From: Curtobacterium sp. MCSS17_007
Lineage (GTDB): Bacteria > Actinomycetota > Actinomycetes > Actinomycetales > Microbacteriaceae
Assembly: GCF_003234175.2 (NCBI RefSeq)
Contig: NZ_CP126257.1
Coordinates: forward strand, 2,728,001 to 2,792,000
DNA: 64,000 bases
Reading direction: 5' to 3'
The position numbers were made by a program, and so were the translations under genes. Positions 1-64,000 of the stretch are shown here, in pieces. The notes under the pieces are model-generated. The model ran no database searches and was not told where the DNA came from. It saw only the letters and a program-made list of their open reading frames with translations. Each line of letters starts with the position of its first letter. The first letter of the stretch is position 1.

Positions 1-1
1 G

Positions 2-85
2 GCGTACCCAGAAGAGTCCCTCCCCGGCGAGTACCCGCCCTTTCCGAAGTGGAGCGACGCGATCATCCGACCGCCGAAGATCTGA
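2..85 (+). CDS. C-terminal end of a family B lipoprotein (5' outside window)
   Basis: Only the last 27 codons are inside the window. They end in the motif FPKWSD...RPPKI and are nearly the same as the end of the next gene: 76 of the 84 bases (stop included) match bases 664-747. The stop TGA overlaps the ATG of the next gene (TGATG), so the two are a translationally coupled tandem duplication. By analogy with that neighbour this is a secreted or membrane-anchored lipoprotein of unknown function (family B in this annotation). The gene that starts this operon lies left of the window. Confidence 0.8.
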   Translation, partial: AYPEESLPGEYPPFPKWSDAIIRPPKI

Positions 86-747
86 TGCGACGCCTCCTCG
101 CAGCCCTCGTCGCCTCCGCTTCACTCGCCCTGACCGGCTGCGTCCCAGCAAGCGGCATCCCTGCCGTCGATGCCGGAGGTCTGACCCAGGATGAGGTAGC
201 GCAGATGTCGACGAAGAGAGAGTTCGACCTGTACAGCGAGCGCTACGCGCAGATGCAGGTGGTCCTCACGGAGGCGCAGCGAGCCGTGCACGTCGGTGAG
301 TGGTCCTGGATCGGCGGCGACCGGGTGCCGAACACCGGCGGCGACGGCATCGTTCCGCTCCGTGGAGCCAGTCCCGTCAACAGCTACTTCCTGCAGAGTG
401 ACCGTCTCTGGTCGCCACCGGGAGCGACCGGGGCTTCGCGCGATCTGCAGCCGATGATCGACTACTTCGGGAAGCAGGACTGGTCCTACCGCAAGCGAAC
501 CATCGGTCGGTACCACGAGGTCTTGGCGGACACGGGAACCGGTTGGTACGTCGAGTACGAGGTGCAGCCCAGTGGGGACTACGGCCTCACCGTGTACAGC
601 GGGCAGTACTGGACGAACGACAGTCTGGCGCTCACGGAGGCCGTCGGCGGCCGCAACGACGGGGAGTACCCCGAGGAGTCACTCCCCGGCGAGTACCCGC
701 CGTTCCCGAAGTGGAGCGACCCGACCATCCGACCGCCGAAGATCTGA
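85..747 (+). CDS. Family B lipoprotein, function unknown
   Basis: 220 aa. The start is the ATG inside the TGATG overlap with the upstream paralogue; it places a classic lipoprotein signal (basic MRR, hydrophobic stretch, lipobox LTGC with Cys at residue 19) at the N-terminus. An in-frame ATG 36 bases upstream would bury that signal, so it was rejected. The mature protein should be anchored to the outer face of the membrane. A related protein is at 36519-37226: both share EF(D/E)L..ERY, (W)SW/FW..GGD, NSY, D(L)QP/EPM..YF, a DTG.GW motif and a (Y/F)P(E/D)ES..G..PFP ending. That relative sits beside a DUF1023 hydrolase, so an immunity-like role is possible; this is inference. No Pfam family is recognised. 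Confidence 0.85.
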   Translation: MRRLLAALVASASLALTGCVPASGIPAVDAGGLTQDEVAQMSTKREFDLYSERYAQMQVVLTEAQRAVHVGEWSWIGGDRVPNTGGDGIVPLRGASPVNSYFLQSDRLWSPPGATGASRDLQPMIDYFGKQDWSYRKRTIGRYHEVLADTGTGWYVEYEVQPSGDYGLTVYSGQYWTNDSLALTEAVGGRNDGEYPEESLPGEYPPFPKWSDPTIRPPKI

Positions 748-875
748 GTACGCATCACGCTCAGTTGCCCGGATGACGCTCCGTGACGACGGCCGTTCCC
801 CCGCTGAGGAGACGTGCCTACGCTCCACGCACCGGCCCGTTCGCCGGCGTCCCGACCCGACCCGAGGAGACCGAC

Positions 876-1547
876 GTGACCGATCAGACCATCGCCCGCC
901 AGGTGGACGACTTCAACCAGGGCTTCACCGCCCAGATCGGCCCGGAGCTGTCTGCGGTCTTCGACGGCGAGCAGGCCGACCTGCGCGCCTCGGGTGTGCC
1001 CGACGGGGTCGTCGGCGCGGGCGAGACCGCTCCGGACGCCCGACTGGTCACCCCGACGGGCGAGGAGACCTCGCTCGCGGACACCCGCGGTGACACCCCG
1101 ACCGTCGTCGTCTTCTACCGCGGCGCCTGGTGCCCCTACTGCAACATCACGCTGCGCACGTACCAGCAGGAGCTCCTGCCTGCCCTGCAGGAGCGCGGCG
1201 TGCAGCTCGTCGCCGTGTCGCCGCAGACGCCGGAGGGCGCCGAGCAGTCGATCGCGAACGGCGAGCTCGCCTTCCCGGTGCTCACGGACCCGGAGAACGT
1301 GCTCGCCGGACGCTTCGGCATCGTCACGGAGCCGAGCGCGGCCGCGCGGGCGGCGCACACGCAGCTCGGCTTCGACGTCGCCGACAGCAACGCCGACGAC
1401 ACCGCGGCGATCCCGTTCCCGTCGGTCTTCGTGATCGACGCAGACGGCGTGGTCCGCTTCGCGGACGTGCACGTCGACTACACGACCCGCACCGAGGTCG
1501 CGGACGTCCTGACCGCGGTCGACGAGCTGGTGGTCCCCGCGCACTGA
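876..1547 (+). CDS. Peroxiredoxin-like (AhpC/TSA) family protein
   Basis: 223 aa thioredoxin-fold protein of the AhpC/TSA superfamily, expected to reduce hydroperoxides in the cytoplasm. The active-site region reads FYRGAWCPYC (Cys86 and Cys89), giving a CxxC pair typical of the atypical peroxiredoxin-like subgroup. QLVAVSPQTPE and the FPVLTDPEN stretch are usual for the fold, and VFVIDADGVV is the conserved strand before the C-terminus. GTG at 876 was preferred to an upstream in-frame ATG because GAGGAGA lies just 5' of it and the upstream part is not peroxiredoxin-like. It is followed by a palindromic element shared with the convergent TetR gene. Confidence 0.85.
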   Translation: MTDQTIARQVDDFNQGFTAQIGPELSAVFDGEQADLRASGVPDGVVGAGETAPDARLVTPTGEETSLADTRGDTPTVVVFYRGAWCPYCNITLRTYQQELLPALQERGVQLVAVSPQTPEGAEQSIANGELAFPVLTDPENVLAGRFGIVTEPSAAARAAHTQLGFDVADSNADDTAAIPFPSVFVIDADGVVRFADVHVDYTTRTEVADVLTAVDELVVPAH

Positions 1548-1574
1548 GCGACCGGCTCGCAGCCGTCACGGTTC

Positions 1575-1633
1575 GGACTGGAGGCGCGGTGCGGGTGACG
1601 GACGTCCGTCACCCGCACCGCGCCTCCCGTCCG
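1575..1633 (+). repeat. Palindromic dispersed element, copy 1
   Basis: Bases 1581-1603 and 1604-1626 are perfect reverse complements (23 bp each, no loop). The arms start GAGGCGCGGTGC and the right side continues into CTCCCGTCC as in the other copies. It lies between two convergent genes (peroxiredoxin-like and TetR) and could act as a bidirectional terminator. Confidence 0.85.
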
Positions 1634-1649
1634 CGTCGTGGCCCGGCTG

Positions 1650-2210
1650 TCAGGACAGGAGGGCGGTCGCGACCGCGCGAGCGGTCGTCGCGTCCGCAGC
1701 GGGGTCGCGCAGGCGCATCGCCAGCGACCCGGAGACGACGAGCAGCAGCTGTTCGGCGAGCGCCGAGGCACGGTCACCCACGAGCGGCCGGGCCGTCTCG
1801 GTCAGACGCCGACGCAGCGTGCCGGTCTCGCGGTCGAGGACGGCGCGCAGGTCCTCGGGGGCGTCGACGTACTCGGCGGCGGTGCCGAGGAACGCGCACC
1901 AGCGGGAGCCGGTCGGGGTGGACCGGTAGTCGTCGAGGGCGTCGAAGACGGCGAGCAGGCGGCCGCGGTCGTCCGTCGCCCGCTCGAGTGCCCGGTCCCA
2001 CGTCGCGAGCCAGTCCTCGTGGCGTCGGTCGAGCGTTGCCGCCACCAGGGCCTCCTTGCTCGGGTACCCGCGGTAGAGCGTCGCCGACGACACCCCCGCG
2101 CGCTCGAGCACGGCGTCGATCGGGGTCGCCGCGATGCCGCGCGTGAAGAAGAGCTCCTCGGCAGCGTCGAGCACCCGCTGCTCGGTCCCTGGACGCATCG
2201 CCATGCGCAT
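1650..2210 (-). CDS. TetR family transcriptional regulator
   Basis: 186 aa. Residues about 8-55 form the TetR_N helix-turn-helix: RVLDAAEELFFTRG, then the recognition helix region VSSATLYRGYPSKEAL. The remainder is helical and matches a ligand-binding domain of the usual length for the family. It is divergent from an MFS transporter whose start region holds a 12-bp palindrome, so it most likely represses that transporter and responds to its substrate. The first ATG (2210) is used; in-frame ATGs at 2204 and 2198 are also possible. Confidence 0.9.
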   Translation of the reverse strand: MRMAMRPGTEQRVLDAAEELFFTRGIAATPIDAVLERAGVSSATLYRGYPSKEALVAATLDRRHEDWLATWDRALERATDDRGRLLAVFDALDDYRSTPTGSRWCAFLGTAAEYVDAPEDLRAVLDRETGTLRRRLTETARPLVGDRASALAEQLLLVVSGSLAMRLRDPAADATTARAVATALLS

Positions 2211-2228
2211 GAGCCTACGGTCGCAGAA

Positions 2229-3446
2229 GTGAAACGATCGTTTTCGTTACGGGATCGCCTCCTGGTGGTCGGCGGGCTCGGACTCATCGCTGCGACCTAC
2301 GGCCTGGTGCGTCTGGCGTACGGGCTGTTCCTCCCGGACGTGCAGCGCGACCTCGGCTTCGGGGTGGACGTCGGCGGGGCGGTGTCCTCGGGCGCCTCGG
2401 TCCTGTACTGCGTCGGCGCCGTCGTGGGGTTCCTCCTCGCGGGCCGCGCCGCCGAGTGGCTCGTCGTCGGCGCGGCGCTCACGGCCGGCGTCGGCGCGAT
2501 CGTGATGGCGGCGAGCTCGACGAGCCTCGTGTTCGGGGCGTCCGCCGTCGTGGCGTCGGCCGGCGCCGGACTGGCCTCGCCGGCGATGGTGCAGCTGGTC
2601 GCCGGTCGGGTCGACGGGGCAGCGCGGGACCGGGCACAGGCAGTGGTGAACTCCGGGACGGGTCCGGGGCTCGTCGCCGCCGGGGTGCTCGCGCTCGTGC
2701 TCCTGCCGGACTGGCGCACCGCGTGGGTCGTCGCGGGGATCGTGACGCTGCTGGTCGGTGCCGTCGTGTTCCTCGCGGCGGGGCCGGCCCGGCGCACGGT
2801 CGCCCCCGGACGCCCGGGAGACGCCGGGCGCACGGTCGACGCCGGCGGTCCGACGCGCGCCGTGCTGCCCGACCGCTCGTGGTTCGGCGCACAGGTCGTG
2901 CCGGTCGTGGTGGCCCTGCTGTTCGGCGCAGGCTCGGCGGTGGTCTGGACCTACGGCCGCTCGGCCCTCGTCGGCGCAGGGGTGCCGAGCCCGGTGACGG
3001 TCGTGGCGTGGATCGTGCTCGGTGCCGGCGGGGCGTCGGTCGCGGTGACGGCGCGGTGGACGAGCCCGATGCCCGCTGTTCGCCTGTGGATGCTGACGAC
3101 GACGCTCGCCGCCGTCGCGGTGCTCACGCTCGGGCTGCTGTCCCAGGCCGTCGGCGCCGCGCTGGTGGCGTGCGCGGTGTTCGGGTGGGGCTACACCGCG
3201 GCGACGGGCGCGCTCATCGCGTGGACGACCGAGATCGACCAGCAGCACGCGGCTGCGGGCACCGCACTGCTCTTCGTGGTGCTCGTCGCCGGCCAGGCGC
3301 TCGGGGCAGCGGCGGCGGGCGCACTGGTCGGACCGGCGGGCACGGCGACGACCTTCACCGCGGCAGCCGCCGTCGTGGCGGTCGCGGCGGGCACCCCGCT
3401 CCTGGCAGCCCGGCGGAACCTGCGGTCGGCGGTGCGCACCCGGTAG
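2229..3446 (+). CDS. MFS transporter (CynX/NimT-like type), TetR-controlled
   Basis: 405 aa with about 12 predicted membrane helices; the first is around RLLVVGGLGLIAATYGLVRL. It is an inner-membrane secondary transporter of the major facilitator superfamily, possibly an exporter of the ligand sensed by the divergent TetR regulator. The best start is GTG at 2229, giving an N-terminus MKRSFSLRDR before helix 1. No good ribosome-binding site precedes it, so the transcript may be leaderless or the true start slightly downstream. The TetR-type palindrome lies in the first codons. Confidence 0.85.
   Translation: MKRSFSLRDRLLVVGGLGLIAATYGLVRLAYGLFLPDVQRDLGFGVDVGGAVSSGASVLYCVGAVVGFLLAGRAAEWLVVGAALTAGVGAIVMAASSTSLVFGASAVVASAGAGLASPAMVQLVAGRVDGAARDRAQAVVNSGTGPGLVAAGVLALVLLPDWRTAWVVAGIVTLLVGAVVFLAAGPARRTVAPGRPGDAGRTVDAGGPTRAVLPDRSWFGAQVVPVVVALLFGAGSAVVWTYGRSALVGAGVPSPVTVVAWIVLGAGGASVAVTARWTSPMPAVRLWMLTTTLAAVAVLTLGLLSQAVGAALVACAVFGWGYTAATGALIAWTTEIDQQHAAAGTALLFVVLVAGQALGAAAAGALVGPAGTATTFTAAAAVVAVAAGTPLLAARRNLRSAVRTR
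2232..2243 (+). promoter_or_regulatory. Putative TetR operator
   Basis: Perfect 12-bp palindrome AAACGATCGTTT located between the divergent TetR and MFS genes and overlapping the first MFS codons. Position, symmetry and the TetR neighbour support an operator; binding is inferred. Confidence 0.65.
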
Positions 3447-3456
3447 CGTGGACCGC

Positions 3457-4725
3457 ATGGGGTGGACGACGGAGGGGTGGTCACGGCTTCCCGTGGGGCC
3501 GCGCGAGCAGCGACAGGACGCCCTGCTCGCGCTGGTGCTCGGCGTCGGGCTGGTCATCACCACGACCCTCTACGGCGCTGCGGGCATCTACGGCGACGAG
3601 CAGGCAGCGTGGTGGGTCTCCGCCCTCATGATCCTCGCGAACGCCGTACCGATCGCGTTCCGCCGCCGCTGGCCGATGACCGTCGCCGTCGTGTCCGCGC
3701 TGGCGTTCGCCGCGACACAGCTGCTCCACGTGCCCGAGATCATCCTCGTCAACTTCACCCTGTTCATCGCGTTGTACACGGTCGGGGCGTGGTGCTCCGA
3801 CCGGGTCCGTGCCGAGGTGGTCCGCTGGGTGATCATCGGCGGGATGTTCGCGTGGGTGTTCCTCGCGCTCTCGTTCGGATGGGCGGTGCCGAACGCGCTG
3901 CCGAACGACGACGATGCGCTCATCCCGCCGTACATCGCGTACTCGCTCGTCAACATCCTCATCAACGTGCTGTACTTCGGCGGCGCCTGGTACGCCGGCA
4001 ACCGGGCATGGACAGCCGCGGTGGCGAAGCACGACCTCGCCGAACGCACCGCGGAACTCGCCGCCGAGCGGGAGCGGACGGCAGCCCAGGCCGTGACGCT
4101 CGAGCGCGTACGGATCGCCCGCGAGCTGCACGACGTCGTGGCCCACCACGTCTCGCTGATGGGCGTGCAGGCCGGAGCCGCGCGCCGCGTGGTCGATCGC
4201 GACCCGGCGCAGGCGACCGCCTCGCTGACGGTGGTCGAGGACAGCGCACGGACGGCGGTCGAGGAACTCCGCCGCATGCTGGGGACCCTGCGTGAGGACG
4301 ACCGCGGCGCGAGCGCGACCGACACCGCACCGAGCACGGCCGGCCTCGGACGGATGCCGGAGCTGGTCGAGGCCGTGCGGTCCGCAGGACGCGACGCCGG
4401 GTACGTCGTCGTCGGTGACGAGCGCTCGGTGCCGCCGACCGTCGGGGCCGTGGCGTTCCGCATCGCCCAGGAGGCCGTGACGAACGTCGTCAAGCACGCC
4501 GGCCCGAAAGCCCGCGCGGACCTGCGCCTGCGGTACCTCGACGACGGCATCGAGGTCGAGGTGGCCGACGACGGCCACGGCTCCGGCGCGGTCCGTGACA
4601 CCAGCGGCAGCGGGCTGGGTCACGTCGGCATGCGGGAGCGCGTCGCCGCCGTGGGCGGACGCATCGAGATCGGGCCGCGGGCCCGGGGAGGGTACCTGGT
4701 ACGGGCATGGCTGCCGACGACCTGA
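3457..4725 (+). CDS. Two-component sensor histidine kinase (NarL/HisKA_3 type)
   Basis: 422 aa. Residues about 20-180 contain several membrane helices forming an N-terminal sensor, followed by a short coiled coil (ERTAELAAERERTAAQ) and the HisKA_3 domain with the phospho-acceptor His225 in RELHDVVAHH. The C-terminal HATPase_c domain has an N box (NVVKHAG) and glycine-rich DDGHGSG and GLGHVGMRERV motifs. It should autophosphorylate and pass phosphate to the LuxR-type regulator that overlaps its 3' end by 19 bp. ATG 3457 is used; GTG 3448 would add three residues. Downstream ABC exporter genes suggest a drug- or ion-responsive efflux system. Confidence 0.92.
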   Translation: MGWTTEGWSRLPVGPREQRQDALLALVLGVGLVITTTLYGAAGIYGDEQAAWWVSALMILANAVPIAFRRRWPMTVAVVSALAFAATQLLHVPEIILVNFTLFIALYTVGAWCSDRVRAEVVRWVIIGGMFAWVFLALSFGWAVPNALPNDDDALIPPYIAYSLVNILINVLYFGGAWYAGNRAWTAAVAKHDLAERTAELAAERERTAAQAVTLERVRIARELHDVVAHHVSLMGVQAGAARRVVDRDPAQATASLTVVEDSARTAVEELRRMLGTLREDDRGASATDTAPSTAGLGRMPELVEAVRSAGRDAGYVVVGDERSVPPTVGAVAFRIAQEAVTNVVKHAGPKARADLRLRYLDDGIEVEVADDGHGSGAVRDTSGSGLGHVGMRERVAAVGGRIEIGPRARGGYLVRAWLPTT

Positions 4726-5423
4726 CGATCGTGCTCGCGGACGACCAGGACCTGGTGCGTGCGGGCTTCCGCGTCATCCTGGAGTCCGAGCCGGGCTTCC
4801 GCGTGGTCGGTGAGGCCCCGGACGGCGCCGCCGCGGTCGAGGCGGTCGTGGCGCTCCGGCCCGACGTCGTGTGCCTCGACGTGCAGATGCCCGGCGTCGA
4901 CGGGCTCGAGGCGGCACGGCGCATCGGTGCGCTGCCGGACCCGCCGGCGGTCCTCGTGCTCACCACGTTCGACGACGACGCCGCCCTGTTCCAGGCGCTC
5001 GAGGCCGGTGCGAGCGGCTTCCTGCTGAAGAACGCCTCCCCCGAACGGCTGATCGACGCCGTGCGCACCGTCGCCGCCGGGGACGCCCTGCTCGCACCCG
5101 ACGTCACGCGCCGGGTGATCAGCCGCGCGACCGCCGGACACGGCCCGGACTGCCCCGGTGCCGTCGACGGCGGCGACGACGCCGCGCCGCGGGGAGACGG
5201 CGGTGCGACCGCGATCGCGACGGCCGGCCTCACCGAACGCGAGGCAGAGGTCCTCCGACTGCTCGCCCGGGGGTTCAGCAACGCCGAGATCGCCCGCGAG
5301 CTCTTCGTCGGCGAGGCGACCGTGAAGACCCACGTGTCGAACGTCCTGCAGAAGACCGGTGTGCGCGACCGGATCCAGGCGGTCGTGTGGGCCTTCGAGC
5401 ACGGCGTCACCTCCTCCACCTGA
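4707..5423 (+). CDS. LuxR/NarL family response regulator
   Basis: 238 aa. The receiver domain spans residues about 6-120, with acidic pocket ADDQD, phosphorylation site Asp58 (CLDVQMPG) and the conserved Lys in LLKNASPE. A LuxR helix-turn-helix spans about 172-235 (LTEREAEVLRLLARG, NAEIARELFVGEATVKTHVSNVLQKTG). The partner histidine kinase overlaps upstream. The ABC ATPase and permease 130 bp downstream are the likely targets. Confidence 0.93.
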   Translation: MAADDLTIVLADDQDLVRAGFRVILESEPGFRVVGEAPDGAAAVEAVVALRPDVVCLDVQMPGVDGLEAARRIGALPDPPAVLVLTTFDDDAALFQALEAGASGFLLKNASPERLIDAVRTVAAGDALLAPDVTRRVISRATAGHGPDCPGAVDGGDDAAPRGDGGATAIATAGLTEREAEVLRLLARGFSNAEIARELFVGEATVKTHVSNVLQKTGVRDRIQAVVWAFEHGVTSST

Positions 5424-5467
5424 CGGCCCCGCTCCCCCGTGCGGTGGAGCCGCGGCGTCGGGAGGTC

Positions 5468-5487
5468 CCGCCTCCTGCCGGAGGCGG
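5468..5487 (+). terminator. Hairpin after the two-component genes
   Basis: CCGCCTCC and GGAGGCGG form a perfect 8-bp stem with a TGCC loop, 45 bp after the response-regulator stop. GGGAGG and CCTCCC flank it, so it may be a degenerate relative of the palindromic elements. There is no T-run, so it is a weak terminator or attenuator candidate before the ABC genes. Confidence 0.45.
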
Positions 5488-5552
5488 ACCGTGCCTCCCG
5501 GCCCGTAGCGTCGAGACGTCGGCGAGGACCGCCGGCGGAAGGGGAACGGGCG

Positions 5553-6434
5553 ATGCTCACCATCGAAGGCGTGACGAAGCACTTCGGCGACCGCCGCGTG
5601 CTCGACGACGTGGGGTTCACGGTCGGCAGCGGCCGACTGACCGGGTTCGTCGGCGGCAACGGCGCCGGCAAGACGACGACCATGCGGATCCTGCTCGGCG
5701 TCCTGCAGGCCGACGCCGGGCGCGTGTCGATCGACGGCGCCGAGGTCGGCCCGACGGACCGCCGCCGCTTCGGCTACATGCCCGAGGAACGCGGGCTCTA
5801 CCCGAAGATGCCGGTCGCCGAGCAGATCACCTACCTGGCGCGACTGCACGGGGTCGACAAGCGGACCGCGGGGCAGCGGACGGCCGCGCTGCTCGAACGG
5901 CTCGACCTCGCGCAGCACGCGAGCGACGCCGTCGAGAAGCTCTCCCTCGGCAACCAGCAGCGGGTGCAGGTCGCGGCGGCACTCGTCCACGACCCGGAGG
6001 TCCTCGTGCTCGACGAGCCGTTCTCGGGCCTGGACCCGATGGCCGTCGACACCGTGCTCGGTGTGCTGCGCGAGCAGGCGGCGAAGGGTGTGCCGGTACT
6101 GTTCTCGAGCCACCAGCTCGACGTGGTCGAACGGCTCTGCGACGACGTCGTCGTGATCGCCGACGGCACGATCCGTGCCGCAGGGGCGCAGGAGGACCTG
6201 CGCCGCAGCGCCGGCCCCGCCGCGTGGGAGCTGCTCGTCGACGGCGACGTCGCCTGGCTCCGCGACGAACCCGGCGTCGCCGTCCGCGAGTTCGACGGCG
6301 GGTACGCGGTGTTCGAGGCCGACGAGGCCACGGCACAGCGCGTCCTGCAGCGCGCCGTCCAGCACGGCACGGTGGGGTCGTTCGCCCCGCGGGTGCCCCG
6401 CCTCAGCGAGGTCTTCCGGGAGGTCGTCCGATGA
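5553..6434 (+). CDS. ABC transporter ATP-binding protein (NatA-like)
   Basis: 293 aa. Walker A GNGAGKTT (residues 35-42), Q-loop region, degenerate signature LSLGNQQ, Walker B VLVLDEPFSG and switch His in LFSSHQLD are present. It energises the ABC-2 type permease encoded by the next gene, which it overlaps by ATGA. The start ATG has GGAAGGGG upstream. It belongs to the DrrA/NatA-like exporter ATPases (drug or sodium efflux); the substrate cannot be read from the sequence. Confidence 0.92.
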   Translation: MLTIEGVTKHFGDRRVLDDVGFTVGSGRLTGFVGGNGAGKTTTMRILLGVLQADAGRVSIDGAEVGPTDRRRFGYMPEERGLYPKMPVAEQITYLARLHGVDKRTAGQRTAALLERLDLAQHASDAVEKLSLGNQQRVQVAAALVHDPEVLVLDEPFSGLDPMAVDTVLGVLREQAAKGVPVLFSSHQLDVVERLCDDVVVIADGTIRAAGAQEDLRRSAGPAAWELLVDGDVAWLRDEPGVAVREFDGGYAVFEADEATAQRVLQRAVQHGTVGSFAPRVPRLSEVFREVVR

Positions 6435-7507
6435 ACAACAGCTTCGTGCACGCGGTCCGGCTCGTGACCGCCCGCGAGATCCAGGCCCGCCTCCGCAGCA
6501 AGGCGTTCGTGGTCTCCGCGGCGATCCTGCTGGTGGTGGTCGTCGCCTCCATCGTGATCGGCGGGATCGTCGGCAAGGCGACGGCCGACGACCGGACGCC
6601 CGTCGCGGTCGTCGACGGTGTCAGCCTCCGGTCCACCGACGGGTTCGACGTCACGCAGACGCCGACGACCGCACAGGCCGAACGACTGGTCCGCGACGGC
6701 GAGGTCGACGCCGCGATCGTCCCGTCCGACGACGCCCTCGGGTTCTCGGTCGTCGGACTCGAGGACACCCCGACCGACGTCGTCAACGCCCTGAGTGTCA
6801 CGCCGACCGTCGAGCTGCTCGACCCGGGTGCACTGTCCGCCGGTCTCGTGTCCGCGATCGGCATCATGTTCGGCGTGGTGTTCTTCGCCTCGGCCGTGAC
6901 CTTCGGCTCGTCGATCGCGCAGAGCGTCGTCGAGGAGAAGTCGACGCGGGTGGTCGAGATCCTGATGGCGGCCATCCCGGCTCGCGCGCTGTTGGCCGGC
7001 AAGGTGCTCGGCAACAGCATCATGGCGTTCGCGCAGATCGTCGCGATCGCGGTCGCGGGGGTGGTGGCCCTCGCCGTCACCGGGCAGGACAACCTGTTCA
7101 CGTTGCTCGGTCCCAGCGTGCTGTGGTTCGTCGGCTTCTTCGCGGTCGGCTTCGTGCTCATCGCCTCGCTGTTCGCCGCGTCCGCCGTGCTCGTCTCCCG
7201 TCAGGAGGACGTCGGCAGCGTCACCATGCCGGTGATGATGCTCGTGATGATCCCGTACATCCTGATCGTGGTGGCGGCGGACGACCCGACGATCGTGGGG
7301 ATCATGTCGTACGTCCCGTTCAGCGCGCCGATCGGGATGCCGATGCGGATCTTCCTCGGGACCGCCGAGTGGTGGGAGCCGATCCTGTCGCTGCTCGTGG
7401 TCGCGGCGTCGGTCGTCGTGGTCGTCACCGTGGGCGCGCGCATCTACGAGAACGCGCTGCTCCGCACGGGTGGTCGCGTCAAGCTGACGGAGGCGCTGCG
7501 CGGCTGA
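6431..7507 (+). CDS. ABC-2 type transporter permease (NatB/YhaP-like)
   Basis: 358 aa. An N-terminal helix (about 25-50) is followed by a roughly 110-residue extracytoplasmic domain, then a cluster of about five helices from residue 140 on; the loop SIAQSVVEEKSTRVVEILM is typical of COG1668 (NatB) permeases. It pairs with the ATPase that overlaps its start (ATGA). Together with the upstream kinase and regulator it forms a likely stress-induced efflux module. Confidence 0.88.
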   Translation: MNNSFVHAVRLVTAREIQARLRSKAFVVSAAILLVVVVASIVIGGIVGKATADDRTPVAVVDGVSLRSTDGFDVTQTPTTAQAERLVRDGEVDAAIVPSDDALGFSVVGLEDTPTDVVNALSVTPTVELLDPGALSAGLVSAIGIMFGVVFFASAVTFGSSIAQSVVEEKSTRVVEILMAAIPARALLAGKVLGNSIMAFAQIVAIAVAGVVALAVTGQDNLFTLLGPSVLWFVGFFAVGFVLIASLFAASAVLVSRQEDVGSVTMPVMMLVMIPYILIVVAADDPTIVGIMSYVPFSAPIGMPMRIFLGTAEWWEPILSLLVVAASVVVVVTVGARIYENALLRTGGRVKLTEALRG

Positions 7508-7518
7508 GCCTCGCAGCG

Positions 7519-7566
7519 GACGGACGGGAGGCGCGGTGCCAGCTGGCACCGCGCCTCCCGTCCGTC
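7519..7566 (+). repeat. Palindromic dispersed element, copy 2 (perfect)
   Basis: A perfect 48-bp palindrome centred on AGCT at 7541-7544, with arms GACGGACGGGAGGC...GCCTCCCGTCCGTC. It begins 11 bp after the permease stop, and the next gene ends toward it. This is the cleanest copy and serves as the family reference. Confidence 0.9.
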
Positions 7567-7691
7567 GAGTCGTCACCCCGGGCGCGGAACGCGCGTCGAT
7601 GGAGCAGACGACGTCGGCTCGACCTGCGCCACGCGACGTCTCCTGCTCCACCGTCGACGACCCGGACCGAGCGGCGGCCCGCTCCCGACCG

Positions 7692-8768
7692 TCAGAGCTG
7701 GCCGAAGGCCGCCTGCACCCCCAGGCTCGTCCCGGCGACGAGCACCCACAGGGCGATCCCGAGCAGCATCGGCCGGAACCCGGCACGCCGCAGCGCCGCG
7801 AAGTCCGTCGAGACCCCGACCGCGGCGAGCGCCACCGTGATGAGGAACGTCGCCGCCGTCGAGAACCACGGGGCCGCCGAGGCCGGCAGGACGCCGGTGG
7901 TGCGGAGCAGCACCACGACGAGGAAACCGACCAGGAACCACGGGACCAACCGCAGCACGCGGACGCCCCCGGCCCGACGCGGCCCGTCGGCGGGGTCCGG
8001 CTGCGAGCGGGCGGTGCGGCGGGCCTCCAGGCCGGCGAACCCGATCACGATCGGGATGATCATGAGCGTCCGGACCAGCTTGACGACGACGGCGGTGTCG
8101 GTCGCCTGGCGACCGTAGACCGTGGCCGTCGCGACGACCGAGGACGTGTCGTTCACCGCGGTGCCCGCGAAGACGCCGAACGCGTGCTGGGACAGGCCGA
8201 GGGCGTGGCCGACGAGGGGGAAGACGAAGACCGCGGCGATGTTGCAGAGGAAGATCGTCGAGAGGGCGTATGCGACCTCGGCGCTGGCGGCACCGACGAC
8301 GGGCGTGACGGCGGCGATCGCCGAGGCGCCGCAGATGCCCGTGCCGACGCCGATGAGCGTGCGGAGCGTGCTCGACACCCGCAGCAGCCGCCCGATCCCC
8401 CACGCCGCGACGAGGCACACCACGAGCGTCGTGAGCATCACCGGGAGGGTCTCGCCGCCGATGCGCAGGACCTCGCCGATCGAGAGCTGCGCGCCGAGGA
8501 GCACGACGGCGGCCTGCAGCACACGGCTCGACGCGAACTTCACCCCGGGCTGCAGGCCGCCGAGGTCCGCCGTCCCGTGGTCCTGCTGCCGGCGGCGCCG
8601 CACGAGCCACCCCACCAGCGCACCGAGCACGACGGCCGGCACCGGACCGCCGACCACGGGGACGGCGCGCCCGACCAGGGTCGCGGCGATGCCGATCACG
8701 ACCGCGAGCGCGACACCGGGCAGGGCGGCGGCGACCGCCGGGCGGGACAGGGGCATGCGGACCAGCAT
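7692..8768 (-). CDS. YeiH family putative sulfate exporter (Cons_hypoth698)
   Basis: 358 aa membrane protein with about 10-11 helices. GVGTGICGASAIAAVTPVV and GTAVNDTSSVVA are the hallmark re-entrant motifs of the YeiH/UPF0324 family, annotated as putative sulfate exporters; the substrate is not firmly known. ATG 8768 is used; an ATG four codons downstream (8756) is equally possible. It is convergent with the ABC permease, with a palindromic element between. Confidence 0.88.
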   Translation of the reverse strand: MLVRMPLSRPAVAAALPGVALAVVIGIAATLVGRAVPVVGGPVPAVVLGALVGWLVRRRRQQDHGTADLGGLQPGVKFASSRVLQAAVVLLGAQLSIGEVLRIGGETLPVMLTTLVVCLVAAWGIGRLLRVSSTLRTLIGVGTGICGASAIAAVTPVVGAASAEVAYALSTIFLCNIAAVFVFPLVGHALGLSQHAFGVFAGTAVNDTSSVVATATVYGRQATDTAVVVKLVRTLMIIPIVIGFAGLEARRTARSQPDPADGPRRAGGVRVLRLVPWFLVGFLVVVLLRTTGVLPASAAPWFSTAATFLITVALAAVGVSTDFAALRRAGFRPMLLGIALWVLVAGTSLGVQAAFGQL

Positions 8769-8805
8769 CCCACCGCGGCGCCCAGGTGACGGGGGGCAGG
8801 ATGAG

Positions 8806-9426
8806 GTGGTGGACGACTCCGGGGCGTGGGTGCGCCGACTGCGGGACGGGATCGTGCCGCCGTTGTGGCCGTTCGTGCTCGGCTCGGTCGGTCTGCTCGC
8901 CGTCGCGGTCGGCGTCCTGGTGTTCGAGGCGGCGTACGTCCAGGTCCCGTCGAGCGGCCGGGGAGCCGGCATCGTCCTGCTGCCCCTGCTGGGAGCCGTC
9001 TGCTGCGTGATCGTACCGATCGGTGCCTGGCGGGACAGCCGACGGGACCGACGCGCCCTCGCGAACGCCCGTGCGGCCCGCGACGAGCGGCCGTCCTTCC
9101 ACCTGCCCGTCTCGGCACGTGGCATCAGCGCTCCACAGGATCTGTCGGATCCGCGGACAGCGCTCTTCACCGTCGACCGGAGGGGTCTGTTCGGCTGGTC
9201 GCCGCGGTCGACGGACCCGGTCGTGACGATCCCGTGGGATCGCATCGAGCGGATCGACCTCGCGACGAAGGACGATCGCGGGCGGCGCACCGCCTACGGC
9301 ATCTGGCTGACCACGACGGACGGGCCGGTCGTCCTGCAGCCACGGTCGGCCCTCGGCCGCCCCTTCGAGGTGGGTCCGGCGAAGCTCGACGTCCTCCGGA
9401 GCGTGTTGCGCTCGTCGCGGCCGTGA
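8806..9426 (+). CDS. Hypothetical membrane protein with PH-like tail
   Basis: 206 aa. Two hydrophobic segments (about residues 17-37 and 51-71) are followed by a basic stretch and a roughly 110-residue cytoplasmic domain with the look of a bacterial PH-like or DUF domain (TVDRRGLFGW, IPWDRIERIDL). GTG 8806 was chosen because of the GGGGGGCAGGA stretch upstream; GTG 8809 is an alternative. It is divergent from the YeiH exporter, and its stop lies 2 bp from the stop of a convergent lipoprotein gene with no terminator between. Confidence 0.75.
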   Translation: MVDDSGAWVRRLRDGIVPPLWPFVLGSVGLLAVAVGVLVFEAAYVQVPSSGRGAGIVLLPLLGAVCCVIVPIGAWRDSRRDRRALANARAARDERPSFHLPVSARGISAPQDLSDPRTALFTVDRRGLFGWSPRSTDPVVTIPWDRIERIDLATKDDRGRRTAYGIWLTTTDGPVVLQPRSALGRPFEVGPAKLDVLRSVLRSSRP

Positions 9427-9427
9427 G

Positions 9428-10030
9428 TCACCGGGAAGGCGGGACGTCCCCGGACATCCCCACCCGTTCGCTGGTGTCGTCCCACGTGTACGTCGCGGTC
9501 GCTCGGCCGGACGGGTCGGCGTTGCCCTCCGTGCCCTGTGGGTAGCGGTACTCGACGCGGATCGCGTCGGCCGAGGTGCGCGTCACCTCGGGGACGAACG
9601 GGTACTGCTCCTCCGTCGCTGTCCCGACGTACGTGCCGTCGTGGAACAGCAGGATCGCGACCGGTGAGCTGGCGGTGCCCTCGGCGACGCTGACGGTCAC
9701 CGCGGACAGCGCGGCACACCCGTCGTAGAGCGACGTGTCCGCGGTCGTTGCGTCCCAGCGGGCCGACTCGAGTCCGGCGGGCAGCGGCAGGTCGGCGATC
9801 GGACCCGCGGCAGCGGTGGCACCGTCCGACGGTCCGCACGTGGGTGTCGCGGGAGGGCTCGTCGCTGGCGTCACGGGCGTCGCCCCCTCCGACGCGGCCG
9901 ACGCGGACGGGGTGACCGTCCGCGTCACGGTGGCGGCCGGTCCGCCCTCGCCCCCGCCGGCACACCCGGCGAGGGCGAAGCACGCCGCGGCAGCGGTGAG
10001 GAACAGGCCGGTGGGACGTGTGGTGCGCAT
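9428..10030 (-). CDS. LppP/LprE-like lipoprotein
   Basis: 200 aa. Signal peptide MRTTRPTGLFL... with lipobox LAGC (Cys24), then a Pro/Thr/Ala-rich linker, then a domain with CAALSAVTVSVAEG, LLFHDGTYVGTA and VEYRYPQG. That pattern resembles the actinobacterial LppP/LprE lipoprotein family, whose function is unknown. It should be membrane-anchored outside the cell. The start is the ATG giving the signal peptide; upstream in-frame sequence has no secretion signal. Confidence 0.75.
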   Translation of the reverse strand: MRTTRPTGLFLTAAAACFALAGCAGGGEGGPAATVTRTVTPSASAASEGATPVTPATSPPATPTCGPSDGATAAAGPIADLPLPAGLESARWDATTADTSLYDGCAALSAVTVSVAEGTASSPVAILLFHDGTYVGTATEEQYPFVPEVTRTSADAIRVEYRYPQGTEGNADPSGRATATYTWDDTSERVGMSGDVPPSR

Positions 10031-10204
10031 GTGACCACCCTGCTCTCCGCGCTGCCCGGACGTTCGTCCCCCCGACCTCGTCCACGTCTGGAACCCTCCA
10101 CATGCTTCGGCGTACCATCCAACCGGAAGCAACGGCGGTTCCGAACACCTCCCGAGCGCCGACCTCACGGGCCGGGTCGAGTCAGACACAGATCAGAGCA
10201 CGCC

Positions 10205-10546
10205 GTGACCGAACACCTCATCGAGTACGTCGCCCGCGACCGAACGGGCATCACCGCCGTCGTCACCACGACCGGTGTCCTCGACGTGGACACCGTCATC
10301 GACCACATCCGCGCCGGACACACCGGCTACTACGTCGCTGCCGACTCCTGGAAGCGCACGCCGGTCCGGAGCATGTCGTTCACCGGCGGCTCGTACCTCT
10401 TCGCGAACTGGGACGGCACAAAGCGAAACATGCTGCACGACCTCGCGTTCCGCATGCCCACGCGTGCAGTCGAGGTCGTCCAGCAGCCGCGACGCTCGTG
10501 GTGGCTGACGCGCGCCCTGCGCGGGCTGTTCTCGCGCGCGGCCTGA
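10205..10546 (+). CDS. Hypothetical protein, 113 aa
   Basis: Small soluble protein starting EHLIEYVARDRTGITAVVTTTG, with Trp-containing SYLFANWDGTKRNMLHDL and a C-terminal SWWLTRALRGLFSR tail that may be amphipathic. The start is GTG 10205; no strong ribosome-binding site is seen. The N-terminal half weakly recalls DUF3892-type proteins, which is not enough for a family call. It is followed by the large composite palindromic element. Confidence 0.6.
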   Translation: MTEHLIEYVARDRTGITAVVTTTGVLDVDTVIDHIRAGHTGYYVAADSWKRTPVRSMSFTGGSYLFANWDGTKRNMLHDLAFRMPTRAVEVVQQPRRSWWLTRALRGLFSRAA

Positions 10547-10566
10547 CCCGCCGGTACCCAGCTGCA

Positions 10567-10676
10567 GACGGACGGGAGGCCCGGTACCAGCCGGCACCTG
10601 GGCCCACGCCGGCCGGTTCCCACCAGACGCGCCAGCGGCTGGTGGGCCGTGCCCGGTGGGGAGCCTCCCGTCCGTC
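10567..10676 (+). repeat. Palindromic dispersed element, copy 3 (composite)
   Basis: The outer arms GACGGACGGGAGGC (10567-10580) and GCCTCCCGTCCGTC (10663-10676) are perfect. They enclose 82 bp holding at least one further hairpin (CCCACCAG...CTGGTGGG). All other copies are about 45-50 bp, so this one looks expanded or invaded. It lies between convergent genes. Confidence 0.8.
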
Positions 10677-10708
10677 ACGACCCGGGTCACGAGCCGCACC
10701 GCCCGTCG

Positions 10709-11566
10709 TCAGACGTCGCGCTTCTTGACCGCGGCCAGCGCGATCACGCCGATCGCCACGACCCATGCCGCCAGGATGCCGCCACCCGCCCAGCCGTTGA
10801 GCACGACACCCTCGGGTGCGGGCTGGTCCGCGGACCGCTCGTAGGTGTAGAGCTGGCTGCCGGCCTGGTCGGGCAGGAAGCGGGACCCGTCGAGGAGCCA
10901 CTGCTGGTTCACCAGTCCGGCGACGAGCTGCAGCACGATCGGCAGCACGAGCAGGACCCCGAGCGCGATCGCGATGCCACCGGCGCTGGAGCGCACGAGC
11001 AGCCCGATGCCGAAGGCGAGCAGGGCGATCCCCGTCACGTAGACCGACGAGCCGAGGATCGGCATGAAGACCGCGGGGTCGGCCAGGTCGGCCTCCACGC
11101 CCTTGTCGGCCTGGAACACCGTGACGAGCGCGACCCCGATCCACGTCGACACCGCACTGACCACGAAGGTGGCCACGGCGAGGACGACGGCCTTGGCGAG
11201 GACGGCGCCGGTGCGCCCCGGGTCGGCCGTGAAGGTCGAGCGGATCTGCCCGGTGCCGTACTCACCCGTGATGATGAGGACGCCCAGCACCGCGGCGACC
11301 AGCACGGTGAATCCGACCGACGAGATGCTGAGGTTGACGATCTGCGCGTTCGCGACCGCCTGGGTCACCTCGGCGCCCTCCGGCAGGCCGACGATCGGTG
11401 CGTAGAGCCCGAGCAGCGCACCGAGACCGATCGTCAGCGCGACGATGATGGCGTAGCACCACCACGTCGACCGGATGCTGCGGAACTTGATCCACTCGCT
11501 GCGGACGAGTCGGCCGAACCCGAGTCCGACGCGTCCGGGCATCGCGGTGGCCGTCGTGGCGCTCAT
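10709..11566 (-). CDS. ABC-2 type transporter permease
   Basis: 285 aa with about six membrane helices; a cytoplasmic N-terminus LVRSEWIKFRSIRSTWW precedes helix 1, typical of actinobacterial ABC-2 exporters coupled to DrrA-like ATPases. TGEYGTGQIRSTF is the conserved loop after helix 2. Its start overlaps the stop of the upstream ATPase by 4 bp (ATGA), so the two are coupled. Substrate unknown. Confidence 0.88.
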   Translation of the reverse strand: MSATTATAMPGRVGLGFGRLVRSEWIKFRSIRSTWWCYAIIVALTIGLGALLGLYAPIVGLPEGAEVTQAVANAQIVNLSISSVGFTVLVAAVLGVLIITGEYGTGQIRSTFTADPGRTGAVLAKAVVLAVATFVVSAVSTWIGVALVTVFQADKGVEADLADPAVFMPILGSSVYVTGIALLAFGIGLLVRSSAGGIAIALGVLLVLPIVLQLVAGLVNQQWLLDGSRFLPDQAGSQLYTYERSADQPAPEGVVLNGWAGGGILAAWVVAIGVIALAAVKKRDV

Positions 11567-12483
11567 CGTGCGACCTCCGCCTGGTACTCGACCTCGTCCT
11601 TCGTGAGGGCCATGTACGCCTCCTCGAGGCTCGCACCCATGGGGGTGAGTTCGTGGAGCACCGCGCCGGTCCGGGCGGCGATGGTGCCGATCTGCTGTGC
11701 GTCGGGGCCGACGACCACGAAGGCGCCGTCCTCGCGCGGGGTGATCGACGATGCGGCGGACCCGACGGCACCGAAGAGTTGGTCGGGGTGCGGAGTCCGG
11801 ACGAGGGTCCGTGCTGCGCCACCCTGCCCGCTGCCCGCGACGAACTCGGCGATCGGAGCGTCGGCGAGCACCTTGCCGCGGCCGAGCACGACCACGCGGT
11901 CAGCGGTCTGCGCCATCTCGCTCATCAGGTGGCTGGAGAGGAAGACCGTGCGACCCTCGGAGGCCAGGTGTCGGGCGAGCTGACGCACCCACACGACGCC
12001 GTCCGGGTCGAGACCGTTGACCGGCTCGTCCAGGATCAGGGTCTTCGGGTCGCCGAGCAGTGCCGCCGCGATGCCGAGCCGCTGCCCCATGCCGAGGGAG
12101 AACCCGCCGACGCGCTTCTTCGCGACCGACTCGAGTCCGGTGAGCTCGATGACGTGGTGCACGCGGGACTTCGGGATGCCGTGCGTCGCCGCGAGCGAGA
12201 GCAGGTGGTTGTGGGCACTGCGCCCGGAGTGGACGGCCTTCGCCTCGAGCAGCGCGCCGACCTGCCGGAGCGGGTCGCGGAACGAGCGGTACTCCTGCCC
12301 GTTCACCCGCACCTGCCCGGACGTGGGCGTGTCGAGGCCCATGATCATCCGCATGGTCGTGGACTTGCCGGCACCGTTCGGCCCGAGGAAGCCGGTGACG
12401 ATGCCCGGGCGGACGACGAAGGAGATGTCGTCCACGGCGGTCTTGGCGCCGTAGCGCTTGGACAGATGCTCGATCTCGATCAC
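11563..12483 (-). CDS. ABC transporter ATP-binding protein (DrrA/CcmA-like)
   Basis: 306 aa. Walker A GPNGAGKST (34-42), signature FSLGMGQRLG, Walker B LILDEPVNGLDPDG and switch FLSSHLMSEM are all present. A C-terminal extension of about 90 residues is usual for daunorubicin-resistance-type ATPases. It is the first gene of a two-gene exporter operon with the overlapping permease. No dedicated regulator is adjacent. Confidence 0.92.
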   Translation of the reverse strand: MIEIEHLSKRYGAKTAVDDISFVVRPGIVTGFLGPNGAGKSTTMRMIMGLDTPTSGQVRVNGQEYRSFRDPLRQVGALLEAKAVHSGRSAHNHLLSLAATHGIPKSRVHHVIELTGLESVAKKRVGGFSLGMGQRLGIAAALLGDPKTLILDEPVNGLDPDGVVWVRQLARHLASEGRTVFLSSHLMSEMAQTADRVVVLGRGKVLADAPIAEFVAGSGQGGAARTLVRTPHPDQLFGAVGSAASSITPREDGAFVVVGPDAQQIGTIAARTGAVLHELTPMGASLEEAYMALTKDEVEYQAEVAR

Positions 12484-12709
12484 GGGTCCACGCTATTTCC
12501 GCCGCCCCGTCGGGCGCGTCCCCCCTGGGGTGGAGACCCGGGGTCATCCCGGAGGGGGACCCACGCTTGCCCGGAAGCACTGGGAGCACACCACCACCCC
12601 GCACCAATCCGTCTGCGCAGCTGCTCCGAAACTCCTGTACGACGACGACGCTGCCCCTGTGCGGTGACCTGGAGACGCCGTCGTGGAACGCACTCGGAAG
12701 GACAGCACC

Positions 12710-13171
12710 ATGACCAGCAACGCAGCCTCACCTCGCACCGGTTTCGCGTCGACCCTCGTCCAGAAGGGCGCACTGCTCTTCGGCGTCGTGTTCCTCATCG
12801 TCGGCATCGCCGGCTTCGTCCCCGGTCTCACCATGGACATGGGCACCATGTCCTTCGCCGGCAACAGCTCGATGGCCATGCTCCTCGGCCTGTTCCAGGT
12901 CTCGGCCCTGCACAACATCGTCCACCTGCTGTTCGGCATCGTCGGCATCCTCGCCGCCCGGTCCGCCGCGGGTTCGCGCTCGTACCTGCTCATCGGCGGC
13001 ATCATCTACGCCGTGCTGTTCGTGTTCGGCCTCTTCGTCGCCGGCATGGCCGGGGCCGCGAACTTCGTCCCGCTGAACAGCGCCGACAACGTGCTCCACG
13101 CCTTCCTCGCCGTCGCGATGATCGTCCTCGGCGTCGTCCTGCCCCGCGCCGGAGCTCGCGCCGCGCGCTGA
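12710..13171 (+). CDS. DUF4383 membrane protein (copy 1)
   Basis: 153 aa with four predicted helices: GALLFGVVFLIVGIAGFVPG, then LHNIVHLLFGIVGILAA, a third around YLLIGGIIYAVLFVFGLFVA, and a fourth near the C-terminus (LHAFLAVAMIVLGVVLP). This is the DUF4383 pattern; function unknown, membrane-located. GGAAGGA lies upstream of the ATG. A very close paralogue sits at 27629-28087 on the other strand. Strong hairpins follow the stop. Confidence 0.88.
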   Translation: MTSNAASPRTGFASTLVQKGALLFGVVFLIVGIAGFVPGLTMDMGTMSFAGNSSMAMLLGLFQVSALHNIVHLLFGIVGILAARSAAGSRSYLLIGGIIYAVLFVFGLFVAGMAGAANFVPLNSADNVLHAFLAVAMIVLGVVLPRAGARAAR

Positions 13172-13178
13172 CCGACCT

Positions 13179-13210
13179 CGGTGGACCGCCCGGTGCTGGG
13201 CGGTCCACCG
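13179..13210 (+). terminator. Strong hairpin after DUF4383 gene
   Basis: 13-bp perfect stem (13179-13191 with 13198-13210, CGGTGGACCGCCC) with a 6-nt loop, starting 8 bp after the stop. Likely intrinsic terminator of the high-GC type, without a clear U tract. Confidence 0.7.
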
Positions 13211-13247
13211 CCGGAGCGGTGGTCGCCCAGGGGATCAGGGACCACCG

Positions 13248-13279
13248 GACGCCCCCGTCGCAGATGCGGCGGGGGCGTC
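13248..13279 (+). terminator. Second hairpin, bidirectional
   Basis: GACGCCCCCG (13248-13257) pairs with CGGGGGCGTC (13270-13279). It lies between the DUF4383 gene and the convergent ketosynthase operon and could stop both. Confidence 0.55.
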
Positions 13280-13376
13280 GTCGTGTCCGGGGTCACCGCC
13301 CGACCGGACGAGCCGCAGGGCCGGCGCCCGTCCGCACCAGCGCGAGCGGCCGACAGAGCCGCAGCGCGAGCTGCCG

Positions 13377-14318
13377 TCAGAGCCGCAGCGCGAGGGCGTT
13401 CGCGGTCAGGCCCGCCGCCGTCCCGCAGAGCAGCACGGTGTCGCCCCGTCCGAGTCGTCCGTCGTCGAGGCACCGGGCGAGCATGAACGGCACCGACGAC
13501 GACACCGAGTTCCCGAACGCCGCGACCTCGTCGACGTACTTGTCGGTTGGGATCCCGAGCCGGCGCATCGCGAGTCCGATCGCCCCGCTGGCCTGGTGCG
13601 GGACGACCAGGTCGACGTCGTCGAGCCCGAGTCCGCTGCGATCCCAGAACCGCGCGAAGAACCCGGGCAGCACGCGGAGCATCCCGGTCAGCGCACGCCT
13701 GCCGTGCATGTCGAACAGGTAGTCCGACGGGTCGCCGTCGGCGTACTGCTGCGCGGGGTACCTCGACAGGCCGCCTCGGAGCTCGGTGTCGTGCGCGTGC
13801 TCCGGCCAGGTCTGCTGCAGCGCCGACAGCACCCCCTGCGTCCCGTCGCCCCGCGTGAGCACGACCGCGGCCGCGGCGTCCGAGAACAGCTCGGCGGACT
13901 CGCGCTGCGCCGGGTCGAGGAAGCGCGACCCGACGTCGCCGGAGACGATGAGCACCCGGTCGTGGTCGCCGTCCTCCAGGTAGCGGGAGGCGATGTCGAG
14001 TGCCGTGATGAAGCTCGTGCACGTGGAGTTGACGTCGAGTGCGGCCGCCCGGGCATCGGGCGCCACCCGCTCCATCACGAGGGCTGCCGTGCACGGGATC
14101 GGCTGCACGCCGGCGGCGCAGGCCGCGATCACGAGGTCGAGGTCGGCCGCGTCGATGCCGGCGTGCTCGATCGCCCGGGACGCGGCTTCGGTGAGCATGT
14201 CGAGGTGCGACACGTCGTCGGCGATGCGGTACCGGGTGACGGTGCGTGCTCCGCTGCCGTAGGTGACTGTCCGGTCGGGCAGTGCCGTCCCCCACCCGGC
14301 GATGGCGCAGTGCTTCAC
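13377..14318 (-). CDS. 3-oxoacyl-ACP synthase III-like / OleA-like ketosynthase
   Basis: 313 aa thiolase-superfamily enzyme expected to condense acyl-thioesters. The complete Cys-His-Asn triad is visible: Cys100 (VNSTCTSF), His241 (VVPHQASG), Asn270 (AFGNSVSSS). The long N-terminus without a usual FabH loop, plus the neighbours, recalls OleA/CerJ-type side-pathway ketosynthases more than housekeeping FabH. GTG 14318 overlaps the stop of the MBL gene (GTGA). Third gene of a tight operon with an epimerase-like reductase and an MBL hydrolase; the product is unknown. Confidence 0.85.
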   Translation of the reverse strand: MKHCAIAGWGTALPDRTVTYGSGARTVTRYRIADDVSHLDMLTEAASRAIEHAGIDAADLDLVIAACAAGVQPIPCTAALVMERVAPDARAAALDVNSTCTSFITALDIASRYLEDGDHDRVLIVSGDVGSRFLDPAQRESAELFSDAAAAVVLTRGDGTQGVLSALQQTWPEHAHDTELRGGLSRYPAQQYADGDPSDYLFDMHGRRALTGMLRVLPGFFARFWDRSGLGLDDVDLVVPHQASGAIGLAMRRLGIPTDKYVDEVAAFGNSVSSSVPFMLARCLDDGRLGRGDTVLLCGTAAGLTANALALRL

Positions 14319-15142
14319 GGTCCCCCTCGGTCCTCGTCGTCGTCGGCGAGCAGGTCCACCCCGGTCCGGTGCTCGTCGTGGCTGAACAGCAGTCTGACAC
14401 CCGCGCGCTCGAGTGCGAGCAGGCGCTCGGCGGTGTCGCGCTGTGCTCCGGCGTCGTGGGCGACCGTGCGCGGCAGGAGACGCAGGTCGCGTTCCCGTCC
14501 GAGGAGGTCGCGGCTCCACGCGGCGTCGGCGGCGAGCAGCACGCGGTCCTCGACCAGCACGCCGATGTGTCCGTCGGCGTGCCCGGGCAGCCGGACGAGC
14601 CGGGTGCGACCGTCCTCGAACGGGTCGGCCGTCGCCAGGCCGACCGCCGCGAGCGGCCCGGACGGAGCGGGGGCGAAGGCGCTGTCCGGGACCACCAGCA
14701 GCCGGTCGACGAGCCCCGCGGGCAGCAGTCCGCGCAGCTGACCGGCGAGCACCTGCGGGCGGGCGATGCTCCGGGCCACGCCCTCGGTGACCAGCACCCG
14801 TGCGTGCGGCACGGCCGCCAGTCCGCCGACGTGGTCGGGGTGCAGGTGCGACAGGACGACGTGCGTGACACCGTCCGTGTCGACGGCGTCGGCGAGTGTG
14901 CCGCCCGGTGGCACGACCGGCGGGAGCAGGCGTCGGTACAGCCACCCGGCGACACCCGTGCGCCACGGCAGGGGCGCGTACCCGGTGTCGAACAGCACGG
15001 ACCGGTCGGGGCCGGACCAGTGGAACACGTTCGCGGGGAACACCCGGCGGCCGCGCGGGGCGCTCCGGAGGAGACCGTGCACGTCGTGGGTCGTCCACCC
15101 GCAGGCGGCGGCGCGCAGGACGCCGACCGGGCGCTCAGTCAC
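14315..15142 (-). CDS. MBL-fold metallohydrolase
   Basis: 275 aa metallo-beta-lactamase fold protein. The metal motif is SHLHPDHVGG (His99, His101, Asp103, His104); further ligands are likely in LPGHADGHIG, AADAAW and FSHDEH. It should bind two metal ions and hydrolyse an ester, thioester or lactone-type bond. GTG 15142 lies inside the end of the upstream epimerase gene (8-bp overlap), and its own stop overlaps the ketosynthase start. Its place between an OleD-like reductase and an OleA-like synthase suggests it acts on their intermediate, where the classic ole pathway uses OleB/OleC. Confidence 0.87.
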   Translation of the reverse strand: MTERPVGVLRAAACGWTTHDVHGLLRSAPRGRRVFPANVFHWSGPDRSVLFDTGYAPLPWRTGVAGWLYRRLLPPVVPPGGTLADAVDTDGVTHVVLSHLHPDHVGGLAAVPHARVLVTEGVARSIARPQVLAGQLRGLLPAGLVDRLLVVPDSAFAPAPSGPLAAVGLATADPFEDGRTRLVRLPGHADGHIGVLVEDRVLLAADAAWSRDLLGRERDLRLLPRTVAHDAGAQRDTAERLLALERAGVRLLFSHDEHRTGVDLLADDDEDRGGP

Positions 15143-16139
15143 GCGGCTGCTCACCGACGCGCCGGCCGGCGGTCGCGTAGCTCGCCAGGGCCTCGTCGAG
15201 TCCGACGACCGGCTCGTAGCCGAGCACCCGCCGGGCACGGGTCAGGTCGAGGGTCTGCGAGTGCGTGATCGTCGTCACCGTGTAGCGGGTGACCGGCGGC
15301 TCGGGACGGCCCGGCAGCACGGTGCACACGGCCTCGAGCACCCCGGCCAGCGCGTACAGCGGCCCCGCGGGCAGGCGCAGGTGCCGCGGTCGCAGCCCGA
15401 GCCCGGTGAGCAGCTGGTCGAGGAGCTCGACGAACGGCCGGGGGTCGCCGTTGGTGATGTTGAACGCCAGTCCGGCTGCCTCGGGCACCTCGGCTGCGAG
15501 CCGGACGGCGTGCGCGACGTTCTCGACCGCGGTGAGGTCGACGAGTCCGCGCCCGCCGTGCAGGAGCGGCACCCCGACTCGCTCGTGCACGCGGAGCAGC
15601 CGCGGCACGAGTCCGGTGTCGCCCGCGCCGATGACGCCGCGCGGACGCAGGACGACGATCTCGGGGCCGTCGGGGTCGCCCGTCGCAGCGCGGAGGAGCG
15701 CCTCGGCGTGCAGCTTCGAGCGGATGTAGTGGTTCATCGGGCGGCTGGGGTCGACCTGGTCCTCGCGGATGTCGAGCCGGTCACGAGGAGCGGCGTAGAT
15801 GCCGGGCGACGACACGTGCACGAGTCGCCGGGCCCCGACGCGACGTGCGTACTCCAGCACGCGGGCGGTGCCGGTGACGTTCGCGTGCGCGAAGGCCGAC
15901 CACGGCCCCCACGGGGAGCTGCGTGCCGCGCAGTGCACGACGACGTCGGCGGGCACGTCGGCGCGGGCGAGGTCGTCGAGGTCGCCGACGTGCACGTCAC
16001 CGGCGGGCAGCGCTGATGCCCGCCGGCCGGACGCCGTCACGCGGTACCCGTGCTCCCGCAGGGTCCGCACGACGTGGCCGCCGACGAACCCGCTCGCACC
16101 CGTGACCAGTGCCCGTTCGCCGGTGCCCGCTGCCCCCAT
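15135..16139 (-). CDS. NAD(P)-dependent epimerase/dehydratase (3-beta-HSD/OleD-like)
   Basis: 334 aa extended short-chain dehydrogenase. The nucleotide-binding motif is TGASGFVGG (13-21); the catalytic pair YxxxK appears as YIRSK near residue 140, preceded by HVSSPGIY. VVLRPRGVIGAGDTGLVPRL and VDLTAVENVAHA resemble 3-beta-hydroxysteroid dehydrogenase and OleD proteins, which reduce a beta-keto acid to a beta-hydroxy acid. First gene of the three-gene operon; divergent from a glycosyltransferase 85 bp away. Confidence 0.87.
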   Translation of the reverse strand: MGAAGTGERALVTGASGFVGGHVVRTLREHGYRVTASGRRASALPAGDVHVGDLDDLARADVPADVVVHCAARSSPWGPWSAFAHANVTGTARVLEYARRVGARRLVHVSSPGIYAAPRDRLDIREDQVDPSRPMNHYIRSKLHAEALLRAATGDPDGPEIVVLRPRGVIGAGDTGLVPRLLRVHERVGVPLLHGGRGLVDLTAVENVAHAVRLAAEVPEAAGLAFNITNGDPRPFVELLDQLLTGLGLRPRHLRLPAGPLYALAGVLEAVCTVLPGRPEPPVTRYTVTTITHSQTLDLTRARRVLGYEPVVGLDEALASYATAGRRVGEQPRD

Positions 16140-16224
16140 GGCGCCGATCCTACGGGGAGGACGGGAGCCGGCAGGAGCACACCGGGAGCAGGCAGGCAGC
16201 TGCCGGCGCCCCTAGGCTCGGGGC

Positions 16225-17460
16225 GTGCGGATCGCGCTGGTCACCGACTACTACCTGCCGACGCTCGGGGGCGTCCAGACGGCGGTGCGCTCCCTCGCCG
16301 AGGCCCTCACGACCGCCGGGCACGACGTCACCGTGTTCTGCCCCGACGATCCGGAGGGCCCCGCGCACACGGACGGTCCGGCGGCCGGTCCGGTCGTCGT
16401 CGGCCTGCCCGTCTCCCCCGTGTTCCGTCCCGACGGCTACCCCTTCGCCTGGCCCCCGCGCCGCGTCCGTGCCCTGCTCCGCCGTGAGTTCGCCGCCCGA
16501 CGCATCGACGTCGTGCACACCCACTCCGAGATGTTCGCGGCGCTCGGTGGCCTCCGCGCCGCGCAGGACCTCGGGATCCCGGTGGTCCACACGATGCACG
16601 GTCGCATCGACGTCTACACGCGGAACGTCCTGCCCGTGCCCGCCGTGACGACGGCACTGCTCGCCCTCCTGCACGCGACCCAGGTCCCCCGCCGCGGCAT
16701 CCGGGTGGGCGCCGACACCCCGTACACGCGCAGCCGGACGGCGCGGCGGATGTGGCGCGTCATGCTCGCGCAGTCGCGGGCGAGCGACCACGTGGTCGTC
16801 CCCTCGCGGCACTTCGCCGACAAGCTCGTCGACCGGGGCGTGCGGACCCCGGTCTCCGTCGTCTCGAACGGCATCGAGCCCGCGGTCCTCGACGCGATCG
16901 GCTCCGCAGCCGGACGGACCCGGTCGGCGGACGAGCCGCTGCGGGTGCTGTGGGTCGGTCGGCTCTCGCCCGAGAAGCGGCCGGAGGTCCTGGTCGAGGC
17001 CGCCCGGTCCTTCCCGCCGGGCACGGTGGTCGACGTGCTCGGCGACGGCGTCGCGCGAGGGCGGGTCACCCGTGCTGCGGCCGGCACGTCGGTGACCCTG
17101 CACGGGTCGACGCCGCACGAGCAGGTCCTCGCCGCCATGCGTCGGGCACACGTGCTCGTGTCGAGTTCCTTCGACTTCGACAACCAGCCGATGGTGATGC
17201 TCGAGGCCGTCGCCACCGGCCTGCCGGTCGTGCACTGCGACCCGGACCTGGCCGAGGTCGTCCCCGAGGGCGGCGGCTGGACCACGCCCACCCCGGACGC
17301 GGCGGGCATCGCGTCGGTCGTGCGGCGGCTGCACGACGAGCCGGAACAGCTCGAGCGGGCGAGCGCCGCGCTCGTCGCGGCGCGTGGCCGCGTCGAGCAA
17401 CGCGTCGACGAGCTGGTGGCGGTCTACGGAGCCGTCCTGCGTCCGTCCCGGACCGCCTGA
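16225..17460 (+). CDS. Glycosyltransferase family 4 (GT-B fold)
   Basis: 411 aa. The N-terminal domain has the usual LVTDYYLPTLGGVQTAV start and HTHSEMFAALGG; the C-terminal donor-binding domain has RVLWVGRLSPEKRPEVL and a GT4-type EX7E-like region (SSSFDFDNQPMVMLEAVATGLPVV). It transfers a sugar from a nucleotide- or lipid-linked donor, probably at the membrane for a glycolipid or polysaccharide. GTG 16225 is the start. It is divergent from the ketosynthase operon, so a joint role in a glycolipid is possible but unproven. A palindromic element overlaps its stop codon. Confidence 0.88.
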   Translation: MRIALVTDYYLPTLGGVQTAVRSLAEALTTAGHDVTVFCPDDPEGPAHTDGPAAGPVVVGLPVSPVFRPDGYPFAWPPRRVRALLRREFAARRIDVVHTHSEMFAALGGLRAAQDLGIPVVHTMHGRIDVYTRNVLPVPAVTTALLALLHATQVPRRGIRVGADTPYTRSRTARRMWRVMLAQSRASDHVVVPSRHFADKLVDRGVRTPVSVVSNGIEPAVLDAIGSAAGRTRSADEPLRVLWVGRLSPEKRPEVLVEAARSFPPGTVVDVLGDGVARGRVTRAAAGTSVTLHGSTPHEQVLAAMRRAHVLVSSSFDFDNQPMVMLEAVATGLPVVHCDPDLAEVVPEGGGWTTPTPDAAGIASVVRRLHDEPEQLERASAALVAARGRVEQRVDELVAVYGAVLRPSRTA

Positions 17461-17506
17461 CGGACGGGAGGGTCGGCACCGACCGGCACCGCCCCTCCCG
17501 TCCGTC
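17459..17506 (+). repeat. Palindromic dispersed element, copy 4
   Basis: Arms of 14 bp (17459-17472, 17493-17506; GACGGACGGGAGGG and complement) enclose a 20-nt middle. The first two bases are the last two of the glycosyltransferase TGA stop, so the element is fused to the gene end. It lies between convergent genes. Confidence 0.88.
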
Positions 17507-17547
17507 GCCGGGTCGCCGTCAGCGCGACCCGGCGGACCCCGCGGGGA

Positions 17548-18918
17548 TCAGCGGACCTTCTTGATCGGCAGGATGACGAGCGCACCGAGGAGCACGGCGA
17601 CGCCGGCACCCCAGAGCATGAGCGTGTAGTTCTGGCCGCCGCCGATGCCGAGCAGGAACAGGCCGACCGCCGGGGCGAGCGACTGCGGCAGGGCGTTCGC
17701 GATGTTGATGACGCCGAGGTCCTTGCCCGGGCGCTCGGGGTCGGGCAGCACGTCGACGACGAGTGCGGTGTCGATCGCGGCGTAGATGCCGAACGCGAAC
17801 CCGAGGACGATCTCGGCGAAGTAGAAGCCGCCGACGCTGTCGACGTGGGCGAGGATCACGAGGCCGACCGCGGTCAGGGCGGTCGAGCCCCAGACGAACA
17901 CCTTGCGGCGGCGGACGCGGTCGGACACCCAGCCCGAGACGGCGGCGCTGACGAGCAGGGCGACCGTGTACAGGAGCACGCCGAACGCGACGGTCGCGGT
18001 GGCCTCCGCGACGTCCGAGATGCCGATCTGGTCCTGCATGTAGAGCAGGCGGTACGTCGTGAACATGAACGTGCCGAAGGTGATGAGGAACCGGCCCCAC
18101 CATGCGAGCCCGAAGTCGGGGTGCTTGATCGGGTTCGTCCAGAACGACGCGATCAGGGTGGTCCAGCTGAACGGCTTCGTCGGGGTCGTCGGCAGCTCGT
18201 CACGGGCGACGAACGAGTAGACGAGGATGACGGCGACCGCCAGGATGCCCGGGGCGATGAACAGCAGCGGCAGGTTCCCGACCAGGTACACGGCGAGGTA
18301 GAGGCCGGCGAGGATCGCGATGTTCTGCGCCAGGGCGATGACGCTCGACGCCTTGCCGCGCTGGAACTCGGGGACGTTGTCGGCGAAGCTCGCGGTCAGG
18401 GTGGCGAGGACCGCGTTGGCGGAGACCTGCGCGAGCACCCACGCGATGGTGAGCTGGACCACGTCCGGCGAGAACGCGAGCCAGGCGAGTGCGCCGAGGA
18501 AGACGACGACACCGCCGACCATCCACGGGCGGCGACGACCCCACCGGGTGCGGGTGCGGTCGGAGACGGCGCCGAACAGCGGGTTCGCGATCAGGGCGCC
18601 GAGGGCGCCGAACGGCAGGACCGAGCCGACGATGGTCTCGGGGCTGGACGGGTTCAGCTCCTGCGCCTTGATCGACATGCTCACGAACACGGGGGTGAGC
18701 AGGGCGGCGAAGAGGCCGAACTGGGCGAGGCTGAGCGCCCACAGGTACTTCGGGCCGACGCGGACCGTGCTGACGTTCTGCGTGAGGCCCTCGACCGAGA
18801 ACGCGCGCGATGCCGCTGCGGGGTCGGAGCCCGTCGCTCCGGCGGCCGCGGTGACCGGCGGGGACGCGGTCCCGGCGAGACCGGACTGCGGTTCTTCCTT
18901 CGACGTCGGTGTCGACAT
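17548..18918 (-). CDS. MFS transporter, GPH-like sugar:cation symporter type
   Basis: 456 aa. A roughly 50-residue Ala/Ser/Pro-rich cytoplasmic N-terminus precedes about 12 helices. VSDRTRTRWGRRRPWM in loop 2-3 is the hallmark of the GPH/SLC45-type group that imports oligosaccharides. ATG 18918 has a strong AGGAGGAG site. The intracellular xylanase gene nearby suggests a xylo-oligosaccharide or related substrate (inference). A perfect 6-5-6 inverted repeat 42 bp upstream of the start may be its operator. Confidence 0.85.
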   Translation of the reverse strand: MSTPTSKEEPQSGLAGTASPPVTAAAGATGSDPAAASRAFSVEGLTQNVSTVRVGPKYLWALSLAQFGLFAALLTPVFVSMSIKAQELNPSSPETIVGSVLPFGALGALIANPLFGAVSDRTRTRWGRRRPWMVGGVVVFLGALAWLAFSPDVVQLTIAWVLAQVSANAVLATLTASFADNVPEFQRGKASSVIALAQNIAILAGLYLAVYLVGNLPLLFIAPGILAVAVILVYSFVARDELPTTPTKPFSWTTLIASFWTNPIKHPDFGLAWWGRFLITFGTFMFTTYRLLYMQDQIGISDVAEATATVAFGVLLYTVALLVSAAVSGWVSDRVRRRKVFVWGSTALTAVGLVILAHVDSVGGFYFAEIVLGFAFGIYAAIDTALVVDVLPDPERPGKDLGVINIANALPQSLAPAVGLFLLGIGGGQNYTLMLWGAGVAVLLGALVILPIKKVR

Positions 18919-18959
18919 GACTCCTCCTCGAGCCATCGGGGGCAGGACGCCCTCTGAAT

Positions 18960-18976
18960 ACCTAGTGCTGCTAGGT
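18960..18976 (-). promoter_or_regulatory. Putative operator upstream of the symporter
   Basis: ACCTAG-TGCTG-CTAGGT is a perfect 6-bp inverted repeat with a 5-nt spacer, 42-58 bp upstream of the symporter ATG. Likely binding site for an unlinked repressor; no regulator gene is adjacent. Confidence 0.5.
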
Positions 18977-19208
18977 GAGGAGGACAGTAACACCGAAAAC
19001 CTTGCACCGGAAGCTTTTTCTCTCTCCATGACGGGCACGGTGCCGCAAGACACGAGGACGGCACTCCCCCGCAACCCCGCACCGCTGCGAGCATCTGCCG
19101 CCGTTGCGTTCTGCACTTCCGCGGCGGAGCACGGAACAACGGGGATCGTGCGCGGGTTGCACCACACCTGCGGCCGACCACCGGTCGCTCCTGACGAAAG
19201 GCGCGCAC

Positions 19209-19514
19209 ATGACCCAGACGGTCTTCCTCGAGGTCCAGCTCCGCGACGACGTCGCGCAGGACGCCATCGAGTCCGCCATCCGCGACACCCTCGCCCAGAC
19301 CGCGGCGTTCCCCGGCAACGAGTCGCTCGAGGTCCTGGTCGACGACACCGACCCGCTGCACCTCGTCGTGCTCGAGCGGTGGACGACCGCCGCCGACCAC
19401 GACGCCTACGTCGCGTGGCGCGCGACCGACGAGGGGGCGCCGACGGCCCTCGCCGCGGTCGTCGCCGCCCCGCCGATCACCCGGACGTTCGGTCGGACGC
19501 TCGACCTGGGTTGA
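19209..19514 (+). CDS. Antibiotic biosynthesis monooxygenase (ABM) domain protein
   Basis: 101 aa single-domain protein with the dimeric alpha+beta barrel pattern: TVFLEVQLRD, FPGNESLEVLVDD, LVVLERWTT and DHDAYVAWRATDEG. Members are cofactor-free monooxygenases or quinol-modifying enzymes; many have no assigned substrate. ATG 19209 matches the usual domain start. It stands alone, divergent from the symporter, and ends facing a palindromic element and the xylanase gene. Confidence 0.8.
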   Translation: MTQTVFLEVQLRDDVAQDAIESAIRDTLAQTAAFPGNESLEVLVDDTDPLHLVVLERWTTAADHDAYVAWRATDEGAPTALAAVVAAPPITRTFGRTLDLG

Positions 19515-19662
19515 CCGGTCAGGGCACGCCGGGGTCCCGGCGTGCCCTGCCCGAGGAGCGAGGCGCGACCCCTCCACGCCTCGACCCGACCGTGCTCACC
19601 CGTCCACACGCTGGTCGCTCCCGCATCCGTGGACCGGGTCGCCGACCGACAGGCTCCGTGGT

Positions 19663-19705
19663 GGACGGGAGGCGCGTGCGGAACCCGCACCGCGCCTCCC
19701 GTCCG
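19663..19705 (+). repeat. Palindromic dispersed element, copy 5
   Basis: GGACGGGAGGCGCG and its complement (with a 1-nt asymmetry) flank a TGCGG/CCGCA inner stem. Located 8 bp before the xylanase stop, between convergent genes. Confidence 0.82.
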
Positions 19706-19712
19706 TCTCCGG

Positions 19713-20969
19713 TCACGTCGCGGATGCGACCACGTGCAGCGAAGCGGCGACGCGCCCGACGGTGAACGCCGTCGACGCACCCCGCACGTCCGCCCGGTAC
19801 TCCCCCCGGAACCCGCGGACCCGCACCTGGCCCCGCTCGTCCGTCCGCAGCACGGCCGGCCCGGTCCACCACTCGTCCTTGACGAGGCGGCGCAGCGCCT
19901 CGTACGACGGCTTCGGCGTCCCGTCCTCCCGCACCAGCCCGATCGGCGCTCCCAGCCATGCGCCCGCGTCCGTGATGCCCCAGTAGGTGACCGCCTCGAC
20001 CGCCGGGTGTCCGACCAGGCTCCGGTAGTGCCGCTCGACCTCGTCGGCCTGCCGCTCCTCGCCCTCGGGCGTCGACGGCCACGAGTCCACCTGGTGGTCG
20101 TTCAGGTCGACGATGTGCGCGGGCATGAGGTCACCCGACACCAGCGAGGTCTCGGTCAGGTGCAGCGGCAGGCCGTACCGGGCGAACCGGTCGACCATCG
20201 CGAGCATCGTCTCCTCGCCCCAGTACCCCTGGTGCATGTGGGTCTGCAGCCCGATGGCGTCGATCTGCACGCCGGCCTCGAGCACACCCTCGATCAGGCA
20301 CTCGTACGCGCTCGACAGGTCGAAGTCGTTGAGCAGCAGGGTCGCGTGCGGGTTCGCGGTGCGGGCCTCCTCGAACGCCATCCGGATCGTCGGGATGCGC
20401 CCCTTCGCCCGGGCGAGCGGGGTGATCGCGTTGTCACCGTTGTCGAACACGGGCATGATGACGACCTCGTTGATGGCGTCCCAGGTGTCCACGAGTCCGG
20501 CGAAGTCACTGACCTCGCGGCGGACGCGCTCCCGCTGGAGCCGTTCGACCTCGTCGAGGGGCAGCTCGAGGAGCCAGTCCGGCTGCACGGTGTGCCAGAC
20601 GAGTGGGTGCCCCTTGCGCGCGATGCCCCGGTCGCGGAACCACTCGGCGGTGCGACGGAGCCGGACGGTGTCGGGTCGGCCGCGCTCGGGCTCGAAGCGC
20701 CCCCAGTAGAACGGGAGCGTCGCGGTGGTGAACACGTCGGTGTACAGGTCGGCGAGCCGTTCAAGCCGCTCCCGCTCGGCGCCGTCGACCTCGCCGTTCG
20801 CGAGCTCGACGAAGTCGAAGCCGATGTTCCCGAACCCGAAGGCGTGCCGGGTCTGCTCGACGGCGACCTCGACGCCCGGCAGCGGTTCGCCGTGGTGGTC
20901 CACGACGGTCAGGACCGTCTCTCCCGTGCGGTGCGCGACCGCTGGGCGCTGGGCTCCGTACTCGACCAT
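19713..20969 (-). CDS. Glycoside hydrolase family 10 endo-1,4-beta-xylanase (intracellular)
   Basis: 418 aa. The GH10 barrel carries the acid/base Glu168 (WDAINEV) and nucleophile Glu273 (LHLTETSLV); KGHPLVWH (119-126), TATLPFYWGRFEP and YWGITDAGAW are family motifs. An N-terminal strand-rich part (about 1-40) and a C-terminal beta segment are also present. No signal peptide is seen from ATG 20969, so it should act in the cytoplasm on imported xylo-oligosaccharides, which fits the nearby GPH-like symporter. Upstream in-frame codons are not homologous to GH10. Confidence 0.92.
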   Translation of the reverse strand: MVEYGAQRPAVAHRTGETVLTVVDHHGEPLPGVEVAVEQTRHAFGFGNIGFDFVELANGEVDGAERERLERLADLYTDVFTTATLPFYWGRFEPERGRPDTVRLRRTAEWFRDRGIARKGHPLVWHTVQPDWLLELPLDEVERLQRERVRREVSDFAGLVDTWDAINEVVIMPVFDNGDNAITPLARAKGRIPTIRMAFEEARTANPHATLLLNDFDLSSAYECLIEGVLEAGVQIDAIGLQTHMHQGYWGEETMLAMVDRFARYGLPLHLTETSLVSGDLMPAHIVDLNDHQVDSWPSTPEGEERQADEVERHYRSLVGHPAVEAVTYWGITDAGAWLGAPIGLVREDGTPKPSYEALRRLVKDEWWTGPAVLRTDERGQVRVRGFRGEYRADVRGASTAFTVGRVAASLHVVASAT

Positions 20970-21133
20970 GGCTGCTCCTCCGGCAGCCTCGTCGCCGCCG
21001 TCGTCGGTTTTGTTGTGTCGCCGAACATAGCCGGAGGTCGGGACGAGGTACAGCTTCCACGGCCCGTTCGTCCGGACACCGCGGGAAGGCCGGCGCGCCG
21101 CCCCGTCCCTCCGGACCGGACGCGCTCCGCGAC

Positions 21134-21179
21134 CGACGGGAGGCACAGCGCCAGCCGGCACCGTGCCTTCCGTCCGTCA
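21134..21179 (+). repeat. Palindromic dispersed element, copy 6
   Basis: GACGGGAGGCAC and GTGCCTTCCGTC form imperfect arms with one G.T position, around GCCAGCCGGC. It lies just downstream of the DHA2 transporter stop (21197, minus strand) and upstream of the xylanase. Confidence 0.78.
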
Positions 21180-21196
21180 GGGGCTCTGCCACGACG

Positions 21197-22795
21197 TCAG
21201 ACGGAAGCCTCCGTGTGGTGCACCTTCCCCACGACCACGTCGACGATGCCCGCGACCAGGGCGACGGCCACGAACACCAGCGACACGGCGAGCCCGAGCG
21301 GGAGGCCCTGGGAGTAGTCGCCCTTCGTGCTCGCGAGCGACGAGTAGAACACGCTGCCGACCGCGGCGATGCCGATCGCAGAGCCCACGCGCGCCCCCAC
21401 CTGGATGAGGCCTCCCGCCGACCCGCCCTGCTCCACGGGGACCTCCGACAGGGTGAGCGTCTGGTTCGGCGAGATGGTCAGCCCCGAACCGATGCCACCG
21501 ACCAGGAGCGGCAGCACGAGCCACCAGCCGAGGTCCGGCCCGTAGTGGTTCGCGACCACCCACACGACCCCGCCGAGCCCGAGGAGCACGAGCACCGTGC
21601 CGACGACGATGAGCTGGCGACCGAAGCGGTGGACGACCCGTCCGCCGACCGTCGACGCGATGCCGGAGCCGATCGCGAACGGCACCGACGCCAGTCCGGC
21701 GAGCAGGGCTGAGTACCCCAGCCCGGACTGCAGCGCGAGGGTCAGGACGAAGAACAGCGGCGTGAAGCCGGCGAAGTACACCGTCGCCAGGCCGACGCCG
21801 AGCGAGAACGACCGACGGCGGAACAGGCCCAGGTCGACGACCGGCTCCTTCGTCCGGCCGTACCGGCGCTCCCAGAGCACGAACAGGACGGCGAACACCA
21901 CGGCGGCGACGACGAGCCACCACTTCGCGTTGCTCTTCCACTGCTCGGACTGCACGAACGGCAGCAGCAGCGCCACCACCGCTGCACCGAGCAGGACGAT
22001 GCCGACGGGGTCGAAGTCGTGCTTGCGACCGCGCGCCGCCTTCGCGGCGGCGGGCAGGTAGCGGAAGGCCAGGAGGATCGTGACGAGTCCGACGGGCAGG
22101 TTCACGAAGAACACGAACCGCCAGCCGTTCTCGGTGCCGAACGCGGTGATGAGCAGGCCACCGACGAGCGGGCCGATCGCGGTGGCGATGCCGACGGTGG
22201 CGCCGAAGAGCCCGAACGCGGTGCCGCGCTCCTTGCCGCGGAACAGCTGCTGGATGAGCGCGGTGACCTGCGGGGTGAGCAGACCGCCCGCGAGGCCCTG
22301 CACCAGGCGGGCGATGACGAGGACGAGGCCGTTCGGGGCGAAGCCGCACAGTGCGCTCGCCAGGGTGAAGAGTGCGACGCCGATGACGAACATGCGGCGA
22401 CGACCGACGGCGTCACCGAGCCGACCGCCGGGCACGAGCAGGAGTCCGAACGCCAGGGCGTACCCGGAGAGGATCCACTGCACGGCCTCGGGGGTCGCGC
22501 CCGTCAGGCCGCTCGAGATCGACTGCAGGGCGACGTTGACGATCGACACGTCGAGCAGGACGATGCCGCCGCCGAGCAGGCAGATGACGAGCGCCTTCCA
22601 GCGGTTCGGGTCCTGACCGTCCTCGTGCTGCTGGGCCTCCTGGTCGTCCGAGCGCTGCGCGTCGGAGCGCTGGCCGGGGTGGTCCTCGGGCTGCGGCGCC
22701 GACGGTCGCTCGGCGGTCGCGGCGTGGTGCGCGGGGTGGTGCGCGACGGTGGGAGCCGCATCGGGCTCGGCGGATCTGCGGTGTTCAGCTGCCAT
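21197..22795 (-). CDS. MFS drug exporter, DHA2 (EmrB/QacA) family
   Basis: 532 aa with about 14 helices. A 66-residue hydrophilic His/Gln/Asp-rich N-terminus precedes helix 1 (LVICLLGGGIVLLDVSIVNVAL, with the conserved Asp in LLD.SIVN). Motif A appears as GGRLGDAVGRRR and motif C as VGPLVGGLL-like sequence (AIGPLVGGLL). Such proteins expel drugs using the proton gradient. ATG 22795 is taken as start because it precedes the long tail; a later start is possible. No local regulator is seen. Confidence 0.88.
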   Translation of the reverse strand: MAAEHRRSAEPDAAPTVAHHPAHHAATAERPSAPQPEDHPGQRSDAQRSDDQEAQQHEDGQDPNRWKALVICLLGGGIVLLDVSIVNVALQSISSGLTGATPEAVQWILSGYALAFGLLLVPGGRLGDAVGRRRMFVIGVALFTLASALCGFAPNGLVLVIARLVQGLAGGLLTPQVTALIQQLFRGKERGTAFGLFGATVGIATAIGPLVGGLLITAFGTENGWRFVFFVNLPVGLVTILLAFRYLPAAAKAARGRKHDFDPVGIVLLGAAVVALLLPFVQSEQWKSNAKWWLVVAAVVFAVLFVLWERRYGRTKEPVVDLGLFRRRSFSLGVGLATVYFAGFTPLFFVLTLALQSGLGYSALLAGLASVPFAIGSGIASTVGGRVVHRFGRQLIVVGTVLVLLGLGGVVWVVANHYGPDLGWWLVLPLLVGGIGSGLTISPNQTLTLSEVPVEQGGSAGGLIQVGARVGSAIGIAAVGSVFYSSLASTKGDYSQGLPLGLAVSLVFVAVALVAGIVDVVVGKVHHTEASV

Positions 22796-22877
22796 GACGA
22801 TCCCACGCTAGGCCGGGCCTCATCGCCGATCCGCAGGCTGTACGGTTCTTGTCCCCCGTACCGACGAGACTGGGGCG

Positions 22878-23294
22878 ATGGAGCCGTGCACGTTCTGCCG
22901 CATCATCGCCGACCAGGCCCCGGCCACGTGGGTCGAGCGCGAGGAGCACGCCGTCGCCTTCGCCCCGCTCCCCGCGTCTGCGCTCGCACCCGGGCACACC
23001 CTGGTCGTGCCGGTCGCGCACACCGCGGACCTGCTCAGCGCCGACCCGACCTCGCTCGCGGCCTGCACGGCGCTGGCGCGGCGGGTCGCCCTCGCGATGC
23101 GTGCGGCGCTCGGCGCGACCGGGACCGTCCTGCTGCAGGCGTCCGGCAGCGACGCCGGACAGAGCGTGCCGCACCTCCACTTCCACGTGGTGCCCTGCTG
23201 GGCGGACGACGGCACGACGCACTGGCCGGAGCCGCCGTCGGCGCACGTCCACGACGGAGACCCGCACGCCGAGCTGGCGGCGATGTTCGAGTAG
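22878..23294 (+). CDS. HIT family protein (HINT/FHIT-like hydrolase)
   Basis: 138 aa. The catalytic histidine triad is HLHFHVVP (His99, His101, His103); the N-terminal CTFCRIIADQAPATWV is typical of HIT proteins with a CxxC metal site. These enzymes hydrolyse nucleotide phosphoramidates or dinucleoside polyphosphates in the cytoplasm. It is divergent from the DHA2 exporter. Confidence 0.9.
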   Translation: MEPCTFCRIIADQAPATWVEREEHAVAFAPLPASALAPGHTLVVPVAHTADLLSADPTSLAACTALARRVALAMRAALGATGTVLLQASGSDAGQSVPHLHFHVVPCWADDGTTHWPEPPSAHVHDGDPHAELAAMFE

Positions 23295-23388
23295 ATGTCA
23301 TCCCCGAGGAGCACACCGGTCCTCCGCTGTGCCGATCCCGACGCGTACCGCCGTGCGCTGTGATCGTGATCGACACGAAAGGCTCGAC

Positions 23389-23817
23389 ATGCCCCGCACC
23401 GCCACCGTTCCCCTCGCCGTGGGCGCCCTCGCGCTCGGCGCCCTCCTGCTCAGCGGGTGCTCCGCCCTCGGTGACCTCGCGCACGACCGCGTGACCGCCG
23501 AGGCCTCGACCCGCGCCGACCTCGACGCCGCTCCGGACTGGCTGCCGTCGGACGCCCGCGACATCACGTCGGTCTCGGGCACCGGCGGCAAGGACTCCGA
23601 CACGACCCCGACGACGCTCGTGTTCACGAGCACCGACGGCGTCACGGACGACGCATGCAGCACGACCCCGCGACAGTCCGCACCGACGATGGACGTCGAA
23701 GGGGCTCCGAACGTGTACAAGGCGACGTCGGTGCTGCGGTGCGGACCGTGGTCGATGACGTCGAAGGGCGACCGCTGGGTCGCCTGGACGCCGAACCCGG
23801 GCGACGGCGGGTCCTGA
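23389..23817 (+). CDS. Hypothetical lipoprotein, 142 aa
   Basis: Signal peptide MPRTATVPLAVG... with lipobox LLSGC (Cys25). The mature part has a DWLPSDARDI motif and a Cys pair (DDACST and LRCGPW) that could form a disulfide outside the cell. GAAAGG precedes the ATG. It ends one base before the start of the FtsX-like permease, so the two are probably one operon. No family recognised beyond lipoprotein. Confidence 0.75.
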   Translation: MPRTATVPLAVGALALGALLLSGCSALGDLAHDRVTAEASTRADLDAAPDWLPSDARDITSVSGTGGKDSDTTPTTLVFTSTDGVTDDACSTTPRQSAPTMDVEGAPNVYKATSVLRCGPWSMTSKGDRWVAWTPNPGDGGS

Positions 23818-23818
23818 C

Positions 23819-25309
23819 GTGCCCCGTCCCCGCGGTCGACACCGGACGCCCGGCCGGGTCCGCGATCGCGTGACCGCTGCCAGCGGGCCCCACCGGATCC
23901 CGGTCGCCCGGCGCACCCGCCGTGTCCCCGCGCTCGGCGAGCACCGGGCGACCGTCGCCGTCGCCGCCCTCTCCGCCGGTCTCGGCGCCCTGGTCGTCAC
24001 CGGCGCCGAGGCCGCGCACCGGATCGTCGAACTCGGCGAGCGCACCGGATCGAGCGCGACGGTGGCCGCCATCCTGCCCGTCGTGGCGTGGGTGTTCATC
24101 GGCATCGCGCTGTACGTGAGCGCCGTCGTCGCGTCGAACACCTGCGCGACGGTCATCGCCGGCCGCACCCGCTCGCTCGCGCTGCAGCGCGTCCTCGGGG
24201 CGACCGGCCAACAGCTCCGGTGGCAGGTCACGCGGACCGGGACGGCCTGCGGCCTGGTGGGTGCCGCGGTCGGCACGGTGGCCGGCACCGTCGTCGCCGA
24301 TGCCGCACTCGGCGTCGCCGCCGCCGCGGACGCGCTCCCGCCGCTCGGCGTCCTCGCTCCGCCGTCCCTGGTGCCGATCGGGCTCCTGGTCGCGGCCATC
24401 ACGACGATCGCGTTCCGCGTCGGCTCCCGCGCCGTCCTCACCATCTCCCCGCTCCGCGCGCTCGAGGCCGGCGTCGAGGCCCCTCCCGGCGCCTCACGCT
24501 CCGTCGGGCGCACGGTGACGGCGAGCATCCTCTTCCTTCTCGGCACGGCCGGGCTCGGCGTCTCGGTGGTCCTCGGTGCGACGAGCGTCGACTCCCTGCT
24601 GCTCGCCGTGGCCTGCGGTGCACTGTCGTTCACGGGCGTCGTCGTCGCTGCGCCGGTGCTGCTGCCCGCCGTCCTCCGGATCGCGGCAGCCGTGTCCGCC
24701 CGGTCGGTCGTGCCGGCGATGGCTGCGCGGAACTCGCTCCGCGCGCCGAAGCGCACCGCCCGGGCGACGGTGGGGCTGCTCATCGCGGTGACGCTCATGG
24801 CGACGTTCTCGGTGGGGTTCTCGACCTACGCGAGCATGCTCCAGGGCCAGGCCGCGGACGACCCCGAGTACTACCGCGGCATCCAGGAGCAGTTCGACCA
24901 GCTCGCGGTGATGTTCACCGGCCTCGTCGGTGCCGCCGGGATCATCGCCGCCGCCGGGGTCGTCGCGGTCACGGCCCTGACGATCGCGCAGCGCGGACGC
25001 GAGCTCGGTCTGCTCCGGGTGGTCGGCGCGACCCGGCAGCAGGTCCGCGCGCTCGTCCTGGCGGAGACGGCCATCACCGTCGCCGTGGCGGTCGTGCTCG
25101 GCGGTCTGCTCGGTACCGCGTACGGCTGGGCCGGGGCGTACACGCTGCTCGGCGCGACGAAGGGCGCAGTGCTCATCGCACCCGTCGTGCCGGTCTGGCT
25201 CGTGGTCGTCGTCGTGCTCGGCGCTGCGGGCACCGGGCTCGCCGCGGCGCTCGGTCCGGCCGCACGGGCCGTGCGGGCGGCCCCGGTGGCGGCGCTCCGG
25301 TACGAGTAG
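23819..25309 (+). CDS. FtsX-like ABC transporter permease without adjacent ATPase
   Basis: 496 aa. Two four-helix FtsX domains are visible, one at residues about 35-200 (LALQRVLGATGQQLRW in the loop) and one at about 310-490 (RGRELGLLRVVGATRQQVRALVLAE). Such permeases normally work with a MacB-like ATPase in antimicrobial-peptide export or lipid handling, but no ATP-binding gene is next to it; the upstream partner is a small lipoprotein. GTG 23819 begins directly after the lipoprotein stop. It may use an ATPase encoded elsewhere. Confidence 0.8.
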   Translation: MPRPRGRHRTPGRVRDRVTAASGPHRIPVARRTRRVPALGEHRATVAVAALSAGLGALVVTGAEAAHRIVELGERTGSSATVAAILPVVAWVFIGIALYVSAVVASNTCATVIAGRTRSLALQRVLGATGQQLRWQVTRTGTACGLVGAAVGTVAGTVVADAALGVAAAADALPPLGVLAPPSLVPIGLLVAAITTIAFRVGSRAVLTISPLRALEAGVEAPPGASRSVGRTVTASILFLLGTAGLGVSVVLGATSVDSLLLAVACGALSFTGVVVAAPVLLPAVLRIAAAVSARSVVPAMAARNSLRAPKRTARATVGLLIAVTLMATFSVGFSTYASMLQGQAADDPEYYRGIQEQFDQLAVMFTGLVGAAGIIAAAGVVAVTALTIAQRGRELGLLRVVGATRQQVRALVLAETAITVAVAVVLGGLLGTAYGWAGAYTLLGATKGAVLIAPVVPVWLVVVVVLGAAGTGLAAALGPAARAVRAAPVAALRYE

Positions 25310-25315
25310 TCCCGA

Positions 25316-25334
25316 GGACGGCCCGCGGCCGTCC
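25316..25334 (+). terminator. Hairpin after FtsX-like gene
   Basis: GGACGGCC-CGC-GGCCGTCC perfect 8-bp stem, starting 7 bp after the stop codon. Likely intrinsic terminator of GC-rich type. Confidence 0.6.
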
Positions 25335-25378
25335 GGTCCAGGGCGGGCCGTCCGGTCCAGGGCGGGCCGTCCGGTACC
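25331..25378 (+). repeat. 19-bp tandem direct repeat, 2.5 units
   Basis: Two exact 19-bp units starting GTCCGGTCCAGGG at 25331 and 25350, followed by a partial third (GTCCGGTACC at 25369). They lie in the gap before the DHA2 transporter and could hold regulator sites. Confidence 0.8.
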
Positions 25379-25414
25379 ATCGAGGGGTGTCCGGCACGGA
25401 GCCGGAGTGGTCGC

Positions 25415-25452
25415 GGAAGGCGATCCGGGCTGAAAACCCCACGTCGCCTTCC
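25415..25452 (+). promoter_or_regulatory. Leader hairpin before DHA2 exporter
   Basis: GGAAGGCGA (25415-25423) pairs perfectly with TCGCCTTCC (25444-25452); the 20-nt loop contains GGG and CCCC that may pair further. It ends 21 bp before the GTG start. Possible cis-acting leader controlling translation of the exporter; it does not match a riboswitch I can name. Confidence 0.4.
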
Positions 25453-25473
25453 ATCGCTGAGGACTGCTCTGCC

Positions 25474-26955
25474 GTGACCGCACCCATCACCCCGACCGCG
25501 TCGAACCCGACCGTCCCGACGCCGGCCACGTCGGCGCCCGACGACCGTCTGGGCGCCCGCGAGAAGACCGTCCTCGTGACGCTCGCCGCCGCGCAGCTGC
25601 TCGTCATCCTCGACACCACGATCGTGAACATCGCGATCCCGCAGGCAGCCGTGGCACTCTCCCTCGGCGCCGACGGCCGCCAGTGGATCATCACCGCCTA
25701 CGCGCTGACGTTCGGCGCCGTGCTGCTCATCGGCGGAGGGATCGCCGACTACTGGGGCCGGAAGCGCACGTTCATCCTGGGGCTCGTCGTGTTCGCCGTG
25801 GCCTCGCTGCTCGCCGGCCTGGCGGTCGACGTCACGATGCTCATCGGCGGACGTGTCCTGCAGGGCGCCGGTGCCGCGCTCATGGCCCCGGCTGCGCTCT
25901 CGCTCGTCAGCGTGACCTTCCCCTCCGGTCGCGCGCGGAACCTGGCGTTCGGCGTCCTCGGCGGCATCACGTCCAGCGGCGCCGCCGTCGGTCTGCTGCT
26001 CGGCGGCGTGCTGACCGAGTTCGTCGACTGGCGCTGGTGCCTGCTCGTCAACGTGCCGGTCGTCGCGGTCGCCCTCGTCGCCGCGTCACTGGTGCTCCGG
26101 GAGAGCCGCGCCGAGTCGCACGGTCGACTCGACATCGGCGGGGCCGTCACCATCGCGATCGGGCTCGCGGCACTCGTGTACGGCTTCACGCTCGCCGAGC
26201 GCGGTTGGGTCGAGGGCGGTGCACTGGTCTTCATCGCCGTCGGTCTGGTCTTCCTGGCGGTCTTCGTGCTCATCGAGCTCCGGGTCTCGGCGCCGCTGCT
26301 CCCGCTCCGCGTCGTCCTCGACCGCAACCGCGGCGGTGCGCTCGTCGTGCAGACCTGCGCCGGAGCGGCGATGGTGACCGTCACGCTCTACATCACGTTC
26401 CACCTGCAGCAGGTCCTCGGGCTCCCGCCGCTGCTCGCCGGCGTCGCGACGCTGCCGCTGGCCTTCACGATCGGCCTGGTCATCCCGGTGCTGGTCCGTC
26501 TCATCCCGCGGGTCGGCCCGAAGCCGCTGCTCGTCGCCGGCCCGGTGGTCGCGGGCGTCGGAGTGCTCCTGCTCGCCCGCGTCTCCGTCCAGGGCTCCTA
26601 CTGGGGCGAGGTCCTGCCGGGCCTCGTCGTGATGGGTGCCGGCATGGCGGCGATCTTCGTCCCCGCCCAGAACATGGCGCTGTCGCGGGTCCGTCCCGAG
26701 GACGCGGGCGCCGCAGCGGCCGCCGCCAACGCGACCAACCAGATCGGCGGAGCCGTCGGCCTCGCGGTCCTCACCAACCTGTACGTCGCCGGTTCGGGTG
26801 GCGGTCAGTCCCCCGCCGCACTCGTCGACGGGTACGCGGCGGTCTTCGTCGGTGCCGCGGTCGTCATGGCACTGGCCGCGGTCACGGCGTTGCTGCTCAT
26901 CCGCAACGTGCAGCTCGGGCAGGGTGCGGGCGAGCAGCTGCCGTCGATGCACTGA
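25474..26955 (+). CDS. MFS drug exporter, DHA2 (EmrB/QacA) family
   Basis: 493 aa from GTG 25474, with about 14 helices. A Pro/Thr/Ala-rich N-terminus of about 25 residues precedes helix 1 (LAAAQLLVILDTTIVNIAIP, with the DHA2 Asp). Motif A is GGGIADYWGRKR; the RWCLLVNVPV loop is typical. It exports toxic organic compounds using the proton gradient. GTG 25387 is in frame and would add 29 residues covering the leader hairpin; 25474 is preferred because the hairpin and repeats look regulatory. It is the second DHA2 exporter within 5 kb. Confidence 0.87.
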   Translation: MTAPITPTASNPTVPTPATSAPDDRLGAREKTVLVTLAAAQLLVILDTTIVNIAIPQAAVALSLGADGRQWIITAYALTFGAVLLIGGGIADYWGRKRTFILGLVVFAVASLLAGLAVDVTMLIGGRVLQGAGAALMAPAALSLVSVTFPSGRARNLAFGVLGGITSSGAAVGLLLGGVLTEFVDWRWCLLVNVPVVAVALVAASLVLRESRAESHGRLDIGGAVTIAIGLAALVYGFTLAERGWVEGGALVFIAVGLVFLAVFVLIELRVSAPLLPLRVVLDRNRGGALVVQTCAGAAMVTVTLYITFHLQQVLGLPPLLAGVATLPLAFTIGLVIPVLVRLIPRVGPKPLLVAGPVVAGVGVLLLARVSVQGSYWGEVLPGLVVMGAGMAAIFVPAQNMALSRVRPEDAGAAAAAANATNQIGGAVGLAVLTNLYVAGSGGGQSPAALVDGYAAVFVGAAVVMALAAVTALLLIRNVQLGQGAGEQLPSMH

Positions 26956-26968
26956 CGGGCGGCGGGGC

Positions 26969-27397
26969 TCAGCCCGCGGCTCGGCGGACCAGTTCGCGCA
27001 GCCGCTGGTCGACCTCGTCGGTCCACTCGACGACGGCGAACGAGGTCGCCCACATCGGTCCGTCGTCGAGCGCCGCGTCCTCCTGGAACCCGACGGTCGC
27101 GTAGCGCGCGCCGAACTTCGACGCGGGCTGCACGAAGGTCACGACCTTGCCGTCGCGTGCGTAGGACGGGAACCCGTACCAGGTCTTCGGATCGAGGTCC
27201 GGTGCCACCTCGGTCACGAGCAGGTGGTAGCGCGACGCCAGGGTCTGGTCGAAGCCTTCGAGCGCTTCGATGGCCGCCGTGCAGGCCTCGCGCTCGGCGT
27301 CCCGCTTCGCGGCGCCCTTGAGTCCCCGGGTCGCCTTCCGCTCGTCGGCTGCCTGCTGCATCGCGGCTCGCTCTGCGTCGCTGAACACCCCGGCCAT
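26969..27397 (-). CDS. DUF1801/YdhG-like protein
   Basis: 142 aa. A charged N-terminal helix region (ERAAMQQAADERKATRG) is followed by the YdhG/DUF1801 core: KTWYGFPSYARDGKVVTFVQPASKFGARYATVGF. Family members are small cytoplasmic proteins (the CyaY-like fold of iron chaperone Fra/YdhG), with function still poorly known. ATG 27397 is used. It is convergent with the DHA2 exporter with only 13 bp between stops. Confidence 0.8.
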   Translation of the reverse strand: MAGVFSDAERAAMQQAADERKATRGLKGAAKRDAEREACTAAIEALEGFDQTLASRYHLLVTEVAPDLDPKTWYGFPSYARDGKVVTFVQPASKFGARYATVGFQEDAALDDGPMWATSFAVVEWTDEVDQRLRELVRRAAG

Positions 27398-27579
27398 CGC
27401 CGTCTCCCTCGTCCGTCGTGGATCGTCGGACCCGGTCCGCTTCGGACCGGGTGCTGTCGGCATCATGGCACCGCGCGCGGACGACCGCACTCCGCGACCG
27501 GCGAGGCGGTGCGGGCACCGACGGGCCCCGTCGTGGCGCCGGCTCGTGGATCACCGCGGGGCCCCTGCCTCCGGGCGCG

Positions 27580-27615
27580 CAGAAGGGCGCCGGTCCGAGG
27601 ACCGGCGCCCTTCTG
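27580..27615 (-). terminator. Strong terminator of the DUF4383 copy 2
   Basis: CAGAAGGGCGCCGGTCC (27580-27596) and its complement (27599-27615) form a near-loopless 16-17 bp stem starting 14 bp after the DUF4383 stop on the minus strand. On the minus strand TTCT follows only as part of the stem. Confidence 0.7.
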
Positions 27616-27628
27616 GCGGTGACGGGTG

Positions 27629-28087
27629 TCAGCGGGTCGTGCGGGCCCCGGCACGCGGGAGGACGACGCCGAGGACGATCATCGCGACGGCGAGGAAGGC
27701 GTGGAGCACGTTGTCGGCGCTGTTCAGCGGGACGAAGTTCGCAGCACCGTCCATGCCGGCGACGAAGAGGCCGAACACGAACAGCACGGCGTAGATGATG
27801 CCGCCGACGATCAGGTACGAGCGCGAGCCGGAGGCCGAACGCGCGGCCAGCAGCCCGACGATGCCGAACAGCAGGTGGACGATGTTGTGGAGCACCGACA
27901 CCTGGAACAGGCCGAGGAGCATGGCCATCGAGCTGTCACCGGCGAAGGACAGCGTGCCCATGTCCATGGTCAGGCCGGGGATGAAGCCGGCGATGCCGAC
28001 GATCAGGAACACGACGCCGAAGAGCAGTGCGCCCTTCTGGACGAGGGTCGCGGCGAAGCCGTTGCGAGGGGTTGCTGCGCTGGTCAT
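27629..28087 (-). CDS. DUF4383 membrane protein (copy 2)
   Basis: 152 aa, four helices. It is a close paralogue of the product of 12710-13171: long identical stretches such as LVQKGALLFGVVFLIVGIAG and DNVLHAFLAVAMIVLGVVLP differ only by a few conservative changes elsewhere. Function unknown, membrane-located. GGAGAGAG lies before the ATG. The two copies are in inverted orientation. Confidence 0.88.
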   Translation of the reverse strand: MTSAATPRNGFAATLVQKGALLFGVVFLIVGIAGFIPGLTMDMGTLSFAGDSSMAMLLGLFQVSVLHNIVHLLFGIVGLLAARSASGSRSYLIVGGIIYAVLFVFGLFVAGMDGAANFVPLNSADNVLHAFLAVAMIVLGVVLPRAGARTTR

Positions 28088-28248
28088 GGTTGCTCTCTCC
28101 TTGGGTGCGAGGTCGCCGGGGACTGGCGACGGTCACGGTGGTGACCGGTGGCCCTCTCCGTGCGCTTCACAGTAGAGATGCAGACGGCACTCGGTTTCCC
28201 CCCTTCCGGGGTTAGCGCTCAACGGACAGGATCTCCTGACCGCGACGG

Positions 28249-28746
28249 GTGGTCGCCGACGCCGTCGCCGAGGTGCGCGTCGTCCACGCCCCGACGGAGG
28301 ACCAGGACGACCCCGAGTTCCGCGCCGTCTGCTTCCCGATCCTCGACTCGCCCGAGTACTGGCGGCACAACTGGCGCATCCTGCCCGACCTCGTCCTCGC
28401 GGCCTTGCACGCCGTCGCCGACGCCCCCTCCGGCGTGCTCGTGCACTGCAGCGCCGGACGGGACCGGACGGGCATGATCAGTGCGCTCCTGCTCGCGAAC
28501 GCCGGCGTCCCGCCCGCGCTGGTCGCCGAGGACTACGCATCATCCGTCCGCGCGATGGCGGGGTCCGGGACGCACGCGCCGGGTGACCGGCAGGCGTCGT
28601 GGGACGCGGACGAGGTGACGGACTGGCTCGCCGTCACCGCTCCGATCGTCGAGGACGTCGCGGCGGACGTCGACGCGGCCTTCGCGACGGTCGGCGCGGA
28701 CGCCGACCTGCGGACGCGACTGCGCGCGCTCCTCACCGAACCGTGA
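28249..28746 (+). pseudogene. 5'-truncated tyrosine/serine protein phosphatase
   Basis: 165 codons from GTG 28249 encode the C-terminal two thirds of a Y_phosphatase3-type enzyme. The P-loop VHCSAGRDRTGM and WDADEVTDWL are intact. The N-terminal part normally seen (NLRD.GG.....G.v.RS and the VDLR strand) is missing, and a TGA is in frame four codons upstream. The sequence upstream instead belongs to the DUF4383 promoter area. I infer a deletion that removed the 5' end; expression from GTG 28249 as an inactive or partial protein cannot be excluded. Confidence 0.65.
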
Positions 28747-28757
28747 GCGCGACCCCA

Positions 28758-28807
28758 CGTCGGACGGGAGGCGCGGTGCCGGCCGGCGCCGTGCCTCCCG
28801 TCCGACG
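28758..28807 (+). repeat. Palindromic dispersed element, copy 7
   Basis: CGTCGGACGGGAGGC and GCCTCCCGTCCGACG are perfect 15-bp outer arms, with GGTGCCGGCCGGCGCC inside. It lies between the phosphatase remnant and the convergent SMP-30 gene. Confidence 0.88.
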
Positions 28808-28812
28808 CCTGG

Positions 28813-29676
28813 TCACGGCCCGGGGACGGTGACGCGGACCGCGCTGATCCGCCCGGCGCGCGTGCCCGCCGTGGTGCCCGGGTCGTAGCTGTCGGCGGTG
28901 GCCAGGTAGAGGGTGCGGCCGTCCTCGCCGCCGAGCGCGCAGTCGATCGCGCACAGGCCGGGGGCGTCGATGCGGTCCGTCACGGCACCGCCCTCGACGA
29001 CGCGGAGGAACTCCCCCGTGTCGACCGAGCAGACCCAGATCGCTCCCTCGGCGTCGACCGTGCTGCCGTCGGGCGTGACGCCCTCGGGCAGCGCTGCCCA
29101 CTCGCGACGACCGGTGAGCGACCCGTCGGGCTCGATGTCGAACGCGGTCAGGCGGCCACCCCAGGTCTCGCTGACGACGAGGGTGCGGGTGCCGGGGAGC
29201 ACGTTCGCGCTGTTCGGGAACACCAGCCCGTCGGCCGCGAGACGGACGGAGCCGTCCTGGTCGACGACGTAGAGCGGGCCGGGGCGGAGTTCCTCGCCGC
29301 CGTACAGGTCGTAGCCGAACGCGCCCACGTACGTCCGACCCGTCGACGCGTCGACGACCAGGTCGTTGAGGAGCGAGGGCTCGATCGAGGACAGGTCGGC
29401 GAACGGCTCGTTCGTGCCGTCCGGGCGGACGACCTGGATCGTCCGGGCGTTCATGGCGCTGACGATCAGCCGACCGTCGGCGAGCCACCCGAGGCCGGAC
29501 GACTGCCCCTCGATGGTGGTCTCGAGCCGCGGGCCGGCGTCGGCACCGGGGTCGATCGAGAAGACCTCGCCCGTGTGCATGTCCGAGTACCAGAGCCGGC
29601 CGTCGTGCCAGCGGTTGCCCTCGGGGAACCGGATGCCGGAGACGACCTCGGTGGCGGAGTCCATGGTGATGTGCAC
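28813..29676 (-). CDS. SMP-30/gluconolactonase/LRE family beta-propeller protein
   Basis: 287 aa six-bladed propeller: SGIRFPEGNRWHDGRLWYSDMHTGEV, SGLGWLADGRLIVSAM, LNDLVVDASTGRTYVG, FPNSANVLPG, and EGVTPDGSTVDAEGAIWV carry the metal-binding Glu/Asn/Asp positions of SMP-30 lactonases. It probably opens a sugar lactone in the cytoplasm. GTG 29676 has AGG upstream; ATG 29664 is the alternative. The long in-frame extension further upstream runs into the divergent promoter region and was rejected. Confidence 0.85.
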   Translation of the reverse strand: MHITMDSATEVVSGIRFPEGNRWHDGRLWYSDMHTGEVFSIDPGADAGPRLETTIEGQSSGLGWLADGRLIVSAMNARTIQVVRPDGTNEPFADLSSIEPSLLNDLVVDASTGRTYVGAFGYDLYGGEELRPGPLYVVDQDGSVRLAADGLVFPNSANVLPGTRTLVVSETWGGRLTAFDIEPDGSLTGRREWAALPEGVTPDGSTVDAEGAIWVCSVDTGEFLRVVEGGAVTDRIDAPGLCAIDCALGGEDGRTLYLATADSYDPGTTAGTRAGRISAVRVTVPGP

Positions 29677-29851
29677 CGGTCCAACCTGCCAGTGGCCCGC
29701 TGCTGGCACGCTGGACGTGCGGGACCAGGTGATGGCCCGTCCGTCGGTGGTCGCGACGTATCCTGGCTGCCTGCTCGCCGCAGCCCGGGGTGCCTCCTGA
29801 GCGCGGCCGTCCGACCCTTGCGTCGGAGTCGTCGCCACGGAAGGAACCGCC

Positions 29852-31762
29852 ATGAGCATGGAGGGCGCTGCCTGGAGCTCGCTCTACAAGATCTCGACCG
29901 CCAAGGACGGCGGTCGGGGCTTCTCGCGCGAGTCCCTCCGCCGGATCATGACGTTCGCCGTGCCGTACAAGGTGCAGCTCGTGGTGTTCATCGCACTGTC
30001 CGTCGTGGGCGCCTTCCTCGCAGTCGCGACGCCGGTGCTCGCGGGCCAGGTCGTCGACGTCATCGCCGCCGGCGGCGCGGTGTCGACGGTCGTCTGGTTG
30101 GCCCTGGTCATCGCGCTCGTGGCTGTCGCCGACGCCGCGTCGTCGCTGCTCACCCGCTGGTACTCCGCACGCATCGGCGAGGGCGTCATCCTCGACCTCC
30201 GCACCGCCGTGTTCGACCACGTGCAGAAGATGCCGATCGCGTTCTTCACCCGCACGCGTACCGGCGCACTGGTCAGCCGGCTCAACAACGACGTCATCGG
30301 CGCGCAGCAGGCCTTCAGCGGCACGCTCTCCGGCGTCGTGACGAACTCCGTGGCACTCGTGCTGACCCTGGTCGTCATGCTCAGCACCTCGTGGCTGGTG
30401 ACGGTCATCGCCGTGGTCATGCTGCCGGTCTTCCTCGTCCCCGCACGCCGGATGGGCAGCCGCCTCGCCGCACTCCGCCGCGAAGCCGCCGACCACAACT
30501 CCGCGATGAGCACGCAGATGACCGAGCGGTTCTCCGCGCCCGGTGCAACGCTCGTCAAGCTGTTCGGCCGGCCCGACGAAGAAGCGGAGGAGTTCCGCGT
30601 CCGCGCCGCCCGCGTGCGGGACATCGGTGTCCGCACCGCGATGCTGCAGTTCGTCTTCGTCACCGCGCTCATGCTCGTCTCGGCGCTCGCCCTCGCGCTC
30701 GTCTACGGGCTCGGCGGCGCGCTCGCGCTCGGCGGCCAGCTGAACACCGGCGACGTCGTCACCCTCGCGCTCCTGCTCACCCGGCTCTACGCCCCACTCA
30801 CCAGCCTGGCGAACGCCCGGGTCGAGATCATGAGCGCCGTCGTCAGCTTCGAGCGCGTCTTCGAGGTGCTCGACCTCCGGCCGCTCATCCAGGAGAAGCC
30901 CGATGCCGTCACCCTGCCGGACGGGCCGGTCGCGGTCGAGTTCGACGACGTGCGGTTCGCCTACCCGTCCGCCGACAAGGTCTCCCTCGCCTCGTTGGAA
31001 GAGGTCTCGACGCTCGACACCCGTGGCGGCGACGAGGTCCTGCACGGCGTCTCGTTCCGGATCGAGCCCGGGCAGACCGTGGCCCTGGTCGGGTCCTCCG
31101 GCGCGGGCAAGTCCACCATCGCGCAGCTGCTCGCCCGCCTGTACGACGTCGACAGCGGCGCGGTCCGTCTGGCCGACACGGACGTCCGCGACGTCACCTT
31201 CGAGTCGCTGCGCCACACGATGGGCATGGTGACGCAGGACGGGCACCTGTTCCACGAGACCATCGGCGCCAACCTGCGCCTGGCGCGGCCCGAGGCCACC
31301 GACGACGAGGTCTGGGACGCCGTGCGACGTGCGCGCCTCGAACCACTGATCCGGTCGCTGCCCGACCAGCTCGACACGATGGTCGGCGAGCGCGGCTACC
31401 GCCTGTCCGGCGGCGAGCGCCAGCGCATGACGATCGCCCGGCTCCTGCTCGCACAGCCCCGCGTCGTGATCCTGGACGAGGCGACCGCCGCGCTCGACTC
31501 GACGTCCGAGGCCGCCGTGCAGGCCGCCCTGAGCGAGGCGCTCGACGGGCGGACGGCGATGGTCATCGCGCACCGACTGTCGACCATCCGCAGCGCGGAC
31601 CTCATCCTGGTCATCGAGGACGGCTCCGTCGTCGAGCGCGGGACGCACGACGAACTCCTGGCGGCCGGGGGCCGCTACGAGGAGCTGCACCGGACGCAGT
31701 TCGCGGTGCAGGCGGACCAGGCGCCGGAGCCGCAGCCGGCCCGCGAGGGCAGCGTCCGCTAG
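29852..31762 (+). CDS. ABC transporter, fused permease-ATPase (multidrug/lipid exporter type)
   Basis: 636 aa half-transporter. About six helices lie in residues 40-330, followed by the nucleotide-binding domain: Walker A GSSGAGKST near residue 414, Q-loop MVTQDGHLFHETI, signature LSGGERQR near 518, Walker B VVILDEATAALD and H-loop VIAHRLST. It should work as a homodimer. A 30-residue insertion (KVSLASLEEVSTLDTRGG) sits before the Walker A strand. GGAAGGA precedes the ATG. It is divergent from the SMP-30 gene and followed directly by a palindromic element. Confidence 0.92.
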   Translation: MSMEGAAWSSLYKISTAKDGGRGFSRESLRRIMTFAVPYKVQLVVFIALSVVGAFLAVATPVLAGQVVDVIAAGGAVSTVVWLALVIALVAVADAASSLLTRWYSARIGEGVILDLRTAVFDHVQKMPIAFFTRTRTGALVSRLNNDVIGAQQAFSGTLSGVVTNSVALVLTLVVMLSTSWLVTVIAVVMLPVFLVPARRMGSRLAALRREAADHNSAMSTQMTERFSAPGATLVKLFGRPDEEAEEFRVRAARVRDIGVRTAMLQFVFVTALMLVSALALALVYGLGGALALGGQLNTGDVVTLALLLTRLYAPLTSLANARVEIMSAVVSFERVFEVLDLRPLIQEKPDAVTLPDGPVAVEFDDVRFAYPSADKVSLASLEEVSTLDTRGGDEVLHGVSFRIEPGQTVALVGSSGAGKSTIAQLLARLYDVDSGAVRLADTDVRDVTFESLRHTMGMVTQDGHLFHETIGANLRLARPEATDDEVWDAVRRARLEPLIRSLPDQLDTMVGERGYRLSGGERQRMTIARLLLAQPRVVILDEATAALDSTSEAAVQAALSEALDGRTAMVIAHRLSTIRSADLILVIEDGSVVERGTHDELLAAGGRYEELHRTQFAVQADQAPEPQPAREGSVR

Positions 31763-31812
31763 CGACGGACGGGAGGCGCGGTGCCGGCTGGTGCCGCTCC
31801 TCCCGTCCGTCG
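31763..31812 (+). repeat. Palindromic dispersed element, copy 8
   Basis: CGACGGACGGGAG and CTCCCGTCCGTCG outer arms; starts directly after the exporter TAG. The right inner part has lost a few bases compared with the reference copy. Confidence 0.85.
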
Positions 31813-31813
31813 G

Positions 31814-32014
31814 GATGCCGACGGGAGCACCTGCTGGAACGTCAGCACGGTCCGACCGGTGCCGACGACGAGCCCGACGACCAGGACCGCGAGGCCGACC
31901 CACAGTGGCCACGAGCACGACCTGGGCTGCGTACAGGAGCACACCGGAGCCCTGCAGCAGGAAGTACCCGGAGGTCGACCGACGGTAGAGCAACGCCGAG
32001 CGGTCCGGGACCAT
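31814..32014 (-). pseudogene. Frameshifted small membrane protein
   Basis: From ATG 32014 one frame reads MVPDRSALLYRR then YFLLQGSGVLLYAAQVVLVAT (helix 1). Around 31900-31910 the hydrophobic reading continues in another frame as VGLAVLVVGLVVGTGRTVLTF (helix 2). Removing one base near GTGGCCACTGTGGG joins the two into a two-helix membrane protein. The 3' end runs into the palindromic element without its own clear stop. Family not recognised. Confidence 0.4.
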
Positions 32015-32087
32015 CCGCACATGACGGGTCGTTCAGGTTCACGGGTGGCGCGAGCCTGCAGCGGGCCAACGCTGCCGAGCCGCCAGG

Positions 32088-32315
32088 ATGAGCGACATGG
32101 ACGAGAACGTCGCCGCGATGTACGTGGGTGCCCTCTGGATCAGTGTCGCGCTCCTCTCGGGCGGGTACGCCAGGACGCGGAACCGATCGGCATGGACCTG
32201 GTTCGTCCTGACGCTGATCGCGGGACCGCTCGCCCTGCTGCTCCTCGTCACGTGGCCGCCGCGGCAGCCGCGGGGTGAGGAGGCCCCGTGGACTCGGAGA
32301 GCAACAAGCCCGTGA
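32088..32315 (+). CDS. Small two-helix membrane protein
   Basis: 75 aa. Helix 1 is VAAMYVGALWISVALLSGG, helix 2 WFVLTLIAGPLALLLLVTW, with the RNRSAWTWF linker common in small actinobacterial membrane proteins. CCAGG lies just 5' of ATG 32088. Its last 28 bases overlap the next gene in another frame. Function unknown. Confidence 0.6.
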   Translation: MSDMDENVAAMYVGALWISVALLSGGYARTRNRSAWTWFVLTLIAGPLALLLLVTWPPRQPRGEEAPWTRRATSP

Positions 32316-32710
32316 GCACTGCCGAGGCCCGGCAGTCCGTGCAGGACATCGTCGACCGGACTGCCTCCTCACTCGAGGGCGACTGGGAGGTCTACAGCGG
32401 GCCCTCGGTCGAACAGTGCAGCAAGAGCGACGGCAGCGACGGCGCTGCCTACAGGTACATCAAGGCTCTCGCGAAGCCGACCGGTGAACCCGAAGCGGAC
32501 ATCGCCGTGATCAAGAAGCTGTGGGAGGAGGCCGGGATCACCACGCAACCGTACAAGAGTGGGGGCGACGACCCGATCCTCGGTCTGCGCGGCGCAGGTG
32601 GCCCGACCACGTCCATCAGCTTCCTGGCGGACACCCGTCGGTACACGGTCTCAGCAACGTCCGAATGTGCTGATGGGGACGCTGTCGAGATGCAGAGCAA
32701 CGGGGAGTGA
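32288..32710 (+). CDS. Family A protein lacking a signal peptide
   Basis: 140 aa from GTG 32288, which has a strong GAGGAGG site. It shares with the lipoproteins at 39511 and 35945 the pattern A.....(D/G).W.V.SGP....C, G(A)AY.Y, ITTQPYKSGGDDPILGLRG.GGPTTSISF(L)AD and a C-terminal Cys then NGE. Unlike them it has no lipobox; the frame upstream is occupied by the overlapping small membrane protein. So it is either cytoplasmic or its signal has been replaced by coupling to that membrane protein. Function unknown. Confidence 0.75.
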   Translation: MDSESNKPVSTAEARQSVQDIVDRTASSLEGDWEVYSGPSVEQCSKSDGSDGAAYRYIKALAKPTGEPEADIAVIKKLWEEAGITTQPYKSGGDDPILGLRGAGGPTTSISFLADTRRYTVSATSECADGDAVEMQSNGE

Positions 32711-32734
32711 CGAGCGTCGGAGATCCTCGACGGA

Positions 32735-33682
32735 TCAATGCGGCCCGAGCAGCTCGACCCCGTAGCTGACGACGACCGCCCGCAACTCCTCCAGGTACGC
32801 CTGCGCCTGCTCCGTCAGGGGCACCGAGGAGTGCGCGATCCACCCGATCTCGATGCGCTCGTCGACGTCGAGCGGGATCGCGACGATCTCCGGGTCGAGG
32901 TCGTCGCTGATCAACCCCGTCGAGATCGTGTACCCACCGAGCCCGATCATGAGGTTGAAGATCGTCGCCCGGTCCGACACCCGGATCTCCCGCTTGCTCG
33001 ACATCGTCGACAGGATCTCCTCCGCCAGGTAGAAGGAGTTGTTCGCGCCCTGGTCGAACGTCAGCCGCGGCAGCTCGGCGAGGTCGTCGAGCGTCGCCCG
33101 CTCCTGCGCCGCCAACGGGTTCCGCCGGGCGACGAAGATGTGCGGCTGCGCGACGAACAGCGGTGTGAACACGACCCCGGCGTCCCGCATCAGCTTGCCG
33201 AGGACCTGCCGGTTGAAGTCGTTGCGGTAGAGGATCCCGAGCTCACTGCGCAGTGTCCGGACGTCCTCGATGATGTCCCACGTGCGGGTCTCGCGCAGCG
33301 AGAACTCGTACTGGTCGGCGTCGGCGCCCTCGACCATCCGGACGAAGGCCTCGACCGCGAACGAGTAGTGCTGCGCGGACACCCCGAGCAGCCGCCGCGA
33401 GGCCTGGCGGCCGACGTACCGCTGCTCGAGCAACGAGACCTGCTCGACGACCTGCCGCGCGTACCCGAGGAACTCGACCCCGTCGACGGTGAGCACGACC
33501 CCACGCGCAGAGCGGGTGAAGAGCGGCCGGCCGATGCGTGCCTCCAGGTCCTTCATCGCGGCCGACATGGTCGGCTGCGAGACGTAGAGCAGGTCGGCCG
33601 CAGCGCTGATCGAGCCCTCGGAGGCAACCTCGATGAAGTACCGCAGCTGCTGCAGGGTGATGTCGTTCGCAACGCGAGCCAT
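32735..33682 (-). CDS. LysR family transcriptional regulator
   Basis: 315 aa. The winged helix-turn-helix spans about 5-64 (LQQLRYFIEVASEGSISAAADLLYVSQPTMSAAMKDLE); the rest is a periplasmic-binding-like effector domain. It is divergent from mesX-mesD with a 6-4-6 inverted repeat between, so it most likely controls that pair in response to methionine or sulfur status (inference). ATG 33682 is used; GTG 33688 would add two residues. Confidence 0.9.
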   Translation of the reverse strand: MARVANDITLQQLRYFIEVASEGSISAAADLLYVSQPTMSAAMKDLEARIGRPLFTRSARGVVLTVDGVEFLGYARQVVEQVSLLEQRYVGRQASRRLLGVSAQHYSFAVEAFVRMVEGADADQYEFSLRETRTWDIIEDVRTLRSELGILYRNDFNRQVLGKLMRDAGVVFTPLFVAQPHIFVARRNPLAAQERATLDDLAELPRLTFDQGANNSFYLAEEILSTMSSKREIRVSDRATIFNLMIGLGGYTISTGLISDDLDPEIVAIPLDVDERIEIGWIAHSSVPLTEQAQAYLEELRAVVVSYGVELLGPH

Positions 33683-33691
33683 AGGCACAGG

Positions 33692-33707
33692 CTATGCGAC
33701 TGCATAG
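33692..33707 (+). promoter_or_regulatory. Putative LysR-type binding site
   Basis: CTATGC-GACT-GCATAG is a perfect 6-bp inverted repeat, 10 bp from the LysR start and about 95 bp upstream of mesX. Symmetry and place fit a LysR autoregulatory and activation site. Confidence 0.6.
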
Positions 33708-33802
33708 CGTCTCGGTATTACCTGATGACCCGCGCCTCCCGTCATGATCGACAGGACTCTTCCCACAGTGCCCGCGGGCGCTCGACGACCGGACTGCGGA
33801 CC

Positions 33803-34819
33803 ATGGCGAACGACATCACCTTCAGCATCAGCAGGACACGCTTCGACGAGGACTACTCGCCCGCCGAGAACTCCCGTCTGACCACCAACTTCGCCAACCT
33901 GGCCCGCGGGGAGCACCGCCAGCAGAACCTCCGCAACGCGCTCGCGCTGATCGACGAGCGCTGCAACGACCTGGCCGGGGACCCGGACGGTGACCGCTAC
34001 CGGGTCGAGCTCGACATCGTGTCGGTCACGATGCAGTTCGAGGACGGCGGACAGGTCGAGCGCTTCCCGCTGATCGAGGTCCTCGACGTCACGATCGTCG
34101 ACCAGCACTCCGGCGAGCGCCACCACGGCATCGTCGGCAACAACTTCTCGTCGTACCTCCGCGACCACGACTTCGCCGTCCGTCTGCCGTCCGCATCCTC
34201 GCTCCCCGCGGACTTCGGGCTGCTGCACGGGCAGCTCTTCCAGCACTTCCTGCGGTCCGACGCGTTCCGGTCGCAGTTCGACGCGGAGCCCGTCGTCTGC
34301 ATCAGCGTCTCGACGAGCCAGACCTACCGGCAGACCGGGTTCGTCCACCCGGTCCTCGGCGCGGAGTACGCGCACGAGCACTCGTCGCTCACCGACGACT
34401 ACTTCGGTCGGATGGGGATGCAGGTCCGGTACTTCATGCCGCCTGGGGCAAAGGCGCCGCTCGCCTTCTACTCGAGGGGCGACGTCGTCAGCGACTACTC
34501 GGACCTCCAGCTCATCGGCACGATCGCCACCATGGAGACGTTCCAGAAGATCTACCGCCCGGAGATCTACAACGCGAACGAGGTCGCGCCGAGTGTGTTC
34601 CGCCCGACGCTCGAGCACGACGACTGGACGTCGACCGGCATCGCCTACGACCGCGAGGAACGCAGCCGCCTCGGCGTCACGCAGGGCCGATGGACCGAGG
34701 AGCACCTCGTGACGCCGCACCGCGACTTCCTGGACCGCTGGCTCGCCGACCAGACCACCCCGGCTGGCCACAACACCCTCGCCGAGCAGCCGGCCACCCG
34801 CGCTGCCCTCACCCACTGA
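33803..34819 (+). CDS. mesX: MesX-like protein (DUF1852)
   Basis: 338 aa. The N-terminus MANDITFSISRTRFDEDYSP and motifs RGEHRQQNLRNALALIDERC, SYLRDHDFAVRLPS and TGFVHPVLGAEY are typical of DUF1852. DUF1852 proteins, named MesX, are needed by the oxygen-dependent core methionine synthase MesD. The mesD gene follows after 20 bp, which supports the call strongly. Cytoplasmic. ATG 33803 is used; the protein has the usual length for the family. Confidence 0.9.
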   Translation: MANDITFSISRTRFDEDYSPAENSRLTTNFANLARGEHRQQNLRNALALIDERCNDLAGDPDGDRYRVELDIVSVTMQFEDGGQVERFPLIEVLDVTIVDQHSGERHHGIVGNNFSSYLRDHDFAVRLPSASSLPADFGLLHGQLFQHFLRSDAFRSQFDAEPVVCISVSTSQTYRQTGFVHPVLGAEYAHEHSSLTDDYFGRMGMQVRYFMPPGAKAPLAFYSRGDVVSDYSDLQLIGTIATMETFQKIYRPEIYNANEVAPSVFRPTLEHDDWTSTGIAYDREERSRLGVTQGRWTEEHLVTPHRDFLDRWLADQTTPAGHNTLAEQPATRAALTH

Positions 34820-34839
34820 CCGACTGGACCTCCACGCGC

Positions 34840-35889
34840 ATGAGCACGCTCCTCCCCACCTCGATCGTCGGCAGCCTGCCGAAGCCCTCTTGGCTCGCCG
34901 AGCCCGAGCGCCTCTGGTCCCCCTGGCTGCTCGAGGGAGACACCCTCGTCGAGGGCAAGCAGGACGCCCTGCGATCCGCCGTCCACGAGCAGGAGCGCAA
35001 CGGCATCGACATCGTCAGCGACGGCGAGCAGACCCGCCAGCACTTCGTCACGACGTTCATCGAGCACCTCGACGGCATCGACCAGGAGCGCAAGGAGACC
35101 GTCCGCATCCGCGACCGCTACGACGCCGCGGTGCCGACCGTCGTCGGCGCCGTCAGCCGCCCGAAGCCGGTCTTCGTGGACGACGCGAAGTTCCTGCGCG
35201 CACAGACCGACCGCCCGATCAAGTGGGCGCTCCCCGGCCCGATGACCATGATCGACACCCTGTCCGACCAGCACTACAAGAGCCGCGAGAAGCTGGCGTG
35301 GGAGTTCGCCACGATCCTCAACCAAGAGGCGCTCGAGCTGCAGGAGGCCGGCGTCGACGTCATCCAGTTCGACGAGCCCGCCTTCACCGTCTTCCACGAC
35401 GAGGTGCAGGACTGGGGCGTCGCCGCGCTCGAGCGCGCTGCCGAGGGCCTGCGCGCCGAAACCGTCGTGCACATCTGCTACGGCTACGGCATCGAGGCGA
35501 ACAACAAGTGGAAGGAGACCCTCGGCGCCGAGTGGCGGCAGTACGAGCAGTCCTTCCCGCTCCTGCAGCAGTCGTCGATCGACATCGTCTCCCTCGAGTG
35601 CATCCACTCCCACGTCCCCCTCGAACTCGTCGAGCTCATCCGCGGGAAGAAGGTCATGCTCGGCGCGATCGACGTCGCCACCGAGCAGGTCGAGACGCCG
35701 GAGGAGGTCGCCGCGGTCCTCCGCCGTGCACTCGACCACGTCGACGCCGACAAGCTCATCCCGAGCACGAACTGCGGCATGGCGCCGCTGGCGCGTGGGG
35801 CGGCCCTGCAGAAGCTCGGCGCGCTCTCCGCCGGCGCGGACATCGTGCGGGCCGAGCTCGCGAACGTCGCGGTGCCGGCAGCGCTGTAG
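34840..35889 (+). CDS. mesD: Folate-independent core methionine synthase MesD
   Basis: 349 aa, the size of the MetE catalytic half without the N-terminal duplicated domain. Family features: TSIVGSLPKPSWLAEP start, VSDGEQTRQHF, WALPGPMTMIDTL, FDEPAF, zinc-ligand region VVHICYGYG and a C-terminal Cys in PSTNCGMAPL. MesD transfers a methyl group from a donor other than 5-methyltetrahydrofolate to homocysteine and works with MesX, encoded just upstream. A simple MetE-like label would miss this pairing. Confidence 0.9.
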   Translation: MSTLLPTSIVGSLPKPSWLAEPERLWSPWLLEGDTLVEGKQDALRSAVHEQERNGIDIVSDGEQTRQHFVTTFIEHLDGIDQERKETVRIRDRYDAAVPTVVGAVSRPKPVFVDDAKFLRAQTDRPIKWALPGPMTMIDTLSDQHYKSREKLAWEFATILNQEALELQEAGVDVIQFDEPAFTVFHDEVQDWGVAALERAAEGLRAETVVHICYGYGIEANNKWKETLGAEWRQYEQSFPLLQQSSIDIVSLECIHSHVPLELVELIRGKKVMLGAIDVATEQVETPEEVAAVLRRALDHVDADKLIPSTNCGMAPLARGAALQKLGALSAGADIVRAELANVAVPAAL

Positions 35890-35944
35890 CGGTGCGGGAC
35901 CGGCCTGGAGGCACGGCTCGATTCCGGTAGGCAGGTCACGTCCG

Positions 35945-36443
35945 TCAGTCCTGGCCGTCGAGGCTCATCTTGTCGAAGTCGCCTGCGACGCACAGCGAGC
36001 TGCCGTCGATCGTGTACCCGCGAGGATCCGCGCGGAAGTCGGACGACTCCACCGGGCCACCCCTACCCCGGACGCCGAGGATGGGGTCCTCACCGCCGGT
36101 CTGGTACCGCTCGGTCGTGACCCCGAGCTCCTTCCAGTGCCGCTCCACCGCCTCGACGTCGGCCCTCGGATCCGCGCTCGCTGAGCGGACCTCGGCGTAG
36201 ACGTACTGCACGCCCCCCCTGCCCCAGGCCGACGCCGCATTTCCCGAGCCGAGGGCCCTCACCGATCTCCCAGCCGTCCCCCACCACATCGGTCGATCCC
36301 TCGACGAAGCCGACGATCGACTGCTTCGCCTGCTCCGGGCTCTTCCCGATGCCGGCGCTGCAGCCAGCGAGAACGGCGGCGGCGAACAACGCAGCTCCTG
36401 CCGACCGCAAGACGGTGACGACCTTCCGCCGATTCAGATCCAT
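35945..36443 (-). pseudogene. Family A lipoprotein, frame broken in a 7-C/G run
   Basis: From ATG 36443 the protein starts with a lipoprotein signal (VLRSAGAALFAAAVLAGC) and reads KSPEQAKQSIVGFVEGS...GWEIGEGP up to the homopolymer at 36213-36219. After it the homologous part (VQYVYAEVRS, VTTERYQTGGEDPILGVRG.GGP) continues in another frame to the stop at 35945. With one G fewer (six) the frame is restored to 165 aa and aligns along its length with the family A proteins at 39511 and 32288. Last gene of the DUF1023 - family B - family A operon. Either off by slippage, decayed or a sequence error. Confidence 0.8.
36213..36219 (+). repeat. 7-bp C homopolymer at the frame break
   Basis: CCCCCCC on the plus strand (G7 in the coding strand). 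Loss of one base joins the two halves of the family A lipoprotein frame. A candidate slippage site. Confidence 0.85.
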
Positions 36444-36518
36444 GCGGGAACTCCTTCCAGAGCAGCTTGCACCCGCGGCGTCGGCCCGACCTCTCGATGG
36501 GCGACCCTGCTCGAGTGG

Positions 36519-37226
36519 TCAGCGTTGCCGGACAGCGTCGCCGTACTCCGGGAACGGCTCGTGAACACCGGGCTGTGACTCGTCGGGGAAGTCCGCGGGG
36601 TCGCGCAGTGCGATCGCCTCGATGAGCTCCGGCGCATCGCGCGCCCAGAACGCCTCGCTGTACACACCGAGCGAGTACTGCCCGTTCGGCCGCACACTCC
36701 AGGTCACCCACCATCCGTCGCCGGTGTCGGCCCTGACCTCGTGATCAGTCCCGACCTTCGCGCTGCTGGAGCGCCATCCCTTCTCGTCGAAGTAGCGCTG
36801 CATCGGTTCGAGGTCCTGCTCAGCGCCGGTCGCTCCGTCTGGCTCGATGATCCGGACCGCGCGGAAGGAGTAGGAGTTCTCCTTGGTCGCGCCCTTCGGC
36901 GCCTCGCCGAACGCGGCGTCGCCAGCAGGCAGCGGGCGGACGTCTCCACCGTTCCAGAACCACGTGCCACCCGAGATCTGCTCCTGCGCGGCGGCGAGGA
37001 CCTCCTGCCCGTGCTCGTAGCGCTCACCGGCCAACTCGAACTCCTCCTGCAACGAGAGATCGGCTACCTGCGCCTGCGTCTTGCCTGCTGCGTCTCGTGC
37101 GTCCTGTCCGGCCACGTCGTCTCCTCTGCTTGCGCCGCCCGAGGCGCATCCGGTCGTCGCGAGCACCACGGCTGCGAGCATGGTCACGATCGCGTGGCGC
37201 AGTCGGGGTCGAATCTCGACGATCAT
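36519..37226 (-). CDS. Family B lipoprotein beside DUF1023 hydrolase
   Basis: 235 aa. Signal peptide with lipobox ATTGC (Cys27), then EEFELAGERYEHGQEVL, TWFWNGGD, NSYSFRAVRI, EQDLEPMQRYF, DTGDGWWVTW and a DFPDESQPG..EPFPEYGD ending; these match the product of 85-747 along its length. ATG 37226 overlaps the stop of the DUF1023 gene (ATGA), so its translation is coupled to that hydrolase. That position, membrane anchoring and family expansion fit an immunity-type protein against an exported hydrolase (inference). The start is fixed by the signal peptide and overlap. Confidence 0.85.
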   Translation of the reverse strand: MIVEIRPRLRHAIVTMLAAVVLATTGCASGGASRGDDVAGQDARDAAGKTQAQVADLSLQEEFELAGERYEHGQEVLAAAQEQISGGTWFWNGGDVRPLPAGDAAFGEAPKGATKENSYSFRAVRIIEPDGATGAEQDLEPMQRYFDEKGWRSSSAKVGTDHEVRADTGDGWWVTWSVRPNGQYSLGVYSEAFWARDAPELIEAIALRDPADFPDESQPGVHEPFPEYGDAVRQR

Positions 37227-39068
37227 GGCCCCATCTTCCCGCCTGCGACGATCTGCGCCAGCGTCCTGAGCGTGGTCGAGTCCTGAGACAGGTACCCGAC
37301 GTCGTCCGAATCGGAGTCGTGCCACATGTCGTGACCCGTTACTCCTCTCGCACCCTCGACTGCTTCCGACGAGAACTCCTGCACGCCGTCGAAGCCGAGC
37401 GGATCAGCTCGGTTGGCGAAGCCCACCCACTGACCGACCGGCGCAAGCGGATCGTCCTTCGCGGCCGTCGCGTAGACGTGGCCAGCATGCACGTCCCCGA
37501 TCTCGGTCCCGTGCGGGAAGCCGACCGACCCGTAAGACACGAACGAGTCGACCTGATGCTCCGTCAACTGGAGCCCCTGCACCGCAGTGGTAGAGCCGTA
37601 CGAGTGCGCAGCAACTGTGAAGGTGTCAGGGGCATCTCCTGGCCTGCTGTCGAAGACACCGTCCACGAAGGAGGCCAGCTCCGCGGCGCCGGACTCCGAT
37701 CGGTTGGGTGCGCCCACCTCCAGCGGGCTCGGCGCGTGGTAGCCGACCCCGGAAACGACGGCGTAGGTCTGTTTCCGATCAACAGCGTGCGCTTCGCGCA
37801 ACAGTCCTTCGGCGGCCTGGACACGTTCGCCCATTCCAGCCACGTCCGATTCCATCCCTGGCACGTTCACCGTCACGTTGTTCGCCGTGTCGAGGTCCCC
37901 CAGCGACAGGGCGGCGACCAGCGCACCGTCGTGCACCCCGAATCCCACGAGCTGCGCCGTCTTGGACGTCTCAGGCCCGGGGAGGGTTTCCACACTGATG
38001 TCGGCCGCGTCGACGGCCTTCTGCAGCGCATCGACCTGTTCCTCGAAGTCCGACCGACCGACGCGCTGCCCACCGAAGCCCATGAGCATGTACACCCGCT
38101 CCGGATCCCGCACCGCCACCGCCAGCACGGCTCGAGACGCGATGTCCCGCTTCGCAGCAGGGATGCCGTCGAGGTTTGCGAACAGGTACTGCGTCGCCAG
38201 CGGCAAGGACTCGATGTAGGCGTCCGTCCGTCTGCGGGAGCCGCGCGTAGGCCGCGGCGACCTCAGCAGGGGTCAGGCCCGGCCGGAGCAGCGTGGACAG
38301 CGCTGGCGATCCGCTCACCGTTGCCACAGCGTCGAGCGTCAAGTCCGGAAGTGCGCCGCCACCAGCGCGGTCGAAGGCGTTCGCAATGCCTTCGATCCAG
38401 CTCGCCTCCAACGCGTTCTCAGCCAGTAGCTGGTCAAACCCCGCCACGATCGTCGAACCCTGGATCGGCACCCACGAGCAGGCCGAGCAGAAGCGGGCCC
38501 ATGCGTTCTTCACCTGGATCAGGTGCTGCGCAGTACTGTCGTCAGCTGCTCTGCTGGCCCCGGCGAACGTCAACAGCGCGTCGGGATCAGCGGAGGAAGT
38601 GCTCCCTGAGCTTCCGCCACCAGTGCGCGGGCGCGCCCTCGGCGCAAAGGCCGCCGTGACCGGAGTCGGTAGCACCGCGGTGTCGTCCGGGCGCGGATCA
38701 ACCACGCCGTCGATGTAGGCCGACGCCGCTGCGAGCGGGTCTCCGGAAGCGCGACGCTCCTCACGCTCCGCCTCCCTCGCCGCCCATGCACGCGAGTCCT
38801 GGACCCGCCGCCGCTCGGTGTCGGCCTCCTTCTTCGCTCGATCGATCGATGTCCGGAGGTCAGCGAAGAGACCGGCGAGGCGCTGCGCGTCCTCCGACCT
38901 GACCGTGCTGCCGGTCGTGAAGAGCGTCGCGTAGCGGCCGCGGAACTCCTCAACCGCTGCCTCGACCCGCACACGGTCTGCCATCGCCTGTGATCGCAGG
39001 TCCCCGGAAGCCCCGTCGGCAGCAGCGATGAGGGCATCGGCCGCCCCGTCATCGAACACGATCGTCAC
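37223..39068 (-). pseudogene. WXG/LXG-like plus DUF1023 alpha/beta hydrolase, frame broken by 4-nt duplication
   Basis: The first part (GTG 39068 on, with GGGG site) is a helical domain with coiled-coil AQRLAGLFADLRTSIDRAKK and a Trp-Ala segment, like WXG100/LXG export domains, then a Pro/Ser linker and another helical domain (AEVAAAYARLPQTD). At 38221-38232 the frame is lost; it continues in another frame as YIESLPLATQYLFANLDGIP, VYMLMGFG and the DUF1023 hydrolase with nucleophile AAHSYGST and C-terminal His. Removing one GACG unit restores a 613-codon protein exactly. DUF1023 proteins are serine hydrolases often fused to WXG-type domains. The downstream family B lipoprotein overlaps by ATGA. 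Confidence 0.8.
38221..38232 (+). repeat. Tetranucleotide CGTC x3 at the hydrolase frame break
   Basis: Three perfect CGTC units on the plus strand (GACG on the coding strand). Two units would keep the DUF1023 gene in frame, three break it. Confidence 0.9.
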
Positions 39069-39510
39069 GCACACCCCCGTGTGGATCGCAATCTGGTCCT
39101 CGACACTACTGAAGGACCGACGCCCTTGTTCGACCGAGCCCTGGGAGGGCATCGCGGATCACCGCCGCATCCCGCAGGAAGCCGGATGTGGGACGGACGA
39201 GATCGTGGGACCGTCGTCTCGGAGTCGCGAGCGTCCGGGTGGTACGACACGACGGGCCGTTCGAGCTCGAGAGTGACCGCAGGTGTCGCCCCGAGGAGTC
39301 CCTTCGTGACGCTCCTCCACTCCAGCAGCGGTGCCTCAGCGTGCGGTCCGACCGGCTCACGGATCGCTCGTCGACACCGTCTACTCGAAGGCTCGCGCCA
39401 CTGGCCAACCAGAACCCTGCCCTTCATCCCTCACGGCACTGGCGTCGTGGCACGCCCGGAGCAACGGTCTTCGCGCTCGGATCCGGTCTCACTAGGGTCG
39501 AGGCGTGGGG
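39069..39510. other. Gene-free stretch between divergent cassette genes
   Basis: 442 bp between the DUF1023 gene and the family A lipoprotein at 39511, which face away from each other. Short open frames exist on both strands but have no ribosome-binding site, domain or paralogue in the window. It should hold the promoters of both genes; no clear operator was seen. Confidence 0.6.
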
Positions 39511-40035
39511 ATGAGATCAGACATGACGGCGGCATGCCGACTGCCGCTCGACAGGATCACCGGCTCCGTGATGTCCGTCGCTGCCGCGGCGCTCGCGCTG
39601 ATGGGCTGCTCCGGAGGGAGCTCCCTGGAGAACGAGCAGACCCCCGACAAGGCGAAGGACGCAGTCGTCGTGATGGTCGACGATACAGCCAGTGCGGTCG
39701 ACGGCACGTGGTCAGTTGCGAGTGGACCAGCGGTCCAGGCTTGCAAGCGCGACGGCGGCGGACACGGCGCTGCATACTTCTACACGAAGATGCGCGAGCC
39801 GCGCGCCGGAGACCCATCGGACGACGTCGCCATCGTCGAACGGCTGTGGAAGGACAAGGGCCTCACGACCGAACGCTACGAGAGCGGAGGCGCTGACCCG
39901 ACGCTGGGCGTCCGGGGAACGGGCGGCCCGACGACGAGCATCGACTTCCTCGCCGACGAACGCGGGTACAGCCTCGACGCCGTCTCCGTCTGCACCGCTG
40001 GCGATGCAGAGGAGCTCCAGCGCAACGGCGAATGA
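39511..40035 (+). CDS. Family A lipoprotein
   Basis: 174 aa. A long signal (MRSDMTAACRLPLDR then VMSVAAAALALMGC, lipobox LMGC) is followed by PDKAKDAVVVMVDDTASAVDGTWSVASGP, C....GGGHGAAYFYTKMR, LTTERYESGGADPTLGVRGTGGPTTSIDF and a terminal Cys..GDAEELQRNGE. It is the intact relative of the products at 32288 and 35945. Membrane-anchored on the outside; function unknown. ATG 39511 is used; GTG 39505 and ATG 39523 are alternatives. Its stop overlaps an ATG that could start the next gene. Confidence 0.82.
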   Translation: MRSDMTAACRLPLDRITGSVMSVAAAALALMGCSGGSSLENEQTPDKAKDAVVVMVDDTASAVDGTWSVASGPAVQACKRDGGGHGAAYFYTKMREPRAGDPSDDVAIVERLWKDKGLTTERYESGGADPTLGVRGTGGPTTSIDFLADERGYSLDAVSVCTAGDAEELQRNGE

Positions 40036-40076
40036 CAGACCCGCGGAGCGTCAGGCACAGGGCGTTGACTACGCAC

Positions 40077-40502
40077 ATGATCACCAAGAGCACGATCCAC
40101 GAGATCGAGAACGCGCCCGTCAAGGACCGCGACGGCGCATCCGTCGGCAAGGTCGCGCAGGTGTTCCCCTCCACCGAGGACGGCAGCGCCGCGTTCGTCA
40201 GCGTCGCGACGGGGCTCCTCGGCGGGCACACCGTGCTCGTCCCGGTCGAGGACGCCACGTTCGACGGCACCGACCTGCACGTCGGCTACTCGAAGAGCGC
40301 GATCAAGGACGCACCCTCCCCGGGAGCCGGGAACACCTTGACCGAGACCCAGGCGAATGCCGTCCGCAAGCACTTCGGGCTGTCCCCGGCAGGCAAGGCG
40401 ACCGGCGACATGGGCGACCCGCGCGAGAACCTCGACCAGGCCGGTACCGGTCCGGCGGGCGCTGACGACACCGAGGGCGCGGGAGCGACGCCGCCGGCGT
40501 GA
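40077..40502 (+). CDS. PRC-barrel domain protein
   Basis: 141 aa. Residues about 1-75 match the PRC-barrel fold: APVKDRDGASVGKVAQVFPS, AAFVSVATGLLGGHTVLVPVEDATF. The C-terminal 50 residues are Gly/Ala/Asp-rich and likely disordered. Such proteins are linked to stress response or RNA metabolism without a known reaction. ATG 40077 fits the family start; ATG 40032, overlapping the lipoprotein stop (ATGA), would add 15 residues and is possible. Its end overlaps the RES gene. Confidence 0.78.
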   Translation: MITKSTIHEIENAPVKDRDGASVGKVAQVFPSTEDGSAAFVSVATGLLGGHTVLVPVEDATFDGTDLHVGYSKSAIKDAPSPGAGNTLTETQANAVRKHFGLSPAGKATGDMGDPRENLDQAGTGPAGADDTEGAGATPPA

Positions 40503-41011
40503 GCCGCACCAGGATGAGCGACGACCGAGACGTCTTCGCACCGGAGGTGCGAGGCACCTTCTTCCGCGCGGTGGACCCGCGCTTCCGCGCATCCGCCCTC
40601 GCGGGGTCACGGTCCGCAGGCCGGTACTCCCGTGCCGACGAGCCCACGCTGTACCTCAGCTCGTCCGTCGAGGGAGTGGAAGCAGCGCTGATGGCCCACC
40701 CGGGAACGCGTGCCACGGCGCCGGTGATCGTCGAGGTCGACGTGACGGCGCCCCGGATCGTCGACCTCCGCGAACCGGTTGCTCGCTCCGCAGCCGGGGT
40801 CGACCTCGAGGACGCGACCGCCCCGTGGCAGCAGGTCGTGGCTGACGGTGGCGCCCCGGCCTCGTGGCTCGTCCGGGATCGCCTCGTCGCACTCGGCGCC
40901 GACGGACTGATCGACCCGTCGAGGAAGCGCCCGGGCCTCTGGCACCTCGTGTTGTTCCGCTGGAACACCGACGGTGCCCCGCAGGTCCACATCCGGACAG
41001 GGGCCGGCTGA
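40499..41011 (+). CDS. RES domain protein (orphan toxin-like)
   Basis: 170 aa. GTFFRAVDPRFRAS with the conserved Arg, a Tyr in AGRYSRADEPTLYLSSSVEGVEAAL with Glu/Ser, and GADGLIDPSRKRPGLWHLVLF follow the RES fold, known from RES-Xre toxin-antitoxin pairs where RES degrades NAD. No Xre/ParS antitoxin gene is next to it; the upstream gene is a PRC-barrel protein whose stop overlaps the GTG 40499 start. ATG 40514 is an alternative. It may be a solitary or differently controlled RES enzyme. Confidence 0.72.
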   Translation: MSRTRMSDDRDVFAPEVRGTFFRAVDPRFRASALAGSRSAGRYSRADEPTLYLSSSVEGVEAALMAHPGTRATAPVIVEVDVTAPRIVDLREPVARSAAGVDLEDATAPWQQVVADGGAPASWLVRDRLVALGADGLIDPSRKRPGLWHLVLFRWNTDGAPQVHIRTGAG

Positions 41012-41089
41012 GACCGTTGCCGGGTTCGACGGCGCGCAGGTGGCACTGATACTTCGCCGTTCTCCGCCGGGGGCGCTAGCGTCGTCGGC

Positions 41090-41605
41090 ATGGACGGTGC
41101 GGTGGTGTTCCCGATGGCCCTCGAGGTCGGGGCCGCTGCTCTGGTCACGTGGCTGACGTGGCGGGCCGCCAACGGCTCCCTGCCACGGAACAGCCTCGCC
41201 GGCGTCCGGACGTCGGTCACGATGTCCAGCGAGGCGGCCTGGCGGATCGGCCATCGTGCAGCGCTGCGCCCGACGATCATCTCCGGCCTCCTCGTGACGG
41301 CGTGGTGCGCGATCAGCATCGGAGTTCCAGCACTCCACACACCTGCCGCCGTCCTCGTCGCCGCTGGTCTCCTCGTCGGTGGAGCACTCCTGTCCGTCCC
41401 GGCCGCCCACCGCGCCGTACGCCGAACGTTGCCCGAGGCTGGAGGCGACGGTTCTCACTCCGATGGCTCCCCCGCGACCCCGTCGTCATCGAGCGCCACC
41501 GACCTGGACCCGCGAGCTGTCCGCCGGTACCGCGAAGACCACCCGGGGACCACCCTCATGCAGGCTGCGGAGGCCGTCGCCCGTCTCGAACGGGAGGGAC
41601 ACTGA
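41090..41605 (+). CDS. SdpI/YhfL family membrane protein
   Basis: 171 aa. About three helices; the loop RNSLAGVRTSVTMSSEAAWRIGHRAA is the SdpI signature. B. subtilis SdpI gives immunity to the SdpC peptide and signals to SdpR, but many homologues have unknown roles. A cytoplasmic tail of about 60 residues (Ser-rich, then DLDPRAVRRYREDHPG) ends the protein. No sdpC-like gene is seen. Confidence 0.8.
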   Translation: MDGAVVFPMALEVGAAALVTWLTWRAANGSLPRNSLAGVRTSVTMSSEAAWRIGHRAALRPTIISGLLVTAWCAISIGVPALHTPAAVLVAAGLLVGGALLSVPAAHRAVRRTLPEAGGDGSHSDGSPATPSSSSATDLDPRAVRRYREDHPGTTLMQAAEAVARLEREGH

Positions 41606-41626
41606 CGACGCCGGTACGGTCGAACG

Positions 41627-42184
41627 ATGCTGTGCACGTGGGTGTCCCATCCCGAGGTGATCGTCGACCCAGCCGTCCGGATCCAGGACTGGGGCCTGTC
41701 GCCGGCCGGAAGCGCCCGTGCAGCACGCGTCGCGGCGCTGTTCCCCCAGCCCCTCCGCATCGTCAGCAGCAGCGAGCGGAAGGCCCTCGACGCCGCGGAG
41801 ATCATCGCCGGACAGTGGGGCACGGGGTTCGAGGTCGACGAGGACCTCGGCGAGATGGACCGGAGCGCAACCGGCTACCTCGACCCGAGCGCGTTCGAAC
41901 CGACCGTCGACGCGTTCTTCGCCGAACCGCAGCGGTCCGTCCGCGGCTGGGAACGCGCGATCGACGCCCAGAGCCGTGTCGAGCGCGCGGTCCGACGCAT
42001 CGCGGCACAGACGCCCGAGCGGGGCATCGCGTTCATCGCCCACGGCGGGGTCGGCGCGCTCCTGCTGGCGAGCCTTCGACGCGAGCGCATCAGCCGCGCA
42101 CTCGATCAGCCCGCGATGGGGAGTTCCTTCACCTTCGACCCACTCGACTGGACGGCACTGTCGCCGTGGGAGCACATCCGCTGA
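41627..42184 (+). CDS. Histidine phosphatase family protein with altered RHG motif
   Basis: 185 aa. SSERKALDAAEIIA and FIAHGGVGALLL match histidine phosphatases (second His and the Arg/Glu positions). The normal N-terminal RHGE is replaced by SHPEV at residue 7, so the first Arg and Gly are missing; activity may be altered. ATG 41627 is the only reasonable start. It follows the sdpI-like gene by 21 bp, so they may be cotranscribed. Confidence 0.8.
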   Translation: MLCTWVSHPEVIVDPAVRIQDWGLSPAGSARAARVAALFPQPLRIVSSSERKALDAAEIIAGQWGTGFEVDEDLGEMDRSATGYLDPSAFEPTVDAFFAEPQRSVRGWERAIDAQSRVERAVRRIAAQTPERGIAFIAHGGVGALLLASLRRERISRALDQPAMGSSFTFDPLDWTALSPWEHIR

Positions 42185-42278
42185 AGCGGCGCGTGGGTCG
42201 GTCAGCCCGGACCCGACAACGGTTCAACCGGTCGACGGCAGTACCCTGACCTGCAGGGGAACACGAGGGGGGAAACAG

Positions 42279-42624
42279 ATGAGCGACGACGTCCGGGAAC
42301 GATCGACGGCATGGCAGCTGGGGTGGCTCGCGGTGTCCGGACCGGCCGTGATCGTCGTCAGCGTGGCCCTGTACGTCCTGCTGCACGCTGTCTTCATGGG
42401 CTACCTCGCGGTGTTGCTGCAGCTCTGGGTCCTCGCCGCCGTCGTCTTCGGCATCTGCGCCGTCGTCACCGGCGTCCGTGACCGGAAGCGGCAGCGGCAG
42501 CGGCAGCGGCAGCGGAGGGGATGCCACCCGCGGCGCTGTGATCGGCGTCGTCGGGGCAGCCCTGAGCGCCGCGGAACTCGTCGGCTTCGGCTCCCTGGTC
42601 GCCCTCCTCAGCCAAGTGTCCTGA
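42279..42624 (+). pseudogene. Small membrane protein, frame broken before a GS repeat
   Basis: ATG 42279 (GAGGGGGGAA site) gives two helices (SGPAVIVVSVALYVLLHAVF and LLQLWVLAAVVFGICAVV). The frame then enters a CGGCAG repeat as Arg/Gln. In the next frame the repeat reads Gly-Ser x5 and is followed by a third helix (GAVIGVVGAALSAAEL..., ending SLVALLSQVS) with a stop at 42624. Removing one C from GACCGG at the junction gives a 114-aa three-helix protein. The read-through version with a basic tail is also possible. Confidence 0.6.
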
Positions 42625-42637
42625 TCGAAGGCGCCCC

Positions 42638-42988
42638 GTGGACGACCAGCGCACCATCGCCGAGATGAACAGCCCACGGAAGGCGTTCCGGGTCACTGCC
42701 CGGACCGGGTTCGTCGTCGCGGCGGCGATGTTCCTCCTCCCACTCGTCCTCCCGCTGGTCGGCGCCGGCGCCCACGCCGTGGCGATCGTCAGCATGACGG
42801 CGGCATGGGCGGTGCTGGCGTCCGCGTCCTCGTTCGCCGCGATGGCAGCCACGAAGCCCGGCGGACACCCCTGGGTGCACCAGCTGTGGGCCATCCCCGT
42901 CGCGATCATCGCGATGGTCCCCGGCGCCGTGACCGCACTCCTGGTCTACGGGTCGCTCGCATCGGCGGCCGAGCACGCACCCACGTGA
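42638..42988 (+). CDS. Hypothetical membrane protein, 116 aa
   Basis: GTG 42638 starts 13 bp after the previous frame. Three helices are visible: VVAAAMFLLPLVLPLVG, VAIVSMTAAWAVLASAS, and AIPVAIIAMVPGAVTALLV. Family not recognised; it looks like a small transporter-like or regulatory membrane subunit. Confidence 0.65.
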   Translation: MDDQRTIAEMNSPRKAFRVTARTGFVVAAAMFLLPLVLPLVGAGAHAVAIVSMTAAWAVLASASSFAAMAATKPGGHPWVHQLWAIPVAIIAMVPGAVTALLVYGSLASAAEHAPT

Positions 42989-42991
42989 CGG

Positions 42992-43011
42992 GCGGGCGCG
43001 GACGCGCCCGC
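42992..43011 (+). terminator. GC-rich hairpin
   Basis: GCGGGCGCG and CGCGCCCGC pair perfectly around a 2-nt GA loop just after the membrane-protein stop. Likely terminator. Confidence 0.55.
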
Positions 43012-43019
43012 GGAATGCG

Positions 43020-43044
43020 CGCCTCCAGACCCGGACTGGAGGCG
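43020..43044 (+). repeat. Short inverted repeat related to the palindromic element
   Basis: CGCCTCCAG and CTGGAGGCG (9 bp) around 7 nt. The arms resemble the CTGGAGGCG variant in copies 1 and 9 but in inside-out order. Possible second terminator facing the TetR remnant. Confidence 0.5.
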
Positions 43045-43104
43045 TGGCGGCGGCCCGCCCCGCCGCTCGCGTCAGCGCGGGATCACCCTGGGACAGGGCG
43101 ACGC

Positions 43105-43410
43105 TCAGTCCCAGGGACCGTCCGCGGTCCCGAGGTGCTCTGCGCCCAGCGGTGTGATCGGCAGCGCCGCGAGGCTCGCGATCCCCACCTGCAGGAGTGC
43201 CGCTCGCGAGGTCCCGCCGCGTCCGATCGCCCCCATTCCCTCGATGACCGCGCAGAAGTAGGTGCCGAGCGCCTCGGCGTCGGCGTCTGCCTCGACCTCG
43301 CCGGCTGCCTGCGCATCCACGATGCAGGCCGTGTAGCCAGCGCGGATGGTGTCGAACGCCTCGGTCACTGTGGCGGCCGCCTCGGTCACTGTGGCGGCCG
43401 CCTCGGCGTC
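43105..43410 (-). pseudogene. TetR regulator remnant (C-terminal half only)
   Basis: The frame reads TVTEAFDTIRAGYTACIVDAQAAGEVEADADAEALGTYFCAVIEGMGAIG, a TetR C-terminal ligand domain. The N-terminal helix-turn-helix is absent; upstream the sequence runs into an SDR gene on the other strand that also lacks its 5' end. A 21-bp tandem duplication lies at the cut end. The best reading is a deletion of the shared promoter region of a divergent tetR-SDR pair. Confidence 0.65.
43358..43399 (+). repeat. 21-bp tandem duplication
   Basis: Two exact copies of a 21-bp unit (begins GCCTCGGTCACTG, at 43358 and 43379) plus a partial third, encoding a 7-residue in-frame duplication of the TetR remnant, right at the deletion junction. 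Confidence 0.85.
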
Positions 43411-43412
43411 AC

Positions 43413-44027
43413 GACGCCCTGCGCGACGAGTTCGGTGACGCGGTGACGCCGATCCGCGCGGACGCCGCTCAGCAGGCCGACATCGCGACGGTCTTCGCCG
43501 CGGTCGCCGAAAGGGGTCGCGGCCTGGACGCCGTCCACGCGAACGCCGACGGCGGGGAGTTCGAGGCCCTCGACGCGGTCACCGCGGAGGACTTCGAGGC
43601 GACGTTCGGCACCAACGTCCGTGGCACCACGCTCACCCTGCAGGGCGCGGTGCCGTTCCTGCGCGAGGAGTCGGCCGTCGTCGTGACCGGATCGACGGCG
43701 GCGTCCGGCACCGAGCCGTCGTTCGGGCTGTACGGGGCGTCGAAGGCTGCGGTCGCTGCCCTCACCCGGACATGGGCGGCCGAGCTCGCACCGCTCGGGG
43801 TCCGGATCAACACCATCGTTCCTGGTCCGACGGAGACGCCGGGGCTCGCAGGTCTCGCTCCGCGCAACCCGGACGCGATGCTCGAGCAGATGGCGAGCGG
43901 GCTCCCGTTCGGCCGGCTCCTGCTTCCGGAGGAGGTCGCCGCCTCGGCGCTCTTCCTCGTGTCCGACCAGAGCTCGGGGATGACGGGGAGCGAGCTCCTC
44001 GTCGACGGGGGCAACAGCATCGTCTGA
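43413..44027 (+). pseudogene. 5'-truncated short-chain dehydrogenase/reductase
   Basis: The frame aligns with SDR enzymes from about residue 40 on: DEFGDAVTPIRADA, then VHANADGG in the NAG region, the catalytic Ser (VVVTGSTAASG), YGASKAAV (YxxxK) and a normal C-terminus ending LLVDGGNSIV. The nucleotide-binding GxxxGxG region is missing, so it cannot bind cofactor normally. Translation from GTG 43443 (194 codons) is possible but a pseudogene is more likely. It points away from a TetR remnant cut at the same place. Confidence 0.75.
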
Positions 44028-44125
44028 CGTACCGACGACGTCATGGGCTTCGGGCGCTGCCGTAGCGCAGGACCGACCGGATGTGGAACGACGCGAGCCA
44101 GATGCAGCAAGCCGATCCTCGCAGC

Positions 44126-44710
44126 ATGAACGCTCTCCTCATCGGGTACGCCCGCGTCTCAACCCACGAACAAGACCTCACCGCGCAGCGCGTCGCGCTT
44201 GAACGGCTCGGAGTCCTTCCGATCAACATCCACACTGACCACGGCTTGACCGGCACGAATCGTTCACGACCCGGTCTCCGCGAAGCGCTCGCTTCCTGCC
44301 GTGACGGAGACACGCTGGTGATCGCGAAGCTGGACCGGTTGGCCAGGCGCCTCCGCGATGCGAAGGACATCGTCGACGAACTCACGGCGAAGAACGTGAA
44401 GCTCAACATCGGTGGCTCTGTCCACGATCCGAACGACCCCGTGGGTCGGCTGCTGTTCAACGTCCTCGCGATGGTGGCCGAGTTCGAATCAGACCTGATC
44501 CGAGCCAGGACACGCGAGGGAATGCAGATCGCGAAGGCGAAGGGTCACCTCCGTGGGCGACAGCCCAAGCTCAACGTCGCGCAGCAGCGGCACCTCCTCG
44601 AAGTGCACGAGGCCGGCACACATTCGGTCGCCGAGCTTGCGGAACTCTTCAGTGTTGGACGAGCGACCGTCTACCGCTGCATCGACCGCCAAGTGCACCC
44701 TGACCGCTGA
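44126..44710 (+). CDS. Serine recombinase (resolvase/invertase family)
   Basis: 194 aa. The catalytic domain begins LLIGYARVSTHEQDL with nucleophile Ser12, followed by LDRLARRLRD, RLLFNVLAMVAEFESDLIRART (helix E) and a C-terminal helix-turn-helix (HSVAELAELFSVGRATVYRCI). This matches Tn3-type resolvases or DNA invertases. ATG 44126 fits the family start; a longer frame from 44081 exists. It stands alone without a transposase, so it is a remnant or solitary inversion/resolution gene. A terminator follows. Confidence 0.9.
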   Translation: MNALLIGYARVSTHEQDLTAQRVALERLGVLPINIHTDHGLTGTNRSRPGLREALASCRDGDTLVIAKLDRLARRLRDAKDIVDELTAKNVKLNIGGSVHDPNDPVGRLLFNVLAMVAEFESDLIRARTREGMQIAKAKGHLRGRQPKLNVAQQRHLLEVHEAGTHSVAELAELFSVGRATVYRCIDRQVHPDR

Positions 44711-44722
44711 CCAGCCCGATCC

Positions 44723-44748
44723 GCTCTCGGACGCACGCGTCCGAGAGC
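44723..44748 (+). terminator. Terminator after the recombinase
   Basis: GCTCTCGGAC and GTCCGAGAGC form a perfect 10-bp stem with a GCACGC loop, 13 bp after the stop. Confidence 0.7.
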
Positions 44749-44823
44749 CGATCGTTCACCAAGAGCATGGGCGGCCGCGGAGACTCACTCTCCGTGGTCG
44801 CTTGCGATTGATTCTTGCCTGGT

Positions 44824-45399
44824 TCAGGCGGTGCGCGTGGTCCTCGTGGCAGGGTGCCAGCGGAAGAGCTCGACGAGCCGCGAGAAGACTGGAGTGCGCG
44901 ACACCACGAGGAAGATCGCGTAGCCGACGGCCCCGCCGACGGTGTTCCAAAGGAAGTCGTTGACGTCCGCGACATGACCACCGCCGAAGAGCCCGTCCGT
45001 GACGATCTGCAGGAGTTCGATCGCAAGACTGACCGCCGCGGCGGCGAGGACCACCTTCACCCAGGACGGTTGGCGCATCAGCAGCGGGATCAAGATGCCC
45101 AACGGGGCGAACACGATCACATTCGTGATTGCATCCATCACCTCGTAGTCGTGGAACGGGATCATTGCCAGCTTCGGCGTCCACGGCTGCAGCTGCGGGT
45201 GCCGGTTGAGGTAGATCGGGAGCACGGTGTTCGCGAAGATTCCGGCAGCGTAGACAGCGAGTGCGCCCGCAACGATTGCGCGAGGCCAGGTGAATCGTCC
45301 TCCGCGGAGCAGGAGTAGCAGTTGGGTGAGGAAGGCGGTGACGCCGACCACGAGGGCAACGGGCAGGGCGGGGACTTCACCGAACGGGTTGTCAGACAC
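44824..45399 (-). CDS. VanZ family protein
   Basis: 191 aa with about five helices. The VanZ-like signature is VIVFAPLGILIPLL, then IELLQIVTDGLFGGGHVADVNDFLWNTVGGAVGY. VanZ members give mild glycopeptide resistance in enterococci, but homologues are widespread and mostly uncharacterised. GTG 45399 has GGGCAGG upstream; ATG 45417 would add six residues. Confidence 0.85.
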   Translation of the reverse strand: MSDNPFGEVPALPVALVVGVTAFLTQLLLLLRGGRFTWPRAIVAGALAVYAAGIFANTVLPIYLNRHPQLQPWTPKLAMIPFHDYEVMDAITNVIVFAPLGILIPLLMRQPSWVKVVLAAAAVSLAIELLQIVTDGLFGGGHVADVNDFLWNTVGGAVGYAIFLVVSRTPVFSRLVELFRWHPATRTTRTA

Positions 45400-46000
45400 G
45401 TGAGCGATCCTGCCCATCTCGTCTGTCCGACGCGTCCCTCCAGGGGTTGATCCGCGGGGCAGGTCGTTGCGAACTGGAGCCAGGTAGGGCACATCCCCGC
45501 ACTGACCGAGCGCGCGCCAGCGTCCGCTAGACGATCGTTAACCGGACGTCTTGCGTGTCGCGGTGACCGACCGACAGCGGCCCGGATTCGGTGAGCAGAG
45601 CGGGAGATTGTCTGGCGGATCGCCGCGTCGCCGGGCGTGCCGTTACGTATCGACGAGGGGCTTAGCTTCCGGTTTCTCGTAAACGATGGAGCAGGAAAGG
45701 GCTGGGGTAGGTACTCGCCTCCGGGAGCGGCAATCGCTTCCGTGACGATGTGCTTCCGGAGCCGGGCGCGGCTGGTGTGCACGTTCTGCGTGCCGACGTT
45801 GAAGTGCTCCTCGGAGCGGGTCATCGCGTCGTCCGTGTATGGCCCCGAGGTGTCATGGCCGGCACCATGCCGCGCATCGTGGACTGCTCATCCGCGGCCG
45901 AGCAGCCTTCCGGCGTAGCGTCCGCGGTGCGGGCATGAGCCACGATCTCTCTTGCGGCAGCGCCTCATCGCGTCGCACCGCGCGATCAGGAAGCACGCCC
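45400..46000. other. Gene-free stretch
   Basis: 601 bp upstream of the VanZ gene and before the TTG-started hypothetical gene. Short frames on both strands show no domain, ribosome-binding site or membrane pattern. It should carry the VanZ promoter. I see nothing else I can support. Confidence 0.5.
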
Positions 46001-46303
46001 TTGAAGAGCCTCGTCTACGGACACACACCCCTGCTTGTCTGCGACGCAGTGGCCTACACGACCATCGACTACGCGGCCGCCCTCGCGCAGAGCGGGCTCG
46101 CCGACCGCGTCAGCATCCCAACCTTCGACCGGTCCGGGATCGCTGAGACCGTGATCGTCGTTCTGGCCCCGGCGCTCTACCTCCTGGCGCTCGCGGCCGA
46201 GGACGACGAGCTCGGCGACAACCTCACCACCATCCCTCCCGCCACGCGTAGCTACCTGAACGACATCGACGCGCGCACAGCAGCGGTCCGCGCAGGATTT
46301 TGA
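46001..46303 (+). CDS. Hypothetical protein, 100 aa
   Basis: TTG 46001 has AGGAAG at good spacing, and the following LKSLVYGHTPLLV is a natural N-terminus; an ATG 22 codons upstream gives an Arg/Ser-rich unlikely extension. The protein is soluble (TIDYAAALAQSGLADRVSIPTFD, VIVVLAPALYLL, DDELGDNLTT). I have the impression of a small conserved actinobacterial family, but cannot name it. It is not paired with any clear partner. Confidence 0.6.
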   Translation: MKSLVYGHTPLLVCDAVAYTTIDYAAALAQSGLADRVSIPTFDRSGIAETVIVVLAPALYLLALAAEDDELGDNLTTIPPATRSYLNDIDARTAAVRAGF

Positions 46304-46412
46304 ACATCAGCCGCGACGAACCCGGCGCATCACCTCCCCTGGCACTCGTCGCCTACCGAGACGATGCAGCTGCGCAGCGTCGGCGCCCATACAAGCCAGG
46401 CACGATGAACCG

Positions 46413-46601
46413 ATGAGGGCAAACGATGAACACATCAACGTCTCTAGTGATTTCGCGTTCATAGAAAGCGTGTTGCAGGCGCGGGGGCTGCACGTTGACG
46501 CGGACGCTCTGCAGCGGGTGGAGCGGATGCTGCAGGGCACGCTCTCCCGAGACCAGGCGCGAGCTGAGATCGCTGCGAAGTACGGGCACCCGCTGCCCTG
46601 A
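46413..46601 (+). CDS. VbhA-like antitoxin (orphan)
   Basis: 62 aa. Helical protein reading FIESVLQARGLHVDADALQRVERMLQGTLSRDQARAEIAAKYG. The spacing of hydrophobic residues and the late G(T/E)L(S/T)..(Q/E)A..EI..(K/R)YG resemble small Fic antitoxins of the VbhA group. No Fic protein (HPFxxGNGR) is encoded in the window, so it is an orphan or the resemblance is chance. ATG 46413 is the start. Confidence 0.5.
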   Translation: MRANDEHINVSSDFAFIESVLQARGLHVDADALQRVERMLQGTLSRDQARAEIAAKYGHPLP

Positions 46602-47188
46602 ACGCCAAGCCCCATCAAGCCCCCACCCTTGTTCTGGGGTCACAGTGTCCGTGTCCCCATTTCTGCGGACAGACGTAGAGTTGCCGGTAGCAGGCCACAC
46701 CCGATCGGCGTTACGCCGCAGGCTTGTCGAGCATCGACACTCCGGCCGTCGAGTGCTTCTCTGCTGCTCCGGCCGGAGCGCGATCGTTCCTGTCAAAACT
46801 GTCCCGGTCGCTAGCCGACCATCTGCACGCGCACCGTAAACCGGAATGGATGGCGGGAGCGAGCGGCCTCGGGTGTTTTGTTTGCCGATCAGCTATCGCC
46901 GCGGGGCGGCAGCGGCTTCATACGCGAGTCTTGAAGCTTCTTCCGTGCGTCATGCATCATGCATCCTCATCCCGAGTCGTTCCGCGACAGGATCACCTGC
47001 TGCCCGGTGAGCGGCGATGCGTACGCTCGTGGCGCATCGCAGCGCCATCGCGCGGGTTGCGCGGATCTCGCCCGGGAACACCCGTTTCACGGCCGAGGGG
47101 GTCATGCTGTGGGGAGGCGGTCCCGACCGTGACGTCGGCAGTGCTGCAGGCGGCACGGCGGTCACCACCGCCGACGGAAGCAGTCATC
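46602..47188. other. Gene-free stretch
   Basis: 587 bp with visibly more A and T than the core regions. An ATGCATC direct repeat (GCATCATGCATC) lies near 46960. No ORF with a domain or ribosome-binding site was recognised; it could be a decayed mobile-element end. Confidence 0.5.
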
Positions 47189-47644
47189 ATGACCGGCCAA
47201 CCAATCTCCGCTGACCAGCACCTCGCCCTCACGAGCGTCGTGACATCGGGCCTCCCGACCACCCTCGGCACCCAGCACGCCGAGCACTTCTACGACGTCC
47301 CGGCCGTGTTCAACCGGCGACCCAGCCCACCTGAGGTCGCCGCTCTCGAAGCTTCGACCAGCCACAAGACACTCGAGCGCTCTGGGTACCCCGAGGTCAC
47401 CCTCGCCGTCCACGACCGTCGCCTCGTCATCGGACACACCAACCTCGACCAGCTGGAGCGGGGGCTCGCGACTGCGCTTGCGAACCTGGTGCACCAGATC
47501 AGCGGCGACGCCCTCGCGAAGGCGAGGCAGTCCCGCGACAATGCGCAGCTGGCGAGGGATGAGCAGCTGGCCCGGGCGCAGGATGTCACCCGCGCGGCCG
47601 AGCGCATCCGGTTCGTACCCGACGAGCAACTCCGCGCGCTGTGA
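47189..47644 (+). CDS. Hypothetical protein, 151 aa
   Basis: ATG 47189 has GGAAG upstream. N-terminal part TSVVTSGLPTTLGTQHAEHFYDVPAVFNRRP; the C-terminal part (about 95-145) is a charged helix, ALAKARQSRDNAQLARDEQLARAQDVTRAAERI, likely a coiled coil. No family recognised. The last codons overlap the GTG of the next gene (GTGA), so the two are one operon. Confidence 0.65.
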   Translation: MTGQPISADQHLALTSVVTSGLPTTLGTQHAEHFYDVPAVFNRRPSPPEVAALEASTSHKTLERSGYPEVTLAVHDRRLVIGHTNLDQLERGLATALANLVHQISGDALAKARQSRDNAQLARDEQLARAQDVTRAAERIRFVPDEQLRAL

Positions 47645-47922
47645 ACCCGCACACCACCTCGGACGCGTCCAGCCTGCACGACCAACCGCTGCGGCCTGAG
47701 GAGAACATCCCCGACGAGCCCTCCACCCACGTCACGCTGGATCCCGCAGGGGTGCTGCGCACCCTCGTGCTGCAGGACCCCGAACACGACGACGTCAACC
47801 TCACCGTCAGAGGCTCTGCACCTGAGTCATTGCGATACCGCGGAGAGATGTGGACGGCGACCCACGTCCGGCTGCACCGTCCGATGGCCCGGAACGGCTA
47901 CCAGTACGTCCGCAGCACCTGA
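47641..47922 (+). CDS. Hypothetical protein, 93 aa
   Basis: GTG 47641 overlaps the upstream stop by 4 bp. Soluble, with VTLDPAGVLRTLVLQDPEHDDVNL and WTATHVRLHRPMARNGYQYV. No family recognised. Its stop is followed by a strong terminator shared with the convergent AraC gene. Confidence 0.65.
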   Translation: MNPHTTSDASSLHDQPLRPEENIPDEPSTHVTLDPAGVLRTLVLQDPEHDDVNLTVRGSAPESLRYRGEMWTATHVRLHRPMARNGYQYVRST

Positions 47923-47926
47923 AACC

Positions 47927-47970
47927 GGGACCGGCTGTGGGCACGGGCCGCCGTGCCCACAGCCGGTCCC
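47927..47970 (+). terminator. Strong bidirectional terminator
   Basis: 20-bp perfect stem (47927-47946 with 47951-47970, GGGACCGGCTGTGGGCACGG) and a 4-nt loop, between convergent genes. Its sequence is unrelated to the palindromic family. Confidence 0.8.
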
Positions 47971-47981
47971 GCACGGTCCCG

Positions 47982-48986
47982 TCATCGACGGAGCGTCTGC
48001 TTGGGGTACTCGCCGTACCGGGCGCGGAACGTGGCGGAGAACCGCCCCATGTGGGTGAAGCCCCACTTCTGCGCCGCTTCCCGGACCGATGTTTCTGCCG
48101 GGTCCGCAGTGCGAAGTTCCTCGTACGCTCGGCCGAGCCGGACATCCCGGACGTACTCCATCGGGGTCCGACCGAGGACTCGTTGGAACGATTCCTGCAG
48201 CCCGCGGACGCTCATCTCGGCTGCGGCCGCGACGTCGGAAATGGTCAATCGGGTGTGCGCGTGCGCGTGGATGAACTCGACGGCAGCACGCACCGGACGG
48301 TTCTGCCGCGCTCCGTAGCGGGGTGGCAGGCGTTCCGCCTGCGGCGGGAACAGTCGAAGCAGCGTGCGCGTCAGCTCTCGCTGAGCTTCGTGCCACGCCA
48401 GCGACGATGCGCCCGTCTCGCGCAGCACCTGGACCGCCGTGGAGAGGGAAGCCTGCCAGGGGCCGACGGCCGCGATGTCAGGGCCGGCCATGTGATCGAA
48501 CACGACCGCGCGATCAACGAGGTACCGCTCCGCGGCGACGTCGAGGACCAGGGCCTTGCTGACGTGCACGAGGCGTTGGTCCCAGTCCTGACACTCCACC
48601 TCGAAGCGCCGGTCCACCGGGAACATGGTCGGAGTCCCGCGACGCATGCGGATCTCGTTCCGACCGACGTCGAGGCGCGCGGTGCCCTGATCGAGCCACT
48701 GCACCACGACCTCCTGCTCGGTGGCGATCTCACCGCGGAGGTAGCCGTGCATCTGCGAGCGGCGCACGCTCAGCTCGGAGTCACCGATCCCGACGTACTT
48801 GAACCAGTACTCGTGGTCGGTCGGCCGCGAGTACCACCGTTTCCCGGCGTACATGCCGGCGAGGGACCGGATCGCGGCGTCGGTGTCGTCACCGGTGACC
48901 GCCACGATCGGCCGGAGCGTCGGGGAACCGGCGGCCGTAGCAGCGGACGGAGCCCCCTCTGCGGCTACCGGAAGTTCCGTGCTCAC
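47982..48986 (-). CDS. AraC family transcriptional regulator
   Basis: 334 aa. The C-terminal AraC/XylS domain (about 232-330) has two helix-turn-helix units: ISDVAAAAEMSVRGLQESFQRVLGRTPMEYVRDVRLGRA and VREAAQKWGFTHMGRFSATFRARYGEYPKQTLR. The N-terminal 220 residues resemble the cupin-like AraC_binding/ToxT-type domain (RRGTPTMFPVDRRFEVEC). GTG 48986 is the start. The gene region it controls is unknown; upstream there are no genes for 1.5 kb. Confidence 0.9.
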   Translation of the reverse strand: MSTELPVAAEGAPSAATAAGSPTLRPIVAVTGDDTDAAIRSLAGMYAGKRWYSRPTDHEYWFKYVGIGDSELSVRRSQMHGYLRGEIATEQEVVVQWLDQGTARLDVGRNEIRMRRGTPTMFPVDRRFEVECQDWDQRLVHVSKALVLDVAAERYLVDRAVVFDHMAGPDIAAVGPWQASLSTAVQVLRETGASSLAWHEAQRELTRTLLRLFPPQAERLPPRYGARQNRPVRAAVEFIHAHAHTRLTISDVAAAAEMSVRGLQESFQRVLGRTPMEYVRDVRLGRAYEELRTADPAETSVREAAQKWGFTHMGRFSATFRARYGEYPKQTLRR

Positions 48987-50479
48987 GCGTCCGACCCCGT
49001 GTTCGCACGCCTGCAGTCGGATCGTGTGCGTGGGAGTGGCAGGCGACGTCGGTCGAGTTGGACGCGATCGGGAAGAGATGGCGGCCCTGACCGGGGTGGG
49101 CGTTCGTTCCTCGTGCTCTGGTGGCGGGGGGTTTCGGCGGTCATAACGACCTGCATCTCTGGGGCAGCGAGCCCCGTGATGTCGGGACGTGCCAACGCGT
49201 CAAGCGGCCGCGGAGAACGGGAGCATCGTGACGGTGACCTTGGTGGTGACCCGAGTGCTCACGCTACGTCGAATACGCGGGACAGGCCGCGAGTCGTGCG
49301 GATCGTGGCTCTCTGGCCGGTGCGAACACCCCCGTACCGGAGCCGTGAAGTCTGCCCATTCGACGATGAAATCAGCGCACAACTCTTTCGTCGCAGGCCT
49401 CGCATGGCTGTGTGCTCGCCCTTGCAGACGCCGACCGATAGAAGTGGGATGCGGGGGCGTCTGCCTGGAGTTCGGGTCCGGAGCAGCCGCCCCCGCGCTA
49501 CGACGCCGTCGGGTTCGACGCTGAAAGTCACAACGAAGCCAGCCCGAAAACAGGGAGATCGGGTTGCCGCAGCTAGGGCCACGGCGTAGCTCACGGGACG
49601 CTACACGCCGTGGTCCACGGCGACTCCCAGCACCGCCTCACACTCCCGTCCATCACAGGGGTCCTACTAGTCCGTTAGCCGATCGGCAAACGGACTGCCT
49701 CCGTCTGCCGGTTCGGTCGTATCTGCGTAGTCCTGAAGATCACGACTCTACGACACCGGGGCCACCGGGTACGCACATCGACGCCAGATGGATCATCGGA
49801 CAGGGCCTCATCGTCACCGCGGTGACCGCACGCCGTGTGAAGCAGTAGCCGTCGAGAAAGACGATCCTAAGCGCCATCTACCGGACGGCTAGACGTTTTC
49901 GCGGACCGAGGGTCAGCGAGAACGCACCTCGAGCCCTTCGAAGGAAAGGGGTGGAGTGGGTCCTATCTCAACGCAATTCACGTGCACGCCCGCCTCGATG
50001 ACTGGCGTTGGAATCGTTAGCAGCGCAGGTGCCGCGCTCCCACGAACGGGCCGCCTCCGGGTGAGGGCAGCGAAAGGGAGTGCCCGCCGTGCAGGTCTCA
50101 ACCGCTAATCGGTCAGCGAGACAGCCGTTACTCCGGCGCTACGCCCGAACAATGATGAACGGTGAGCGCAACCAACGTCGGCGTGCACGGCCGCTCACGC
50201 GTGCCGAACGCACCGCAAAGCGAAGGCAGTACGAGCAGCCGATGTGGCTACCGCGGCCCTTGCGATGGTTATGGGCCTAGCTGATTCGACCGCTCGTACT
50301 AGCGGTCCTCAAAGTCCTCGACGTCGCAGTGAGCGTCTGGCACTGACTCTGCCCGGTGATGGATCCCCGGTCGAGATCCTGACCCGCGGTTCAAACTGCG
50401 TCGAGGGACAGGGAAGCTGCGCTGAGTCGCGAGCCAGGCTTCAGTTGTTGAATCTTCCTCGCTCTGCAAGGATCGAGCC
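48987..50479. other. 1.5-kb stretch without recognisable genes
   Basis: Lower GC than the flanks. Short frames (for example a basic ORF ending MWLPRPLRWLWA at 50280) lack domains. Features seen: an imperfect hairpin at 49571-49605 (CCACGGCG/CGCCGTGG), and a small hairpin GACCGCT/AGCGGTC at 50288-50307. It separates the AraC gene from the frameshifted gene at 50480 and may contain decayed or foreign DNA. Confidence 0.5.
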
Positions 50480-51479
50480 ATGATTCAGATCCGGCAGGAA
50501 CATCAGCTCAACCCTGTTTCGGAGCCCGTTAGCGCCCTTGTCGCTGTCACGCGCCCGATTCTTGTGGGGCTGCTGCACTCAATCGGTGAGGAGTATCTGG
50601 AGCCCCACGGTGGCCGAGAGGGCCTGCGCCTGAAAAACCTTGGTCGAGTGCGTAAGGCGAGCGATGGTGATTTGGGCGTCGCATTCGAGTATGCAGTGCA
50701 CGACGCAGTGATGAGGCAAGAGCCAATCATCAGTGATCGCGTCGCAACTGCACTGGGGCAGGTTTCGTATCACCGAGACAGAGCCGAAGTCGATACTCTT
50801 CGCGATCGAAAAGTCGGGTTCGAAGCAGCTCGTAGACACCAAACGCGAACTAATCACCCCTGATTCCCGAGTGCTTTCAGGAGGACGAGGCCAGCCGGTG
50901 AAGCTGCAGGGGTACATGAACCAGCTTGCGGCGGCATTCCATCGCCCTGCATCTCGTCCACAATTGCCCCGCAGTATTCAGGGCCTCTGGAAGGCAGACC
51001 TTTTCTTAGGGTCAACGGGGCGTGACCACTGGGTGGGCACCACAGTGAAAATCAACCCGTCAAGGCTGGAAGCTGCCGCGGGACTGCGGATAGCGATTGT
51101 TCCATCTTCGGCGGGAGCCTCCGATGCCGTTCGCATGGATGAACAGAAGAACCTCGTGGTGTGTCCTGTGCCTCACGACTTCAGTTTCATGCAGACCTTC
51201 TTCGAAGGCATGCGCATTGTGCAAATGCTGGTAGCGCGCGATTTCAAAATGCCGAGCGACTCTGACCTGCCAAACCCAGCGCATCGCGAAGTTGCGAGAA
51301 TCTACGTGGAGCGACGCAACTCGAAAGTCAGTGAGGTTCTTGACTCGGTCGGTGTCTTCGCCCAGCCCGAACTCCTTCATACCACCCCAGAGGACGTCAC
51401 TGCTGCCCTGTTCGAAACTGAGCAGGGACCACAGACCTACACTGTTCTCGGTCCGATGCCCCGGAGCACCTCGGATTGA
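50480..51479 (+). pseudogene. Possible PD-(D/E)xK-like protein, frame broken near a G4 run
   Basis: From ATG 50480 the frame reads RPILVGLLHSIGEEYLEP, then FEYAVHDAVMRQEP up to about 50755. There the homologous reading switches to the next frame: RITETEPKSILFAIEKSGSKQLVDTK, LWKADLFLGSTG, WVGTTVKINPSRLEA, VCPVPHDFSFMQTFFEGMRIVQ, to a stop at 51479. Removing one G at 50755-50758 gives 332 aa. A Glu (FE), Asp (KAD) and TVK in this order hint at a PD-(D/E)xK nuclease fold. Lower GC than the chromosome suggests transfer. Could be two genes, but the second lacks a proper start. Confidence 0.6.
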
Positions 51480-51646
51480 CCTTTGCAAGGTGACCCGCTC
51501 GGGGCGTCCTCTCACCCTCAGGCCGTAACTGCGAGCGCGGCGAGACAGCGGATCTCAGTAGCCAATCGATGAACGGACGCCGACGTGCCGTAGATCGGCG
51601 ATCGTAAGCAGTGTCCGCTTAGCCGGCACCGACACGACTTGCAGCG

Positions 51647-53119
51647 TCAGCGGGAAAACCGAAGAAGTTCACCTTCAACCCGGGTCTTTGGGTTCCCTTG
51701 TTTGTCCGTGCCGTTAGGGCGCGTGACGGTGGTGAGCTCGTCTTGTCCGAGTTCGTTCTCGACTTCTTCGATCAGGCTTGCACGGATGTATCGGATTGCA
51801 TCTGGGTCGATGGGGATGTCATGCAGGGCGGTCATCCGGATCAGGGCGGAGGCAAGCTTCTCACCGAATCGGAGATCGCGAGCCGTCCGGCGCTGCCCGC
51901 GCTGGCCGTGTTTCAAGTCGTTTTGCAGTGTCGCAAGGAACTGCGCGACGAGCATCTCGACATCGAACGGGGGCCGTGCGAGATTCGACCAGTCTCCTCC
52001 GCTAGCGCGTACGCAGTTGGCAATCGCGTCCACCAGCTTGATCTGTTCGTGAGGCGCACCGACGACCCAGCCGCCGAGTGCTTCCAGGGTGTTGATCAGC
52101 AGCATTGCCCGGGGCTCGAGGAACCGGGTGAATCCTGCAAGCGCTTCAATTGCTGACTGCATCGGGTTCCGGAAGGCGTCGTCGTCGAGCCACCGCTCAA
52201 ACCAGGCCTGCATGCCGTCCGGACCGAGCGCCGGCATACCGAACAGGGGGACGGGGAGCTTTACCGGATCCTGGAAGGTGCTGTACGCGGTGTCAGCGAT
52301 GAAGGCCGGCGCCCAGTCGATCGTGTCCGGTTCTCCTCGCATGTATTTCGTCGGGAACGATAGGCCACGCACGTGGTGGCTTCGCCACTCCACGCGCTTG
52401 CCGTATGCGAGAACGAGGAGGCTTCGCATCGGGTACTGCTGCCACAACAGGATCTCTGGCTGCACGTCACCGCCGAGCCACTTGGTTTCGATCACGACCT
52501 CGTTGTGGACTGTGACTCCCTCGTCGTTCTCCCGCCAAGGTGTGGTTCGCAGCACGTCGTACTGCAGGGCGGAAGCGAAGTCTTCCGCGTCGACCGTCCA
52601 CGAGACATGCTCCTTGACGCTCCGGGTGAGCACGATCTGCTCGGGGTGCTCCTGGTCGGTGTCTGCGACTTCGATGCGACCGAAACCGCTGAAGCGGGCA
52701 AGCCCGTCGATCGTTGAGTACATCTCCTCCACGGAGAGCACGGACGGAGCCAGGGGGGTTTCGAGCGCGCGAGTAATGCGTTCTTCGGCCGTTCCCGTTG
52801 GAAGCGCTTCCGGGTACTGACAGATCGCGTTTCGCGCTCTCCCTCTCGTAACGAGAATCGTGCTGCCATGTCGGCCTGTGTAGCGAACGTCCGAAAGAGT
52901 CACCGGCCCGCGGTCATCGACGAATAGGAGGTCGACGCCGCCGCGCCCGGGCTTGAGCCACTCCTCGATGACCGCGTACTGCGGTTGCCGAGGTGATGCC
53001 GGCACGGCGATTTCCGGACCCAGTTCCGTCCAAGTCAGCGATGCGGCGATGAGATCAGGGTGCTTACCGTCGCTGAGTAAGCCTGTTCGGACGTCGTTGG
53101 CTCGGAGCACGTTATCCAT
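51647..53119 (-). CDS. HEPN-domain protein, ApeA-like (candidate defence)
   Basis: 490 aa. Residues about 1-270 are beta-rich (VTLSDVRYTGRHGSTILV, EQIVLTRSVKEHVSWTV, RSLLVLAYGKRVEWRSHHVRGLSFP), resembling the N-terminal domain of ApeA anti-phage proteins. Residues about 310-430 are helical, with IEALAGFTRFLEPRAMLLINTLEAL and the HEPN-like end motif LQNDLKHG (about 398-405), close to the RNase-type R....H motif but with Gln in place of Arg. ApeA proteins abort phage infection through a HEPN nuclease. Start ATG 53119 has no clear ribosome-binding site; an amber codon lies four codons upstream in frame. A pentanucleotide repeat lies 157 bp upstream. Confidence 0.55.
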   Translation of the reverse strand: MDNVLRANDVRTGLLSDGKHPDLIAASLTWTELGPEIAVPASPRQPQYAVIEEWLKPGRGGVDLLFVDDRGPVTLSDVRYTGRHGSTILVTRGRARNAICQYPEALPTGTAEERITRALETPLAPSVLSVEEMYSTIDGLARFSGFGRIEVADTDQEHPEQIVLTRSVKEHVSWTVDAEDFASALQYDVLRTTPWRENDEGVTVHNEVVIETKWLGGDVQPEILLWQQYPMRSLLVLAYGKRVEWRSHHVRGLSFPTKYMRGEPDTIDWAPAFIADTAYSTFQDPVKLPVPLFGMPALGPDGMQAWFERWLDDDAFRNPMQSAIEALAGFTRFLEPRAMLLINTLEALGGWVVGAPHEQIKLVDAIANCVRASGGDWSNLARPPFDVEMLVAQFLATLQNDLKHGQRGQRRTARDLRFGEKLASALIRMTALHDIPIDPDAIRYIRASLIEEVENELGQDELTTVTRPNGTDKQGNPKTRVEGELLRFSR

Positions 53120-53275
53120 GACGTCAAACTATTCGGTGAGGCTCCCCCGGTCCATGGTGCCTCGATCCTGATTGGCAGCCGCGGTCCTAGCGCTGGTCAT
53201 GGCCTCGTTCATCCCAAGGAACTCGCGGACCGTCTGATGCGCGATCGGCGCAGGCGCCTGAGGCCGGCTCCGCTC

Positions 53276-53320
53276 GGCTCGGCTCGGCTCGGCTCGGCTC
53301 GGCTCGGCTCGGCTCGGCTC
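53276..53320 (+). repeat. Pentanucleotide GGCTC x9
   Basis: Nine perfect GGCTC units, preceded by one imperfect (CGCTC). Minus-strand frame through it reads (SRAEP)n and is the frame that ends four codons before the ApeA-like start. Each unit gained or lost shifts the frame, so this is a candidate slippage switch upstream of the defence-like gene. Confidence 0.9.
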
Positions 53321-53488
53321 GGCGTCAGTGTCGTCAAACCGATCGTCGACACATCCCACGTCGGGGAAGGTATGGCAGCCGTGAAGTGGGCAGAGCCTGG
53401 AGAGATCGGCACCTGGTGGTGCGGCCACATCACATTGGTCCGGCTCGGGCACCTCGAACCAAAAGGTTAGTGGCTCATGAACTACCGG

Positions 53489-53791
53489 CTACTTGCTACT
53501 GGCAGCCCCACGATCAGTCGCCGACTCCGGAACCAGAGTCACCCGCAGAGACATTTGCAATCGCGCCACCGTCGCGAGATCCGGCCACGCCAGTCCAGCC
53601 AACACGTTCGCTAACGTCTGCGGATTGACTTCCGCCGCCAGAGCAACTGACCGCAGGGACCGGGACCCGATCGCGCTCCTGAGCCGCAATACAAACTGCC
53701 GGCCGAACTCGCCCAGCGAGTTTTCGCTCGACGCTTCAGGCCATGGACTAGGACATAGGTCCACAGGCCGCGGACGGCTCACGCGCGGCAC
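53489..53791 (-). CDS. XRE-type helix-turn-helix protein
   Basis: 100 aa. Residues about 27-90 match an HTH_3 fold: FGRQFVLRLRSAIGSRSLRSVALAAEVNPQTLANVLAGLAWPDLATVARL. The N-terminal 25 residues are Pro/Ser-rich. GTG 53791 is used; an overlapping ATG is in another frame. It lies between the ApeA-like gene (same strand) and nrdF and may regulate the neighbouring accessory genes. Confidence 0.72.
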   Translation of the reverse strand: MPRVSRPRPVDLCPSPWPEASSENSLGEFGRQFVLRLRSAIGSRSLRSVALAAEVNPQTLANVLAGLAWPDLATVARLQMSLRVTLVPESATDRGAASSK

Positions 53792-53992
53792 ATCAACCTC
53801 CTACGGCCAAACAGTGCACGTATACGAGAACTGGCTGGCGCTACACAAGACCGGACACCAGGCGAAACTGGCCAGATCTATGCGTTTTCGGCCAACCACC
53901 GCGCGCTGCTGACCACATCTCATTCCTGCTTGGCCAAGTACCGGCTCGCGCATCACGAAGCCAGCGAGGCGCCCTCACGAGTCAGACCAGGA

Positions 53993-57200
<3,208 letters not shown>

Positions 57201-57217
57201 CCCCGTCTGCGGCGACG

Positions 57218-57634
57218 TCAGATCGACGTCTGCAACTGCTGCGTCCAAAATGCATCCAATCCAGTGTTGACAGCCAGCACGTCGTCCGGCGTGCCGAAGA
57301 GTTCGAAGCGGTACAGGAGCGGGACGCCGCACTTCTGCGCGATGACGTCCCCGGCGAGGCCGTAGGCCTCGCCGAAGTTCGTGTTGCCCCCGACGATCAC
57401 GCCGCGGATGAGCGAGCGGTTGCGTTCGTCGTTGAGGAACTTGATGACCTGCTTGGGCACCGCGCCCTGCCCGTTGCCGCCGCCGTATGTGGGCAGGACC
57501 AGCACGTACGGCTCGTCCGCATGGAGGAACGGGTCGTTCGGGAAGAGCGGGATGCGGTCCGCGTCACGGCCGAGCTTCTCGATGAAGCGGGCCGTGTAGC
57601 CGGACACGCTCGAGAAGTAGACGAGGCGACTCAT
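57218..57634 (-). CDS. nrdI: Flavodoxin-like ribonucleotide reductase maturation protein NrdI
   Basis: 138 aa. [41 protein letters not shown] and [17 protein letters not shown] match NrdI, which binds FMN and provides the oxidant for the NrdF metal cofactor. It ends 17 bp before nrdE. Confidence 0.95.
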
Positions 57635-57746
57635 GTGCGCGCTCCTTGTGAGAGGTGCGGACAGCAGATCGGGGGTGGCCTGACGGAGGTGCTGCGCGCC
57701 TCCCGGCCGGCGGAGGTGCGGGTCCCGATGACGGGACCCGCACGGC

Positions 57747-57980
57747 TCACGCGAGTTCGGCGCTGAGCGTCGCGATCTTGTCGGGACGGAAGCCCGACCA
57801 GTGGTCGTCGTCGGTCACGACGACGGGGGCCTGCATGTAGCCGAGGCTCTTGACGTGCTCGAGCGCGGCTTCGTCCGCGGAGACGTCGAGCACCTCGTAC
57901 TGGATGCCCTTGTTGTCGAGGGCGCGGTACGTCGCGGTGCACTGGACGCAGGACGGCTTGGTGTAGACGGTGACGGCCAT
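57747..57980 (-). CDS. nrdH: Glutaredoxin-like electron donor NrdH
   Basis: 77 aa. Thioredoxin-fold redoxin with active site SCVQC (Cys11, Cys14) and [24 protein letters not shown]. It reduces NrdE. First gene of the operon; NrdR boxes lie about 100-145 bp upstream. Confidence 0.95.
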
Positions 57981-58076
57981 GATCTCCCCTGGTTCTTGCT
58001 GGGTGTTTCGTGCTGTGGAGGGTGGTGCTGATGCCTGTGCGCAGACGAGTCCGGGAGGGGCCGCTGCGATGGCTCC

Positions 58077-58124
58077 ACACTACATCTAGTGGCTGGCTGC
58101 GGCACCGACCACAAGAGGAAGTGT
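58077..58124 (-). promoter_or_regulatory. Dual NrdR box upstream of nrdHIEF
   Basis: Box 1 ACACTACATCTAGTGG at 58077-58092 is close to the NrdR consensus ACACWATATATWGTGT. A weaker box CCACAAGAGGAAGTGT at 58109-58124 starts exactly 32 bp further on, the spacing typical for paired NrdR sites. NrdR represses ribonucleotide reductase genes when dATP is high. Confidence 0.8.
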
Positions 58125-58369
58125 TACAGCCGTGTAGTTCTCCACAAGCCCCTCCACAATGTGAACACCTCGGGGAGGCCCGTGATTCCGCCAGTCTGCG
58201 GCCGACCACCGACACTTCCCCACACCCGTGGACAGCCTCGATCCACATGTGTGGAATCGGCGCGTCGGCGTGTCGCAGAGGTCGCGCCCGAGCACCGGTC
58301 CGACCAGGTCTGTCCCCAGCACCCCCGGACGGGTGACGGCACGATCCGTCCGGTCGGTACGCTCGTCAC

Positions 58370-59575
58370 GTGAGCGCCTACGGACCCCTGCTGAAGACCC
58401 CCGGAGTCGGTCGCGTCATCGCAGCGCAGCTCACCGCACGCTTCCCGTTCGGCATGCTGTCGCTCGCTTACCTGCTGCACGTCGAGCACGTGTTCCACTC
58501 CTACGGCGCCGCGGGGCTCGTCCTCGCGACGACGAGCATCGGCCAGGCGATCGCCGGCCCGCTGACGAGCCGGTGGATGGGCAGCTGGGGCATGCGGCCC
58601 GTCCTGATCCTCACGACCGCGGTCGCCCTGGCGAGCATGGTCGTGATCGCGTTCACCACGATGCCGCTGTGGGGGTACGTCGTCGTCGGGTTCCTCGGCG
58701 GCCTGGCGGTGCCGCCCGTGCAGCCGGCGGTGCGCACGATCTACCCGAAGATGGTGACCTCGTCGCAGCTCACCCCGCTGTTCTCGCTCGACGCCAGCGC
58801 ACAGGAACTGATCTGGGTCGCCGGCCCGGTCATCACCACGTTCGTCGCGACGCAGGTCGGCACGGTCCAGGCGATCGTCGTCGCGATGGTCTTCCTGGTC
58901 GTGGGCGGCGTGTGGTTCATCGCCTCCCCCGAGCTCGGCCGCGTGCGCATCCCCCGGTCGAAGCGTGCGTTCGGCGTCGTGCTGAAGCGTCCGTCGGTGA
59001 TCGTCGCGACCCTGACCGGCCTGCTGCTCATCGGCGCGTGCTCGGCGGTCGAAGCGAGCGTCACCAGCGTCTTCGGCGAGGGCAGCCCGAACGCCGGCAT
59101 CGTCCTCGCGGTGTTCGCCATCGGGTCGCTCGCCGGCGGTCTCGCACTCGGCCACCGACCGATCTCGAAGAACACGCTCTGGGCCCGCATGTCGATCGTC
59201 TTCGTCGGTCTCGCGCTGGCGGTCGGTGGCACCGACTTCTGGTGGCTCTGCCTCGCCCTCGTGATCGCGGGCGCGGGCATCGCCCCGGCCCTCGCGGTCA
59301 TGTTCGGCTCCGTGTCCGCGACCGTGAAGTTCTCGGACACCGCCGAGGCGTACGGCTGGATGGGCACCGGGCAGCTCATCGGCGCCGCGGGCGGGTCCGC
59401 CGTCGCGGGCTTCCTCATCGACGCCAACGGGCCGACCGGCGGCATGACCGTCGGCGCGGTGATGGCCGCCGCAGGCGTGCTGCTCCCCCTCTTCACGCGA
59501 CGGTGGCTGCCCGACCTGCGCGGCCGTGATGCGAGCCCTCTGCCGGACACCGAGCCGGTGACGATCCCGAGCTGA
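58370..59575 (+). CDS. MFS transporter
   Basis: 401 aa from GTG 58370, about 12 helices. LLHVEHVFHSYGAAGLVLATTSIGQAIAGPLTSRWMG is the usual N-terminal half pattern. The C-terminal half has GQLIGAAGGSAVAGFLIDANGP. Substrate unknown. Divergent from nrdH; upstream NrdR boxes are closer to nrdH. Confidence 0.85.
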   Translation: MSAYGPLLKTPGVGRVIAAQLTARFPFGMLSLAYLLHVEHVFHSYGAAGLVLATTSIGQAIAGPLTSRWMGSWGMRPVLILTTAVALASMVVIAFTTMPLWGYVVVGFLGGLAVPPVQPAVRTIYPKMVTSSQLTPLFSLDASAQELIWVAGPVITTFVATQVGTVQAIVVAMVFLVVGGVWFIASPELGRVRIPRSKRAFGVVLKRPSVIVATLTGLLLIGACSAVEASVTSVFGEGSPNAGIVLAVFAIGSLAGGLALGHRPISKNTLWARMSIVFVGLALAVGGTDFWWLCLALVIAGAGIAPALAVMFGSVSATVKFSDTAEAYGWMGTGQLIGAAGGSAVAGFLIDANGPTGGMTVGAVMAAAGVLLPLFTRRWLPDLRGRDASPLPDTEPVTIPS

Positions 59576-59623
59576 CGGCCGGGAGGCGCGGCGCACCCCT
59601 GCCTCGATGGGCAGGATGGGTGC

Positions 59624-60442
59624 ATGGTCACCTCCTTCCCCCTCCGTGACGGCCGGACGATCCCCGCCGTCGGCTTCGGCGTCTACAAGGTCGACGACGC
59701 CGAGGCGGAGACCGCCGTCGGCACAGCGCTCGATGCGGGGTACCGCCACGTCGACACCGCCGAGATGTACGGCAACGAACGCGGCGTCGGGAAGGCGATC
59801 CGCGCCTCCCGTCTGGACCGCGACGACGTGTTCGTGACGACGAAGGTGTGGAACGACCACCAGGGGCGCGACGCGACCCTGCGGGCGTTCGATGCGAGCC
59901 TCGAGCGGCTCGGTCTCGACGCCGTCGACCTGTACCTGATCCACTGGCCGGCCGCGGCGAACGACCGGTACGTCGAGACCTGGCGGACCCTCGTCGAGCT
60001 GCGGGAGCAGGGGCGGGCACGGAGCGTCGGCGTCTCGAACTTCCAGGTGCCGCACCTGCAGCGGGTGATCGACGAGGCGGGCGAGGTCCCCGCTGTCAAC
60101 CAGGTGGAACGGCACCCGTGGTTGCCGCAGCGCGAGCTGCTGGCGTTCCACGAGGAGCACGGCATCGTCACCGAGGCGTGGTCGCCGCTCGGACGCGGGC
60201 GGCTCGTCGACGAACCGGTGCTCACGCGGATAGCGGATGCGCACCGGGTGAGCGTCGCGCAGGTGCTCGTGCGGTGGAACGTGCAGCAGGGGGTCGTCGT
60301 CCTGCCGAAGTCGGTGACGCCGGCACGCATCCGGTCGAACATCGACGTCGACGGCTTCGTGCTGACCGACGAGGACCTGACGGCGATCGACGGGCTCGAG
60401 AACGGGCAGCGCACGGGGTCGCACCCGGACGCGGTGTCCTGA
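59624..60442 (+). CDS. Aldo/keto reductase (2,5-diketo-gluconate reductase type)
   Basis: 272 aa TIM barrel. The catalytic tetrad is Asp44, Tyr49 (DTAEMYGNE), Lys74 (VTTKVWN) and His107 (YLIHWP). SVGVSNFQVPHL and VVVLPKSVTPARI are cofactor-binding motifs for NADPH. It reduces aldehydes or sugar ketones. ATG 59624 is used. Follows the MFS gene by 48 bp in the same direction. Confidence 0.93.
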   Translation: MVTSFPLRDGRTIPAVGFGVYKVDDAEAETAVGTALDAGYRHVDTAEMYGNERGVGKAIRASRLDRDDVFVTTKVWNDHQGRDATLRAFDASLERLGLDAVDLYLIHWPAAANDRYVETWRTLVELREQGRARSVGVSNFQVPHLQRVIDEAGEVPAVNQVERHPWLPQRELLAFHEEHGIVTEAWSPLGRGRLVDEPVLTRIADAHRVSVAQVLVRWNVQQGVVVLPKSVTPARIRSNIDVDGFVLTDEDLTAIDGLENGQRTGSHPDAVS

Positions 60443-60456
60443 TCCGACCGACGGGG

Positions 60457-60795
60457 TCAGCCCCGCCGGTCCTCCTCGGACTGCCACGGCAGGTGCAGAT
60501 CACCGGGCTCCGGCTCGACGTCGCCGGCGTCGTCCGCACCGCCGGTGCCGGGAGCCGCGACCACCCGGGACGGGTCGATGCCGTCTGCCTCCAGGTCCGC
60601 GTCGTCACGCTGCTGCGTCTGGGACGCGACCGTCTCCCGCTCGCTCGACGGGCTGTAGGACGTGTCGGCGGCGCGCTGCTCGCGGTCGCTCACGCCGGCG
60701 ACGTCGTCACTGTGCGCGGCGTCGCGGAGTTCGTCGTTGCGGGCACGGTCGTCGGACTCGTCGGGGCCGGGCACGTCGGGGATGCTGTCGCTCAT
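60457..60795 (-). CDS. Hypothetical disordered acidic protein
   Basis: 112 aa rich in Asp, Glu, Ser and Ala (SDSIPDVPGPDESDDRARND, SYSPSSERETVASQTQQRDDADLEADGID). No fold, signal or membrane segment. Acidic low-complexity proteins of this type are common in actinobacteria. ATG 60795 is used. Convergent with the aldo/keto reductase. Confidence 0.6.
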   Translation of the reverse strand: MSDSIPDVPGPDESDDRARNDELRDAAHSDDVAGVSDREQRAADTSYSPSSERETVASQTQQRDDADLEADGIDPSRVVAAPGTGGADDAGDVEPEPGDLHLPWQSEEDRRG

Positions 60796-60895
60796 GTCCC
60801 GCACAGTAGGCCGCGGCCCCTGGTACCGGTTCGGTCACGACGGCCGTGAGCCGGTTCCCGCTCGGGTACCGTCGTCCCGACGAAGGGGGCCGTCG

Positions 60896-61759
60896 ATGGG
60901 TCGGACGAGGGCACGGGGAGCGACGGTCGTCGCGCTGGTGGGGATGAGCACGCTGCTGCTGACGGGCTGCTCGCTGTTCGGGGACGACGCCCCGCTGCCG
61001 AAGCCGACCGGGCACGCTGCGCCGAGCGCCACCGCGACGCCGGGGCCCGTCGACGGTTCGGGTGCCGCGGACGCCACCGCGCAGCCCGTCACGGCTCCGC
61101 AGGCGGTCCCGCCGGGCACGGTGGTCGCGGAGACCGACGCCGTGTCGAAGTCCGGTGACACGTCGATCCACGTCCGCGTCGTCGCGAACGACCACGGGAC
61201 GTTCGACGCGCAGCTCTCCGGCTACCGGACGACGAACCCGCAGCCGATGGGGGTGCAGTTCCGCCGCACGGCGCAGTACGGCGACGGCGGGGACGCCCGA
61301 GCGGTGGCCGACACCCGCTGGGCGGCCGACGGGCAGCCGCCCGCGACCGTCAGCCTGGCGGACGCCGGACCGTACCCGGACTGGCTCCACACGGTCGTGC
61401 TGGTGCCGGACCAGTCCGACGGCGACGACAGCAACCGACCGTGGGTCCACAAGGCGCTGGCCATCGGCGAGTTGTCGTGGTCGATCCCGAACCCCGAACC
61501 CGACCTGCACGTGACGCTCGGCACGGCTCGCCCGGGCGCGTACGGGTACGCGTTCGACGCCGACGACGAGACGCTCCGCGGGACGACCGGCACCCCGGTC
61601 GCCTACCGGGTCAACGAGGGTGACGACCAGACGACGATCGCCGAGCGCTTCGGCATCACCGTGTCCCAACTGCGGTGGCTCAACCCCAGCATGCAGACGG
61701 ACGGCAAGGGGTGGGTGCTCGCCGGCTCCTGGATCAACCTGGACCCGGCCTCCCGCTGA
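60896..61759 (+). CDS. LysM-domain lipoprotein
   Basis: 287 aa. Lipoprotein signal (VALVGMSTLLLTGC), then a Pro/Ala/Thr-rich linker (about 32-70), a central beta-rich domain and a C-terminal LysM motif (VAYRVNEGDDQTTIAERFGITVSQLRWLNPS, about 230-275). LysM binds peptidoglycan, so the protein is anchored to the membrane and the cell wall. GAAGGGGG lies upstream of ATG 60896. It precedes ribonuclease H by 65 bp. Confidence 0.85.
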   Translation: MGRTRARGATVVALVGMSTLLLTGCSLFGDDAPLPKPTGHAAPSATATPGPVDGSGAADATAQPVTAPQAVPPGTVVAETDAVSKSGDTSIHVRVVANDHGTFDAQLSGYRTTNPQPMGVQFRRTAQYGDGGDARAVADTRWAADGQPPATVSLADAGPYPDWLHTVVLVPDQSDGDDSNRPWVHKALAIGELSWSIPNPEPDLHVTLGTARPGAYGYAFDADDETLRGTTGTPVAYRVNEGDDQTTIAERFGITVSQLRWLNPSMQTDGKGWVLAGSWINLDPASR

Positions 61760-61824
61760 GGTCCGGTGGTACTGCGCGTCCGTTACGCTCGACCAGCACC
61801 CCGCACCACCCAGGAGGCCACATC

Positions 61825-62346
61825 GTGACCATCGTCGCCGCCGCAGACGGCTCCGCCCTCGGCAACCCCGGACCGGCCGGCTGGGCCTGGTACGTCGACG
61901 ACGACCGCTGGGCCGCCGGCGGGTGGCCGCGGGCGACGAACAACATCGGTGAACTGACGGCCGTGCTGCAGCTGCTCCGCGCGACGAAGCACACCGGTGA
62001 GCCGCTGCACATCCTGTGCGACAGCCAGTACGCGATCAAGGCGTGCACCGAGTGGCTCGCCGGGTGGAAGCGGAAGGGCTGGCGGAAGGCCGACGGCAAG
62101 CCGGTCCTGAACGTCGAGATCATCAAGGAGCTCGACGCCGAGCTGCAGGGCCGGAAGGTCACGTTCGAGTGGGTCCGCGGGCACGTCGGTCACGAGATGA
62201 ACGAAGCCGCCGACGTGCGCGCCCGCGGGGCCGCGACCGCCTACCAGAACCGCACCGAGGTGCCGTCCGGCCCGGGCTGGCCGGACACGGACGTCCCGCC
62301 CGCTCCGGAGCCGGTGCAGTTCGAACCGCCCGCGACCCTGTTCTGA
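61825..62346 (+). CDS. rnhA: Ribonuclease HI
   Basis: 173 aa. Catalytic residues Asp8 (AADGSALGNPGPAGW), Glu43 (NNIGELTAVLQL), Asp66 (CDSQYAIKACTEW) and Asp130 (NEAADVRAR); the VRGHVGHEMNE loop is present. It degrades RNA in RNA:DNA hybrids. A roughly 35-residue C-terminal extension, Pro-rich, follows the core. GTG 61825 has AGGAGG. Terminator hairpin at 62385 follows. Confidence 0.95.
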   Translation: MTIVAAADGSALGNPGPAGWAWYVDDDRWAAGGWPRATNNIGELTAVLQLLRATKHTGEPLHILCDSQYAIKACTEWLAGWKRKGWRKADGKPVLNVEIIKELDAELQGRKVTFEWVRGHVGHEMNEAADVRARGAATAYQNRTEVPSGPGWPDTDVPPAPEPVQFEPPATLF

Positions 62347-62384
62347 CGGGCTGGACGACGACGGGGCTGGACGACGACGGGGCT

Positions 62385-62433
62385 GGACGACGACGGGCCC
62401 GGGCGGTGACACCGCCCGGGCCCGTCGTCGTCC
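62385..62433 (+). terminator. 23-bp stem terminator with 16-bp repeats
   Basis: 62385-62407 and 62411-62433 are perfectly complementary (23 bp, 3-nt loop), one of the strongest stems in the window. Upstream, bases 62351-62398 are three units of a 16-bp direct repeat beginning CTGGACGACGACG, the third of which forms part of the left arm. It lies between convergent rnhA and DUF6458 genes. Confidence 0.8.
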
Positions 62434-62435
62434 GC

Positions 62436-62687
62436 TCAGTACGTGCCGTCGCGGCGGTCTTGCCGCGTGATCTGCTCCCCCGATGCCGGGTCGACGCCCG
62501 ACCGGGTGGTGGTCGTGGTCCGACGGCCGCCGAACCCGACCGCCAGGCTGATGATGAGCAGGACGACGCCGGCCGCCATCAGGATGTAGCCGATCAGGCG
62601 CAGGTCGATGCCCGCGACCTGGAAGTCGACCGCGAACGCGACGATCGCACCGATGACGATCAGGGCGATGCTCGATCCGATGCGCAT
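62436..62687 (-). CDS. DUF6458 small membrane protein
   Basis: 83 aa. Helices SSIALIVIGAIVAFAVDFQV and LIGYILMAAGVVLLIISLAV are linked by AGIDLR, the DUF6458 pattern, followed by a basic/polar tail with TTTTTR. Function unknown. ATG 62687 is used. Confidence 0.85.
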   Translation of the reverse strand: MRIGSSIALIVIGAIVAFAVDFQVAGIDLRLIGYILMAAGVVLLIISLAVGFGGRRTTTTTRSGVDPASGEQITRQDRRDGTY

Positions 62688-62791
62688 GACGGGTCCTTCC
62701 GTGGGTGCCCCGGCCCGGGTGTCCGGGGCTGGCGTCGAACGTACCCGGACCGCGGCGGACGCGTTCCGCGTGACCGCGTACCGCGGGCCGT

Positions 62792-64000
62792 CTAGTCCAC
62801 GTCCACCTCGGACCACCCGTCGAACCGGCCGATCTCCGTGACCCGCACGACGGCCTCGCCGGCCTCGTCCGACGCGTCGAGGTCGACGGTGGCCGAGAAG
62901 CCGAAGTCCTTGTCGCCCTCGGGGTCGGCGAAGATCTGCCGTGCCCGCCAGGTCCGCCCGGCACCGTTCTCGTCGAGCACCAGGTACTCCATGGACCGGG
63001 CGTCGCCGTCGGTCCCGATCGCGTCGTGCTCCTCGTAGTACTCCTCGAGCACGTTGTCCCAGGCCGACCGGTCGAACCCGCTCGTCGCGTCGAGCATCCC
63101 GAGGCCCTCGGGATCGTCGGCCGCAGCGAGCAGCACCCGCTGGAACAGCGCGTTCCGCACGAGCACCCGGAACGCGCGCGGGTTGCCGGTGAGCCGCGCG
63201 GGCTGCGGCGGTGCGATCTCCTGGTGCTCGGCCTCGGCGAGCGCCACGTCACCGTTGACCAGCGCCTCCCACTCGTCGACGAGCGACGAGTCGGTCTGCC
63301 GTACGACCTCGCCGAGCCACTCGATCAGGTCGTCGAGCTCGGGCGTCCGCTGCTCCTCGGAGATGGTCTGCCGCATGGTCCGGTAGGCGTCGGACAGGTA
63401 GCGGAGCACGAGTCCCTCGGACCGGGTCAGCTGGTAGAACCGCACGAAGTCACCGAAGGTCATCGCCCGCTCGTACATGTCGCGCACCACGGACTTGGGC
63501 GAGAGCGTGAAGTCGAGCACCCACGGCTGCTCGGCCGCGTAGGCCTCGTAGGCGGCCGTCAGCAGTTCATCGAGCGGCTTGGGCCAGGTCACCGCTTCGA
63601 GGAGCTCCATCCGCTCCTCGTACTCGATGCCCTCACGCTTCATGCGGGCGACCTCTTCGCCGCGCTCCTTGAACTGCTGCTGCGCGAGGATCGCGCGCGG
63701 GTCGTCCAGGGTCGCCTCGACGATCGACACCATGTCGAGCGCGTACGTCGACGACTCCGGGTCGAGCAGCTCGAACGCGGCGAGCGCGAACGGCGACAGC
63801 GGCTGGTTGAGCGCGAAGTTCACGGGCAGGTCGACGGTCATCCGGTACTGCCCGTCGACCTTCTCGATCACCCGGGCGTTGATCAGCGTGCGGGCGATCG
63901 ACAGTGCGCGCCGGGCCATCGCGAGCTGCCGGGAGCGCGGCTCGTGGTTCTCGAACACGAGCGACCGGACGTCGGCGAAGGCGTCTCCCCCGCGGGCGAC
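62792..64000 (-). CDS. DEAD/DEAH helicase with DUF3516 domain (C-terminal part, 5' outside window)
   Basis: Open frame continues to the right edge; 402 codons are inside. Content such as FVRFYQLTRSEGLVLRYLSDAYRTMRQT, LTGNPRAFRVLVRNALFQRVL and FDGWSEVDVD matches the DUF3516 C-terminal domain of actinobacterial DEAD/DEAH helicases related to HelY. The helicase motifs are outside. It likely unwinds RNA. A GTG at 63958 could start a shorter frame but is internal. Confidence 0.85.
   Translation of the reverse strand, partial: VARGGDAFADVRSLVFENHEPRSRQLAMARRALSIARTLINARVIEKVDGQYRMTVDLPVNFALNQPLSPFALAAFELLDPESSTYALDMVSIVEATLDDPRAILAQQQFKERGEEVARMKREGIEYEERMELLEAVTWPKPLDELLTAAYEAYAAEQPWVLDFTLSPKSVVRDMYERAMTFGDFVRFYQLTRSEGLVLRYLSDAYRTMRQTISEEQRTPELDDLIEWLGEVVRQTDSSLVDEWEALVNGDVALAEAEHQEIAPPQPARLTGNPRAFRVLVRNALFQRVLLAAADDPEGLGMLDATSGFDRSAWDNVLEEYYEEHDAIGTDGDARSMEYLVLDENGAGRTWRARQIFADPEGDKDFGFSATVDLDASDEAGEAVVRVTEIGRFDGWSEVDVD

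What the first reader, a model, noticed from the sequence alone, without database searches (positions are those of the whole stretch)
35945..39068. Putative exported-hydrolase/immunity cassette: WXG-like DUF1023 hydrolase, family B and family A lipoproteins
On the minus strand a helical WXG/LXG-like plus DUF1023 alpha/beta-hydrolase gene overlaps a family B lipoprotein by ATGA, followed by a family A lipoprotein. Relatives of both lipoproteins recur in the window (family B at 2 and 85; family A at 32288 and 39511) without the hydrolase. Known T7SS-exported toxins carry WXG/LXG domains and are paired with downstream immunity genes that often occur in extra copies. I infer that the lipoproteins protect the outer face of the membrane against the hydrolase. 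I know of no described system with this layout.
Basis: partly seen in the sequence, partly recalled or inferred. Interest (0 to 1): 0.78.

Follow-up and report, generated by a model that had tools for sequence, protein, structure and literature searches.

The report
Exported hydrolase with paired lipoprotein shields
A group of soil and plant bacteria carries a lipase-like enzyme gene, perhaps for an exported toxin, that is nearly always followed by genes for surface lipoproteins which may protect the cell from it; the copy found here is broken, but similar pairs occur in other actinobacteria and include LppA-type lipoproteins, whose job is unknown.

Summary
The cassette is real, but two of its three genes are broken: the DUF1023 hydrolase (39068-37223, minus) and the family A lipoprotein (36443-35945) each change frame; family B (37226-36519) is open. 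The "family B copies without the hydrolase" are a window-edge error: an open hydrolase gene overlaps the first B gene just outside the window. In Curtobacterium, 58 of 60 fetched loci of this hydrolase kind have an A or B lipoprotein directly behind; 0 of 30 loci of a paralogous kind do. A and B are remote homologues; B's model resembles DUF4853 and mycobacterial LppA. In two sampled genomes of one other genus, all eight above-cut-off LppA genes lie in five clusters directly behind a DUF1023 gene. Some sister hydrolases have WXG domains and small upstream partner genes; the genome has a type VII secretion locus. In four of six relatives at this locus the hydrolase is missing while B stays open (A in three). 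Best reading: exported lipase-like toxin with surface lipoprotein immunity, working like TslA/TilA but built from other families. Activity, export and protection are untested. New variant of a known kind; interest 0.62.

The parts
38229..39068 (-). DUF1023 hydrolase gene, N-terminal piece (alpha kind), first frame
   Evidence: 42% identical to residues 91-347 of the L005 hydrolase; no Pfam match; helices in a relative's model are of low confidence
37223..38206 (-). DUF1023 (PF06259) alpha/beta-hydrolase piece, second frame; AHSYG motif; gene broken upstream
   Evidence: PF06259 E 7.7e-20; 49% identical to the L005 hydrolase; motif serine 63 of 63 rows, histidine 62 of 63
36519..37226 (-). family B lipoprotein, open, overlaps the hydrolase stop by ATGA
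   Evidence: lipobox TTGC; 37-43% identical to nine other B proteins; model pLDDT 82.7, DUF4853/LppA-like
35945..36443 (-). family A lipoprotein, frame-broken
   Evidence: lipobox LAGC in the first frame, family A C-terminal part in a second frame
39505..40035 (+). family A lipoprotein, open, divergent from the hydrolase
   Evidence: lipobox LMGC in the translation; 51% identical to the copy at 32288 and 49% to the cassette's A piece
32288..32710 (+). family A copy without signal peptide (truncated)
1..85 (+). 3' end of the first family B gene of the neighbouring cassette; its hydrolase and the rest of B lie outside the window (L005)
49..747 (+). second family B lipoprotein of the neighbouring cassette (start at 49 or 85)

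Best explanation
The cassette is a decayed copy of a toxin-immunity module. Inferred mechanism: a DUF1023 alpha/beta-hydrolase (lipase/esterase class) with an N-terminal helical export domain leaves the cell by the type VII secretion system and attacks a lipid or other ester on the outer side of the membrane of neighbouring cells. The lipoproteins, encoded directly downstream and probably translationally coupled, are anchored outside the producer's own membrane and bind and block the hydrolase there. Extra and tandem copies, and copies kept where the hydrolase is gone, would give protection against variants from others. Shown here: gene layout and its conservation, catalytic-motif residues, lipoboxes, T7SS genes, WXG domains in some sister hydrolases, loci that lack the hydrolase but keep open lipoprotein genes. 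Inferred: export, toxicity, target, binding.
For: Forward linkage: 58 of 60 fetched hydrolase loci, against 0 of 30 loci of the paralogous kind found beside ligA in this genome; a scripted recount on the genes that my caller found gave 54 of 55 hydrolases against 50 of 365 other genes of the same loci, many of those 50 by length being lipoproteins in arrays. Reverse linkage: family B 48 of 56 hits, family A 115 of the 150 best (listed) hits within 5 kb of DUF1023; 48 and 112 downstream on the same strand. Tandem copies: 17 of 192 DUF1023 hits have three or more listed lipoprotein hits within 5 kb downstream. Hydrolase missing, B kept: 4 of 6 syntenic relatives, two with 27- and 39-residue remnants of the hydrolase N-terminus; B open in 4 of 4, A in 3 of 4; pN/pS of B among those four 0.22-0.44. 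A hydrolase remnant followed by an open A gene lies elsewhere in the same genome (L162). WXG100 above the Pfam cut-off in L083, just below in L087. Small upstream genes in 10 of 10 gamma and 21 of 26 beta kinds; [FY]xxx[DE] in 18 of 34 tails against 5.0 in shuffles. T7SS locus: EccC over cut-off, EccD, ESAT6_3, WXG100-like. Same pairing in 17 of 22 best loci of other genera and with LppA. Precedent TslA/TilA.
Against: The window hydrolase and one lipoprotein are broken. The alpha-kind N-terminal domain has no Pfam match, 22 of 23 alpha kinds lack the small upstream gene, and the model there is of low confidence. The gamma-kind protein scanned (L039) has no WXG100 match either, and the six small upstream proteins scanned match T7SS families only below cut-off or not at all. 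The catalytic domain is not hypervariable: pN/pS is similar in the N- and C-terminal pieces. Preferential co-variation of the lipoprotein with the catalytic domain was strong in one analysis, weak in a rank-based repeat, and reversed within alpha kinds. EccC_b is over its cut-off in only 20 of 60 genomes; longer FtsK-type proteins match at E <= 1.1e-40 in 59 of 60, but below the cut-off. Eight of 56 B hits and 35 of the 150 listed A hits are not near DUF1023. Outside the family, 8 of 17 long DUF1023 ORFs judged have no lipoprotein directly behind them. In one of the four hydrolase-less relatives (G017) another hydrolase fragment lies about 7 kb away. No activity was measured.
Confidence: 0.6

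Rival explanations
1. The hydrolase is an envelope-processing enzyme (turnover of a lipid or cell-wall ester) and the lipoprotein is its dedicated activator, foldase or membrane anchor rather than an immunity protein.
For: Tight gene overlap and co-inheritance fit a working complex equally well; the motif serine is strictly conserved; the B model also aligns, at lower Z, with envelope lipoproteins such as LpqN.
Against: Lipoprotein genes stay open where the hydrolase is missing; they form tandem arrays and orphans; the number of DUF1023 hits varies from 1 to 7 between genomes.
Confidence: 0.22
2. Hydrolase and lipoproteins are exported surface proteins acting on a plant or environmental substrate, with no antibacterial role.
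For: The genus includes plant pathogens (PMC8830320, start of abstract in a search listing); esterases are among the closest folds of the hydrolase model.
Against: Does not explain orphan and tandem lipoproteins; the same pairing occurs in 17 of 22 best loci of other genera.
Confidence: 0.08
3. The hydrolase is a cytoplasmic enzyme; its adjacency to lipoproteins is an inherited accident.
For: No signal peptide evident in the translation; the alpha-kind N-terminal domain is unrecognised by Pfam.
Against: 58 of 60 linkage in the genus, and pairing with LppA in a distant genus; WXG100 in sister genes.
Confidence: 0.06

Closest known systems
TslA/TilA of Staphylococcus aureus (T7SS lipase toxin and immunity lipoprotein, PMC10730906)
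   Same: Lipase-like enzyme next to a lipoprotein gene; lipoprotein family with variable, tandem and orphan copies; a frame-shifted paralogue is reported there too; small helical partners, as in the beta and gamma kinds here
   Different: TslA has the catalytic domain first and an LXG-like domain last, with the lipoprotein gene upstream; TilA is DUF576. Here the helical part comes first, DUF1023 last, lipoprotein genes downstream, and the lipoproteins match no DUF576 model. Secretion, toxicity and inhibition are shown there and untested here
LppA family (PF16708); M. tuberculosis LppA structure 2v7s
   Different: No PF16708 match of any A or B member in the Pfam scans; pairing not tested here in M. 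tuberculosis itself
Classical polymorphic T7SS toxins (LXG/WXG) and their immunity proteins (PMC3482391)
   Same: N-terminal WXG domain in some sister hydrolases, candidate immunity gene directly downstream, tandem copies
   Different: Immunity candidate is a lipoprotein (the paper names Imm65 as the only lipoprotein in its collection); DUF1023 is not in the held text (first 300,000 of 357,715 characters); no hypervariable C-terminal end seen

Membership tests
DUF1023 / Abhydrolase_8 (PF06259) | Pfam match above the curated cut-off | tested here: met
   71.7 bits against 20.5
DUF1023 / Abhydrolase_8 (PF06259) | conserved nucleophile serine and histidine of an alpha/beta-hydrolase | tested here: met
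   HSYG serine 63 of 63 rows, histidine 62 of 63, window piece included
T7SS WXG/LXG toxin | recognisable N-terminal WXG100/LXG domain in this protein | tested here: not met
   no Pfam match for the window piece or L005 and L123; 9.6 bits in L007. Met in the sister L083 (30.1 bits), just below the cut-off in L087, absent in L039
T7SS WXG/LXG toxin | small helical partner gene upstream | tested here: not met
   none seen at this locus; absent in 22 of 23 alpha kinds, present in 10 of 10 gamma and 21 of 26 beta kinds
T7SS WXG/LXG toxin | T7SS machinery in the genome | tested here: met
   EccC above both NCBIfam cut-offs; EccD and YukD above their Pfam cut-offs (TIGR03920 below its own); ESAT6_3 above cut-off, WXG100 just below
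T7SS WXG/LXG toxin | T7SS-dependent secretion and toxicity | not testable with these tools
   needs experiment
TslA/TilA | catalytic domain N-terminal, LXG-like domain C-terminal, lipoprotein gene upstream | tested here: not met
   DUF1023 is C-terminal and the lipoproteins are downstream
TslA/TilA | DUF576-family immunity lipoprotein | tested here: not met
   no DUF576 family among the Pfam matches listed for 33 A and 22 B members at E 0.5
TslA/TilA | lipoprotein binds and inhibits the lipase | not testable with these tools
   needs experiment
LppA (PF16708) | Pfam match of A/B | tested here: not met
   not among the Pfam matches of 33 A and 22 B members
LppA (PF16708) | same fold | tested here: inconclusive

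The most novel reading that the evidence does not exclude
DUF1023 hydrolases with helical/WXG N-termini are a broad class of actinobacterial T7SS effectors that act on the outer side of the membrane, and a lipoprotein superfamily uniting families A and B with LppA (and perhaps DUF4853) is their immunity; mycobacterial LppA/LppB, reported as diversity and selection hot spots, would then be immunity lipoproteins.
Probability: 0.42. Interest if true: 0.82.

Novelty: new variant of a known kind. Interest (0 to 1): 0.62.

Why it matters
If true, it gives a role to a hydrolase family for which I found no described function, and to a group of surface lipoproteins that includes LppA, and shows that lipase-plus-lipoprotein immunity, described for the Staphylococcus T7SS, exists in Actinobacteria with different parts. 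It turns "what does LppA do?" into a binding and inhibition test. lppA/lppB are reported as recombination and positive-selection hot spots in M. tuberculosis (PMC4770551 and PMC11056549, passages read), which an arms-race role could explain.

Tried and rejected
Pfam for A and B and NCBIfam for 33 A members and three B proteins: nothing convincing. PDB by sequence for A, B and the hydrolase: nothing significant. Hydrolase-free B copies at the window start: rejected. Preferential co-variation of lipoprotein and catalytic domain: partial correlation 0.85 against 0.18 with a multiple alignment, 0.31 against 0.26 with pairwise ranks and reversed within alpha kinds; not used as support. Family A beyond the family: 2 of 345 other phylum genomes, both behind a DUF1023 gene, but that search scored at most ten candidates a genome. 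Two PF16708 hits below the cut-off (L168, L169) had no hydrolase hit. Papers: 4 hold DUF1023, 4 hold Abhydrolase_8 (2 listed), 6 hold PF06259 (4 listed); I read passages of three and saw only the listing of the other listed ones; none of what I saw links the family to lipoproteins or T7SS. Searches for Rv2542 with LppA and Rv2079 with LppJ found no papers. That M. tuberculosis has DUF1023 genes beside lppA/lppB and lppJ is recalled, not tested. The fold of the hydrolase's N-terminal domain stays unresolved (pLDDT under 50 over most of residues 1-66). Foldseek 'pdb' could not be run; VIA-align rows were used. An earlier count said 18 of 22 other-genus loci; the count is 17 of 22.

Full report
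What is there. On the minus strand a DUF1023 hydrolase gene begins at 39068; its catalytic part (PF06259, E 7.7e-20) ends at 37223 and overlaps a family B lipoprotein by ATGA; 75 bp after B a family A lipoprotein begins at 36443. The hydrolase is in two frames, changing between 38229 and 38206, and family A is in two frames as well. B is open and carries a lipobox. Open hydrolase, B and A genes exist at the same locus in two relatives (G033 and G047), so this copy is decayed or mis-sequenced; its hydrolase pieces still show pN/pS of 0.24-0.28 against those relatives.

The genome has four DUF1023 genes. One lies just outside the window start (L005): its hydrolase overlaps family B by 4 bp and a second B gene follows. 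A third (L007) is followed, again with a 4-bp overlap, by a family A lipoprotein. The fourth (L006, beside ligA by my reading, about 470 codons) has none. In the window, family A at 39505 is divergent from the hydrolase, 437 bp away, and the copy at 32288 has no signal peptide.

Linkage in the genus. The genus is Curtobacterium, from the record titles of six relatives. All 60 sampled genomes have PF06259, 1 to 7 hits each. I fetched 60 loci of the kind whose match starts at profile position 4 or later, in order of score. Of these, 58 have a lipoprotein directly downstream: 56 by script, which blastp clustering puts into families A and B, and 2 by eye; the overlap is 4 bp in most. The exceptions are L084, followed by a degenerate A frame, and L094, with none. 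L094's genome G040 is also the only one of 60 without a match to EccC_b better than 1.7e-11, a single case. Of 30 loci of the paralogous kind (L006 and the 29 of L008-L037 other than L016), the script found 0 with a lipoprotein. In the reverse direction 48 of 56 B hits and 115 of the 150 best A hits lie within 5 kb of a DUF1023 hit, 48 and 112 downstream on the same strand, against about 1% by chance. The A list was cut at 150 by the tool, a few B hits are fragments, and the A/B profiles were built from hydrolase-adjacent genes, so they may favour such members.

Beyond the genus. In 120 genomes sampled from the family, 25 have family A at E 1e-6, 22 of them in other genera; in 17 of their 22 best loci a profile built from the Curtobacterium hydrolases hits beside the lipoprotein. 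Among 345 other phylum genomes two have family A, both behind a DUF1023 gene. Pfam LppA (PF16708) has eight above-cut-off hits in 2 of 346 phylum genomes, both of one genus; they form five clusters, each directly behind a PF06259 gene, with a 4-bp overlap in each. One cluster is followed by what look like PE and PPE genes (my reading), so the genus is probably Mycobacterium. In the 29 best phylum loci (one a genome), 17 have a long ORF with an HSxG motif; 9 of these 17 have a lipoprotein directly behind (7 by script, 2 by eye). The other twelve, mostly short ORFs, had no such motif and were not judged.

Secretion system. L110 in the same genome holds EccC (above both NCBIfam cut-offs), EccD, ESAT6_3 and WXG100-like genes and a protein with a TNT domain; the L007 cassette lies about 14 kb from its first gene. 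EccC_b is over cut-off in 20 of 60 genomes; FtsK-type proteins match it at E <= 1.1e-40 in 59 of 60, but such matches below the cut-off are not proof of a T7SS (control genomes also ring).

Loss of the hydrolase. Six relatives carry B at the LysR-MesX-MetE locus (gene names are my reading). Two have hydrolase, B and A; four lack the hydrolase but keep B open (4 of 4) and A (3 of 4); two of the four keep the first 27 and 39 residues of the hydrolase beside B. One of the four, G017, has a separate hydrolase fragment about 7 kb away. In the window's own genome L162 shows a 95-residue hydrolase remnant overlapping an open family A gene. B stays under constraint among the four (pN/pS 0.22-0.44), although the age of the losses is unknown. 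Of 192 DUF1023 hits, 17 have three or more listed lipoprotein hits behind them.

Reading. A lipase-like exported toxin with surface lipoprotein immunity fits best, at about 0.6. An enzyme with a lipoprotein helper is the main rival; retained, tandem and orphan lipoproteins speak against it. The two genes are inherited together, but the claim that the lipoprotein follows the catalytic domain more than the export domain did not hold up.

Known systems. TslA/TilA (abstract and sections 6, 9 and 12 of PMC10730906) works in the way proposed here: T7SS lipase, immunity lipoprotein, variable copy number. Its domain order, gene order and protein families differ, so this is a parallel, not a member. 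The 2012 survey of polymorphic toxins (PMC3482391, passages and section 33) has no DUF1023 in the held text and names Imm65 as its only lipoprotein immunity protein. lppA/lppB are reported as recombination and selection hot spots in M. tuberculosis (PMC4770551 and PMC11056549, passages). In the literature searches made and in what I read of the results, I saw no paper that links DUF1023 to lipoproteins or to T7SS.

Noticed in passing
L110:2306-4669 (own genome, about C1:2206805-2209168): A 787-residue protein with a C-terminal TNT domain (Pfam, E 2e-15) sits beside WXG100-like genes in the T7SS locus: probably another T7SS toxin.
   Followed up: no
L162:1495-2288: Remnant of a DUF1023 hydrolase C-terminus overlapping an open family A lipoprotein by 4 bp in the same genome.
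   Followed up: partly
L164:1459-1884 (own genome, near C1:602201): A short family A lipoprotein that seems to lack an internal stretch, with no hydrolase hit in the locus.
   Followed up: no
G250:C1 about 4624000-4630900 (also G226:C69, G410:C82): PF06259 hits at modest E-values inside giant open frames (4292, 4990 and 20955 codons); G250 has four in one frame.
   Followed up: no
L177-L185: A short DUF1023 kind (about 400 codons) in one genus of large genomes has no HSxG motif that my script could find; it may use another nucleophile motif.
   Followed up: no
L160:2-1468: A distant DUF1023 protein beside a family A match also hits the T6SS phospholipase Tle3 family weakly (E 0.0037, below cut-off).
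   Followed up: no
window 50000-58000: G+C drops to 60-64% from about 72%; genes there look like ribonucleotide reductase, with a resolvase-like gene at 44081-44710 (my reading).
   Followed up: no
L111:6126-10433 (own genome): A second EssC/EccC-like ATPase, below the NCBIfam cut-offs, near what looks like a protein kinase gene.
   Followed up: no
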